47,196 nucleotides of DNA from Candidatus Melainabacteria bacterium (GTDB lineage: Bacteria > Vulcanimicrobiota > JABDET01): contig JABDET010000004.1 in NCBI GenBank assembly GCA_013286945.1, positions 1 through 47,196 on the forward strand, in the 5' to 3' direction. This document shows, piece after piece, positions 1 to 47,196 of the stretch; position 1 is the first letter of the stretch, and the number at the start of each line of letters is the position of its first letter. Position numbers and translations under genes: made by a program. The notes beneath the pieces are model-generated. The model was not told the DNA's origin. It searched no databases and saw nothing but the letters and a program-made list of their open reading frames with translations.

Positions 1-11
1 AGTCGAACATT

Positions 12-66
12 GTCAACTTTCAAGTGGCTCGAACAATTGACAGAAATGCCCCGTGCATGCTAAACT
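12..66 (+). promoter_or_regulatory. Promoter with upstream activator-like box (site A)
   Basis: A GTCAAC hexamer lies at 12-17, followed by TTGACA at 37-42 and an extended -10, TGCTAAACT, with the hexamer TAAACT at 61-66 (18-bp spacer). The first hexamer starts 49 bp before the -10, the same distance as in the other box-containing promoters in the window. The second half-site is poor here. GTCGAA at 2-7 may be a further upstream unit. The -35 and -10 are near consensus and are seen directly. The activator role of the hexamer is inferred. Confidence 0.55.
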
Positions 67-72
67 TTGGGC

Positions 73-155
73 TGTGGGTTGTAGTGCGCTGTGCGACACA
101 ATCCTTTTCGCCTCATGAGAAGACCACGGGAACACCGTCCGTGGTCGTTTGTTTC
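73..155 (+). ncRNA. Candidate small RNA or terminated leader
   Basis: The stretch from the predicted start of the promoter at 37-66 to the intrinsic terminator at 122-155 is about 80 nt. It holds no ORF with a credible ribosome binding site. It could be a free small RNA or the attenuated leader of the 297-836 genes. No known RNA family was recognised. Confidence 0.3.
122..155 (+). terminator. Intrinsic terminator
   Basis: GACCACGG (122-129) pairs perfectly with CCGTGGTC (139-146) around a 9-nt loop, followed by the T-rich tract GTTTGTTTCTTT. Confidence 0.7.
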
Positions 156-203
156 TTTGCGGCCTGGGCTCTCCAGTACAACCTCAAAGGGAGGTGAACG
201 CTG

Positions 204-257
204 GTGTCTCGTCGCAAAGGAAAAGTCAAGTCAGCAACACAAATAAGCGGCCGCTAA
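204..257 (+). CDS. Possible 17-residue basic micro-ORF
   Basis: A GTG at 204 follows a strong GGGAGGTG ribosome binding site (190-196) at a good distance. It reads MSRRKGKVKSATQISGR and then TAA. The last codons fall inside the terminator stem at 245-276, so translation could interfere with terminator folding, as in leader peptides. Lys/Arg make up 6 of 17 residues. No homologue is recognised, and the ORF is too short to judge by composition. The binding site is the only real support. Confidence 0.2.
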   Translation: MSRRKGKVKSATQISGR

Positions 258-276
258 GCCAAGTGTGGCCGCTTTT
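245..276 (+). terminator. Intrinsic terminator or attenuator
   Basis: AAGCGGCC (245-252) pairs with GGCCGCTT (267-274) and is followed by more T residues. It sits between the micro-ORF at 204 and the gene at 297, so it either ends the upstream transcript or attenuates the downstream genes. Confidence 0.65.
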
Positions 277-296
277 CTTGGAGAAGATCATCACGC

Positions 297-674
297 ATGG
301 GAAGAACCCGGTTTAAGTTCAAGAATCGACATGGAAAAACAGTGGTTGCCACTGGTGAGTTCCTCGCTGTCCCCGCCACGGGGGGCCGACAGATTTGTTT
401 CCAAATCGAAGGGGATGCTATTTCGTACGTTTGGATGCTCACCTTCACCACCACCTGGCTCGTGAAGAATGGCTTTGGACGCTCAGCAGAAAGAAAAGAA
501 GATGAGCTTGCCATGAAGGCCACCCAAATCGTCAGACGTTGGCTTGATCGAGGGACATCCGGGTCGAAAGAAATCGTCGTCCATGTTGGCGTCGATCTGG
601 GGGCCCTGCGCACCGTCTCCTTCCGCTTCGAACAGGAGAGAAACGAGGAGATTGAGCGAAAGGTCCGAATGTAA
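297..674 (+). CDS. Unknown 125-aa protein
   Basis: The protein is basic and soluble and I do not recognise its family. It begins MGRTRFKFKNRHGK, has no signal peptide or membrane segment, and is a mix of short beta-like stretches (KTVVATGEFLAV; EIVVHVGVDL) and a charged C-terminal helix ending EEIERKVRM. A GGAG at 280-283 precedes the ATG by 13 nt, which is a weak site. It lies between the terminators at 245-276 and 862-896 and upstream of the Cys-rich micro-protein, so the two may be co-transcribed. A 177-codon ORF on the other strand overlaps it. I prefer this strand because of the direction of the promoter, terminators and neighbour. Confidence 0.5.
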   Translation: MGRTRFKFKNRHGKTVVATGEFLAVPATGGRQICFQIEGDAISYVWMLTFTTTWLVKNGFGRSAERKEDELAMKATQIVRRWLDRGTSGSKEIVVHVGVDLGALRTVSFRFEQERNEEIERKVRM

Positions 675-719
675 TAGTCATTAGAATAAAAGCATTTTTC
701 CTTGGAAGGAGGTGGCATT

Positions 720-836
720 GTGGGCGAGACTTGTGGAACAACAAACCAAGAGGAAACAACCAAAGTAAAGCAAGAGAACCAATCCACCTGTGAAACAACA
801 AAGACAGAAGAAAAGTCTTCTTGTTGCGGTGGCTAA
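720..836 (+). CDS. Cys-rich 38-residue micro-protein
   Basis: This short gene starts at GTG 720, six nt after an excellent ribosome binding site (GGAAGGAGGTGG, 705-716 region). It encodes 38 residues rich in Thr, Glu and Lys, with four cysteines at positions 5, 24, 35 and 36, and ends SSCCGG. The stop at 834-836 is followed within 30 nt by a strong intrinsic terminator. A near-perfect Shine-Dalgarno plus a terminator makes a real gene likely. The paired Cys tail and two further Cys suggest metal binding or a redox role, which is inference. There is no signal peptide. No family is recognised. Confidence 0.55.
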   Translation: MGETCGTTNQEETTKVKQENQSTCETTKTEEKSSCCGG

Positions 837-861
837 GAAAAGTTGAATCGTTGAAGAGTTT

Positions 862-896
862 AAAAAGACGGCAGAACGTGTTGCCGTCTTTTTCTT
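862..896 (+). terminator. Intrinsic terminator
   Basis: AAAGACGGCA (864-873) pairs with TGCCGTCTTT (882-891) around GAACGTGT, followed by TTTCTTT. It ends the 297-836 transcription unit. Confidence 0.8.
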
Positions 897-923
897 TCCA
901 ACTAAGACCAACGTCATAAGGCC

Positions 924-1080
924 ATTGTCAGTTGTCAACGGGTGACACGTGAGCGGTGGGGCCCATTTGTTCTGAGCAGCGCAGCGGGTATGTGAGCAGC
1001 GGAAGAACAAATGGGCTCCGCGAACGTGGCAGGAGGGATCCGTAGGCCTCCCAGAATGGGACCCGCTGGCAACTGACAAT
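924..1080. repeat. Long imperfect inverted repeat (157 bp)
   Basis: The outer arms ATTGTCAGTTGTCAACGGGT (924-943) and the complement at 1061-1080 match at 18 of 20 positions. An inner arm, GCCCATTTGTTCT (961-973), pairs perfectly with 1004-1016. Between them CACGT and GCGG also find partners. The whole element can fold into one long hairpin that ends 4 nt before the first possible start of the phosphatase gene. No coding sequence is credible inside it. Confidence 0.75.
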
Positions 1081-1084
1081 CGCC

Positions 1085-2782
1085 TTGAAAGCAGGGATGA
1101 GTTCGCGACAAATTGAATCCGAAGTTGCCTTGAAACAGAAGCTGATTATTCTCACCACACTCTCTCTCTTTCTTCTTAACGGGGGCTTTGCTCGTCCGCT
1201 CCACTCCCCCACCCCAATTCGATTAGCCGTGATTTTGGTTTTCGATCAGTTCCGATCCGATTATTTAACCCGATTCTCCCCTTACTTTCTCCCGGCCAAA
1301 CTTTCCAATGGAAAAGTGGGCGGATTTCGCTTTCTCATGGAGAACGGAGCAAACTTCGTTGATTGTCGTTTCGATCACTATCCTCTCGAAACGGCTCCAG
1401 GTCATGCCGTTATTTCCACCGGGGGAGACCCGTACAAGACTGGGATTGTCGCCAACAACTGGTATAACTCAAACTCGAAAAAAGAAACTTACGTGGTGGC
1501 CGATGATGCTTATGGCCAAAGCCCTCGAAATCTTTTCTCCACAACCATTGGAGATGAGCTAAAGCTCGCTACGGGAGAAAAAAGTAAAGTTGTCGCCCTC
1601 TCTTTAAAAGACAGGGCAGCCATTCTTTTGGGAGGCTTTACCGCCAACACGGTTCTTTGGTTTGATTCAAAAACGGGTGGCTGGGTCACCAGCAGCTTCT
1701 ACACCAAGGTACTTCCAAACTGGGTCAAGTGGATCAATGACGGTGGTCGAGCGCAAAGCTTTTTTGGAAAGCGGTGGAAACCGTTGGCGTCCTCAAGTGC
1801 TTATCATTTCTCCCGAACAACTCGAATGGGGCAATCACCCAAAAACGCTTTGGGAATCGATTTTCCACATCCTGTCACCGGAGGAGAAGACCATCCAGGG
1901 GAGGCTTACTATGACGCGCTCCTTACCTCCCCCTATGGTAATGATCTCACCTGGGAAACTGCCACAGCCTCGATTCAAGGAGAACAACTTGGCCAGCACG
2001 ATGTTCCCGATCTCCTCGCGGTCAATTTTGCAAGCCATGACTATATTGGACATGTTTTTGGTCCTTTCAGTCCGGAGGCGGAAGATGCTGTTCTTCGAGC
2101 CGACCGCGCACTCTCTGACTTTCTAAACTACTTAAACAGAACCGTGCCAGGAGGTCTTCAATCGGTGCTCCTTGTGGCAACCGGAGATCACGGTGTAGCG
2201 CCAATTCCTGAGTATCTCCAATCCCTCCGGATTCCGTCTTATCGGTTGACCACCCGCCTAGTAGAAGACATGGTGGAACGCGATTTCACGGCGCACTTCG
2301 GCCCGGGACCATGGGTAGCCGATTTCATCCCCCCTTATCTTTATTTCGATCAAGAATCGATCGCGAAATCTCATTTGTCGCAGGAAATGCTGGAAAAAGA
2401 AGCAGTTCGAATTCTCAGTGGCGAGCCGTGGATCGAAGCCGCGTTTGGAAAAACGCAGATTCTTGAAGGACGCTTGCCGCGAAATGCATTTGGCACAGCG
2501 GTAGCCAAAAGCTTTGTGCCAGGTCGCTCAGGTGACGTTGTCCTTATTCCAAGAATCTACGAAGCGTGGTATGCGTCGGCAAGCGCGCAGGGAACTACGC
2601 ATCTCACCCCTTACTCCTACGATACTCATGTCCCTCTCTTGCTCTTTGGGCGTGGTGTTCGCCCAGGAATCTATGCAGAGCCGGTCAAACCAAACGACAT
2701 TGCTCCAACCTTTTCTTTCCTCTTGAATACGCAATTTCCACCCGCATCTGAAGGAAGAATTTTGAAGGAGGCTCTTCGTTGA
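1085..2782 (+). CDS. PafA-like alkaline phosphatase / type I phosphodiesterase
   Basis: This is an exported phosphomonoesterase or phosphodiesterase of the alkaline phosphatase superfamily. A hydrophobic export signal spans about residues 19-37 (numbered from TTG 1085). The metal-binding and nucleophile motifs are present: VFDQFRSDY near residue 52, ETAPGHAVISTG with the Thr nucleophile at 103, NFASHDYIGH near 315, ATGDHGVAP near 363 and YDTHVPL near 511. A Thr nucleophile is typical of PafA and NPP enzymes rather than PhoA. The start is uncertain: TTG 1085, ATG 1097 and TTG 1130 are all possible and none has a good ribosome binding site. The long inverted repeat ends immediately upstream. 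It overlaps uppP by 4 bp (TTGA), so the two are probably co-translated. Confidence 0.85.
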   Translation: MKAGMSSRQIESEVALKQKLIILTTLSLFLLNGGFARPLHSPTPIRLAVILVFDQFRSDYLTRFSPYFLPAKLSNGKVGGFRFLMENGANFVDCRFDHYPLETAPGHAVISTGGDPYKTGIVANNWYNSNSKKETYVVADDAYGQSPRNLFSTTIGDELKLATGEKSKVVALSLKDRAAILLGGFTANTVLWFDSKTGGWVTSSFYTKVLPNWVKWINDGGRAQSFFGKRWKPLASSSAYHFSRTTRMGQSPKNALGIDFPHPVTGGEDHPGEAYYDALLTSPYGNDLTWETATASIQGEQLGQHDVPDLLAVNFASHDYIGHVFGPFSPEAEDAVLRADRALSDFLNYLNRTVPGGLQSVLLVATGDHGVAPIPEYLQSLRIPSYRLTTRLVEDMVERDFTAHFGPGPWVADFIPPYLYFDQESIAKSHLSQEMLEKEAVRILSGEPWIEAAFGKTQILEGRLPRNAFGTAVAKSFVPGRSGDVVLIPRIYEAWYASASAQGTTHLTPYSYDTHVPLLLFGRGVRPGIYAEPVKPNDIAPTFSFLLNTQFPPASEGRILKEALR

Positions 2783-3627
2783 ATCCCGTGCATGTGGCTC
2801 ATTTGTTTTCCTTTGCTGCTTTCCAAGCGGCTGTTCTTGGCATCGTCCAGGGATTGGCAGAATTCCTTCCCATCAGCTCTTCAGCTCATCTTGTTCTTGT
2901 TCGCTGGTGGCTTGGTTGGTCTGATTTTATCGGCGGCCCTCAAGTTGAAAAAGCCTTTGATGTGATGTTGCATGCTGGAACTTTTGTTGCTGTTTTTATC
3001 TATTTCTTCGCTGACCTGAAAGGCTTTGCCAAAGCGCTTTTCTCTTGGGATGGAGACCGCGAAAAAAGAAGGATAGCTTGGATGCTCGTGATCAGCACCA
3101 TTCCTGGCGCTTTGTTTGGTGTTTTTTTTGAAAAAGCCATTGAAGAAAAATTCTCTGCTCCTCATCCGATCGCGATCTTCATGCTAAGTCTTGGAGTGGT
3201 CCTCATTTTGGCTGAACTTCTTTCGCGGCAAAATCGTACCCTCGAGGAAATGACCATGTTCGATGCCGTGATCATCGGAATTGCACAAGCTTTTGCGCTT
3301 TTGCCTGGCGTTTCACGTTCTGGGATCACCATGACTGCAGCCCTTTTTCTTGGCTCGACGCGAGAAACAGCAGCCCGCTATTCCTTCCTCATGTCGATCC
3401 CCATCATTGCCGGGGCCATGGTTTGGGAAGGTCACAAGGTCATGAAGATGCACCTACCTGTTGCCACGCTCTTACCGTTTGGGTGGGGATTTCTCACGAG
3501 TGCCATTGTTGGATATCTTGCCATCGGTTTTCTACTTCGCTATCTTTCAAAAGGAAGTTTTTATCCTTTCGCAGTCTACCGAATCTTGCTTGGCGCAGGG
3601 ATTCTGATTTTTGGGTTATTCAAGTGA
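2779..3627 (+). CDS. uppP: Undecaprenyl-diphosphate phosphatase
   Basis: UppP (BacA family) removes one phosphate from undecaprenyl diphosphate at the membrane and so recycles the lipid carrier for peptidoglycan and other envelope polymers. The two signature motifs are present: GLAEFLPISSSAHL at residues 25-38 and LPGVSRSGIT around residue 175. At 282 residues with about eight hydrophobic segments it is full length. The TTG start at 2779 overlaps the TGA of the phosphatase gene, and AAGGAGG at 2765-2771 gives good spacing. A weak hairpin (CCTTTC/GAAAGG near 3659) with a T-rich tail follows the gene. Confidence 0.95.
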   Translation: MNPVHVAHLFSFAAFQAAVLGIVQGLAEFLPISSSAHLVLVRWWLGWSDFIGGPQVEKAFDVMLHAGTFVAVFIYFFADLKGFAKALFSWDGDREKRRIAWMLVISTIPGALFGVFFEKAIEEKFSAPHPIAIFMLSLGVVLILAELLSRQNRTLEEMTMFDAVIIGIAQAFALLPGVSRSGITMTAALFLGSTRETAARYSFLMSIPIIAGAMVWEGHKVMKMHLPVATLLPFGWGFLTSAIVGYLAIGFLLRYLSKGSFYPFAVYRILLGAGILIFGLFK

Positions 3628-3719
3628 TTCTTCACTTGAAATTAGGGGGCTCCGTAACCTTTCCGTGAAAGGATTTGTTCTCTTCTATAGCCAAGTAATC
3701 TATAGGTTGGGAGAGCTTC

Positions 3720-5878
<2,159 letters not shown>

Positions 5879-5885
5879 ACCAAGG

Positions 5886-6386
5886 TCAAACAAGTTCACC
5901 TGGTGCCTTCGGTTTGATTTTCAGAAGGCCCTTCACGGTGAAATAAGTTAGAGGAATCGTTGAAATTAACGAAACACCAAAGATATTGATATAGTCATTA
6001 ACCGGTTCAATAGTAGTAAGATTAACATGGAAGATGTGTTGGCACGCAAGTATGATGCCATAATCCAAGCTCCAAAGATAGAAATTGAAAAAAAAGATCC
6101 ATCCAGTAAGGACTTTTATATGCTTGTGCAGTTCAGGAGTTTCAAGCTTATAGATGTATCGCAATACGGGAAATACAAGTAACACAGACAGAAGTATAGT
6201 AAGGAATGCCGCGCACGATTCCAACAACAAAAATGTCTTTATTGTGGTATTTCCATTATCAGAATAGATAAAGTGGGAAAGAGTGGGGTAACGAGAAATA
6301 ATCGAGTGAACAAAACCCAAAGCAATTGGTTGAACGATAAAAAACGAAAAACAAGCAGTCCAAGCTGTTGAAACATCTTTGCGCAT
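5886..6386 (-). CDS. Four-helix membrane protein of the ABC transporter operon
   Basis: A 166-residue integral membrane protein with four hydrophobic segments (roughly residues 11-32, 51-77, 91-111 and 132-150). Its ATG follows directly on the stop codon of the 455-aa permease (TAAATG), so it is the last gene of the GntR-ABC operon. It is probably a second membrane component or accessory subunit of the transporter, judged from position only. It ends 8 bp from the gyrB stop on the opposite strand. Confidence 0.65.
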   Translation of the reverse strand: MRKDVSTAWTACFSFFIVQPIALGFVHSIISRYPTLSHFIYSDNGNTTIKTFLLLESCAAFLTILLSVLLVFPVLRYIYKLETPELHKHIKVLTGWIFFFNFYLWSLDYGIILACQHIFHVNLTTIEPVNDYINIFGVSLISTIPLTYFTVKGLLKIKPKAPGELV

Positions 6387-7754
6387 TTAAACTCCACCCC
6401 TACCTTGGAGCTGAAAAATGCCAGGCGCCGTGAGTCGCAGGTCGCTGTAATTAAAGCGGCGGTAAAGAATAAACCAGCAGAGACTCCAGAAAACAACAGA
6501 AGCAATCAGCAAATCATGACCGGGCAGATTTGGTATGAACCTTCCGAGTGGTATCCAAATGACCATCGCAATTAAATAAGGAGCCCACGAAGAGGAAAGA
6601 ACAGCTATGGGAACAATGATGATTGGGAGAAGACTAAGCTTCAATGATAAAGCTTCAGTGACGAAAAAATGATTGGAAACGAAGAACCATGTCCAGTTCT
6701 GCAGCAAAAGATTCCCAATTTCCAGGCCAATACAAGTTAAAAAACTCAGTGATAAAGCCTTAATCACAGTTAGGGCAAAGAAAGACCTGAAGAATTGTTG
6801 TCGACTTACAGGGAGACATAGCCCAAAATAAGTTATAGTTCTTCCCATTAAAAGAGATGACAAGAACACAACCAGAGATACTCCTGATGTCGTGTGGGAG
6901 GGCCCCTTGGCTAGAATATTTCCGATAGCGTCTATGCTTAGAGCAAATAGGATCATCAACACGAAGTAAAAAGACGAGAGAAAGAAGTACCTATACAGAC
7001 GTATGCCGTTTGTGTGATAGAGTCCCCAAAGCATCCGCCACTCGTTGGACTTCTTGATCCTTTGGATCATGAAAGGTTCCTCTTGATCTTTCGCGCGAGA
7101 TAGCTTGTTGGCGAAGGTGGCTTCCTTTCTCTTGCCTGTTTCCATACCGATGAGAATGTAATCCAACACAAGCAGAGCGGCCGCAAAGTACAACCCAAAA
7201 AACTCCACAAACACCTGGTACATTAGCACTGGACCAGCACCTTCTTGGATTCTGGAAATATAAAAAGGAATCGCAACTATAGCTGCAAAGATAAGCCAAG
7301 AAAATCGAGCGATTTTTTTTAATCGAATGATGCCGGCCAGCATGAAAAGAAGGAAACTTACGATGACAACTGCGAGCAAAACGACGATACTGCCGACTCC
7401 CTCTACAAGGCTGGCCCTTAAGAGTACTGCCCCTCCTAGAAGGCTGACCATTATTGCCTCGCTGAAGTGAACCCTCATGAGGATTCCATCTTGATTAGGT
7501 AAGCAAAATGGAGATTGTCGTTTTACCGTAAGATGAAAAAATGAAAAACAACTCCCTAGAAAAAAGAAAGTGGGAGCGTAAACATAAATGCCAAGCAAAA
7601 TGAGGGCACTAGCGCTCTGAACAGAAATGAACATCCGAAAAATGTCGCTTGGAATCAAAATGAGAATAGCTGGCGTCATTAGCAGGACGCAAACAAACAG
7701 CAACATTTTTTTATTTTGATAGAGATGCTTCAAATTTGCCTTGATTGCATTCAT
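6387..7754 (-). CDS. ABC-2 type permease
   Basis: A 455-residue protein with about twelve hydrophobic segments arranged in two halves separated by a charged loop near residues 215-240. This is the pattern of ABC-2 exporter permeases encoded next to YtrB-type ATPases. It begins MNAIKANLKHLYQNKKML, a basic amphipathic start followed by a membrane helix. It lies 22 bp downstream of the ATPase gene. The likely role is export or membrane-stress defence with that ATPase. The substrate cannot be read from the sequence. Confidence 0.8.
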   Translation of the reverse strand: MNAIKANLKHLYQNKKMLLFVCVLLMTPAILILIPSDIFRMFISVQSASALILLGIYVYAPTFFFLGSCFSFFHLTVKRQSPFCLPNQDGILMRVHFSEAIMVSLLGGAVLLRASLVEGVGSIVVLLAVVIVSFLLFMLAGIIRLKKIARFSWLIFAAIVAIPFYISRIQEGAGPVLMYQVFVEFFGLYFAAALLVLDYILIGMETGKRKEATFANKLSRAKDQEEPFMIQRIKKSNEWRMLWGLYHTNGIRLYRYFFLSSFYFVLMILFALSIDAIGNILAKGPSHTTSGVSLVVFLSSLLMGRTITYFGLCLPVSRQQFFRSFFALTVIKALSLSFLTCIGLEIGNLLLQNWTWFFVSNHFFVTEALSLKLSLLPIIIVPIAVLSSSWAPYLIAMVIWIPLGRFIPNLPGHDLLIASVVFWSLCWFILYRRFNYSDLRLTAPGIFQLQGRGGV

Positions 7755-7776
7755 GATTTTGCTCCCTTGCGACTCC

Positions 7777-8694
7777 CTATTTGACCCGAAGTTCTTGTCG
7801 CTGACTCACCACAATACGATAAATCTCATCGAGACTCAATGGTTTGACTTGTATTTCACACCCGCGATCCGAAGCAAAGTATTTCAAGTCGTCCAAGCTT
7901 GAGCTTTTTAGCGTAATCAAGGCTTGTCGTTCCTCGCGTTTTTGTTCGATAATTCCATCCACAGGGATGTCCGAAGGTAAGGATTCTCTCATGGCAGACA
8001 ACTGAACATGCACAAATTCTTGCCTGAGTTCGTCTAGCCCGCAATCCTTGAGGAGAACGCCATGGTTCATAACCAGAATTGAATCAATGACCTTCTCCAA
8101 ATCGCTTAGAATATGCGAAGAAATAATAATGGTCCGGTGCGGCTGTTGGATAAGGCGAATCAAGAGAGCGAGAAATTTGGAGCGAATAATCGGGTCAAGA
8201 GCTGAGGCTGGTTCATCCAAAATAAGTAAATCCGGCTCAAAGCAGACAGCGACAAGAATTCCCAGCTTCTGTCGATCTCCAGGAGAGAGATCCGCAATTC
8301 TCCTGTCGCGTGTAATTTCGAAGTCTTGAACAAGCTGCTCTTCTATCGTACGATTCCATTTGGGGTAATACGCTTCTACGTAACGAATCAGTTGTTCCAC
8401 CGTCATCCAATTCACGAGTTCCACGGGCTGGTTTACATAGCCGATGCGGGAAAGTTCCTTTGGCTCGAGTTTCCCGGAATCGCATCCGAAGGTTCTACAA
8501 TTTCCCGAAGTCGGCAGACAAAAGCCTATCATATGCCGAAGCAGCGTGCTTTTGCCAGCCCCATTGGGACCCACCAACCCAATGATTTTTCCGGGAATTA
8601 TGTTCAAGTCAACCTCAGATAAAGCTTGCACCTTCCCAAATGTTTTAGAAATTTTTTTCATCTCAACCATATAATTAGAGCTATCCTCGTACAT
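7777..8694 (-). CDS. ABC transporter ATP-binding protein (YtrB-like)
   Basis: An ATPase of the ABC-2 exporter class, 305 residues. It has Walker A GPNGAGKST at 42-50, a degenerate signature LSPGDRQK (normally LSGGQ), Walker B LLILDEPASALD and the switch His in IIISSHIL. A C-terminal accessory region of about 80 residues follows. I place the start at ATG 8694 (MYEDSSNY), because AAGGAG lies 6 nt upstream. Longer in-frame extensions would lie wholly inside the GntR gene. It overlaps that gene by 14 bp. Confidence 0.88.
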   Translation of the reverse strand: MYEDSSNYMVEMKKISKTFGKVQALSEVDLNIIPGKIIGLVGPNGAGKSTLLRHMIGFCLPTSGNCRTFGCDSGKLEPKELSRIGYVNQPVELVNWMTVEQLIRYVEAYYPKWNRTIEEQLVQDFEITRDRRIADLSPGDRQKLGILVAVCFEPDLLILDEPASALDPIIRSKFLALLIRLIQQPHRTIIISSHILSDLEKVIDSILVMNHGVLLKDCGLDELRQEFVHVQLSAMRESLPSDIPVDGIIEQKREERQALITLKSSSLDDLKYFASDRGCEIQVKPLSLDEIYRIVVSQRQELRVK

Positions 8695-9088
8695 TGGGTT
8701 CTCCTTTCTTGGTTGAATAGGATCCATAAAGCTTGGAGAAGATGCTTTGCACTTCGGATTCGGGCACCTTGGTTTGAACAGCGTATACGGCAACACTCGT
8801 GAGCATTTCTTCCAGTCGGTCGTGCTTGGTTTTCTTGGTTAGCTCGTCTTTTGGCTTTGTGATGAAAAGCCCGATTCCACGGCGGCGTTCTACAAGTTTT
8901 TCCATTTCAATCAAGCTGTAAGCCTTGCTGATAGTCACCGGATTTACCTGGATAGCTTCCGACAGATCCCGTACACTCATCAGTTGACTCCCCTCAGGCA
9001 GTATCCCCGTTAGTATCTGGTGGCGGATTTGATCCACAATCTGCCTAAATATTGGCACACCGCTGTGCTTGTCCAGTTCAATGAACAT
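8681..9088 (-). CDS. GntR-family repressor, YtrA subfamily
   Basis: A 135-residue regulator with an N-terminal winged helix-turn-helix (PIFRQIVDQIRHQI ... SVRDLSEAIQVNPVTISKAY) and a short C-terminal helical tail. This is the layout of YtrA-type GntR proteins that control neighbouring ABC transporters. It is the first gene of a four-gene operon with the ATPase and two membrane proteins. The perfect palindrome 47 bp upstream covers its own promoter, so autorepression with release under envelope or antibiotic stress is likely. The stimulus is inferred from the family. Confidence 0.9.
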   Translation of the reverse strand: MFIELDKHSGVPIFRQIVDQIRHQILTGILPEGSQLMSVRDLSEAIQVNPVTISKAYSLIEMEKLVERRRGIGLFITKPKDELTKKTKHDRLEEMLTSVAVYAVQTKVPESEVQSIFSKLYGSYSTKKGEPNVRG

Positions 9089-9134
9089 TTTCTACCCTAC
9101 TCCCTCAATCCATCGGTTACCACGACAACTAATG

Positions 9135-9183
9135 TAGTGTTATATCTGTATATAACACTACCACGGTTAGAGCGCTTTGTCAA
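9135..9183 (-). promoter_or_regulatory. Promoter and palindromic operator of the GntR operon
   Basis: On the minus strand TTGACA (9178-9183) is followed after 17 bp by TAGTGT (9155-9160). A perfect 11-bp inverted repeat, TAGTGTTATAT/ATATAACACTA (9135-9145 and 9150-9160, 4-bp centre), covers the -10 region. This is where an autoregulating GntR dimer would bind. Confidence 0.8.
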
Positions 9184-9279
9184 GCTATTTTGGGATATTT
9201 TAAAGCGAATCTCCAAAATCGCTAGACTAGGTTCCTAAAATGGGAAGCGCCTGTTTGCGGCGAAACAAGCAGCCAACGC

Positions 9280-11064
9280 ATGCGCATTTTACTCACTCAG
9301 AAATACACCTCGATCGAACAAGAGCTTGAGTCGCTCAATCATGAAGTCCGATCCTTTGCTGCTTTCCCTCAAGCTCGAACCTTTCAATCCATGCTTGAGG
9401 AAATCGCTCCTTTTGATCCGGATCTCATCCTCACGTTTTATCCTGAGTTAAACAGCTTACCACCGGACTGTTATCACCTCGACAAGCCCATGATCCCGGT
9501 TGTTCTTGACTACCATCTGAATTTCCAGAGTTTGGCCATTGCATCAGCTTTTTTTAACGCGATCGTGGTTAATGGGAAAGATGTCGTCCCCTTCTTGAAA
9601 GATTCCGGAGCCAAGGAAGTATTTTGGCACCCGCTTGTCACCGTCGACTTTCCCCCTCTTCATCCATTGGACAACGAAAGACCGATTGATGTTGTTTTTG
9701 TTGGGCAAGTTGACGAAATCTCGTTTCAAGAACGGGCCCGAGTCATTCAAGAACTCATGACACTTCTCCCTCAGTACAACATCAAGATTCTTTCTGGAAT
9801 CGACTACCACGAGGCACTCGATCTTTATCGGAAGAGCAAGATCGTGTTTAACCACGCGGTGCGTCCGGATGTGCTGAACCAAAGAAGCATCGATGTTTTG
9901 GCTTGTGGAGCACTTCTCTTTGTCAATCAGGAAAATCATGGAACCCTCGATTGGCTAAACGTAGAGAAGGAGGCCATCGCTTATCAAAAGTCCGATCTCA
10001 TACGCAAACTCAAACATTATCTTGAGAATCCGGAAGAACGACTCGCGATTGCCTCATCGGGTCAAAGAAAACTCAATCGCTATCGAAAAACCCATGAGGA
10101 ACAAAAAAAAGAACTTGATCGCTTCTTGACCACCCATCAAATTCAATCGGGTTCTTCACAACTTTCAGAACTCGATCTTTTTAGCAGCGGTCTTTTTTTG
10201 TCACCTCCTCCTGCTCTCGAAGAAAGTGAGCTTAGCAACCCGATCCTGGCCAACAATGTCGGGGTGGCTTACTGGTCATGTGCTTCCTTTTTGCCGACTG
10301 ATTCGCCTCTCCGAAAAAAGTACAGCAAGCTTGCTTTGGCCGCTGTTAATCAAGCCGTTCAGATGGATCAGCAATTTCTTCCTGCGCATTGGAATCGAGC
10401 CAGGCTTCTTTTTTGGCATCAGTTGCCACAAGAATCCACAAAGGCATTTCACGATGCGCTCAAACTCCTGAGAGAGGGTGCCCCCTGGCCGTTTCTGGCT
10501 CGACCCGCTCCTTGGTATGGAATCTTGGACGATCTGACGATTCGCTTTTCTTCCGCTTTCATGAATGAAAAACTTTACCGAGACGACCCGAGTAAGCAGC
10601 TGAACGGGTTAATCTTGTCTGGAATTTTCTCCCCGCTTGTGCAAATGGCAGCAACCAACGCCGATCTGAAAGAAGGAATGAAGCTGATCGAAACATGGGA
10701 ATCCTTGAGCTCTGAAGAAGATCCGGTAAGGGAGTGGCTTCACGCTGACATTTTACGAAAGTCAAACGATCCGTGCTCACTTTCCAAAGTGGTGGATCTG
10801 CTTCTACGTCGACCCTTCTCGTTTCCCGTGTCTTACCTCCGACAAACCGCCGTTAGGTTTTGGCATGCTGGCATGCACGATGCTTCCATCTCGCTCACCT
10901 TGCACGTCCTCCGAAGGCACCTGGCCGCGAGTTTAACCCAAGGAAACAACCTAGAATGGAATGAGGTCATGACGAAGCTGGATAGCGGAAATGGTCTCTT
11001 GGAAGGGCTTGCTCTTTTAGAAGAAATCCCCAAGCTTCACGATTTCGCGAAAGCCGTATCCTGA
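9280..11064 (+). CDS. CgeB-like glycosyltransferase with helical-repeat C-terminus
   Basis: A 594-residue cytoplasmic protein. Residues 1-285 resemble the CgeB / group-1-like GT-B glycosyltransferases, with an N-terminal Rossmann-like half starting MRILLTQKYTSIEQELESLN and a C-terminal half containing VVFVGQV (about 143), FNHAVRPDVLNQRSIDVLACG and a terminal helix pair. The E/D-rich nucleotide-sugar loop near DVLACGALLFVNQ fits the family. Residues 330-594 are alpha-helical and look like TPR-type repeats (for example NNVGVAYWSCASFLP and AVNQAVQMDQQFLPAHWNRA). The gene is monocistronic and converges on the 11071-12261 gene. The acceptor is unknown. Confidence 0.7.
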   Translation: MRILLTQKYTSIEQELESLNHEVRSFAAFPQARTFQSMLEEIAPFDPDLILTFYPELNSLPPDCYHLDKPMIPVVLDYHLNFQSLAIASAFFNAIVVNGKDVVPFLKDSGAKEVFWHPLVTVDFPPLHPLDNERPIDVVFVGQVDEISFQERARVIQELMTLLPQYNIKILSGIDYHEALDLYRKSKIVFNHAVRPDVLNQRSIDVLACGALLFVNQENHGTLDWLNVEKEAIAYQKSDLIRKLKHYLENPEERLAIASSGQRKLNRYRKTHEEQKKELDRFLTTHQIQSGSSQLSELDLFSSGLFLSPPPALEESELSNPILANNVGVAYWSCASFLPTDSPLRKKYSKLALAAVNQAVQMDQQFLPAHWNRARLLFWHQLPQESTKAFHDALKLLREGAPWPFLARPAPWYGILDDLTIRFSSAFMNEKLYRDDPSKQLNGLILSGIFSPLVQMAATNADLKEGMKLIETWESLSSEEDPVREWLHADILRKSNDPCSLSKVVDLLLRRPFSFPVSYLRQTAVRFWHAGMHDASISLTLHVLRRHLAASLTQGNNLEWNEVMTKLDSGNGLLEGLALLEEIPKLHDFAKAVS

Positions 11065-11070
11065 AAGGCG

Positions 11071-12261
11071 CTAGTTCGAAGCGACGGCTTGGGTGTCGGC
11101 CTGAAGGAGCTTAAGGTACCCTTCCCGTTGTTCAGGGGATAACGTTTTCATGACATTCAAGCCAGATTTTTGACGCATGGCTTGATCCATTGAGATCTTT
11201 CCTTCACTGGCTTGTTGGTCAATCATCCCTTGAAGATAGGCAAAGGTATCTCGACCCATCACTTGACCTGTAACGAACGCTTCCCGATTATCGATCGTGA
11301 AAAACATGACATGGGTCTTCTCACTTAAACGTTTTGCCATATCCAATTTTTCTTGGGGGGATGTTTCTTTATACAAATCGACTGCTTCTTTTGGAAAGGC
11401 TAAAAGCGTTGTACGCAGGTGATCATCACGCGAAATTTTTTCCCACACCACATCGGAAACTCCGAAAATGTTGGAACTCGGCGAACTTTGTGTCACTGCC
11501 CCAACAGAGCCTGTCGGGGGAAGCGAGGAGTGTTCTTCCGAAGGGGGTGTAAGCTTCGGAACCGCAGAGGGAACGGCGGCATTTGGCGCTGGAGAAGCGG
11601 ACGGAATCTCTTGATTCCCCTTCACGACTTGGGAAGGAGATGAAATGCCTTCATCGGCTTTTGAGATAGTGCCAAGGGGAGGCACCCCTAAGTTGCCTTC
11701 CGTTGACTCGATAACCAACGGCTTTGCTGGCTCTTCGGAATCCAGCTTGCTTGTTGAGTTTTTCGTGAGGTCTTCGGAATTTGTAACCACGGTCGGAATA
11801 GCGACTTTGGGCTCAGCGGATGAAGCTGGACTGAGAGTTTCAGTTTTTAGACTTATCCCCTCTGCCTTTGAGGAAGTCGGGTTGGCAATCGGAAGTGGGA
11901 GAATATCATGCGACTCTGCTGCTGCCACCACCGCATTTTCTGCTCTGGTCCGGAGCTCAGCGGTAAGCGAATCATATTCATCTTGATACTTATGAAGCAG
12001 ATCCGTATTCCCCGTTTCGATGGCCTGGCGAATTTGCTTGCTGATGTCTTTCCGAGCATTTCGGAGATCATCCTCGGCCGTTGTCTTTAACCCCTGTCCA
12101 AAAAGCTTTTCCGCATCCGTATTCGGCCCAAACTTCTGAAGCAAGCTCCCAAAGGAACTGGTAGCGTTTGAGTCGAGAGCCGGAACTGAATTCGTGCCTG
12201 GAGGAGAATCTTGCTTTAATGCAGTGACACCCGTTTTCGGTTTTACCACGTTTGATTCCAT
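11071..12261 (-). CDS. Low-complexity 396-aa protein, unknown
   Basis: The protein starts at ATG 12261, 8 nt after AAGGAGGT. Residues about 60-110 are charged and helical (RNARKDISKQIRQAI), residues 125-285 are Ser/Pro/Ala/Thr/Glu-rich and probably disordered, and residues 290-396 form a compact conserved-looking domain (VWEKISRDDHLRTTLLAFP ... MFFTIDNREAFVTGQVMG). There is no signal peptide or membrane segment. The promoter has the repeated GTTCAC-like boxes shared with other unknown genes in the window. The function is unknown. The architecture resembles a scaffold or secreted substrate, but nothing proves it. Confidence 0.7.
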   Translation of the reverse strand: MESNVVKPKTGVTALKQDSPPGTNSVPALDSNATSSFGSLLQKFGPNTDAEKLFGQGLKTTAEDDLRNARKDISKQIRQAIETGNTDLLHKYQDEYDSLTAELRTRAENAVVAAAESHDILPLPIANPTSSKAEGISLKTETLSPASSAEPKVAIPTVVTNSEDLTKNSTSKLDSEEPAKPLVIESTEGNLGVPPLGTISKADEGISSPSQVVKGNQEIPSASPAPNAAVPSAVPKLTPPSEEHSSLPPTGSVGAVTQSSPSSNIFGVSDVVWEKISRDDHLRTTLLAFPKEAVDLYKETSPQEKLDMAKRLSEKTHVMFFTIDNREAFVTGQVMGRDTFAYLQGMIDQQASEGKISMDQAMRQKSGLNVMKTLSPEQREGYLKLLQADTQAVASN

Positions 12262-12290
12262 GCCAAAGTACCTCCTTATTCCTTATTTTC

Positions 12291-12354
12291 ATTGTACAGG
12301 ACTCATTTTACCATTATGTGAACAATTCTTTATTTTTTTGTTACTTTATTGAAC
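12291..12354 (-). promoter_or_regulatory. Box-containing promoter (site B)
   Basis: On the minus strand, GTTCAC (12323-12318) and GGTAAA (12312-12307) are 11 bp apart. GTTCAA lies further upstream at 12354-12349. The extended -10 TGTACAAT has its hexamer at 12296-12291. No -35 box is visible, so the promoter probably depends on an activator. It drives the 396-aa gene. Confidence 0.55.
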
Positions 12355-12373
12355 TATTTGTCATGGTAAAAAT

Positions 12374-12438
12374 TTTAACATAATTATAACATCTAGTTAA
12401 CATATTTTTAACAATTTATACGGCCCATGTCGTATAAT
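12374..12438 (+). promoter_or_regulatory. Four-unit tandem box and promoter (site C)
   Basis: Four hexamers, TTTAAC (12374), TATAAC (12385), GTTAAC (12396) and TTTAAC (12407), each followed by A, repeat at exactly 11-bp intervals. A consensus -10, TATAAT, follows at 12433-12438. The second unit starts 48 bp before the -10, in phase with the boxes at the other promoters. The regularity is seen directly. Binding by an OmpR/PhoB-type dimer is inferred from the one-turn spacing. Confidence 0.65.
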
Positions 12439-12466
12439 AGAGGTAGGGAGAGGCAAGGAGTTGCCA

Positions 12467-12703
12467 ATGAAATTGAACTCGACGTGTGGGGTTGCTAAGA
12501 GACGAGTAATCATCCGCTCATTTCATTTTCAAGACCCAGCTCCAATTTCACAACATGCGTTAAGTAACCGCGATACCGAAACGGCTGAAACGGATTGTTC
12601 AATTCGTCAACACGACCTTCACCCCTCATCAAACGGTGATCCTGCTCAGTCTCGTAAGCACGCCATCTATCGCGATCCCCGCAATCCAATGAAGGTTGCA
12701 TAG
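12467..12703 (+). CDS. Possible 78-aa protein, unknown
   Basis: This is the first ORF after the strong box-containing promoter at 12374-12438. AAGGAG (12455-12460) lies 6 nt before ATG 12467. The product is polar and rich in His, Arg, Ser and Asp, with two Cys, no hydrophobic segment and no recognised family. A 70-codon ORF exists on the other strand, and amino-acid composition does not discriminate between them. Support rests on the promoter and ribosome binding site. Confidence 0.4.
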   Translation: MKLNSTCGVAKRRVIIRSFHFQDPAPISQHALSNRDTETAETDCSIRQHDLHPSSNGDPAQSRKHAIYRDPRNPMKVA

Positions 12704-12714
12704 TCGGCGCCGCA

Positions 12715-12731
12715 CTCCGCACGATGCGGAG
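12715..12731 (+). repeat. Short perfect hairpin before the kinase gene
   Basis: CTCCGCA (12715-12721) and TGCGGAG (12725-12731) pair around a 3-nt loop. There is no T-tract, so it is not an intrinsic terminator. It encloses the first possible ATG (12724) of the next gene and could affect translation. Confidence 0.45.
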
Positions 12732-12765
12732 AAGGAATCCTCTTCAAAAAGAGAAAGATTGCGTC

Positions 12766-13833
12766 ATGCAAGAGCAATCGCATTTTCTTTTGCAACTCAA
12801 GAGTTATTTGATTAGCCAGTGGAAACAATTTGGACTCTCAGGATCTCCAGCAGGCTTAACGTATCGAATCCGACAAACCCCTCACGGCAGAGCCATTGAC
12901 CGAAGCAGGCTCGTCGCCTTGTGGTTTCACGACAATCCAGAAAAACCTCAAGTGGTTACCAAGTGGGTCCTCAACAAAAACTTTGCTTCGTTTATCGTTC
13001 AGGAACATCGTCACGCACAATGGCTTTATGAAAAGAAGAAACACCGCTTTATTCCAAGACCACTTGCTTGCACCGAGATTTTGGGAATGCCAGTCCTCAT
13101 CGAAGAAGCAGTGCTAGGGCGATCGTTTGCGCATCAGATCTTAAGCCTCCCCTTCGGCCGCCCAAACGGAGAAGCTACAATTGAAGCCACCTTTCAAACC
13201 ATGTTTGAAAGGGCAGGTGAAATCCTTTCCAAAATACAAGACCCCCTTCGCCCGATTCCAAAAAAGGATTTTCTTCAATACTTTGAACCGTACGTTTCAC
13301 GAACGCAAACCATTCTTGAATGGAACACGGAAAAGCGTAAAAAAATCGATGCGGTTCTTCAATCAGGCATTTCCGATCCCGTTTCAGGTTCGGGTAAAAC
13401 GATGATTGTCGGAGACTTTGCACCGCAAAACATTCTTGAAGGGAAAAAAGGCCTCTTTCTAATTGATCTTGAGTTTTCTCTTGAATCCCCGAGCGCCTTC
13501 CTCGATCCCTTAGCCTTTGTTTACAGCCTGTTCCGTTTTTCCGTTCCTGACTTCTGGAAAAAAGAACCTGATGAGGTTGTCAAGTTGTTCGTGCAAGACC
13601 TTCTTGAAGGCAAGAGTGGAATCGCTCCCCTCGCTCACAAATTCATGATCTCTCGAAAGGTTTCTAAAGAACATCTTTTGTGGTACTGGCTCGTTTTCTT
13701 CATTCATGAAACGACTTTCCAAAATTTTCTCTCCGAAGCATTTCCCCCCAACCACCGAAAGCTACTGGATGGAATTATCGCTACGTTGCTTCAACGATTG
13801 GAAAAGTCAGGTTCGTCTTCGAAGCGTGGTTAG
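12766..13833 (+). CDS. APH/choline-kinase-like phosphotransferase
   Basis: A protein-kinase-fold small-molecule phosphotransferase, 355 residues from ATG 12766 (369 if ATG 12724 is used; neither has a strong ribosome binding site). The catalytic loop reads VGDFAPQNIL, matching HGDxxxxNxL with Gly in place of the usual first His-Gly pair, followed by the metal-binding FLIDLEFS. A basic N-terminal lobe (VTKWVLNKNFASFIVQEHR) and the RPLACTEILGMPVLIEE hinge fit the APH family. The substrate is unknown. Choline, sugar or aminoglycoside are all possible. It converges on cdsA with a 4-bp overlap. Confidence 0.7.
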   Translation: MQEQSHFLLQLKSYLISQWKQFGLSGSPAGLTYRIRQTPHGRAIDRSRLVALWFHDNPEKPQVVTKWVLNKNFASFIVQEHRHAQWLYEKKKHRFIPRPLACTEILGMPVLIEEAVLGRSFAHQILSLPFGRPNGEATIEATFQTMFERAGEILSKIQDPLRPIPKKDFLQYFEPYVSRTQTILEWNTEKRKKIDAVLQSGISDPVSGSGKTMIVGDFAPQNILEGKKGLFLIDLEFSLESPSAFLDPLAFVYSLFRFSVPDFWKKEPDEVVKLFVQDLLEGKSGIAPLAHKFMISRKVSKEHLLWYWLVFFIHETTFQNFLSEAFPPNHRKLLDGIIATLLQRLEKSGSSSKRG

Positions 13834-14615
13834 CGATTTAACAAAACAAACGTCAAGTAAACAAAGTACGTCGGAATAGCAAACAAGTGAGAATCGAGCC
13901 GATCCAAAATTCCTCCATGCCCAGGAATCAAGGTGCCCGAATCCTTTACCCCAACCTTTCGTTTCACGTAGGACTCTGCGAGGTCGCCAAGAATTGCCGC
14001 TAGCGCGATCAAGAGCCCCATGACCATGCGGTGGCCCCAGGGAATTTGAAGCACCTGCCCAACACCAAGGGCTACAAGAACTGAAAACAAGACCCCCCCC
14101 AGTGCCCCCTCGATGGTTTTCGAAGGACTAAGACGTGGTGATAACTTGTGCCTACCAAAGCCCTTCCCAACCCAAAAGGCCCCAACATCGCAGAATGCGG
14201 TAGCTGCCACACAAAGGAAAAGCCACCACGCCCCGTTTGGAAGAAAGGCAATGAAAATCGAAAAACTCAAGGCCTGAGTGATGAACAAAAATCCGACCGC
14301 CACAAGGGCTGACTGAAATCTGGGCGAACGGTGGCCTCTTCCCGGAACAAGATGACAAACCGCATGAATGAAAAAGAGAAGAAGAATCGGGAGCCAAGCT
14401 AGCTTTACTTTCATCAAGAGAAGGGTGACTAGCGCGATGGTACAAAGATAACCACTCCACTGATAGAACCTTCCCACATTCACCAATCGATAAAACTCGG
14501 AAAGGGATAAAAAGCTTAAAACGAGAACGCCGAACCCCACAGAAAAAGCGCCGAGAAAGATACAGGCTGTGATAGCCGCAGATAACAGTATTCCAGATAA
14601 AATACGGCTTTTCAG
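13830..14615 (-). CDS. cdsA: Phosphatidate cytidylyltransferase
   Basis: CdsA makes CDP-diacylglycerol from phosphatidate and CTP, the precursor of all phospholipid head groups. About seven hydrophobic helices are present, and the signature SPSKTIEGALGG and the C-terminal SYVKRKVGVKDSGTLIPGHGG, DRLDS are clear. The usual N-terminus (KSRILSGILLSAAITAC) is in frame upstream of the first GTG at 14540, but no ATG, GTG or TTG precedes it. The most plausible start is CTG 14615, which overlaps the uppS stop as CTGA. The resulting 261 residues match the family length. Starting at GTG 14540 would delete the first helix. Confidence 0.88.
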   Translation of the reverse strand: MKSRILSGILLSAAITACIFLGAFSVGFGVLVLSFLSLSEFYRLVNVGRFYQWSGYLCTIALVTLLLMKVKLAWLPILLLFFIHAVCHLVPGRGHRSPRFQSALVAVGFLFITQALSFSIFIAFLPNGAWWLFLCVAATAFCDVGAFWVGKGFGRHKLSPRLSPSKTIEGALGGVLFSVLVALGVGQVLQIPWGHRMVMGLLIALAAILGDLAESYVKRKVGVKDSGTLIPGHGGILDRLDSHLFAIPTYFVYLTFVLLNR

Positions 14616-15370
14616 CTTCCGCCTAGCCGTCGGTTGCGGCGCTGGTATTCGAGAATCGCTCGGACCAGATCGCGCTTTTTAAACTCAGGCCAATACAAAG
14701 AAGTAAACCAAAACTCGGTATAAGCCATTTGCCAAAGGAGAAAATTGCTAATCCTTAACTCACCGCTTGTTCGAATCAAGAGGTCGGGATCCGGAAGTCC
14801 AGCGGTATAAAGATGGTTCGAAACGGTGTCATCATTGATATCCTCAATCGCGAGTGCCCCAGTCTTCACTTCAGATGCAATGACTTTAACAGCATCCACG
14901 ATTTCGGATCGCCCGCCATAGTTCACCGCTAAATTGAGCAACAATTTCGTATTGTTTCGGGTTGATTCTTCTGTCTTTCGAAATTCTTCTTGAAGTTTGG
15001 TTTCCATTTCATCCAACCGCCCGATGACTTGGAACCGGACTCCATTGCGATTTAGGTTTTCTCTCTCTCGCTTTAAATAATAATCGAACAGGTAAAGAAT
15101 AATCTTGATTTCATCTTGCGAACGCTTCCAGTTCTCCTTGGAAAAAGCATAAGCCGTTAAGATCTTCACCCCTAAATCGCCACAAGCCTCGACGATGGAG
15201 CGAAGCGACTGAGCCCCTATGCGATGTCCTTCACCTGTCGAAAGATGCCGTTCTCGAGCCCACCGACGATTGCCATCCATGATGATCGCAATGTGTCGAG
15301 GAATCGAAACCGAATCCAGGAGCGAAAGTTCTTGCTCGGTGACATCGGTATCATCCTGGACCACCTTCAC
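14612..15370 (-). CDS. uppS: Undecaprenyl diphosphate synthase
   Basis: UppS (cis-prenyltransferase) condenses isopentenyl units onto farnesyl diphosphate to make the C55 carrier. It has HIAIIMDGNRRWA near residue 26, FSKENWKRS near 75, NLAVNYGGRSEI and the C-terminal DLLIRTSGELRISNFLLWQ. It is 252 residues and full length. The GTG start overlaps the upstream 68-codon gene by 4 bp (GTGA), and its stop overlaps cdsA. It sits in the classic rpsB-tsf-pyrH-frr-uppS-cdsA order. Confidence 0.96.
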   Translation of the reverse strand: MKVVQDDTDVTEQELSLLDSVSIPRHIAIIMDGNRRWARERHLSTGEGHRIGAQSLRSIVEACGDLGVKILTAYAFSKENWKRSQDEIKIILYLFDYYLKRERENLNRNGVRFQVIGRLDEMETKLQEEFRKTEESTRNNTKLLLNLAVNYGGRSEIVDAVKVIASEVKTGALAIEDINDDTVSNHLYTAGLPDPDLLIRTSGELRISNFLLWQMAYTEFWFTSLYWPEFKKRDLVRAILEYQRRNRRLGGS

Positions 15371-15573
15371 AGAGAAACTCCTTCACATTCCTCTGCAACC
15401 ACCAAGATCGTCTTCCCATCCTTCACCGTTTGCCTCACCACACGCCACTGTCCATTGACTTTGGCCGGCTTGGTTGGGTAGGTCTTTTCGATCTCGGACA
15501 AAATTCCGGCTTGGGAAAGCCGTTCTAAAGCAAGCTCCATGGGGAGTGCTACGACATCGAGGGCGGTCATCAC
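15367..15573 (-). CDS. Small PASTA-like protein between frr and uppS
   Basis: A 68-residue (or 67, from ATG 15570) protein that overlaps frr at one end and uppS at the other, so it is translationally coupled to both. The N-terminal part, DVVALPMELALERLSQAGI, has the pattern of a PASTA repeat (a V-x-x-L/A-x-x-A-x-x-x-L-x-x-AG helix). A beta-rich part ending VKDGKTILVVAEE follows. There is no signal peptide. The PASTA resemblance is by pattern only. The tight coupling argues for a real gene. Confidence 0.75.
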   Translation of the reverse strand: MMTALDVVALPMELALERLSQAGILSEIEKTYPTKPAKVNGQWRVVRQTVKDGKTILVVAEECEGVSL

Positions 15574-16130
15574 ACTTCCATGATCTCCTTTTCTTTTACA
15601 CTGAAGGCATCATCCAATTCTTTGATGTACCGGTCTGTGGTTTTTTGAACGTGTTCTTGCGCACGCCGCACTTCATCTTCGGAAGCTTGTCCCTTTTTCT
15701 CAGTCTCCTTCAGTTCCTCGTTCGCATCTCGGCGAATGTTTCGAATGGATACCTTACTGTCTTCCACTTTCTTTTTGACCACCTTAACCAATTCTTTGCG
15801 TCGTTCTTCAGTGAGCGCGGGGATGGGAAGGCGAATGGTGGTCCCATCCACGTTGGGAGTTAACCCTAAATCACTTTTCAGGATGGCTTTCTCAATGCTT
15901 TGCACCACCGATTTATCAAACGGCTGAATCACAATCAATCGAGCTTCCGGTACCGAGATGCCAGCCAGTTGCTTTAAAGGCATTTCAGAGCCGTAGGCTT
16001 CCACCATAATCTTGTCGAGCAAAGTAGAGGAAGCACGTCCAGTTCGAATGGTAGCAAGTTCGTGTCGGATGGCTTCAACCGACTTTTTCATCCGGTCTTC
16101 AATTCGCGCAATAATACTTTGATCAATCAT
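15570..16130 (-). CDS. frr: Ribosome recycling factor
   Basis: RRF splits post-termination ribosomes together with EF-G. It is 186 residues with the family motifs RTGRASSTLLDKIMVEAYG, PFDKSVVQSIEKAI, LTEERRKELVKVVKK and the C-terminal RRAQEHVQKTTDRYIKELD. ATG 16130 follows pyrH by 3 bp. The gene is in the conserved pyrH-frr pair. Confidence 0.97.
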   Translation of the reverse strand: MIDQSIIARIEDRMKKSVEAIRHELATIRTGRASSTLLDKIMVEAYGSEMPLKQLAGISVPEARLIVIQPFDKSVVQSIEKAILKSDLGLTPNVDGTTIRLPIPALTEERRKELVKVVKKKVEDSKVSIRNIRRDANEELKETEKKGQASEDEVRRAQEHVQKTTDRYIKELDDAFSVKEKEIMEV

Positions 16131-16133
16131 CGG

Positions 16134-17449
<1,316 letters not shown>

Positions 17450-17484
17450 GTTTGACACCTTCGTTGTTCCATCATTTCCTGGAC

Positions 17485-18288
17485 TCATTCCGTTTCCACC
17501 TCTTCAAGCAATTCTTCCACCAAGAGCTCTTCAACCGTTTCCTGAGTCTCGAGCTCTTCAAGCGAAACGGTTTCACCTTCGGTGGCCTCTGCTACCGCCG
17601 TCGCAATTTCTTGCTTCGCCTCCATAATGGCATCCGCCATTTTCGCGGTGAGGAGCTTCACGGCGCGTATTGCATCATCGTTTCCCGGGATTGGATAATC
17701 CACTTCATCCGGATCGCAATTCGTGTCGATGATCGCCACCACCGGAATTTCAAGTTTTCTCGCCTCGGCTACTGCAATGCTTTCTTTTTTCGGGTCAATG
17801 ACAAATAAGGCTCCTGGAAGTTTGTCCATCCCCTCAATTCCGGAAAGAAACCGTTCAAGCCTTTCGAGCTCATCTTTCATCTTGTTTCCTTCCTTCTTAG
17901 GAAGGGTATCCAAAATCCCTTGCTCACTCAGCTTCTTCAGCTCCTTCATTCGGTCAACCCGTTTTCGAATGTTTTGAAAATTGGTTAAGGTTCCCCCCAA
18001 CCAACGCTGATTGATATAAAACATCCCGCACCGGAGCGCGTCTTCTTTCACCGCTTCTTGCGCTTGTTTTTTTGTTCCAACAAACAGTACATTCTTCCCC
18101 TCTTTGACACTCTCTCGCAAGAAAAGGTAAGCTTCCTTTATCTTTTGAACGGTTTTCTGGAGATCGATAATGTAGATTCCATTCCGTTGAGTAAAAATAA
18201 ACCGCGCCATTTTGGGGTTCCATCGGCGGGTTTGATGGCCAAAATGAACACCCGCTTCAAGAAGTTGTTTCATGGAAATAGCAACCAA
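17485..18288 (-). CDS. rpsB: 30S ribosomal protein S2
   Basis: S2 binds late to the 30S head and is needed for S1 binding. The motif [20 protein letters not shown] is followed by [38 protein letters not shown] and the C-terminal [23 protein letters not shown]. The start is a TTG at 18288, five nt after AAGGAGG, giving MVAISMKQ. The in-frame ATG at 18312 has no such site. After residue 225 there is a Glu-rich tail. It is the first gene of the seven-gene minus-strand operon ending with cdsA. Confidence 0.96.
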
Positions 18289-18523
18289 TTTTTCCTCCTT
18301 CTGGGTTTTCAATTCTCACTGGGATCATCCGTTGTGACTGAACCGGCTGAAGAGGGAGAATTCCTCCGCCTACTCCGAACTTATTATTCGGCGATCCTTT
18401 TATCCGGCTTGCTGCAGGACACCCAAGGACCAAGACGAGGCGTGTGTTTTTCCCAAGCTTTGGAGTATTCGCTCGAGCCTCACCAATCCCTTCCCAAATT
18501 GATTCACTATGGTTTGAGGATTT
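18289..18523 (-). promoter_or_regulatory. rpsB leader region
   Basis: This gene-free stretch precedes rpsB. On the minus strand a TTGGGT box (near 18425) and TAAAAG about 17-18 bp later could be the promoter, and CCGAA/TTCGG near 18375-18391 can form a small hairpin in the leader. Ribosomal protein leaders are often autoregulated. I cannot show that here. ORFs in this stretch look like chance. Confidence 0.3.
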
Positions 18524-18578
18524 GTTAACAATTTGGCAACTTCAAACGATTGAAAGTGTTGAAGCGCTATGCTATGAT
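18524..18578 (+). promoter_or_regulatory. Box-containing promoter (site D)
   Basis: GTTAAC (18524-18529) and GGCAAC (18535-18540) are 11 bp apart. TTGAAA is at 18550-18555 and, 17 bp later, the extended -10 TGCTATGAT has its hexamer at 18573-18578. The first unit starts 49 bp before the -10. This is the clearest copy of the shared architecture and drives the propeller gene at 18613. Confidence 0.75.
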
Positions 18579-18612
18579 TTGGTCTGAACTCACACAAAGG
18601 AGCCTGTAAACA

Positions 18613-19755
18613 ATGAAACCTACACCGGTTGTCCGACTCCATCCGCTTTACACAAAGGAGGGAAAATTTGTTTTCTCACCCGTTTATTCTCACGTGGGTA
18701 GCAGGATGGTGCTTACCACGCAAGAGGCTGGAGGACAAAAACTCACGGTGGTGGATTCGAGCAATGGCAACCTTCGTGCAGAAATTGATTTAAGTGGGTC
18801 CCAACTTAGATCTTCTCCAGTCTGGTCTCCTGATGACACGAGCATTGCCTTTTTAGCTCACCAAAAGAAAGAAAAGAAAACAACAAACCTTCATCTCGTA
18901 GATTCTGAAACCGGGAAACCAAGAATTAATCAAAGTTTTCCAGTTAGACAGTCAACACGCTTGGTCTTTGCACCCGATGGAAAACAAATTGCCTTTGGAG
19001 AGCATTGTCCCGGTAAGCTTCACAGGATTGAGATCCCTTCAGGATCTCACGTGCCAATAGAGGTCGGGAATTGGCTCATCTCCACCCCGAGTTATTCTCC
19101 AGATGGAAGCAATTTAGCGTTTACAGCTTATGATATATCTAAAGAAACTGGAAAAGTGCACTTAGTTGCTTCTGGAAGTGAAAAGCCGCACTTTGAAGTA
19201 GAGAGCCCTCATTCCAAGGTCGGACAATATCTTAATGGTGATCCAGTTTTTTCTCCAAATGGAACCGAGATAGCGCTTGTAGGTGACGGAAACTTCTATC
19301 GGGTCGACCCTAGAAATGGAGAAATTGATCCATTGTTGACCTACCGCGAAAACGATGTTATTTGCAACAAACAGCCGATCTATGCCGCTGATGGCACTCT
19401 CGCGATTGCTACAGTACAAGGAAAAATTATCGTTTTCCGCGCAAACGCAGAAAGGAAACAAAGCGTGATGTACGCTGGATCGGGTTATTTTTTTGGATCC
19501 TCTCCCGCCTTCTCCACGGACGGTCAACTTCTCAGTATTGTGGGAGTGACCCCTGATAAGGAATCATACTGCCACAGTCAACTTTTCTTTAACTCCATCA
19601 GCGAAGAGCGCTTTTTTTCGCAATTGCTCTCGGTTTTACGGGGACACGAGGTCCCCGAAGATCCTCCTGTTTTTCATCCGAACTGGGAGCAAATTGCGTA
19701 CTCTTCAAAAAACCGCAATCTGATTTCTATCGAAGCCTTCCAAAGGGAATCCTAG
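18613..19755 (+). CDS. Cytoplasmic TolB-like beta-propeller protein
   Basis: A 380-residue protein built of PD40/WD40-like repeats of the TolB kind. Repeats of the form SPDG-x-x-(I/L)-A-(F/V) recur at least six times: VWSPDDTSIAFLA, VFAPDGKQIAFGE, SYSPDGSNLAFTA, VFSPNGTEIALVG, AFSTDGQLLSIVG and VFHPNWEQIAYSS. There is no signal peptide or lipobox, so unlike TolB it should stay in the cytoplasm. It follows the strong box-containing promoter and an AAAGGAG ribosome binding site. The likely role is a protein-protein interaction platform. The partner is unknown. Confidence 0.8.
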   Translation: MKPTPVVRLHPLYTKEGKFVFSPVYSHVGSRMVLTTQEAGGQKLTVVDSSNGNLRAEIDLSGSQLRSSPVWSPDDTSIAFLAHQKKEKKTTNLHLVDSETGKPRINQSFPVRQSTRLVFAPDGKQIAFGEHCPGKLHRIEIPSGSHVPIEVGNWLISTPSYSPDGSNLAFTAYDISKETGKVHLVASGSEKPHFEVESPHSKVGQYLNGDPVFSPNGTEIALVGDGNFYRVDPRNGEIDPLLTYRENDVICNKQPIYAADGTLAIATVQGKIIVFRANAERKQSVMYAGSGYFFGSSPAFSTDGQLLSIVGVTPDKESYCHSQLFFNSISEERFFSQLLSVLRGHEVPEDPPVFHPNWEQIAYSSKNRNLISIEAFQRES

Positions 19756-19827
19756 GGGTTCTCTATTCTGCTGCTTTGGGACACTTAATCAGGGCATCCC
19801 CCGGTTGTTCACATCCGTGTGACCGCG

Positions 19828-19866
19828 GGACAAGCATCTTGGCGTCCCCGAAGGGGATGAATTCAT
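19828..19866 (+). repeat. Dispersed 39-bp repeat, copy 1
   Basis: Thirty-eight of 39 bases are identical to 32374-32412. The repeat contains a small hairpin, TCCCCGAAGGGGA, and an AATT-centred palindrome. A second block, TCACATCCGTGT, also occurs upstream of both copies. Here it lies 38 bp before ugd. Confidence 0.75.
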
Positions 19867-19904
19867 GAAGGGTATCAATATACTGACTCGAATGTAGCCC
19901 TGTC

Positions 19905-21239
19905 ATGAAAATTAGCATCATTGGATCAGGGTATGTTGGCCTTGTTACTGGAGCTTGTTTGGCAGATCTTGGCCATCAAGTCCTTTGCATGGACGACAAC
20001 CAAGAAAAAATTGCCTTCTTAAAATCGGGTAAAACTCCCATCTATGAGCCAGGACTCCACGAGCTGATCGAAACCAATACGGAGGAGGGGCGTTTAGCCT
20101 TTACCAGCAGCATTCAAGAAGCAATCGAACAATCTGAACTCATCTTCATTTGCGTTGGAACTCCCCCCAAACCTTCTGGTGAAGCTGATTTATCGGCGGT
20201 GGAAGTTGTTGGCAAACGAATTGGGCAGTACATGAATGGCTATAAACTCATCGTGGAAAAGAGCACGGTGCCAGTCCAGACCGCTCAATGGCTTGAGAAG
20301 ACAATTCGGTCTGTGGTCAACAGCAAAGCAACATTCGACTTAGCCAGCAATCCTGAGTTTCTGCGTGAAGGAAACGCCATTCACGATTTCATGCATCCTG
20401 ACCGAATCGTTTTGGGTGTGTCCAACCAGCGCGCCGCGTCAGCCCTCGTTCAACTCTTTGAACCACTGAACGCTCCACTTCTCATCACCGACATTGAAAG
20501 CGCTGAACTCATCAAACACGCTTCCAATGCTTTTCTCTCCATGAAGATTTCTTACATCAACGCCATCAGTCAAATCTGCGAGAAAACGGGAGCCGATGTG
20601 ATGAAGGTGGCCAAAGGGGTAGGCCTGGATACTCGCATCGGAACACAGTTCTTGAATGCAGGGATTGGCTACGGCGGAGCTTGCTTCCCCAAGGATCTCG
20701 ATGCCTTCATTCATCTTGCCGACCAAATCGGCTACGATTTCAAACTGTTGAAGGCCGTACGCGACATCAACGATCAGCAGCGACAGATCCCTTTCCATCG
20801 CATTAAGAAACTCTTCGGAAAACTGGATGGCAAGATCATTTGCGTTTGGGGTCTCTCCTTTAAACCCCAAACCGATGATCTCCGCGGAGCAGCCTCCATG
20901 GAGATCATCCAGTCTTTATTGAAGGAAGGGGCAAGCGTCCGTGTTTATGATCCGGTGGCGATGAAAAACGCAAAAAAGGAATTCCCTTCGATCCATTATG
21001 CCGAGGATCCGTATGATGCCGCCAAAGGATCGGATGCCATTGTTTTGGCAACCGAATGGTCCGTTTTTAAGCACGTTAATTTTCTCACCATCAAGAAGTC
21101 GATGCGCCAGCCAATCTTCCTGGATGGAAGAAATCTTCTGGATCCCACCCGAATGACCAAACTTGGTTTTGACTATCACGGCATCGGCCGTCCAGAATCC
21201 AATCGTCGAGCACCTGATGCCTTACTCCAAAAAACTTAA
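19905..21239 (+). CDS. ugd: UDP-glucose 6-dehydrogenase
   Basis: The enzyme oxidises UDP-glucose to UDP-glucuronate with two NAD+, supplying sugar acids for surface polysaccharides. It has the NAD-binding GSGYVGLVTG at residues 6-15, VEKSTVPVQTA, SNPEFLREGNA and the catalytic Cys in GIGYGGACFPKDLDAF (about residues 250-266). A C-terminal UDP-binding domain with KPQTDDLRGA follows. At 444 residues it is full length. csaB follows after 27 bp. Use in capsule or cell-wall glycan synthesis fits the neighbours. Confidence 0.95.
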   Translation: MKISIIGSGYVGLVTGACLADLGHQVLCMDDNQEKIAFLKSGKTPIYEPGLHELIETNTEEGRLAFTSSIQEAIEQSELIFICVGTPPKPSGEADLSAVEVVGKRIGQYMNGYKLIVEKSTVPVQTAQWLEKTIRSVVNSKATFDLASNPEFLREGNAIHDFMHPDRIVLGVSNQRAASALVQLFEPLNAPLLITDIESAELIKHASNAFLSMKISYINAISQICEKTGADVMKVAKGVGLDTRIGTQFLNAGIGYGGACFPKDLDAFIHLADQIGYDFKLLKAVRDINDQQRQIPFHRIKKLFGKLDGKIICVWGLSFKPQTDDLRGAASMEIIQSLLKEGASVRVYDPVAMKNAKKEFPSIHYAEDPYDAAKGSDAIVLATEWSVFKHVNFLTIKKSMRQPIFLDGRNLLDPTRMTKLGFDYHGIGRPESNRRAPDALLQKT

Positions 21240-21266
21240 TAAGCGAATTGTGATTGTTCTTTCTAA

Positions 21267-22385
21267 ATGTCCATAAAGCACGATGTCTTGCTTTCTGGGT
21301 ATTACGGGTTTGGAAATGCCGGGGATGAAGCGATTCTGGAAGCAGCCGTTTTCGCCCTTAAGAACCATGGCCTCCAGGTTGCGGTTCTAACCCACACACC
21401 CGAAAAAACCAAACTGGATTTCCAAGTTGAAACGTATCATCGAAAAAACTTTTCTCAAGTTCTCCGCGCGATACAGCGTTCCAAGTTGATCCTTTCTGGA
21501 GGGGGAGGGCTATTTCAAGACACCACAAGTTTTAAGAGCTTGTTGTATTATCTCCGTATCCCGTTTGTTGCAAAACTCCTTGGAAAGAAAACCATGATCT
21601 TTGCACAAGGCATTGGGCCAATCTCCTCCACCTTAGGAAGATACTTCACCCGGATGGTATCCAATCATTTCATCGACAAGATCACCGTGCGCGATGAACC
21701 TTCTAAGCTTCTCTTGAAATCCCTCGGTGTAAGAAAATCAATCGAGGTTACCGCTGACCTTGCATTCCTCTTTCCCCTTCCACAGGAAGAAGCCAGGAAC
21801 GAGGCCCGCCTTCGCTGGAGTCTTCCTGAAGGGTCCAAAGCCCTTTTTGGTCTCGTGATCCGGCACTGGCCAGGCATAGAAGCGTCGATTCCATCCCTAA
21901 CAAAATCAATTTCTGCCTTCGCAACAAACCAACAGGCGCTCCCGGTTTTGTTTCCCTTTCAAGCCAGTCGAGACAAAGAACTTACCCAATTATTGAGCCA
22001 TTCATTGGCCGTTCCTCATGTCACCATTCTGGATGCTTTAACCCCAAGTGAACTGCTAAGCGTTATCAGTAACCTCGAGCTTCTGGTGGCCATGCGTTAT
22101 CATGCAATACTTTTTGCCGCAAGATCCCATGTCCCTTCGATTGCCATTTCTTATGATGACAAGGTGCGGAACCTTGCAGAATCCCTTGCGTGCCCTACCC
22201 TAACCCTCGATGAACTCTCTTCGCATAATCTTGCTGACACCTTGAGCCAAATCTGGCAAAACAGAAACCAATACCGGAAGCATTTAGAGATCTCCGTGGA
22301 GCCGATAGCGAAAAAAGCGATGGGCAATATTGACCTTGTTCTCGAACTCTTGGGAAACAAAGGAAGATCTTTACACAGCGCATGA
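21267..22385 (+). CDS. csaB: Polysaccharide pyruvyl transferase CsaB
   Basis: CsaB adds ketal-linked pyruvate to a secondary cell-wall polysaccharide, which in S-layer bacteria anchors SLH-domain proteins. It has the opening motif GYYGFGNAGDEAIL (residues 11-24), SGGGGLFQD near 77, FAQGIGP near 113, and the C-terminal ELLVAMRYHAILFAA. At 372 residues it is full length. It is probably co-transcribed with ugd. Its presence hints at SLH-type S-layer or outer-membrane anchoring, as in lineages where SLH proteins bind pyruvylated polymers. The hint is inference. Confidence 0.92.
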   Translation: MSIKHDVLLSGYYGFGNAGDEAILEAAVFALKNHGLQVAVLTHTPEKTKLDFQVETYHRKNFSQVLRAIQRSKLILSGGGGLFQDTTSFKSLLYYLRIPFVAKLLGKKTMIFAQGIGPISSTLGRYFTRMVSNHFIDKITVRDEPSKLLLKSLGVRKSIEVTADLAFLFPLPQEEARNEARLRWSLPEGSKALFGLVIRHWPGIEASIPSLTKSISAFATNQQALPVLFPFQASRDKELTQLLSHSLAVPHVTILDALTPSELLSVISNLELLVAMRYHAILFAARSHVPSIAISYDDKVRNLAESLACPTLTLDELSSHNLADTLSQIWQNRNQYRKHLEISVEPIAKKAMGNIDLVLELLGNKGRSLHSA

Positions 22386-22399
22386 AGACATGCTATAAT
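22370..22399 (+). promoter_or_regulatory. Putative ftsE promoter
   Basis: TTTACA (22370-22375) and the extended -10 TGCTATAAT with hexamer at 22394-22399 are 18 bp apart. The ATG of ftsE is at 22410, so a transcript from here would have almost no 5' leader. No GTTAAC-like box is found upstream. Confidence 0.45.
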
Positions 22400-22409
22400 G
22401 GAGTAAATT

Positions 22410-23120
22410 ATGATTGAGTTTCGATCAGTCGGCTTTTCTTATCCCAATGGGGTCAGGGCGCTCTCAGCAATTAACGCAACGATTCAAAAAGGAGAGTTTG
22501 TCTTCATCGCAGGTCCCACCGGTTCCGGAAAATCAACCGCTCTCAAAATGATCTACCGAGAATTAAAACCAACCTTCGGTGAAATCTGGGTTAATGGCTT
22601 GAATGTGGGAACAATTCCTCCAAAGCGGATTCCGTATCTTCGACGAACGCTTGGTGTTGTTTTCGAAGATTTCAAACTGTTGCACGGGCGCACCGTTTTC
22701 CAAAATGTAGCGTATGCTCTCGAAGTCGTCGGTACCGATCGGCATGAAATAGAACGGCAGGTCGGACGGGCCTTGCAACTGGTTGCTCTCGGACATAAAG
22801 CCGATCAAAATGTTGAGCACCTATCAGGTGGGGAGCAACAACGCACCTCCATCGCAAGGGCAATCGTAAACGGATCCAATCTCTTGATTGCGGATGAGCC
22901 CACGGGGCATTTGGATGCAGAAACGGGTTGGGAGATCATGCAAATTTTTGAACAAATCAACAAGGAAGGAGCCACTGTCGTGGTGGCAACACACAACATC
23001 GATTGGATTGAACGCCTACAAAAAAGAGTGATCTTCATTTACGAAGGTGAAACGATCGAAAAATACATTAAAGGAGCAAATCGACTTGGCCTCTCGAACT
23101 CTTCAGTTCTTTCTCCTTGA
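22410..23120 (+). CDS. ftsE: Cell division ATPase FtsE
   Basis: FtsE is the ATPase that, with FtsX, activates septal peptidoglycan hydrolases. It is 236 residues with Walker A GPTGSGKST (35-43), signature LSGGEQQR, Walker B LLIADEPTGHLD and switch His in VVATHN. GGAG is 6 nt before the ATG. It overlaps ftsX, and envC and ctpA follow, so the whole FtsEX-hydrolase module is together. Confidence 0.96.
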   Translation: MIEFRSVGFSYPNGVRALSAINATIQKGEFVFIAGPTGSGKSTALKMIYRELKPTFGEIWVNGLNVGTIPPKRIPYLRRTLGVVFEDFKLLHGRTVFQNVAYALEVVGTDRHEIERQVGRALQLVALGHKADQNVEHLSGGEQQRTSIARAIVNGSNLLIADEPTGHLDAETGWEIMQIFEQINKEGATVVVATHNIDWIERLQKRVIFIYEGETIEKYIKGANRLGLSNSSVLSP

Positions 23121-23964
23121 GCTTTCCAACAGCTTAAAACGCAACATCCTGATGCTGGTAGCTTCGGTTACCACCGTAACCATTCTCGTTTTCTTGCTCG
23201 GTCTTTTTCTACTCTTCTTCATGAATTTTCAAAGAATCCGTAGCGCCATTGCTTCCGAACTTGAAATACACGCCTACCTCAAACAGCAAACAACCGATGA
23301 CCAAGCTTTAACACTTAAACATCATCTGGCTTCCCTCACCCATATTCGATCCGTTCGGTATGTGACCCGTGATGAAGCCCTGAGCGAGCTGCGAAAGGAC
23401 ACCAAGGGAGAGATCGATTTATCCGGGATCATCAATAACCCGCTTCCAGCCTACTTATCAATCCAGGTGGATAATCCGGAAAGCATTCCGGCGGTGGCCT
23501 CCGCGATTCAATCCATGAAAGAAGTGGAACAAGTCAATTACTTCCAGAAAATCATTGACCAATTCGTTTCTCTATTTAAGACAGCAGAGCGACTCTTTCT
23601 TGGCTTAGTAATTTTGATGCTTCTGTGTACACTTATGATTATCCACAACACGATTAGACTTTGCGTCTTCTCAAGAAAGAAAGAGATTGAAATCATGCAA
23701 CTTGTGGGTGCAACGTCAAGTTTTGTCCGGTGGCCTTTTATTTTGGAAGGAGCCTTTTACGGCCTTTTAGGTGCGACATTGGCCCTCATCTTCCTTGCCC
23801 CATGTTATCACGCTTTGGTGAGCGAAATGTCTATCATTTTTCCCATTTTACCTCTTGCCAAAGGCCATGAGTTGTTCCCGCTCATGCTTTGGCTCTTGGT
23901 GATTGGAACCTCGGTGGGGTGTTCGGGAAGCTATCTTTCGGTTAATCGATATCTTCATTGCTAG
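23086..23964 (+). CDS. ftsX: Cell division protein FtsX
   Basis: FtsX is the membrane partner of FtsE. Four membrane segments (about residues 20-46, 170-193, 222-245 and 258-280) and a periplasmic domain between the first two (VRYVTRDEALSELRKD) fit the family. A Shine-Dalgarno AAGGAG (23071-23076) points to TTG 23086 as the start (292 residues). The longer in-frame GTG at 23047 would overlap ftsE even further. It overlaps ftsE by 35 bp. Confidence 0.94.
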   Translation: MASRTLQFFLLELSNSLKRNILMLVASVTTVTILVFLLGLFLLFFMNFQRIRSAIASELEIHAYLKQQTTDDQALTLKHHLASLTHIRSVRYVTRDEALSELRKDTKGEIDLSGIINNPLPAYLSIQVDNPESIPAVASAIQSMKEVEQVNYFQKIIDQFVSLFKTAERLFLGLVILMLLCTLMIIHNTIRLCVFSRKKEIEIMQLVGATSSFVRWPFILEGAFYGLLGATLALIFLAPCYHALVSEMSIIFPILPLAKGHELFPLMLWLLVIGTSVGCSGSYLSVNRYLHC

Positions 23965-23974
23965 AAGAGGTACC

Positions 23975-25141
23975 ATGAAAGTAGAATCGACTGCATATCG
24001 GCTCTTTATTCTTGCTTTTTTCATTCTGCTTGTTTCCCCTTGGAGTTTAGCCAAACCCCATTCACCACTCATTGAAAAACGGAAAGAACAGCTTCGACAA
24101 GTTCAGGAACGACTGAGGGAAGCCAAAAAACGCCTTCATGAAGCCAACCTTCGCGAGCTTGATCTGTCGCATCAATTGCATGAATCGCAAATTAATCTTC
24201 ATCGAGCCACCGATAATCTCAATCGTTATTCCGTGGAGCTTCGACGAACCGAGCTCAGCCTCGTCTTCACCAAAAGAAAGCTTCGGGCAGCGGAAGAACT
24301 CTTCAATGATCAAAAGCTCCTGATTGGCGATCGATTGCAAAGTGTTTATAAGAATGGAAAGGTTCCATTGGTTGATTTTCTTTTTGGAGCACAAACCTAT
24401 TCGAGCCTTCTAGATCGCATTTATTATTTGGGGCTCATCATTAACCAAGACATTGCTTTGGCCCGTGACATCGAAGCCCAAAAAGATCACATCGCGATTC
24501 AGAAAAGCATTTTGAACCATCAATATCAAGAAGTCCATGGGTTACGCGAAAAAGTGAAAGGTGAATATAACGTATTTTCAAACATCACCAATCAAAGAGA
24601 AAATTTGCTTGGGAATGTGCGAGAAGAGCGGAAAACCTACGCTCGCCATGTCGTGGAACTCCAGGAGATTTCAGCTGCCCTTGAACGTGAAATGCAAGAC
24701 TTGATTCGTCGGGAGCAAGCACGATTACGAACCACGCACCATTTCACCGGCTTCACGGGTGCCTTGTTGTGGCCAGTCAATACTCATTACATTACTTCTC
24801 CCTTTGGATGGCGAATGCACCCCATCTTCGGGCGACAGCTTTTTCACACGGGAGTGGACATTGGCGCAGGTCGAGGTAGTCCGATTCACGCGGCGGCCGA
24901 CGGGGTGGTCATTTACTCCGGATGGTATGGAGGCTATGGGCAAGCGGTGGTGATTGATCACGGAAACGGCCTTTCGACCTTGTATGCTCATTGTTCGGCG
25001 CTCTATGTCCACCAGGGTCAAAGCGTCCAGCGAGGGGAAACGATTGCCGCCGTGGGGAGTACAGGAAATGCCAATGGGCCGCACCTTCATTTCGAGGTTC
25101 GGGAAAATGGAACGGCCGTGGATCCCATGGGAAAGTTCTAG
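23975..25141 (+). CDS. envC: EnvC-like murein hydrolase activator (M23/LytM)
   Basis: An exported coiled-coil protein with a C-terminal LytM domain, the type of factor that FtsEX controls. It has a signal peptide about residues 1-26, a long coiled coil about 30-255 (KRKEQLRQVQERLREAKKRL), then the peptidase domain. HTGVD (290-294) and HLHFE (370-374) supply the zinc ligands, and they are complete, so unlike E. coli EnvC this domain may itself be an active endopeptidase. It has GSTGNANGPHLHFE at the C-terminus. The start at ATG 23975 has AGAGGT upstream. Confidence 0.93.
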   Translation: MKVESTAYRLFILAFFILLVSPWSLAKPHSPLIEKRKEQLRQVQERLREAKKRLHEANLRELDLSHQLHESQINLHRATDNLNRYSVELRRTELSLVFTKRKLRAAEELFNDQKLLIGDRLQSVYKNGKVPLVDFLFGAQTYSSLLDRIYYLGLIINQDIALARDIEAQKDHIAIQKSILNHQYQEVHGLREKVKGEYNVFSNITNQRENLLGNVREERKTYARHVVELQEISAALEREMQDLIRREQARLRTTHHFTGFTGALLWPVNTHYITSPFGWRMHPIFGRQLFHTGVDIGAGRGSPIHAAADGVVIYSGWYGGYGQAVVIDHGNGLSTLYAHCSALYVHQGQSVQRGETIAAVGSTGNANGPHLHFEVRENGTAVDPMGKF

Positions 25142-25249
25142 CAAGAGGGGTAAGGCCGTGATTCAAGAAATAATACGTAAGCTTATAACCTTCGAATGAA
25201 AACTTTGTTTGCTGGCCAAAAAACAGCTAACTCAACTAGGGGTGTATAA

Positions 25250-26611
25250 ATGTCACAGAAAGCGGCCTGGCTTCGAATTCTCTTTAGTTTCCTACTTGTT
25301 TTTGCTTTGGTACTTTCGTTTCAATTTTCTCCTGTAGCGCATTCCACCACTCAAGCCGATTTTGATACTTTTTCGGAAACTTATTACCATCTGATGAAAT
25401 ATTTCATTCACCCCCTCAAGCCTGAGACGCTCATTCACGGCGCCATCAAGGGGATCGATGTGGCGTTAACCCATCAAAAGATTTCACACACCATTCCAGC
25501 GGAAACCTTGACAGACAACGCCTCGGAAGACCTTCAAACCTTTCGTCAAACCTTCGAGCAAGTTGAATCCCAAGTCGGCGAAAAGGTCAAGCCTGACGAT
25601 TTGATGACCGATGCGTTACGGGGAATGTTTGAATCCTCAGGCGATCCCTACACCATCTACCTGACTCCCAAAGAATATCGATCCCTCACCGAACAAATGA
25701 ACGGCGGAAATTTCGGCGGAATCGGCATCTACATTGAACTTGAAAAGGGAACGAAACAACTGATGGTCCTTGAGCCCATTGATGACACTCCGGCTGCTCA
25801 CGCCGGCCTAAAATCAGGGGATTACATTACGAAAATCGACGACAAACCAACGAAGGGAATCGACCTTGATTCAGCCCAACGTGCCATTCGTGGCCCCATC
25901 GGTACCGATGTCACGCTCACCATTCGGCGGAAAGGCTCCAGCGCTGAAAAGGATTATGCGATTCGAAGAAGTTTGATCCGGGTTAAGAGCGTTTCCTCTA
26001 CAATAAAGGACGGAAACATCGGTTATGTCCGCTTGCGAACTTTTGGAGAATTTTCAGGTCAAGAAATCGAAGAGGCACTTCGAACTCTTGAAGAACATGG
26101 AGCCAGAGCTTATATCCTGGACCTCCGAAACAACGGGGGTGGCTACATTGATGCGGCACGAGAGGTTTGCAGCAAGTTTCTTCCACGCGGCGCCGTGGTA
26201 GTTTCCGTTGTGGAGCGAAATGGTCATGTGGACAAAGAGTTTGCTGACGGAAGCGAACATCCCGATTATCCCATGGCCGTCCTCGTCAATGAGTTCTCAG
26301 CGAGTGCTTCTGAAATTGCCGCAGGCGCCCTCCAAGACTATCATCGGGCTCGAATCATTGGAACACGCACTTTTGGAAAAGGAAGTGTCCAAACGATTAT
26401 TCGCTTGGCCAATAAAGGAGCAGCGAAGATCACGATTGCTCACTATGCCACCCCAAGCGGGCGCGACATTGACAAGAAAGGAATTACGCCAGACATCCCC
26501 ATTGCGGCCAAAGGGCATGCCTTTGATGGTGCGGAAGATGAACAATTGCAAAAAGCCGTTGGCATTTTAAAGGAGAGTTTATCCGAAAGAAAAGCAGAGA
26601 TGCAGCTGTAA
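25250..26611 (+). CDS. ctpA: C-terminal processing peptidase (S41)
   Basis: A periplasmic serine protease of the CtpA/Prc family, 453 residues. It has an N-terminal signal or anchor (residues 9-32), a PDZ domain about 135-225 (FGGIGIYIELEKG, AGLKSGDYITKI) and the S41 core. The Ser-Lys dyad lies in NEFSASASEIAAG (347-359) and FGKGSVQ (Lys377). CtpA enzymes trim envelope proteins and hydrolases, consistent with the FtsEX-EnvC neighbours. AGGGGTG precedes the ATG. Confidence 0.95.
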   Translation: MSQKAAWLRILFSFLLVFALVLSFQFSPVAHSTTQADFDTFSETYYHLMKYFIHPLKPETLIHGAIKGIDVALTHQKISHTIPAETLTDNASEDLQTFRQTFEQVESQVGEKVKPDDLMTDALRGMFESSGDPYTIYLTPKEYRSLTEQMNGGNFGGIGIYIELEKGTKQLMVLEPIDDTPAAHAGLKSGDYITKIDDKPTKGIDLDSAQRAIRGPIGTDVTLTIRRKGSSAEKDYAIRRSLIRVKSVSSTIKDGNIGYVRLRTFGEFSGQEIEEALRTLEEHGARAYILDLRNNGGGYIDAAREVCSKFLPRGAVVVSVVERNGHVDKEFADGSEHPDYPMAVLVNEFSASASEIAAGALQDYHRARIIGTRTFGKGSVQTIIRLANKGAAKITIAHYATPSGRDIDKKGITPDIPIAAKGHAFDGAEDEQLQKAVGILKESLSERKAEMQL

Positions 26612-27489
26612 CAGGCTGGATTTACCTCTTACTTTTTGGGTTTCTTGTCGGATTGGTTTTTGCTATTTTTTCCTGGAGAAGGCGGACACAAACTCCGATA
26701 GCCCTCATGCTTCCGAAGCAATCTGCCACAGAACGGAAGAAAGAGGAGATACCGGTTTCTACCGCGGTTTCACCAAAGAAATCCCACCCGAGTGAGGTTT
26801 CAAAAAGTCAAGCCACAACCCGCTCCACGTCACTTGTCGCCATCATCATTGATGATCTCGGAAACAGTCTGGAAATCGCCAAGCCTTTTCTTGACTTTCC
26901 TCACCCGATAGCCCTATCAATCCTTCCAAAACTCCGCTATTCAGAGTCGATTGCCCGTATGGCGGAAGAACGCGGAAGGACAACCCTACTCCACCTACCC
27001 GTGGAAGCAAAAGCAGAGAATTATTTCCTGGGGCCAGGTGCTTTGATCACGACCATGAGTGAAAAGGCGATGGAACGAACCCTTGAGCAAGACTTGAAAA
27101 CCGTCCCCGGAGTTCAAGGAATCAACAATCATCTTGGCTCAAAAGGGACCACGGATCCAAAAATCACTCGTATGATCGCTTTGGAAGCCAAGCACCATCA
27201 CCTTTTCGTTGTCGACAGTCTAACCACGCCCAACTCGATACTTTACGATGAAGCCCGCGAGTCGGGAGTACCAGCCGAACGGCGAGAGATTTTCCTCGAT
27301 AACGACGTAAATGAAAAAGCGATCAAAGGAAAGATTGACGACTTAATCAAGGCAGCAAAAGTAAAAGGGAAAGCCATTGCCATTGGTCACCCTCATCTGA
27401 TTACCTTGAAGGTTATCCAGCAATCGATTCCAAGGCTTGAAAAAGAAAACATCAAGCTCGTCCCCTTGGGTCGGCTCATGAAAGATTAA
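26581..27489 (+). CDS. Divergent polysaccharide deacetylase (YibQ-like)
   Basis: A membrane-anchored protein of the divergent polysaccharide deacetylase (DUF610/YibQ) family, usually encoded beside envC and ctpA. The catalytic domain reads VAIIIDDLGNSLEIA, TLLHLPVEAK, GINNHLGSKGTTD and FVVDSLTTPNS. The first usual start codon is TTG 26653, but the open frame continues upstream through a typical membrane anchor (GWIYLLLFGFLVGLVFAIF). A strong AAAGGAG at 26569-26575 points to ATC 26581, so either an AUC start is used or the sequence has an error. The gene overlaps the 3' end of ctpA. Confidence 0.88.
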   Translation: MRKKSRDAAVTGWIYLLLFGFLVGLVFAIFSWRRRTQTPIALMLPKQSATERKKEEIPVSTAVSPKKSHPSEVSKSQATTRSTSLVAIIIDDLGNSLEIAKPFLDFPHPIALSILPKLRYSESIARMAEERGRTTLLHLPVEAKAENYFLGPGALITTMSEKAMERTLEQDLKTVPGVQGINNHLGSKGTTDPKITRMIALEAKHHHLFVVDSLTTPNSILYDEARESGVPAERREIFLDNDVNEKAIKGKIDDLIKAAKVKGKAIAIGHPHLITLKVIQQSIPRLEKENIKLVPLGRLMKD

Positions 27490-27492
27490 GTC

Positions 27493-29304
27493 ATGGAGAA
27501 AGCTTTAGAAAAACTCTCAACACTTCCTGAGAAACCGGGGGTCTATCTTTTTAAAGATTCAACCGGGCAAGTGCTTTATGTGGGCAAAGCCGCTGCTTTG
27601 CGCCATCGCGTTTCTTCCTATTTTAGAAAGCAGGCAAACGCAAACCCCCGATTACAACTTCTGTTAGCCAAGATCGACGATTTGGACTATATTTTATGTG
27701 ATTCCGAATTGGAAGCCTTGCTTCTTGAATACAATCTCATCAAAGAACATCATCCCCCCTATAACGTCCGATTTCGAGATGACAAACGGTATCCGCTCAT
27801 CAAAGTGGTCATGACTGATCCCTTTCCGTACATCACCATCGCACGAAAGCGGCTGGATGACCGAAATCGTTACTTTGGCCCTTACGTTTCGACTCGTGAC
27901 ATGCGCAAAACCTTAAAAACCATTCGAAAGATTTTCCAGATCCGGTCGTGCACGATGAAAATAACGGGTCATGATCGCCCCTGTTTGTACTATCACTTGA
28001 AAGAATGCACCGCCCCTTGCATCGCCGCCATCACCCAGGCAGAGTATCGACGTTCTGTGGACGGGGTTATTCACTTTCTTGAAGGGAATGGAGAGCCTCT
28101 GGTTCGGGAGCTCACCAATCGCATGAAAGAGGCTTCACTTCACCTTGAGTTTGAACGAGCCGCCATTATTCGGGATCAACTTGAGTCACTGCAACAAGTG
28201 ATGGTTCGACAAAAGGTGGCTTCGAATCGGGAAGGGGACGAAGACTATGTAGGAATTGCAGAGGAGAGGGGACTTTCTGCTGCTTCTGTTTTTCATGTTC
28301 GACAAGGAAAACTCATTGGAAAAGATCAGTTTGTTTTCGAAAGCGTAGAATCAAGCTTGGAAGAGAGCTTTTCTGCCTTTATCGAAAAATATTACCAGGA
28401 CCTTAGCGCTATTCCTTCTCACATTTTTTCAGTATTTGACACGAAGGAAAACACTCTGCTTGAAGCGTTTCTAACAAACCGTGCTGGACATTCGGTGAAA
28501 CTGGAAGTCCCAAAACGGGGCGAAAAGAAGCAGATGCTCGATCTCCTCGAGAAAAACGCGAGACACCATTTGGAGTTGGCCTTGTTTAAGGAGACGCGAT
28601 CCCAAGGGATGATGAAGGCTTTACAAGGTATGCGAGATCTGTTTCTGCTCCCAACACTTCCCTTCCGGATTGAAGGCTATGACATCTCCACTTTGTTTGG
28701 AGAAGAGTCGGTCGGGTCGATGGTTGTTTTCCAAGGAGGGAAACCAGAGAAAAGTCATTACCGAAAGTTTGCCATCCAGCGAAAGAAAACCCCGGATGAC
28801 TTTGCCATGATGGAAGAACTGTTGAGCCGGCGAATCCAAAGACTTTCTGAAAGCGAAGAGGATCCGAGCTTCTCAGCCCAACCCGACTTGATCTTGCTCG
28901 ATGGTGGAAGAGGGCAGCTCTCAGTTGGGGTCAAGGTTTTGACTCAGCATCGCCGGATGGATATCCCGATCTTAAGCTTAGCCAAGGAAGAAGAAGAGAT
29001 CTACCTCCCCACCCGTTCAAAACCGATCAAACTCTCGCGGCATGATGCAGGGTTACGCATCTTGCAACAAGTGAGAGATGAAGCGCATCGATTTGCCATC
29101 TCGTTCCACAAGCAAAAGCGAGGAAAGAAAATGACACACTCCATTCTTGAAGAAATTGCCGGGGTAGGGAAAAAACGGGTTCAAAAGCTCCTCGAAGCCT
29201 TTGGTTCACTTGATCAAGTCAAAGTGGCTCTTCCTGAACAAATCGCACAGGTATTAAAGTGTTCCCGCCAACTCGCTGAAAAGATCTTGCAAAAGGCTTC
29301 TTGA
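27493..29304 (+). CDS. uvrC: Excinuclease ABC subunit C
   Basis: UvrC makes both incisions in nucleotide excision repair. It has a GIY-YIG domain at residues 10-95 (KPGVYLFKDSTGQVLYVGKA), the Cys-rich segment SCTMKITGHDRPCLYYHLKEC, a UvrB-interacting helical hairpin near 200-235, an RNase-H-like C-terminal nuclease (LILLDGGRGQLSVG near 470) and a terminal helix-hairpin-helix pair (LEEIAGVGKKRVQKLLEAFG). It is 603 residues and full length. It follows the YibQ-like gene by 3 bp. Confidence 0.96.
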   Translation: MEKALEKLSTLPEKPGVYLFKDSTGQVLYVGKAAALRHRVSSYFRKQANANPRLQLLLAKIDDLDYILCDSELEALLLEYNLIKEHHPPYNVRFRDDKRYPLIKVVMTDPFPYITIARKRLDDRNRYFGPYVSTRDMRKTLKTIRKIFQIRSCTMKITGHDRPCLYYHLKECTAPCIAAITQAEYRRSVDGVIHFLEGNGEPLVRELTNRMKEASLHLEFERAAIIRDQLESLQQVMVRQKVASNREGDEDYVGIAEERGLSAASVFHVRQGKLIGKDQFVFESVESSLEESFSAFIEKYYQDLSAIPSHIFSVFDTKENTLLEAFLTNRAGHSVKLEVPKRGEKKQMLDLLEKNARHHLELALFKETRSQGMMKALQGMRDLFLLPTLPFRIEGYDISTLFGEESVGSMVVFQGGKPEKSHYRKFAIQRKKTPDDFAMMEELLSRRIQRLSESEEDPSFSAQPDLILLDGGRGQLSVGVKVLTQHRRMDIPILSLAKEEEEIYLPTRSKPIKLSRHDAGLRILQQVRDEAHRFAISFHKQKRGKKMTHSILEEIAGVGKKRVQKLLEAFGSLDQVKVALPEQIAQVLKCSRQLAEKILQKAS

Positions 29305-29309
29305 AAAAA

Positions 29310-29867
29310 TCAACCTTCCTCTTTTGATCCTTTTCTTGTAACCAGAAGCATGACAGTAAACGCAGCTAGGCCAGCTCCATCCATAGGCCAATCGTATAAA
29401 GCGCCAAGTCGCCTCAAGTTGGCTTGCTCCATCTGTTCTTGTTCGGGGAAGGTAACCGACAGACTGCTGACAGGTTCCCTGAGCTTGATAGTCGTGGTGT
29501 ATTCTACTCTGTTATTCCGAAAGTTTGGATTATTCGCCCTGTAGACTACGCCATTCTCATATGAAACAGAAGAGCGCGCTGTAATGACCGGATTCCCTCC
29601 TCCCGTGTAAGTGGTCACTCGTTCAATGGATTCTACCTGGGGAAGCTCGTTCTTGAGATGCATTTCAACCGGATACGAGAAGCGACGTCTGACTCCACCT
29701 TCGTCTTCAAAAAAACGATCATCCTGGGGTTGAATGACCCGCACATGATTTACCGCCAATCGTTCAAGATCGTTATATGGACGTAGGTTCTCCACGGCTT
29801 GATATCCACCCCATCCACCAGCCCCTGCTCCAAGCAAAACTGCTCCAACCTTTATCCAATTGTTCAT
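29310..29867 (-). CDS. Two-helix membrane protein, unknown
   Basis: A 185-residue protein with a Gly-rich N-terminal membrane helix (VGAVLLGAGAGGWGGYQAV), a soluble beta-rich middle (ERVTTYTGGGNPVITARSSV; YTTTIKLREPVSSLSVTFP) and a second helix near the C-terminus (GAGLAAFTVMLLVT). The soluble part is probably periplasmic. ATG 29867 is chosen because AAAGGAG lies 8 nt upstream. The earlier GTG at 29876 overlaps that site. It is driven by a good copy of the shared box promoter and is convergent with uvrC. No family is recognised. Confidence 0.75.
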   Translation of the reverse strand: MNNWIKVGAVLLGAGAGGWGGYQAVENLRPYNDLERLAVNHVRVIQPQDDRFFEDEGGVRRRFSYPVEMHLKNELPQVESIERVTTYTGGGNPVITARSSVSYENGVVYRANNPNFRNNRVEYTTTIKLREPVSSLSVTFPEQEQMEQANLRRLGALYDWPMDGAGLAAFTVMLLVTRKGSKEEG

Positions 29868-29896
29868 GATTAGCACTCCTTTCTGATGCAGGTTGT

Positions 29897-29951
29897 ATCT
29901 TAGCAGAAAAGTCTCTCCAAATCAAGCTTCATTTGTAACCAACTTGTTAAA
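29897..29951 (-). promoter_or_regulatory. Box-containing promoter (site L)
   Basis: On the minus strand, TTTAAC (29951-29946) and GGTTAC (29940-29935) are 11 bp apart, TTGATT is at 29925-29920 and, 17 bp later, the extended -10 TGCTAAGAT has its hexamer at 29902-29897. The distance from first unit to -10 is 49 bp, identical to site D. Confidence 0.7.
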
Positions 29952-30003
29952 AAATGGACAGGGAAAACCTTAGCACTGGCGAAGTCCAAATGAGTTACGT
30001 CAC

Positions 30004-30879
30004 GTGAAACCAACCCGCAGCAGCACGAAAAAACAGTTCGTCCTTATAACAGGGCTATCCGGCTCTGGAAAAACTTTAGCTCTGCACCTCTTTGAAGATC
30101 TGAACTACTTTTGCGTGGATAATCTTCCGGCTGTTTTGCTACCCCAGTTTGCAGAAGTGTGCGACAAGAAAGGGATTAAGAACATCGCCGTGGTGATCGA
30201 CATTCGTGGCGGTGAGTTTTTCCACCAGCTCTCCTCTTCCCTTGAGCTGGTCAAGAAGCGAAAATTTTCCTTCGAAGTCCTTTACCTAGAATCAAGCGAT
30301 GAAGTGTTGGTACGTCGCTTTAGCGAAACTCGACGAAAACACCCCCTCTCACGCTCTGGACGTGTTTTAGATGGGATCCAACAAGAACGAAAACGCCTTT
30401 ACGAGGTTCGAGGGATGGCAGGCAAGATTATCGACACCTCGTCGTACACAGCTGCCCAACTCCGCGAAGAGCTCATGGCCCTTTATTTCTCCCCTTCCAG
30501 CGGGAAGCCGCTCAGAATTTCCGTTCTCTCCTTTGGCTACAAATATGGAATTCCACTGGATGCTGACTTGGTTTTCGATGTCCGCTTTCTTCCGAATCCT
30601 TATTATCAAGCCAAGCTGCAAAATCTTTCCGGGAACGATCTTCCAGTGAAAGAATTTGTCCTGCATCAACCTGACACCAAAACGTTTCTCGATTTTCTCC
30701 TCCCCTTTCTCGACTTTGCTATTCCGCAATACGAAAAGGAAGGAAAGCATCATGTCACCTTAGCGATTGGCTGTACCGGAGGACGTCATCGCTCCATTGT
30801 TTTAGCGAATGAAGTCTCCCGATTCTTACTGAAAAAACGCTACCCTGTCCGCGTTCAACACCGGGACGTACACCGTTGA
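30004..30879 (+). CDS. rapZ: RNase adapter / nucleotide-binding protein RapZ (YvcJ)
   Basis: RapZ has an N-terminal P-loop domain and a C-terminal sensor domain. In E. coli it guides RNase E to the GlmZ sRNA in response to glucosamine-6-phosphate. Walker A GLSGSGKT is at residues 17-24, DIRG near 62, YLESSDEVLVRRFSETRR near 97, and the C-terminal GCTGGRHRSIVLA near 257 is the phosphosugar-binding motif. It starts at GTG 30004. yvcK follows with a 4-bp overlap, the usual partner order rapZ-yvcK. Confidence 0.95.
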   Translation: MKPTRSSTKKQFVLITGLSGSGKTLALHLFEDLNYFCVDNLPAVLLPQFAEVCDKKGIKNIAVVIDIRGGEFFHQLSSSLELVKKRKFSFEVLYLESSDEVLVRRFSETRRKHPLSRSGRVLDGIQQERKRLYEVRGMAGKIIDTSSYTAAQLREELMALYFSPSSGKPLRISVLSFGYKYGIPLDADLVFDVRFLPNPYYQAKLQNLSGNDLPVKEFVLHQPDTKTFLDFLLPFLDFAIPQYEKEGKHHVTLAIGCTGGRHRSIVLANEVSRFLLKKRYPVRVQHRDVHR

Positions 30880-32276
30880 ACTTTTTGAAATGGTTTTATC
30901 CGGGGATGGGAATCAAGCGATGGCTTGGTCTTTCCATACTTGGTGTATTGATTTTTGCCCACGGTCTTATTCTGTTGGCCAACCTCAGGCTTGAAAACTA
31001 TACCGGAGGAATTGACAACTTCACCAATGTTCTGGTTTCGTATACAAACCGAGTTTTCGCTTGGGCTGTTTCAAACAGGGTCTCCATTCCATTCCTGTAC
31101 ACTTTCATGTTGGTGGGTGGTCTTCTTTTGGCAGCTTTTGGAATCTGGGGATGCATGCGATCGATCCTCAATGCGGTTACACCCGGGAATCGTGATTCTC
31201 TGGTTGACATCGTTTACCAGCAACGTTCGCTCAGTCGCGGCTTTAAGATTGTGACCATCGGAGGAGGAACTGGGCTTTCCACCTTGTTGCGGGGCTTAAA
31301 AGACTACACGAACAACATCGTCGCGGTCGTCACCGTCTCAGACGACGGGGGATCGTCGGGGAGACTCCGAAAAGAACTTGGCGTTCTCCCCCCTGGCGAC
31401 ATCCGAAACTGTCTTGTCGCGCTGGCAGACTCCGAAATTTTGGGCGAGCTTCTCCAATATCGATTCAGTGAGGGGGACGGTTTAGAAGGACACAGTTTCG
31501 GAAATTTATTTTTGGTGGCCATGACTGGCATTTCAGGAGACTTCCTCCAAGCCATCAAAGCGTCAAGCGGTGTGTTGGCCATTCGAGGAAAAGTTCTTCC
31601 AGCCACTTCGGAGTCTCTAACGCTGTGCGCAGAATTAGAGGACGGTACTTTGATCGAAGGAGAATCGGAGGTCAGCCGACATGGGAAACAGATCAAGCGT
31701 CTTTTTTCTAAGCCCCATCGACCTCAACCCCTCGAAGAAGTCATTCAAGCCATTAAGGAAGCGGATGCCATCGTCTTCGGTCCAGGTTCTCTCTACACAA
31801 GCATCATGCCCAACCTCTTGATTTCTCGAATGGTTGAAGCCATCCGAAATGCTCAAGGGGTAAAGATCTTCATTTGCAATTGCATGACCCAACCCGGAGA
31901 AACAGATGGCTACGCCGCTTCCAATCACCTCAAGGTCTTCACGAAGCAATTCGGACCAAACCTCATTGAGTTTGCCTTGGTAAATACCCTGGCTCCCGGG
32001 CACAAACTTCGGGCAAAGTATAAGGAAACCGGGGCCCAATTTGTGGAACCCGATCTTGACGAGATTCGGGGGATGGGAATTTCTCCCGTCCCTCTCCCCC
32101 TCATTAGCGAGACTGACCTTGTGCGGCACGACTCAAAACGCCTAGCCGAAGCGGTGATGAAGGTCATGATGGAGGGTTTGACTCGAGTGAACAAGCAATC
32201 TGCGGAAAAGCCTAGGGAAGGAACCGAGGAGGATGCAACGAACACAGGCTCCGGACCAGCGGCCCTAAACTCTTGA
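30876..32276 (+). CDS. yvcK: YvcK/CofD-like factor with membrane anchor
   Basis: YvcK proteins affect gluconeogenic growth and cell-wall shape and bind UDP-GlcNAc in Firmicutes. The core starts near residue 122: KIVTIGGGTGLSTLLRGL, VSDDGGSSGRLRKELGVLPPG cut by PGDIRNCLVALAD, then FGPGSLYTSIMPNL and MTQPGETDGY. Residues 1-105 hold two hydrophobic segments (about 15-35 and 62-88), so this form is membrane-attached, unlike Bacillus YvcK. The C-terminus has a disordered 25-residue tail. TTG 30876 overlaps the rapZ stop as TTGA. Confidence 0.9.
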   Translation: MNFLKWFYPGMGIKRWLGLSILGVLIFAHGLILLANLRLENYTGGIDNFTNVLVSYTNRVFAWAVSNRVSIPFLYTFMLVGGLLLAAFGIWGCMRSILNAVTPGNRDSLVDIVYQQRSLSRGFKIVTIGGGTGLSTLLRGLKDYTNNIVAVVTVSDDGGSSGRLRKELGVLPPGDIRNCLVALADSEILGELLQYRFSEGDGLEGHSFGNLFLVAMTGISGDFLQAIKASSGVLAIRGKVLPATSESLTLCAELEDGTLIEGESEVSRHGKQIKRLFSKPHRPQPLEEVIQAIKEADAIVFGPGSLYTSIMPNLLISRMVEAIRNAQGVKIFICNCMTQPGETDGYAASNHLKVFTKQFGPNLIEFALVNTLAPGHKLRAKYKETGAQFVEPDLDEIRGMGISPVPLPLISETDLVRHDSKRLAEAVMKVMMEGLTRVNKQSAEKPREGTEEDATNTGSGPAALNS

Positions 32277-32373
32277 TGGAGGGTAGAAGTCCAGCAGTTT
32301 ATCACATCCGTGTCCGCGGCCGATCACATCCTGTGGCCGCCGGAGGTCGTCATCCGTGACGCCACTGACTGCT

Positions 32374-32412
32374 GGACAAGCATCTTGGCGTCCCCGAAGG
32401 GGATCAATTCAT
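32374..32412 (+). repeat. Dispersed 39-bp repeat, copy 2
   Basis: This is the second copy of the repeat at 19828-19866, with one mismatch. It is preceded by TCACATCCGTGT and other short hairpins from 32295, with CCAGCAG/CTGCTGG (32290s and 32369-32375) as outer arms. It lies just upstream of box site E. Confidence 0.75.
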
Positions 32413-32433
32413 CCGGAATTCACGTGACGATAA

Positions 32434-32489
32434 GTTAACAACTTGGCAAAATCTGGATGATGATTTTCATCAGCGCAAGGGTATATAAT
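32434..32489 (+). promoter_or_regulatory. Box-containing promoter (site E)
   Basis: GTTAAC (32434-32439) and GGCAAA (32445-32450) are 11 bp apart, and the 16-bp block GTTAACAACTTGGCAA differs from site D in one base. The consensus -10 TATAAT is at 32484-32489, 50 bp from the first unit. The -35 region is poor. Confidence 0.75.
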
Positions 32490-32507
32490 TAAGGAGAGAG
32501 GTGAATC

Positions 32508-33107
32508 ATGCTAAAGGGAATTAAAATTCTTACTTCGTTACTTCTTCTCTGTTGGTGTTCCTTTACCAGTGCTTTCGCTGATAGTTATGGCGGGAGTAAC
32601 GCTATCCAAACTCCGCAGGTTATCGTTACCACCGTAACCATTAATTCGGTGAACATACCACAACTCCAATTAGCTAACATGACCCCTACCATGACTCAGG
32701 TTTCCCCCTCAACGAGTGTCAATGTGCCCAACATTACTATCCTTACGCCGCAAATGCAGAATTTTGCCCCACAACAAAGCGGTGTTTATCTCCAGCCCAT
32801 CTACGTCCCTACCGTAACGGTTCCAGAAGTTTCCTTTCCAGGCGTTTCCTTCACGAGTTCTCTTCCGATGTCATCGGGGGCTAGCTATTACACCCCTGGT
32901 CAATCTGAGACGTTTGTAGGCTCTTATGTCATCATGAATCATCTGATGGGAATACGATTTGACAATCTCCGCTTTACTAACCCGGATCACCGACGCAACG
33001 TTATCACGACGAGTGAATCAGCTAAGAAAGAGCTTGCACGTTTTGGCGAGACCTCTCACCTTAAGTCTCCGCTTGAAACAGAGTTCCTCTCCAAAGTAAA
33101 GCACTAG
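32508..33107 (+). CDS. Secreted Val/Pro/Thr-rich protein, unknown
   Basis: A 199-residue protein with a clear Sec signal peptide (ILTSLLLLCWCSFTSAFA, cleavage after AFA near residue 24). The mature part is rich in Val, Pro, Thr, Ser and Gln with loosely repeated P-x-V-x-(V/I)-x-x-V strands (TPQVIVTTVTINSVNIPQL, VPTVTVPEVSFPGVSF), suggesting an extended beta structure. The last 60 residues are charged (RFTNPDHRRNVI). AGGAGAGAGGTG gives a strong ribosome binding site. It is periplasmic or surface exposed. No family is recognised. Confidence 0.75.
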   Translation: MLKGIKILTSLLLLCWCSFTSAFADSYGGSNAIQTPQVIVTTVTINSVNIPQLQLANMTPTMTQVSPSTSVNVPNITILTPQMQNFAPQQSGVYLQPIYVPTVTVPEVSFPGVSFTSSLPMSSGASYYTPGQSETFVGSYVIMNHLMGIRFDNLRFTNPDHRRNVITTSESAKKELARFGETSHLKSPLETEFLSKVKH

Positions 33108-33120
33108 CAACCATTTTCGA

Positions 33121-34635
33121 TTAGAATCCAACCAAGTAACGTTGAAGCGCTGAAACGGCTAGATTAACCACAAGCTTCGGGAAAATTCCAATCAGAACAA
33201 CCACGAAACCTCCAACCCAAAGCGCTGTTTCCAATGGGATGAACGGCTTTCCTAGTTTGACCTCTTGGCTTTCTTTTTCGATGTACATCGCTTTGGCAAT
33301 TCGCAGATAGTAGAAAAGCGAGACGACGCTGTTCAACACACCCAGGGCTACAAGCCAGTAGAGTTTGCTGCTAAATGCAGCCACGAAAAGATAAAACTTG
33401 CCAACAAAACCGACCATCGGGGGAATACCTGCTAAAGACAAAAGAGAGATCAGGAAAACCAACGAAACGATCGGATATCGGGAACTAAGCCCGCGACAAC
33501 TGTTCACCGTCTCATACCCTTTGGCTGAAAGGTAGGTCACCACCCCGAAAGCAGTCAGTTCACTGAACAGGTAAGCCACGAGGTAAAATAAGACGGCCTG
33601 ATAGGCGATTTGGAGAGATGGAACAGAAAGGGGGGGCAAGCTTGCCATGGCGGAGAGTCCAACCAAGAAATAGCCCATTTGAGTGATTCCCGAATAAGCC
33701 AGCAGCCTCTTTAAATTTTGTTGATGGAGGGCCATCAGATTTCCAACAGTCATTGAAAGCGCACCCAAAATCGCGAAAGCCCAAGACCAAAAGAGTCCTG
33801 CCTCCGACATACTCGAAAGAAACACGCGTATCAACAACCCGATCACCGCTATTTTTGGAGCGACCGCCAAAAACGCCACCACGGGCGTTGGAGCCCCCTC
33901 GTAAACATCGGGTGCCCACATGTGAAAAGGAACAGCGGCAATCTTAAACGCCAGAGCACTCAAAATGAACAAAAGCCCCATGAGAAGCACTGGATCTTGC
34001 GCGAGCCTTACTAGGCTCACGGGACCTGGAGAAACCAAGTGGCGCAAATCGGTTGTTCCAAGTGAACCATAAACAAGACTGATGCCATAAAGAAGCAATG
34101 CCGAAGTGACCGCACCCATCAGAAAATACTTGAGGCCCGCTTCGCTTGATCTTGAATTATGCTTTAAATAAGAACACAGAATGTACAGGGGAAGACTCAT
34201 CAGTTCAAAAGAGACAAAGATTGCGAGAAGATCGGATGCACTGACAAGCAAGAAACATCCAAGTGTCGCAAACAAAATGAGGGCGTAGTATTCTCCCTGA
34301 AAAGGGGCATCTTCACTAAAATAAGCCAAGGAATACACCAGAGCAAGCAACGCAGCCACCATGAAGAGTCGCTTGAAAAAAAGTGCTAGAGCATCAACCA
34401 CAAACCCTTGGAAATAAGAACCCCCATCCGGCAGACTCATCAGTACATTGGCTGCTTCAGGGAAGAGCCGAGTCCCATACGTAAAGTGGACCACGATAAA
34501 AATGAGCGAAAGTCCAAGGATGGCACAATAGCCAATCACGTATTTTTCTTTTTTTGGAAGAAACCAATCCAAACCTAAGATTCCCACCGATAAGACAAGG
34601 AGCAAGATTTCAGGTGATAACGACGTTAAATCCAT
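33121..34635 (-). CDS. nuoN: NADH-quinone oxidoreductase subunit N
   Basis: A proton-pumping antiporter-like subunit of respiratory complex I. It is 504 residues with about 14 membrane helices. The family motif KIAAVPFHMWAPDVYEGAPTPV (here split: KIAAVPFHMW, then APDVYEGAPTP) lies near residue 235, and the conserved Lys and Glu positions are kept. It is the last gene of the minus-strand nuoJ-K-L-M-N block, 9 bp after nuoM. Confidence 0.95.
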   Translation of the reverse strand: MDLTSLSPEILLLVLSVGILGLDWFLPKKEKYVIGYCAILGLSLIFIVVHFTYGTRLFPEAANVLMSLPDGGSYFQGFVVDALALFFKRLFMVAALLALVYSLAYFSEDAPFQGEYYALILFATLGCFLLVSASDLLAIFVSFELMSLPLYILCSYLKHNSRSSEAGLKYFLMGAVTSALLLYGISLVYGSLGTTDLRHLVSPGPVSLVRLAQDPVLLMGLLFILSALAFKIAAVPFHMWAPDVYEGAPTPVVAFLAVAPKIAVIGLLIRVFLSSMSEAGLFWSWAFAILGALSMTVGNLMALHQQNLKRLLAYSGITQMGYFLVGLSAMASLPPLSVPSLQIAYQAVLFYLVAYLFSELTAFGVVTYLSAKGYETVNSCRGLSSRYPIVSLVFLISLLSLAGIPPMVGFVGKFYLFVAAFSSKLYWLVALGVLNSVVSLFYYLRIAKAMYIEKESQEVKLGKPFIPLETALWVGGFVVVLIGIFPKLVVNLAVSALQRYLVGF

Positions 34636-34644
34636 CTCTTTAGC

Positions 34645-36174
34645 TTACCTCATCATTCCATGAAATGCCCGCACGATTGGCCCTAATGAGCTTTGCGCAA
34701 CGGAAGTGATTAGACTCGGCATGATGCCGAAAACAATCATGACGATGACTAAACCAACCACATGGACCTGTTCCCACCACGGGTGACTAAACTCTTGGTT
34801 GGCATATTTTTCATTCAAGGGTCCAAAGAAAACCTTCTTGACCGTCAACAAGATGTACAAAGCGGTTAACACTAAACCGAGAGTGGCAATAATCATGAGC
34901 ACCTTCAAGAATCCGTACGCCCCCATAAAAGTCAAGAACTCGGCCACAAACCCGCTCATGCTTGGAAGTCCGAGACTAGCCAAACCTCCAACAATAAAGG
35001 TAGCCGCAAGAAAGGGGGCTTTGGGAGCTAACCCCCCGTGTTGTAAAACGTTTCGGGAATGTGTCTTTTCGTAAATTAGTCCGGCCAGAGCAAACAACAA
35101 AGCGGTGATGATCCCATGTGAAAACATTTGAAAGAGTGCCCCGGTCCACCCCAAAATATTTTGTGACGCAATGCCTAAGAAAACAATCCCCATATGGCTC
35201 ACGCTTGAGTAAGCAATGATGTACTTGATGTCGGTTTGTTTCAGCGCACACCAAGCGCCATAGAGAATATTAATTACCGCAATGATTCCGAAGAATTGAA
35301 GCCAAGTGTGGGCGCCATCAGGTAAAAGTCCACACGCAAATCGCATGATTCCATATCCCCCCATCTTAAGAAGCACCCCTGCCAAAAGCATGCTCACCGC
35401 GGTGGGGGCAGCGGAGTGACCATCGGGCAACCACGTGTGAAACGGGAAAAGACCTGCCTCGATCCCAAAAGCAATGAACAAAAGTGGAAAGACAATTCGA
35501 GCAAAACCTGGAATGTGGGCGAAGTTTGCTTCGGAGAGTTCAACCAAGTCAAAGGTGTGATGCGACAGCCCTGCTTGAACAGAGAAAAGATAAAGAGCAA
35601 AAAACCCAATAAAGATGAGTGCTCCGCCTAACTGAAGGTAAAGAATCAACTTAAGCGCCGAAAAGTCTCGCGTGGTGACCCAGCTTCGTGAGGCATGCTG
35701 CCCCTCCGATCCCCATATTCCGATAAGGAAGTAAATCGGTAGACTTGCTAATTCGTAGAACAGGATAAAGAAGAAAAGATCTAAGCTGACAAAAGATCCT
35801 GCCACTCCGGATTCAACCAAGAGCAGGAGGACAAAGTATTCTTTTACTCGTTCCTTTATTCCGAAAGATGCCAAGATGGCGGCCAAACTCAAAATTCCAG
35901 TCAGGAGAACCATGGGGAGACTGATCCCATCCACCCCCAAGTGGTATCCGATCCGAAGCGTTGGAATCCAATCGTACTGAACCTGAAATTGCCATCGCGC
36001 TCCCGCCGGATCATACCCAGCATAGACCATAATCGAAATGGCAAGCATAACCAAGCCGGAGAGAAAAGCCACGAATCGGATGAGATAAGGTTTTCCCTTT
36101 GGCAAAAAAGAGATGACCAGCGCACCCAAGAGAGGAGCCAGAATAAAAATTGTTAAGGCTTCACTATCCACCAA
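34645..36174 (-). CDS. nuoM: NADH-quinone oxidoreductase subunit M
   Basis: The second antiporter-like subunit of complex I, 509 residues. It has YHLGVDGISLPMVLLTG near residue 77, FLFFILFYELASLPIYFLIG with the conserved Glu, IEAGLFPFHTWLPDGHSAAP near 240 and AYSSVSHMGIVFLG. The GTG start at 36174 overlaps nuoL by 22 bp. Confidence 0.95.
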   Translation of the reverse strand: MVDSEALTIFILAPLLGALVISFLPKGKPYLIRFVAFLSGLVMLAISIMVYAGYDPAGARWQFQVQYDWIPTLRIGYHLGVDGISLPMVLLTGILSLAAILASFGIKERVKEYFVLLLLVESGVAGSFVSLDLFFFILFYELASLPIYFLIGIWGSEGQHASRSWVTTRDFSALKLILYLQLGGALIFIGFFALYLFSVQAGLSHHTFDLVELSEANFAHIPGFARIVFPLLFIAFGIEAGLFPFHTWLPDGHSAAPTAVSMLLAGVLLKMGGYGIMRFACGLLPDGAHTWLQFFGIIAVINILYGAWCALKQTDIKYIIAYSSVSHMGIVFLGIASQNILGWTGALFQMFSHGIITALLFALAGLIYEKTHSRNVLQHGGLAPKAPFLAATFIVGGLASLGLPSMSGFVAEFLTFMGAYGFLKVLMIIATLGLVLTALYILLTVKKVFFGPLNEKYANQEFSHPWWEQVHVVGLVIVMIVFGIMPSLITSVAQSSLGPIVRAFHGMMR

Positions 36175-38102
36175 TGCCCTCCAGAATTAAGGATCAGAAG
36201 AATAATCACAAGCGATGAAAAGATAACAAAGAGGTATTGCTGCACAAGGCCTGTTTGTGCGCCACGCAAGACTTGTCCCAACCATCCGGTGAAATTGCCA
36301 ACCATGCGGACCAGCGCGTCCACGAGGTTAGCATCAACCCATGACATAATTCCAGAAAGCCTGTAGACCAAGACTTGCAAAACGAAGTTCCAGAAATCGT
36401 CCAGGTACCACTTTCGAATGCACAGGTGATGAAAGGTCTTAACCACAGGGATCTCCATGAGTGACGCATAGCGAAGCCCCTGGCCATACAAAACCCAAGC
36501 CGTTCCAAGCCCAAGAAAAAAGACCGTGGCGCCTATTCCCATCCCAAACCAATCGACACCATGCTCCGCGATTGGATAAAGCGCGCGGTAAGGCTCAAAA
36601 AAGCCTTCGATCCAACTGTGCCCCGGCCATCCAAACCATCCGCCAACCAAGGCAAAAAGAGCCAAGGCCATCAAAGGAGCGGTCATGGTCAAAGGGGATT
36701 CATGCGCATGCTCCTCCCTCTTCTCCTTCCCAAGAAAAGTCAGAAAGAGAAGTCGAAACATGTAAGCACTGGTTAGGAAGGCGGTGAAGATCGCCATTCC
36801 CCACAGGATCAAATGGGACGGAGTATTGATCGCATGAAAGACCGCACTTAAGATTTCATCCTTGCTAAAAAATCCCGCGAAAAGCGGGCAGCCGGTAATG
36901 GCGAGAGTCGCGATCAAAAACGTCATGTACGTGTAAGGCATCTTCTTCGATAATCCACCATAATGATGCATGTCAAACGGATTTTCTTTGTCATGGAACG
37001 GATGCGAAACCGATCCAGCACCAAGAAATAATAAAGCCTTAAAAAACGCGTGCGTGAGCAAGTGGAAGATGGCAGCCACGAAACCGATCGATCCCATACC
37101 GAGACTCAGCATCATGTATCCAAGCTGACTGATGGTGGAATACGCCAAGGAGCGTTTGCTGTCCCATTGAACAATGGCCATGGTTGCGGCAAGAAGCGCC
37201 GTGAAGCCCCCTATCCAGGCTACGGTTAGCAATGCCTCCGGCGATTGGATGAACAAGAAATAACTCCTCGCCACCAAATAAACGCCAGCGGCTACCATGG
37301 TGGCGGCATGAATCAGAGCACTCACAGGGGTGGGTCCCTCCATCGCATCAGGCAACCAAACGTGAAGGGGAAATTGAGCACTCTTCCCCACCGCACCACA
37401 AAAAATGAGAAGCGGAACCCCCCAACTCATCCAACCAAGCAAGTGAGAATGAAGATCCATTTTTGACAGCTCAACATAATTCAATGATCCCACAGCCCAA
37501 TAAAGGATAACAATCCCTATAAGAAAGCCGATATCCCCAGTTCGCGTGACCACAAAAGCCTTGATGGCCGCACGTGCAGCGGAAGGTTTTTTGTACCAGA
37601 AACCGATCAAGAGATAACTGCAAAGCCCCACCAATTCCCATCCTACAAAAGTTAAAAGAAAATTGTTTGAAAAGATAAGCAACAGCATCGCCGATGCAAA
37701 AAGAGAGAGAAACGAGAAAAACATCGAAAATCCCGGATCCTTAGCCATATAGCCCACCGAGTAAATCATGATAAGGGTCGATATCAAAGTCACCATGACC
37801 GCAAGAATCGTCGAGAGGGGATCGATCAAAACTCCAACTTCCAAGTGAAGGGGTGGAAAACCACCAATCCCAGGCAAATCAATCCACGGGCGTGAATACT
37901 CAAGAGGCCCCGTGTAAACCTGATGGCCAACGGCGTGCATCAGTGAAACAAAAATGGAGAACGCTAACAAGAATGAGAGGGTATTCAATCCTATCGAAAT
38001 GCCCGCGCTGATCTTGGAACCCTTAAAATGTCGCGCAACAAAAACAATGATGAGAAAAGCAACAAGCGGAAAAAGTGGAACTAGAAAGACCCATTCAAAC
38101 AA
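36153..38102 (-). CDS. nuoL: NADH-quinone oxidoreductase subunit L
   Basis: The distal antiporter-like subunit of complex I with the long lateral helix at its C-terminus. It is 649 residues. It has GVLIDPLSTILAVMVTLIST, FVGWELVGLCSYLLIGFW with the key Glu, GAVGKSAQFPLHVWLPDAM, GPTPVSALIHAATMVAAGVY and AYSTISQLGYM. It follows nuoK by 6 bp. Confidence 0.96.
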   Translation of the reverse strand: MFEWVFLVPLFPLVAFLIIVFVARHFKGSKISAGISIGLNTLSFLLAFSIFVSLMHAVGHQVYTGPLEYSRPWIDLPGIGGFPPLHLEVGVLIDPLSTILAVMVTLISTLIMIYSVGYMAKDPGFSMFFSFLSLFASAMLLLIFSNNFLLTFVGWELVGLCSYLLIGFWYKKPSAARAAIKAFVVTRTGDIGFLIGIVILYWAVGSLNYVELSKMDLHSHLLGWMSWGVPLLIFCGAVGKSAQFPLHVWLPDAMEGPTPVSALIHAATMVAAGVYLVARSYFLFIQSPEALLTVAWIGGFTALLAATMAIVQWDSKRSLAYSTISQLGYMMLSLGMGSIGFVAAIFHLLTHAFFKALLFLGAGSVSHPFHDKENPFDMHHYGGLSKKMPYTYMTFLIATLAITGCPLFAGFFSKDEILSAVFHAINTPSHLILWGMAIFTAFLTSAYMFRLLFLTFLGKEKREEHAHESPLTMTAPLMALALFALVGGWFGWPGHSWIEGFFEPYRALYPIAEHGVDWFGMGIGATVFFLGLGTAWVLYGQGLRYASLMEIPVVKTFHHLCIRKWYLDDFWNFVLQVLVYRLSGIMSWVDANLVDALVRMVGNFTGWLGQVLRGAQTGLVQQYLFVIFSSLVIILLILNSGGHWWIVKP

Positions 38103-38108
38103 TTTTCA

Positions 38109-38420
38109 TTATCCTCTCAATTGGTTCGCTTCATCCAGATTCACGGTATTCGAACTTCGATACAAAGAAAGCACAATCGCTAAACCCACGGTGACCTCTG
38201 CTGCCGCAATGGCAATGACAAAAAGCGGGAAGGCCTGTCCCGCAAGAAACGCCACATCCCTAAAGCGATACGAAAGGGCCACAAAATTGATGTTGGCTGC
38301 ATTAAACATGAGCTCAACACTCATTAAAACCGAAATCCCATTTTTTCGCGTCATCGCGCCGTAGAGACCAATGACAAAAAGAAGCGCTGAAAGGATCACA
38401 TAATGGACGACTCCAATCAT
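38109..38420 (-). CDS. nuoK: NADH-quinone oxidoreductase subunit K
   Basis: A small three-helix subunit of the complex I membrane arm, 103 residues from ATG 38420. It has GLYGAMTRKNGISVLMSVELMFNA cut to its core VELMFNAANINFV with the essential Glu, and FVIAIAAAEVTVGLAI with the second conserved Glu. Its ATG overlaps the nuoJ stop as ATGA. Confidence 0.95.
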   Translation of the reverse strand: MIGVVHYVILSALLFVIGLYGAMTRKNGISVLMSVELMFNAANINFVALSYRFRDVAFLAGQAFPLFVIAIAAAEVTVGLAIVLSLYRSSNTVNLDEANQLRG

Positions 38421-38911
38421 GCTTCTTCGCTCTCTTTCCCAAGAGCCATGGCGCCGATCAAGGCCACAAGAAGGACTACAGAAATGATTTCGAAGGGAAG
38501 GACATACACTTGCATCAAAACTGAACCAATGGCTTGGAGGAGATTCTCCCAAACCGTCTTGATCGGAGAATCAGGGAGCGTCAAGGCGCTTCGTATCATC
38601 AGAAACGCCATCATGGCCGAAACTGGAATTCCGATAAGCCAAAGCGAATTGTGAGTTCGAGAGGTGAGAGACCAAGACCGCTGCGTCATCATGATTCCAA
38701 ACAGTATGAGAACAGCAATGGCGCCAGAGTAGATCAAGAGCTGAGTTGCAGCAAGGAAATAATTGTGAAGGCTTACGTAAATCCCCGCCACCCCCAAAAA
38801 AGTACCAATCAAACAAAGCCCGGAATGAAAAATGTTTCGTACCGTCACCACCAAAAGAGCAAATCCAACAATAAGTGTAGCCAGCACATAAAAAACGAAC
38901 GGGTGGATCAT
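38417..38911 (-). CDS. nuoJ: NADH-quinone oxidoreductase subunit J
   Basis: A five-helix membrane subunit of complex I, 164 residues from ATG 38911. It has HSGLCLIGTFLGVAGIYVSL and the conserved LIYSGAIAVLILFGIMM. A longer in-frame ORF to 39022 lacks a binding site and would run through the promoter boxes. This is the first gene of the nuoJKLMN block. nuoA-I are absent from the window, so complex I genes are split in this genome. Confidence 0.93.
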   Translation of the reverse strand: MIHPFVFYVLATLIVGFALLVVTVRNIFHSGLCLIGTFLGVAGIYVSLHNYFLAATQLLIYSGAIAVLILFGIMMTQRSWSLTSRTHNSLWLIGIPVSAMMAFLMIRSALTLPDSPIKTVWENLLQAIGSVLMQVYVLPFEIISVVLLVALIGAMALGKESEEA

Positions 38912-38958
38912 TCTCTCACTAATTCCTCCGAAGCCAAATCGGTATTCTTGATTTTGGC

Positions 38959-39016
38959 GATTTACCCTTTTGGGCAAAGTTAACAAAATGTTCATCAGGA
39001 TTAACATTTTGTTCAT
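38959..39016 (-). promoter_or_regulatory. nuoJ promoter and shared box array
   Basis: Four units, GTTAAC (38979), GTTCAT (38990), ATTAAC (39000) and GTTCAT (39011) on the plus strand, lie 11, 10 and 11 bp apart, and their complements face nuoJ. On the minus strand TTGTTA (38986-38981) and TAAATC (38964-38959) with a 16-bp spacer form a possible nuoJ promoter overlapping the outermost unit. A bound protein could repress nuoJ or activate the plus-strand transcript. Confidence 0.5.
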
Positions 39017-39055
39017 GGACAATTGGACAAGCGCATGTTACTCTTGAGGTAGGAT
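39000..39055 (+). promoter_or_regulatory. Box-containing promoter (site F)
   Basis: ATTAAC (39000-39005) and GTTCAT (39011-39016) are 11 bp apart, and TAGGAT at 39050-39055 is 50 bp from the first unit. The -35 (TTGGAC near 39023) is badly spaced, so activation would be needed. Confidence 0.45.
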
Positions 39056-39061
39056 AAGTCA

Positions 39062-39141
39062 CAACAAACACTTATCCCCTAACTTAGCTCCATACCCCCT
39101 CCGAAGGCTCTGTCGGACCCACCGACAGAGCCACTTTTATT
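39062..39141 (+). ncRNA. Candidate small RNA with C-rich single-stranded region
   Basis: The predicted transcript from site F to the terminator at 39106-39141 is about 80 nt, with no ORF. Its first half is A/C-rich and carries CCCCTAAC, CTCC and CCCCCTCC, motifs that could pair with Shine-Dalgarno sequences. The second half is a perfect 11-bp terminator stem. No known RNA family was recognised. Confidence 0.4.
39106..39141 (+). terminator. Intrinsic terminator
   Basis: GGCTCTGTCGG (39106-39116) pairs perfectly with CCGACAGAGCC (39122-39132), followed by ACTTTTATT. The T-tract is on the plus strand side only. Confidence 0.7.
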
Positions 39142-39170
39142 ACAGCCCTGCGCGCTCCGCTTGTCTCTTT

Positions 39171-39341
39171 CAGAAATTCATGTCTCACTGTGTTTACCTA
39201 CGGCGATGGTACCCCATACCGTCGGGTTCCAAGGGACGAATGAACGGGCCACATGAATTCATTTGCGTTCATAGGTCCCTTGGAACCCCTCGGTATGATC
39301 CATCGCCGTAGGGACAGCAGTATGAATGACATGAATTTCTG
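39171..39341. repeat. Long segmented inverted repeat (171 bp)
   Basis: Four perfect arm pairs nest around one centre: 39171-39184/39328-39341, 39197-39209/39300-39312, 39215-39221/39291-39297 and 39224-39237/39275-39288. A short palindrome, ATGAATTCAT (39253-39262), lies in the loop. It can form a cruciform or a long RNA hairpin. There are no coding signals. It is similar in design, but not in sequence, to the element at 924-1080. Confidence 0.8.
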
Positions 39342-39397
39342 AAAAAGCAGGTGGGTGCGCAGGGCCATGGGGCTGGAGGGTTGAGGTATTTAGAGGT

Positions 39398-39443
39398 AAA
39401 ACAATTCAAATCGACTACAAGAGATCGATTTGAATTGTTTTTT
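39398..39443 (+). terminator. Strong terminator-like hairpin
   Basis: AAAACAATTCAAATCGA (39398-39414) pairs perfectly over 17 bp with 39425-39441, with a T-tract inside and after the 3' arm. It works on the plus strand and insulates the 39478 promoter. On the minus strand the A-run/T-run symmetry could also act. Confidence 0.75.
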
Positions 39444-39477
39444 CGATACGTGATTACCCTACCTGTGTTGACGAAAT

Positions 39478-39532
39478 GTTCACCAATCGATAACAATTAT
39501 GGCTTGATCCAGGCCCAACCTTCGGCTATACT
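39478..39532 (+). promoter_or_regulatory. Box-containing promoter (site G)
   Basis: GTTCAC (39478-39483) and GATAAC (39489-39494) are 11 bp apart. TTGATC (39504-39509) and TATACT (39527-39532) have a 17-bp spacer. The first unit to -10 distance is 49 bp and to -35 is 26 bp, the same as sites D and L. Confidence 0.75.
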
Positions 39533-39555
39533 TGAGAACAAGGAGGTGTGATTCT

Positions 39556-40026
39556 TTGACCACTAACCCAGCAATTCAGCACGGTCTCATCTATGAAAGA
39601 ATCCCAGCGCATCGACATCCGAACGGAGGAGGATGGGTTGCTGATGAAGGACCACAGATTGAAGACACCGTTTTCATCGACGGGTTCGCGAAAGTTATTG
39701 GAAATGTAAAGGCAAGTGGTAAAGTGGAAATCACGGGTACTAGTGTCATTCGAGGTGAGTCACCGGGGAGTGTTACCTTGCAAGACAGTGCATGTATCCA
39801 AGATTCTGACATTAACAGCACCCTTTGCGACATATTTATCGGAGGAAGCGCATCCATCGAAAATAGTTTGATCTCCGGCAATGTCCGTGCCAGTGGTCAT
39901 GTAAGAATAGTTAATTCAAAAATTGAGGGGGGTACCTACGATGGAGATGGGCACTGGAGCGCTGGGCGTCAAATGATTCTTAAGTTCAAGAATCCGATTA
40001 AACCAAAAACCAACCGGAACGGCTAG
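39556..40026 (+). CDS. Left-handed beta-helix (hexapeptide-repeat) protein, unknown
   Basis: A 156-residue protein from TTG 39556, which sits 7 nt after AGGAGGTG. The longer in-frame TTG 39532 lies inside the -10 box. Residues 30-140 show hexapeptide-like repeats of the left-handed beta-helix type (VFIDGFAKVIGNVKASGKVE, then VTLQDSACIQDSDI, IFIGGSASIENSLISGN, VRASGHVRIVNSKIEGG). A Gly-Asp-Gly-His-Trp motif and a basic tail follow. It has no acyltransferase active-site His pattern that I can see, so a structural or adaptor role is as likely as an enzyme. Confidence 0.7.
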   Translation: MTTNPAIQHGLIYERIPAHRHPNGGGWVADEGPQIEDTVFIDGFAKVIGNVKASGKVEITGTSVIRGESPGSVTLQDSACIQDSDINSTLCDIFIGGSASIENSLISGNVRASGHVRIVNSKIEGGTYDGDGHWSAGRQMILKFKNPIKPKTNRNG

Positions 40027-40055
40027 CACTTGTCCTGAAAAATTGGTCAATTCTT

Positions 40056-41270
40056 CTACCGGGAGACGGAGGATTCGGTCATGCCGGGATGGCCGGGAAG
40101 CTTGCAGCGAAGCTCTTTGTCATGCCGAAATTCAAGCGCGTACTCTGCTTGGATTAGCTTGTGAATCTCCGCGGTTCCCTCGTAGATGACTTCACCCTTA
40201 GCATTTCGCAGGAATCGGCCTACCGGATACTCGTCTGAATAGCCATAAGCCCCGTGGATCTCAATCGCGTCATTGGCTGCATCGAACGCAGAAGTCGTTC
40301 CAATCCACTTGGCAAGTGATGTTTCGCGTGTATTTCGGAGCCCCTTGTTTTTGAGCCATCCAGCTCGCAGCCATAGAAGCTTTGCAGAATCGTAGTTGGC
40401 CACCATCTTCGCGATCATTTCTTGAACCAACTGATACTCCGCGATTGGTTTCCCAAAAGTTTTTCTTTGTTTGGCGTACTTCATGCTTGCATCTAAGCTT
40501 GCACGAATCAATCCCGTTGAACCTGCCGCTACCGTGTACCTCCCATTATCAAGGCAGCTCATCGCAATCTTAAAGCCTTCCCCTTCTTCGCCCAACAAAT
40601 GCTCTTTCGAGACTTTCACGTCTTGCATGACAATGCCACCCACATTTCCAGCCCGTATCCCAAACTTGTTGTGAATGGAAAACGTAGAAAGCCCTTGCAT
40701 TCCTCGTTCCAAGATAAACGCGCTCATCCCCTCATGCTTCTTCTCTTTGTTGGTGTAGGCAAACACCAACAACGTGTCAGCATAATCGGCCCCTGAAATC
40801 CAAATCTTCTGTCCATTCAAGATGTAGTTTGCGCCATCTTTTTTCGCATAAGTTTTCATGCCGGAAACATCACTCCCAGCATCCGGTTCGGTCAATCCAA
40901 AAACACCAAACTTTTCTCCTTTAGCCATCGGCTTTAAAAAGCGCTGTTTTTGTTCTTCCGTGCCCCACTGGTAAATACCACAGCCATTGAGCCCCACGTG
41001 AACGCTCATGACAGTGCGTAAGGCGGTGTCGACATACTCGAGTTCCTCACAAGCTAACCCAAGGCTGATGTAATCCATCCCAGCGCCACCATATTTTTCA
41101 GGAAAACAAATCCCCGTAACCCCAAGTTTAGCAAGCTTTGGGAAGGTTTCTGGATCATAATGACCTTTGATGTCATCTTCAGGAATTCGCGGTGCAAATT
41201 CTTTTGCCGAAAACTTCCGCACATTTTCCGCCAACCATTTTTGCTCTTCGGTTAACTCAAAATCAATCAT
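40056..41270 (-). CDS. Acyl-CoA dehydrogenase
   Basis: A FAD-dependent acyl-CoA dehydrogenase that passes electrons to ETF, 404 residues. It has FGLTEPDAGSDVSGM near residue 123, WISGADYADTLLVF, YAKQRKTFGKPIAEYQLVQ and IEIHGAYGYSDEYPVGRFLRNAK cut at YGYSDEYPVGRFLRNAK. The catalytic Glu is in EVIYEGTAEIHK near 368, the position used by short-chain enzymes. Substrate chain length cannot be fixed. It overlaps the LeuA-like gene by 8 bp, so the two work in one operon. Confidence 0.93.
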   Translation of the reverse strand: MIDFELTEEQKWLAENVRKFSAKEFAPRIPEDDIKGHYDPETFPKLAKLGVTGICFPEKYGGAGMDYISLGLACEELEYVDTALRTVMSVHVGLNGCGIYQWGTEEQKQRFLKPMAKGEKFGVFGLTEPDAGSDVSGMKTYAKKDGANYILNGQKIWISGADYADTLLVFAYTNKEKKHEGMSAFILERGMQGLSTFSIHNKFGIRAGNVGGIVMQDVKVSKEHLLGEEGEGFKIAMSCLDNGRYTVAAGSTGLIRASLDASMKYAKQRKTFGKPIAEYQLVQEMIAKMVANYDSAKLLWLRAGWLKNKGLRNTRETSLAKWIGTTSAFDAANDAIEIHGAYGYSDEYPVGRFLRNAKGEVIYEGTAEIHKLIQAEYALEFRHDKELRCKLPGHPGMTESSVSR

Positions 41271-42501
41271 GCTTCCCTCCTGCTAATTTCGCTGATCGAA
41301 CAACCTCAAGAATTTCATTTTCGCTGAGAATTGTTTCTGAATTCTTTGCCTTTCTAAGAATCAAGTCAATGACCTCTTTGTCAATCGGGAGCTTTCGCTT
41401 TTCTAGCCAGTAAATGACATTGGATTGTCCACTCATCGGGCCAATTTCTATTCGCTGCTCCAATCCAAAAAGCCCGGCGGGAACACCCGAATAAATCCGA
41501 TCCGCCAACCAGGCTTCACCCTTTTTTTCAGCCTTGATGATCGCGGCGGCATGAACTCCGGTGGCGGTTCGAAAAGCATCGGCTCCAAATACAGGGTAAT
41601 TTTTCGGAATCGGAACACTACACGCCTTGGAAACCAGAGCCACATAATCGGGAAGCCTCGTGAGATCTTGATTGAGATATCCAAGAAGTTTGAGGTTGAC
41701 AAGAAGGAGATCGATCGGGGTGTTCCCTACCCTTTCTCCGATCCCCAATCCCGCGCCATGAACGCGATCCACTCCAGCCTCAAGCGCTACCAAGGTGTTG
41801 GCCATCGCGAGATCACGGTCACGATGTCCGTGCCAGTCAATCATCACCGGCAAACCGGTCTCGTGCACCACTTTGCGAACGAAGTGGACCAGATTCTTAA
41901 CCCCTTCGGGGGTTGAGTGTCCCACCGTATCCGAAATGCAAACGCGGCGCGCTCCACATTCAATGGCTTTCTTATAAAGTGCACTAAGGGTGTCCGGATG
42001 CGAGCGGGTCGTGTCTTCTGTGACGTACATGGTCGGGAGATTGTGTTGGGTCACAAACGAAACGGCTTCCTCGGTATGTTTTAAAAGAATAGCAAGATCC
42101 CAATTTTCCGCATATTGACGGATCGGGCTCGAGCCAAGAAAAGCCGCCACTTCGATCGAAAGACCGGCTTTTTGGCTGATGTCAATCACCGGTTCGATAT
42201 CCGCTTTAACGGTTCGAGCCGCACAATACGGGCGAATATCCAGTTTCTCGCGGACAATTTCCTGAGCCAATCTCAAGGTGTCAGCGTAATGTCGCGGACC
42301 AGCCCCTGGTAGTCCGATATCGGCCACTGGAATTTTCAGCTCGTGCATCAAGTGGAGGAGCTTTAGCTTTTCTTCGATTGTTGGATTCTTGACAGAAGGG
42401 GACTGGAGCCCATCGCGCAAGGTCTCGTCAGCGATTTCAAAAGGGGTTGTTCGGGTGGTCGGTTTTTGTTCAGGATTGTTCCAATCGTACACCAGTTCCA
42501 T
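41263..42501 (-). CDS. LeuA/homocitrate-synthase-family pyruvate carboxyltransferase
   Basis: A TIM-barrel aldolase of the HMGL-like / alpha-isopropylmalate synthase superfamily, 412 residues from ATG 42501 or 429 from ATG 42552. It has the metal site ADETLRDGLQSP near residue 23, IDWHGHRDRDLAMANTLVAL and RVHGAGLGIGERVGNTP. It lacks the LeuA C-terminal regulatory domain. The acceptor could be 2-oxoisovalerate, 2-oxoglutarate, pyruvate or a CoA ester. The partner acyl-CoA dehydrogenase favours a CoA-ester pathway, which is inference. I prefer ATG 42501, because 42552 overlaps the box of the divergent promoter. Confidence 0.85.
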   Translation of the reverse strand: MELVYDWNNPEQKPTTRTTPFEIADETLRDGLQSPSVKNPTIEEKLKLLHLMHELKIPVADIGLPGAGPRHYADTLRLAQEIVREKLDIRPYCAARTVKADIEPVIDISQKAGLSIEVAAFLGSSPIRQYAENWDLAILLKHTEEAVSFVTQHNLPTMYVTEDTTRSHPDTLSALYKKAIECGARRVCISDTVGHSTPEGVKNLVHFVRKVVHETGLPVMIDWHGHRDRDLAMANTLVALEAGVDRVHGAGLGIGERVGNTPIDLLLVNLKLLGYLNQDLTRLPDYVALVSKACSVPIPKNYPVFGADAFRTATGVHAAAIIKAEKKGEAWLADRIYSGVPAGLFGLEQRIEIGPMSGQSNVIYWLEKRKLPIDKEVIDLILRKAKNSETILSENEILEVVRSAKLAGGKHD

Positions 42502-42546
42502 GTTCGCTGGTTTTCGAAGGGTGGCCCAAAAAACCTTTGCCGAAAA

Positions 42547-42613
42547 GTTCATGAATTGTTAACGACTCTTTGGCCCTTCTTCGCTGGACTTCATTTGAAA
42601 TTCATGGTATCGT
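42547..42613 (+). promoter_or_regulatory. Box-containing promoter (site H)
   Basis: GTTCAT (42547-42552) and GTTAAC (42558-42563) are 11 bp apart. TGGACT (42585-42590) and the extended -10 TGGTATCGT with hexamer 42608-42613 have a 17-bp spacer. GTTAAC to -10 is 50 bp. The block GAAAAGTTCATGAATTGTTA closely resembles that at 44942-44961. Confidence 0.65.
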
Positions 42614-42644
42614 TTATGGCAATGTAGTCTATAAGGAGACAACC

Positions 42645-42887
42645 ATGAGCATGAAGCCAATTCAAACAAGCCCTATCACTCTTCCTCGATGGTTTCGGCG
42701 CCTCTCTTCCAATCACGAGCTTGATACTTTCACCAGAAAAGTCTTTGGAAATGATCTCACAACCGTTGGGAACTCGAATGGCTCGCTTCACGGGATAAGA
42801 GAGGACATGATGCAGTTGAAGATTACATCATTGTTTCCACCCTATTATCACCGTACTCGACCTGATTCATTTTTGACTGCCGAATAA
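42645..42887 (+). CDS. Unknown 80-aa protein
   Basis: The protein is short, basic and soluble, beginning MSMKPIQTSPITLPRWFRRL. ATG 42645 is chosen because AAGGAG (42633-42638) lies 6 nt upstream. The longer in-frame ATG at 42570 lies upstream of the -10 box. No Cys, membrane segment or recognised family. It is the first of a run of lineage-specific genes and lies directly upstream of a CxxC-HG family gene, possibly in one transcript. Confidence 0.6.
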   Translation: MSMKPIQTSPITLPRWFRRLSSNHELDTFTRKVFGNDLTTVGNSNGSLHGIREDMMQLKITSLFPPYYHRTRPDSFLTAE

Positions 42888-42949
42888 AAGGTAACAAACG
42901 TTTGGCTGTAGAATGAGCCCTGGCCAAATCAATCAGGAGGCCACTTGCA

Positions 42950-43426
42950 ATGACTAACACTGTTCCAAAAATCTCACAATCCGGAGGGTTGCCTGCCTTC
43001 CCAACGGAGTCTCGACACAATGGCGATTCCGCTCCTGCAGATTCAGCAGGCGTATCGGGTCAAGATTTTACAACGTTGAGTCCCGCTGCTCTTCTAGTAC
43101 AAGAACATCAGCTTTTAGGCAAACAAGGATTAGATTACCATGCAAAAAAGATAGCTACACTTGCTCCCAACACTTCTATCGAAGTGACAAGCAGAGGTGA
43201 AACCGCGTTTTGTCCAGACTGCGCTACAAAGGTACCGTGGGGACCTGCAACGTTCACGAGACGGGAAAATGGTCAAACCACTAGCTCAATGCAGGTCGAT
43301 CTCTACGGGCTTCATCGTCTGGCAACGCATGGAGAGGAAACCTATCTTTCTCTGCACGGCCAAGAAAGAACAAATGATGTCGCCGGACTCCGTGTTGTCC
43401 TCGCGACACCGAACGGAAAAAAATAA
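42950..43426 (+). CDS. CxxC-HG family protein 1, unknown
   Basis: A 158-residue protein with a disordered N-terminal third and a C-terminal domain that has FCPDCATKV (Cys at about 88 and 91) and, 31 residues later, GLHRLATHGEETYLS. The same CxxC plus H-x-LA-x-HG pattern is found in the proteins at 45034 and 45965, so these are paralogues. Two Cys and two His suggest one zinc site. The start ATG 42950 has AGGAGG 10 nt upstream. There is an extended -10 (TGTAGAAT) near 42907-42914 but no clear box pair. The function is unknown. Confidence 0.75.
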   Translation: MTNTVPKISQSGGLPAFPTESRHNGDSAPADSAGVSGQDFTTLSPAALLVQEHQLLGKQGLDYHAKKIATLAPNTSIEVTSRGETAFCPDCATKVPWGPATFTRRENGQTTSSMQVDLYGLHRLATHGEETYLSLHGQERTNDVAGLRVVLATPNGKK

Positions 43427-43445
43427 AAGCGAGGTGCTCAGTTAA

Positions 43446-43646
43446 ATGCTTCGAAGCATACCAAGTGTCAGAATAGAAGAAGCTCCCGAGTCACGGGTAG
43501 CCGCGAGGGCTGAAGCTCCAGAGCTCCGGACCAATGGAGCATTATCATATTCTGATTCAGTCAAGTTGCGTTCCCACGGACGTTCGGGAACGCACCCAAG
43601 CGGCAGACACGGAAGGCTGTTAGAAGAAACCAATCCAGACGAATGA
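43446..43646 (+). CDS. Possible 66-aa protein upstream of metK
   Basis: ATG 43446 follows GAGGTG at 43431-43436 with good spacing. The product is charged, rich in Arg, Glu and Ser, with no hydrophobic core and no recognised family. The ORF ends 18 bp before metK. The region between 43427 and 43664 has no other candidate, and several short inverted repeats lie inside it (for example GAGCTC). It may instead be an untranslated leader of metK. Confidence 0.35.
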   Translation: MLRSIPSVRIEEAPESRVAARAEAPELRTNGALSYSDSVKLRSHGRSGTHPSGRHGRLLEETNPDE

Positions 43647-43664
43647 GTTTGGCAATCTCACCCC

Positions 43665-44936
43665 ATGGTTAACTCACTTCACCCACATGCATCTCGAGGA
43701 ATGAACGGACAGCCAAGACGGAGCTCGTTCTTTTCTGAGTCGGTCTCTAAGGGACATCCAGATAAAGTAGCCGATCAGATTGCCGATGCCGTTGTGGATG
43801 CTGTTCTTGCAAAAGACCCGAATGGTCGAGTGGCTTGTGACGCCATGTTCTGGCACGGTGGTGTGGTGGCTGCCGGTCAGATCAGTACTAAAGCAGGGAT
43901 AGATTATGGTGGCTACAGAACAGCCATCATCAACACGTTAAGAGAGATCGGCTATACGGGCCCCTCCGCTTCCCTTGATGCTGACACTTGCGCCGTTTTC
44001 CTGTCTTTTGATCCGCAATCTCCCGACATTGCCCAAGGAGTGGATCAGTCTCATGAAGCGAGAACAGGCCAAGCATCAACCGATGAGCTCTCCTCACGAG
44101 GCGCCGGAGACTCAGGAATGATGTTTGGGTTTGCTTGCAGAGAAACCCCTGAGCTTATGCCTCTCCCCATCACCCTTGCCAACAAGCTTGTTAGGAGACT
44201 CGACGATCTTCGCCTCTATGAAAAGAGCGTTCTTCCTTATCTTGGTCCAGTCGGCAAAGCTCAAGTTACCGTGCATTACGCTGGATATCAACCCACCGGC
44301 GTTAGCGAGGTGGTCTTAAGCGCTGAACATGCCGACGCGGTTTCCCAAAGGACAATCCGCCGCGATCTGATCAAACATGTCATTACCCCAATCATTCCGA
44401 GTGCACTCTTTAGGTCAACGAAGATTCTGATTAACCCAACAGGCCGATTCGTGATCGGTGGGCCAGTTGCCGATACGGGGCTCACTGGACGAAAGATTAT
44501 CGTCGACACCTACGGCGGAATGGCAAGACATGGCGGAGGAGCATTTTCTGGCAAAGATCCAACCAAGGTTGACCGAACCGCCAGTTACATGGCTAGGTAT
44601 ATCGCAAAAAATATCGTAGCTGCAGGCTTGGCAGAGCGGTGCGAAGTGCAACTGGCCTACGCGATCAGTGTGGCTAATCCGAGAGACGTTCAAGTTGACA
44701 CGTTCGGTACCGAAACAATATCGCGAGAGAAAATAGTACGATTAATTAGACAACATTTTGATATGAGTGTCGGGGCCATGATTCGTGATCTTGACCTCAG
44801 AAAGCCAAACTACAGGCAGTTGGCAGCCTACGGGCACTTTGGTCGCCCTGAACTCGATCTCCCTTGGGAACGACTTGATAAAGCCGAAATCCTGGGCGAT
44901 GCTGCAAAACTTCGCCAAAAAACGAAGACCGCCTAG
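43665..44936 (+). CDS. metK: S-adenosylmethionine synthetase
   Basis: MetK makes S-adenosylmethionine from methionine and ATP. It has [20 protein letters not shown] near residue 25, [18 protein letters not shown] near 144 (usual GAGDQG has Gln where this has Ser), [20 protein letters not shown] cut at KVDRTASYM near 300, and [16 protein letters not shown]. It is 423 residues including a 20-residue N-terminal extension not usual in the family. ATG 43701 is an alternative start. There is no SAM riboswitch that I can recognise. It sits alone among unknown genes. Confidence 0.94.
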
Positions 44937-44946
44937 CCGTCGAAAA

Positions 44947-45000
44947 GTTCATAAATTTTTAACGTGTGATCCGTAGACAGCCCCCCTGTTTTGCTATAGA
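44947..45000 (+). promoter_or_regulatory. Box-containing promoter (site J)
   Basis: GTTCAT (44947-44952) and TTTAAC (44958-44963) are 11 bp apart. GTAGAC (44973-44978) and the extended -10 TGCTATAGA with hexamer 44995-45000 have a 16-bp spacer. The first unit to -10 distance is 48 bp. The flanking block matches site H. Confidence 0.65.
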
Positions 45001-45033
45001 CTTAGTGATAAGTAGCTGAGAAAGGGGAGACTC

Positions 45034-45762
45034 ATGTCACAGATTAGCGATTCTAAATCATCTTTGCTTACGTCCTTGGACCTTCACGCTCTATATCCCG
45101 CGACTACAAGCACTTCGAGGGACAGACAACCGGGCTCTTCTTCATCTGGCTTTGATCGTTTTGCCTCTTCCAAGCAAAACAGCCTTGGCCCAATAACAAT
45201 TGAGCAAATCCAATTCTTTGGCGATGGGAGAGAAATGATCATTCAAGACAATCGAGGGAATACCCACGCTTTTCACCAGAGAGAAGAGTCAGCAGGCCAG
45301 AGACGCGGACAAAGTTTTCAGCTTGATTGGTCTATCCCAGAAATCGCTTCAGCTTTAGGAATCCCGATCCCCCACCTCACCAGCCAAGCGGGTCGTGTCT
45401 GGGCTGAGTACTTCGGCAGGTACCGGGAAGATATTTTGCATAAGAGGCGGATTGGCTTCGAAACTGCGAACTTCATCGCCCGCTGGGGTAATAAGCAACT
45501 GCTCCCTCACTATATTGAAATGAAATTCGTTAAGTATGACGGCAAAACTGATTTGTGCGATTATTGCCAAAACCCCATTCAACCCGTGAGTATTCGCATT
45601 CAAAACCATCTCATTAAAAAAGCTACAGTCATCACGAGCCTCGATGTGCATTCCCTGGCCCAACACGGAGAAAACGAACCTCGGCATGCTTCGGGACGTC
45701 CTGGACACATTGACGTGAAGTTGTTAGAAGAAGTACTTTCTCTCAACTCGCCGTCCCCTTAA
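45034..45762 (+). CDS. CxxC-HG family protein 2, unknown
   Basis: A 242-residue protein. Residues 1-50 are Ser-rich and probably disordered. Residues 50-165 contain a mixed region (ITIEQIQFFGDGREMIIQD; WAEYFGRYREDILHKRRIGF). The C-terminal domain has DLCDYCQNPIQPV (CxxC near 170-173) followed by LDVHSLAQHGENEPRH. It is a paralogue of the proteins at 42950 and 45965 by this pattern and by the shared YIEMKFVK / YIQVTKTE segment before the CxxC. AAAGGGGAG precedes the ATG. It is driven by site J. Confidence 0.78.
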   Translation: MSQISDSKSSLLTSLDLHALYPATTSTSRDRQPGSSSSGFDRFASSKQNSLGPITIEQIQFFGDGREMIIQDNRGNTHAFHQREESAGQRRGQSFQLDWSIPEIASALGIPIPHLTSQAGRVWAEYFGRYREDILHKRRIGFETANFIARWGNKQLLPHYIEMKFVKYDGKTDLCDYCQNPIQPVSIRIQNHLIKKATVITSLDVHSLAQHGENEPRHASGRPGHIDVKLLEEVLSLNSPSP

Positions 45763-45779
45763 TCGTTGCTCCAGTAGCC

Positions 45780-45836
45780 TTTAACACACCCTTAACCTCT
45801 TGTTGATTGTTTTCCAGGATCGGTCGATGATACAAT
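45780..45836 (+). promoter_or_regulatory. Box-containing promoter (site K)
   Basis: TTTAAC (45780), CTTAAC (45791) and GTTGAT (45802) form three units 11 bp apart. TTGTTT (45807-45812) and the extended -10 TGATACAAT with hexamer 45831-45836 have an 18-bp spacer. The first unit to -10 distance is 51 bp. Confidence 0.6.
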
Positions 45837-45842
45837 GGGGAC

Positions 45843-45941
45843 GTGCTCGTCCAAAGATTTTTAGGTATTTCCTTAATGAAAAGCCTTATCTGTGGGTATA
45901 TTAGGGGTATCCTGTTGCTTAAAAAGCAGGGCACAGTCTAA
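45843..45941 (+). CDS. Possible 32-aa hydrophobic leader peptide
   Basis: A GTG at 45843, about where transcription from site K would begin, opens 32 codons that encode a hydrophobic, basic peptide (RFLGISLMKSLICGYIRG in its core) ending 23 bp before the next gene. There is no Shine-Dalgarno, so translation would have to be leaderless. It may be chance. Confidence 0.2.
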   Translation: MLVQRFLGISLMKSLICGYIRGILLLKKQGTV

Positions 45942-45964
45942 CGAAAGAATCAAGGAGAGGAAAA

Positions 45965-46555
45965 ATGTCTGACCATTCTGTAAGTCCCATCCCTCCATGG
46001 GGAAGCGTCACTAGGTATGGAGACGGAGCGTTCCTTAAAGAAGAAGAGGCTGCTCTCTTCAACAATAAAAAACCTGAAATCATTGAAACCACGCCCCCAC
46101 GGATGAATACCGACTCAGCCACTTTCACGAAACAAGCCGAGCAAAGCCTGAAGAATCGACCGTCACCACCCCCCATTGCCCAATGGGTTAGAACGGAGCG
46201 AAAAGCTAACCAGAGTCTAGGCGTCCAAATCCAACGGCTTCTTCGAAGTGGGTTTGCCAGAAATGGTCTCCCAAGCTACATCCAAGTAACCAAAACCGAA
46301 AACCGTCACGCTCATTATGAGAAATGTCCAGAATGCGGGGGTAAAGTGCGTCAAGGATCTCTCACGATCACGAACCAGCACCTTCGAGACGATGAGGGTA
46401 ATCCAAGAAAGGTGGCACTTCCCCACTTCAATTTACACTGCCTGGCCGAACATGGACAAAAGTTTCCCCGTCTCCCATCACGCCAACCTGGGTACACCCC
46501 TGTCGACTCGCTCAGAGCCGTTATAACGGGAACGAGAGTCCGAGAACGATCGTAG
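45965..46555 (+). CDS. CxxC-HG family protein 3, unknown
   Basis: A 196-residue protein with a disordered N-terminal half (TPPRMNTDSATFTKQAEQ) and the shared C-terminal domain: YIQVTKTENRHAHYEKCPEC, with CxxC near 121-124, then NLHCLAEHGQKFPRLPSRQP. The basic patch RKANQSLGVQIQRLLRSG precedes it. AAGGAGAGG gives a strong ribosome binding site before ATG 45965. A zinc-binding role is inferred from the Cys and His pattern. Binding of nucleic acid is possible but not shown. Confidence 0.78.
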   Translation: MSDHSVSPIPPWGSVTRYGDGAFLKEEEAALFNNKKPEIIETTPPRMNTDSATFTKQAEQSLKNRPSPPPIAQWVRTERKANQSLGVQIQRLLRSGFARNGLPSYIQVTKTENRHAHYEKCPECGGKVRQGSLTITNQHLRDDEGNPRKVALPHFNLHCLAEHGQKFPRLPSRQPGYTPVDSLRAVITGTRVRERS

Positions 46556-46619
46556 CCTGGCGCTACTTAGATTTTCCTGATCTCAGAAAGATCTTATTGG
46601 TCCGTTCTTTAGCGCCAGG
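46556..46619. repeat. Inverted repeat at the ptsP 3' end
   Basis: CCTGGCGCTA (46556-46565) and TAGCGCCAGG (46610-46619) are perfect complements 44 bp apart, with an inner GATCT/AGATC stem (46580-46594). One arm includes the stop codon of the enzyme I gene and the other is in its coding sequence. It may end transcription of the convergent genes. Confidence 0.45.
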
Positions 46620-47196
46620 AATCGTCACCTTCCCAAGCGCTTTTGCCACTTCCGAAATCCTCGAAACTGAAACCGAGAGATCGCGAAAACCCAAGCCAAG
46701 CAAAATTGGAAGAACCCGAGCATCCGAAGCCATTTCCCCACAAAGACTAAGCGATCGGCCTTGACGCTTTACTTTTTTCACGATTTCACCCAAATACTCC
46801 ACAAACAAGGGGTGAAGGGGGTCAGCCTTTAGTGTGGGATGGATTCGATCCACTGCAAAAAAGTACTGGAGCAAATCATTGGTACCCACACTGACGAAGC
46901 GAATCTCTTTTGGAAGTTTGTCGAGCAGCAGGACGGAAGAAGGGGTTTCAACCATGATCCCAAGTTTGACTTTCGTCTTGTACTTTTTTTTCAGCGGATT
47001 CATGATTTTCACAAATTCTTTTATTTCTTCGGCCGTTCTCACCATCGGTATCAAAAGGTGAAGCGTCTCTTTTCCCGCCGCCTGAAAGAGTGCCTGAAGT
47101 TGCTGCTTCAGGATGAGTGATTGATCCAAGAGAAAGCGAATCCCTCGCCATCCGAGAGCTGGATTGCTTTCAGACGGCCAAGCGACCCCCTTGTAC
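46563..47196 (-). CDS. ptsP: PTS enzyme I (phosphoenolpyruvate-protein phosphotransferase), C-terminal part
   Basis: The gene runs off the right edge, and the frame is open to 47196, so only about 210 C-terminal residues are seen. It is the PEP-binding TIM barrel of enzyme I: ESNPALGWRGIRFLL at the edge, LLIPMVRTAEEIKEF, KLGIMVETPSSVLLLDKL, FVSVGTNDLLQYFFAVDR and the catalytic Cys in LCGEMASD. Enzyme I phosphorylates HPr from PEP. Whether this is the sugar (PtsI) or nitrogen-type (PtsP) form needs the missing N-terminus, so the symbol is tentative. With rapZ and yvcK in the window it suggests a regulatory PTS. Confidence 0.85.
   Translation of the reverse strand, partial: YKGVAWPSESNPALGWRGIRFLLDQSLILKQQLQALFQAAGKETLHLLIPMVRTAEEIKEFVKIMNPLKKKYKTKVKLGIMVETPSSVLLLDKLPKEIRFVSVGTNDLLQYFFAVDRIHPTLKADPLHPLFVEYLGEIVKKVKRQGRSLSLCGEMASDARVLPILLGLGFRDLSVSVSRISEVAKALGKVTIPGAKERTNKIFLRSGKSK

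What the first reader, a model, noticed from the sequence alone, without database searches (positions are those of the whole stretch)
18524..18578. A shared promoter architecture controls most unrecognised genes: 11-bp-spaced GTTAAC/GTTCAT hexamers 49-50 bp before the -10
Sites D (18524), E (32434), G (39478), H (42558), J (44947), K (45780), L (29951, minus), F (39000), A (12) and, with extra units, B and C all carry one or more GTTAAC-like hexamers. Neighbouring units are usually exactly 11 bp apart (weak second unit at A; at H the partner lies upstream). The -10 starts 48-51 bp after the first unit in nine of these, and in D, G and L the -35 starts exactly 26 bp after it with a 17-bp spacer. 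Direct repeats one helical turn apart are the hallmark of OmpR/PhoB-family regulators, and GTTCAC/GTTCAT resembles actinobacterial PHO boxes. The downstream genes are nearly all lineage-specific. Apart from a dual-facing array at nuoJ, I saw no such site before the housekeeping genes.
Basis: partly seen in the sequence, partly recalled or inferred. Interest (0 to 1): 0.88.

Follow-up and report, generated by a model that had tools for sequence, protein, structure and literature searches.

The report
Promoter box of hidden secretion regulon
In a little-known group of uncultured bacteria, one repeated DNA switch sits at the same distance before about a hundred mostly unknown genes and before the genes of a protein-export machine built like a flagellum without its tail, so it probably turns on the machine and its cargo together.

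Summary
GTTMAY hexamers exactly 11 bp apart are strongly and specifically enriched between genes (20 exact pairs, 19 intergenic; other spacings 0-6). They are phased to a sigma-70 -10 box at +49/50. A model of units plus -10 finds 76 promoters in 1.16 Mb against 4 in the control, and 1 of the 76 lies inside a gene. In the window, 1 of 10 box genes has a Pfam family against 28 of 30 others. The phylum is Eremiobacterota. The same box and phasing occur in many families of the phylum but hardly in those related to Ca. Eremiobacter. The decisive clue: the promoter of a syntenic flgB...flhA operon carries four 11-bp units and a -10 at +49 in five genomes of four families. That operon encodes a flagellar-type export apparatus, found even in genomes without flagellin, filament cap or stator. 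Other box genes encode soluble proteins with polar, signal-less N-termini. Best reading: a PhoB/OmpR-type operator driving a filament-less flagellar-type secretion system and its candidate cargo, functionally like hrp/PIP boxes. The likeliest regulator is the conserved response regulator at C25:16391-17080. It is not this genome's PHO box: pstS has CTTAACC repeats. Regulator and secretion are inferred.

The parts
12..66 (+). Site A: GTCAAC (12), weak second unit AGTGGC (23), -35 TTGACA (37-42), -10 TAAACT (61-66)
   Evidence: window edge, weak
12374..12438 (+). Site C: four units TTTAAC/TATAAC/GTTAAC/TTTAAC at 12374, 12385, 12396, 12407; -10 TATAAT 12433-12438; overlapping matches also face the minus strand towards 11071-12261
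11071..12261 (-). 396-aa protein, no Pfam family, Ser/Pro/Asn-rich N-terminus, facing array C
12724..13833 (+). 369-aa protein without Pfam family, first long gene downstream of array C
18524..18578 (+). Site D: GTTAAC N5 GGCAAC, -35 TTGAAA at +26, -10 TATGAT at +49 (18573-18578)
18613..19755 (+). 380-aa WD40/PD40 beta-propeller protein without signal peptide, downstream of D
29897..29951 (-). Site L: TTTAAC N5 GGTTAC, -10 TAAGAT at +49
29310..29867 (-). 185-aa protein, no Pfam family, hydrophobic N-terminus, downstream of L
32434..32489 (+). Site E: GTTAAC N5 GGCAAA, -10 TATAAT at +50
32508..33107 (+). 199-aa protein, Sec-type signal peptide, no Pfam family, downstream of E
38979..39044 (+). 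Site F: GTTAACAAAATGTTCAT and ATTAACATTTTGTTCAT 21 bp apart, next to nuoJ (38417-38911, minus); weak -10 TACTCT; could serve either direction
39467..39532 (+). Site G: GTTGAC/GTTCAC/GATAAC, three units at 11 bp, -35 TTGATC, -10 TATACT at +49 from 39478; best-scoring site in the window (41.4 bits)
39556..40026 (+). 156-aa protein, only a sub-threshold bactofilin-like match, downstream of G
42547..42613 (+). Site H: GTTCAT N5 GTTAAC, -10 TATCGT at +61/+50
42645..42887 (+). 80-aa ORF with polar N-terminus, downstream of H
44947..45002 (+). Site J: GTTCAT N5 TTTAAC, -35-like TAGACA, -10 TAGACT at +50
45034..45762 (+). 242-aa protein, Ser/Thr-rich N-terminus, no Pfam family, downstream of J
45780..45836 (+). 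Site K: TTTAAC/CTTAAC/GTTGAT, -10 TACAAT at +51; below threshold in the model and closer to this genome's CTTAACC pstS repeats
45965..46555 (+). 196-aa protein, no Pfam family, downstream of K

Best explanation
The repeats are the operator of a PhoB/OmpR-type response regulator that activates sigma-70 promoters with poor -35 boxes. Tandem GTTMAY units at +0 and +11, and in full arrays +22 and +33, place head-to-tail regulator molecules just upstream of and over the -35, with the -10 at +49. The regulon contains a flagellar-type type III export apparatus (flgB to flhA) that exists without filament, cap or stator in several genomes, plus about a hundred further promoters whose genes encode mostly soluble proteins with polar, signal-less N-termini. 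I propose that these genes include the cargo and accessories of that apparatus, and that the regulator is the response regulator encoded at C25:16391-17080 (yfiH-RR-kinase neighbourhood). SHOWN: repeats, phasing, gene set, conserved operon promoter. INFERRED: regulator identity, activation rather than repression, and secretion of the products.
For: Spacing and intergenic enrichment; -10 phasing in own genome and relatives (8 at +49 and 7 at +50); the flgB operon promoter has four 11-bp units with the -10 at +49 in own, G002, G004 and G017, and in G010 when the next unit beyond the fetched stretch is added; box before the flgF/G gene in G008 and G010 and before a stand-alone FlhA paralogue in G017; no flagellin in G001, G003, G005-G008, G016, G017, and no MotB_plug or FliD above cut-off in G001, G003, G005, G006, G008, G016, G017; N-terminal 25 residues of box proteins rich in S/T/N/P (28% against 20%, p=2e-9; p=3e-5 on called genes only) and poor in hydrophobic residues; 5'-nucleotidase, C11, C39 and C92 peptidase domains behind signal-less polar leaders in relatives; C25 regulator 72-90% conserved in nearly all box families and at most 55% in f8/f14/f16.
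Against: No expression, binding or secretion data. Some box genes have Sec/Tat/TPS signals or look cytosolic (sigma factors, oxidoreductase), so not all are cargo. Polar composition extends over whole box proteins, not only the N-terminus. Family f13 has a 65-78% regulator orthologue and FlhA but almost no exact boxes; G003 (f2, 62% complete) has boxes but no close C25 orthologue. Own genome is 67% complete, so another regulator may be missing.
Confidence: 0.62

Rival explanations
1. Ordinary PHO regulon: the boxes are PhoB sites and the genes answer phosphate starvation.
For: PHO boxes are tandem 11-nt direct repeats bound head-to-tail (PMC4415409); box genes in G017 and G010 include 5'-nucleotidases; own PhoB (C79) and its paralogue C11 belong to the right subfamily.
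Against: pstS next to phoB in this genome has CTTAACC-type repeats, two mismatches from the box consensus; few box genes have phosphate functions; the C11 paralogue is found only in the own family; the conserved target is an export operon.
Confidence: 0.12
2. The box is a general site of an essential WalR/RpaB-like envelope regulator; the secretion operon is only one of many envelope and surface targets.
For: C25 regulator is extremely conserved, as expected of an essential regulator; some box genes have Sec signals or encode an adhesin.
Against: Cell-wall and housekeeping genes of the window carry no scoring site; N-terminal hydrophobic helices are depleted among box genes; most are family-less and soluble.
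Confidence: 0.2
3. A palindrome-binding repressor (GTTAACA-N3-TGTTAAC), not direct repeats.
For: GTTAAC is self-complementary, so exact sites are also palindromes.
Against: Asymmetric variants keep GTTMAY in the same orientation, and arrays run to six units at about 11 bp; fixed position upstream of a weak -35 fits activation.
Confidence: 0.05
4. The repeats and -10 phasing are chance or composition effects in AT-rich intergenic DNA.
For: The window alone shows only mild excess at 3 mismatches.
Against: 11-bp spacing is unique against neighbouring spacings, reversed controls are near zero, and the operon promoter is conserved across families.
Confidence: 0.01

Closest known systems
hrp box / HrpL regulon of Pseudomonas syringae and PIP box / HrpX regulon of Xanthomonas
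   Same: One promoter element marks the type III apparatus, its effectors and some non-effectors (PMC3879358); effectors are found by scanning for the box.
   Different: Those act through a sigma factor (HrpL) or an AraC-type activator (HrpX, own knowledge); here tandem 11-bp direct repeats of OmpR/PhoB type at sigma-70 promoters, on a flagellar-type apparatus, in Eremiobacterota.
PHO box bound by PhoB/PhoP
   Same: Two or more 11-nt direct repeat units bound head-to-tail (PMC4415409), close to or over the -35.
   Different: Sequence GTTAACATTTT against CTTAACC at this genome's own pstS; targets are not phosphate genes.
WalR, RpaB and other OmpR-family boxes
   Same: Direct repeats one helical turn apart (own knowledge); C25 regulator is of this subfamily.
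   Different: Different sequence and, for RpaB HLR1, a shorter period (own knowledge); target set is secretion and unknown genes.
Retained flagellar type III export system of non-flagellated Lysobacter enzymogenes
   Same: Flagellar export genes without a flagellum; the apparatus still exports FlgD and is needed for secretion of antifungal toxins (PMC9927559).
   Different: Here a separate syntenic operon shared by many families, coexisting with a true flagellum in some genomes, with its own promoter code and large candidate cargo set.

Membership tests
OmpR/PhoB-type operator | Tandem direct repeats about one helical turn (10-11 bp) apart | tested here: met
   Spacing 11 unique peak, multiples 21/22 raised; arrays of three to six units
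OmpR/PhoB-type operator | Bound by an OmpR/PhoB-family response regulator | not testable with these tools
   Only phyletic co-occurrence of the C25 regulator
PHO box | Present before pst/pho genes of the same genome | tested here: not met
   pstS upstream has CTTAACC-type units, no GTTMAY pair within one mismatch; the region upstream of phoB lies off the contig
PHO box | Regulon dominated by phosphate acquisition genes | tested here: not met
   Pfam scan of 59 box proteins
hrp/PIP-box-like type III regulon | Box before the type III structural operon | tested here: met
   flgB promoter in five genomes of four families
hrp/PIP-box-like type III regulon | Box genes encode type III substrates | tested here: inconclusive
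   Polar signal-less N-termini, leaders in place of signal peptides; no secretion assay
Motility flagellum | Flagellin, filament cap and stator accompany the export operon | tested here: not met
   Absent in G001, G003, G005, G006, G008, G016, G017; present in other genomes, including own, which also has a second FlhA locus (C82)
Injectisome (non-flagellar T3SS) | Secretin and needle; lacks FliG and FlgB/C-type rod genes | tested here: inconclusive
   Operon has FliG, FliM, FliE, FlgC/FlgFG homologues, so flagellar type; secretin not searched

The most novel reading that the evidence does not exclude
Eremiobacterota outside the Ca. Eremiobacter-type families use a dedicated flagellum-derived secretion machine without filament or motor, and a single widely conserved promoter code (four GTTMAY units, -10 at +49, one response regulator) marks the machine and its whole lineage-specific cargo, so that cargo can be read from DNA alone.
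Probability: 0.45. Interest if true: 0.92.

Novelty: new variant of a known kind. Interest (0 to 1): 0.8.

Why it matters
The window's 'unknown' genes gain a common identity: they look like one regulon with a secretion machine. A promoter code that marks candidate secreted proteins would turn hundreds of family-less genes of an uncultured phylum into a testable set, and would show a flagellum-derived machine used for something other than swimming. It may bear on the predatory behaviour suggested for marine members of this phylum (PMC9259500).

Tried and rejected
Free PWM iteration at a low threshold drifted to a broad AT-rich palindromic motif because GTTAACN5GTTAAC is its own reverse complement; replaced by counts across spacings and orientation by the -10. 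C11 (PhoB paralogue) as regulator rejected for the whole group: orthologues only in the own family. C57 regulator: 63-66% only in family f1, about 46% elsewhere. A DxVxLSxxA leader motif noticed by eye in relatives is absent in the own genome's box proteins and rests on 3 of 47 proteins in relatives: not claimed. GC content does not explain the missing boxes in f13, since box-bearing f10 is equally GC-rich. The GTTAAC at 5506 lies inside gyrB and was not counted. No paper was found on a type III system in Eremiobacterota or Xenobia in the held library.

Full report
WHAT WAS CHECKED. The window is contig C4 of a 1.73-Mb, 106-contig genome, 67% complete. I took 1.16 Mb of it in stretches, called genes with a simple coding-potential script and tested the motif there. 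GTT[AC]A[CT] pairs occur 20 times at 11 bp, 19 between genes, against 0-6 at other spacings; allowing one mismatch, 63 intergenic pairs at 11 bp stand against about 10 at most other spacings, with 21 and 22 bp (two turns) also raised. TATAAT-like hexamers downstream peak at +49/50 and +60-62, i.e. 49 plus one more unit. A model of three units plus -10 gives 76 sites of at least 17 bits against 4 in reversed sequence, only 1 of 76 inside a gene. The model was trained on 15 of its own sites, so the control matters more than the raw scores.

WHAT THE REPEATS ARE. They are direct repeats, not a palindrome: asymmetric units such as GTTCAT and GTTCAC keep the same orientation, and arrays run to six units at about 11 bp (C6:13363-13410). 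Second units are often GGCAAC/GGCAAT/GGAAAT. The -35 is poor and the -10 often preceded by GG. This is the layout of an OmpR/PhoB-type activator; PHO boxes are defined as tandem 11-nt units bound head-to-tail (PMC4415409).

WHAT THEY CONTROL. In the window 1 of 10 box-driven genes has a Pfam family against 28 of 30 other genes tested (Fisher p=2e-6). Across the sample 62 box-driven proteins were compared with 867 others: their first 25 residues are rich in S/T/N/P (28% against 20%, p=2e-9) and poor in hydrophobic residues, and membrane-like helices are rare (4 of 62 against 226 of 867). Restricting to independently called genes keeps the result (37 against 862, p=3e-5; N-terminus above the rest of the protein, p=0.01). 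A minority have Sec/Tat signals, one is a TPS-secreted adhesin (C93), three are sigma-70-like proteins.

THE SECRETION OPERON. A box (C2:6052, -10 TAAAAT at +49) precedes a flagellar-type export operon, C2:6145-23278: flgB-like, flgC, fliE, fliF, fliG, fliH, fliI, fliJ, lytic transglycosylase, fliK, flgF/G-like, fliM, fliN, fliO, fliP, fliQ, fliR, flhB, flhA; ten of these were checked with Pfam and nine gave the expected family (the flgB-like gene none; the flgF/G-like one only at the cut-off), the rest are named by order and similarity. A second box precedes the transglycosylase. The operon is syntenic, in whole or part, in G001, G002, G003, G004, G008, G010 and G017 (FlhA 60-76% identical), while the genome's other FlhA locus (C82) is only 44% similar. 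No flagellin was found in G001, G003, G005-G008, G016 or G017, and FliD and MotB_plug are also missing above cut-off in G001, G003, G005, G006, G008, G016 and G017, several of these being 97-98% complete, so there the apparatus cannot build an ordinary swimming flagellum. The own genome, G002, G010 and G013 also carry flagellin, FliD-like and MotB-like genes.

PHYLOGENETIC FOOTPRINT. The flgB-operon promoter shows the same four-unit layout in five genomes of four families: own GTTTACATGTT-TGTAACAAGTT-GATAATCAATC-GTTAATAGCAT-AGTAC-TAAAAT; G002 GTTTACAAGTT-TTTAACAAATT-GATTATGAAAA-GTTAACACCCA-TGTAT-TATGAT; G004 GTTAACAAAAT-TTTAACAATTT-GATAATAAGTT-TTTAATATCCA-TGCCT-TATGAT; G017 GTTAACACATT-GTTAACATTTT-GCTAATAAAAC-TGTAATATCCG-TTAAG-TATGAT; G010 GTTAACATGTT-GCTAATAATAT-ATCAATAATGT-TTTTG-TATCAT, with a further unit just beyond the fetched stretch (G010:C83:19987). 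Boxes also precede the flgF/G-like gene in G008 and G010 and a stand-alone FlhA paralogue in G017. In relatives the -10 offset peaks at 49/50 (8 and 7 of 80 sites) with a second group at 38/39.

CARGO-LIKE GENES IN RELATIVES. Box genes encode a 5'-nucleotidase in G017 (Pfam) and similar sequences in G010, clostripain-family peptidase in G003, C92-type amidase in G017 and C39-like peptidase in G004; these domains are usually exported (own knowledge), yet here they follow polar leaders instead of signal peptides. That is the strongest hint, short of experiment, that they leave by a non-Sec route.

LINEAGE AND REGULATOR. The phylum is Eremiobacterota (Vulcanimicrobiota): the MetK of a held member, G052, is 100% identical to that of 'Candidatus Eremiobacter sp. 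RRmetagenome_bin22'. In 118 genomes boxes are common in families f1-f7, f9-f12 and f15 and nearly absent from f8, f13, f14 and f16. Of the OmpR-family regulators in the genome, only the one at C25:16391-17080 has 72-90% orthologues in nearly all box-bearing families (65-78% in f13) against at most 55% in f8, f14 and f16. G003 (f2, 62% complete) lacks a close one and G044 was not fully scored. The gene follows yfiH and is usually followed by a kinase-like or PAS-type gene. The phosphate regulator (C79, beside pstS) and its paralogue C11 are poorer candidates.

MECHANISM PROPOSED. A signal reaches the C25 regulator; two dimers bind head-to-tail on four 11-bp units from about -61 to -23 (two units suffice at many cargo promoters), substitute for the poor -35 and recruit sigma-70 RNA polymerase to the -10 at +49. 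The apparatus and its presumed cargo are made together. Shown: repeat structure, phasing, gene set, conserved operon promoter, co-occurrence with the regulator. Inferred: binding, direction of regulation, export, recipient.

LIMITS. No expression data; exact-pattern counts underestimate boxes; the ORF rule for small genes may include false ORFs; an incomplete genome may hide another regulator; f13 is unexplained.

Noticed in passing
window 43665-44936: The window's MetK is a divergent second copy (60% to Ca. Eremiobacter MetK); the closer MetK (68%) is at C40:10129-11301.
   Followed up: no
L144:643-757 (C79, pstS promoter): PHO-type CTTAACC repeats at 11 bp (TTTAACCGCTCCTTAACCTTTCCTTAG), distinct from the GTTAACA box; window site K resembles them.
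   Followed up: partly
G017 and G016 genomes: Up to 10-12 FHIPEP (FlhA-like) genes per genome, some stand-alone and one with a box, in genomes without flagellin.
   Followed up: partly
L168:8796-9131, L171:6230-6481, L175:32-265: Small helical protein conserved just after flhA, possibly a rod, needle or export-gate partner.
   Followed up: no
L125 (C32):9458-13442: Box promoters in tandem before proteins with sigma-70 region 2/4 domains.
   Followed up: no
families f8/f16 of the phylum: Many genomes have a second FHIPEP group at about 640 bits beside the roughly 850-bit one; it could be another type III system.
   Followed up: no
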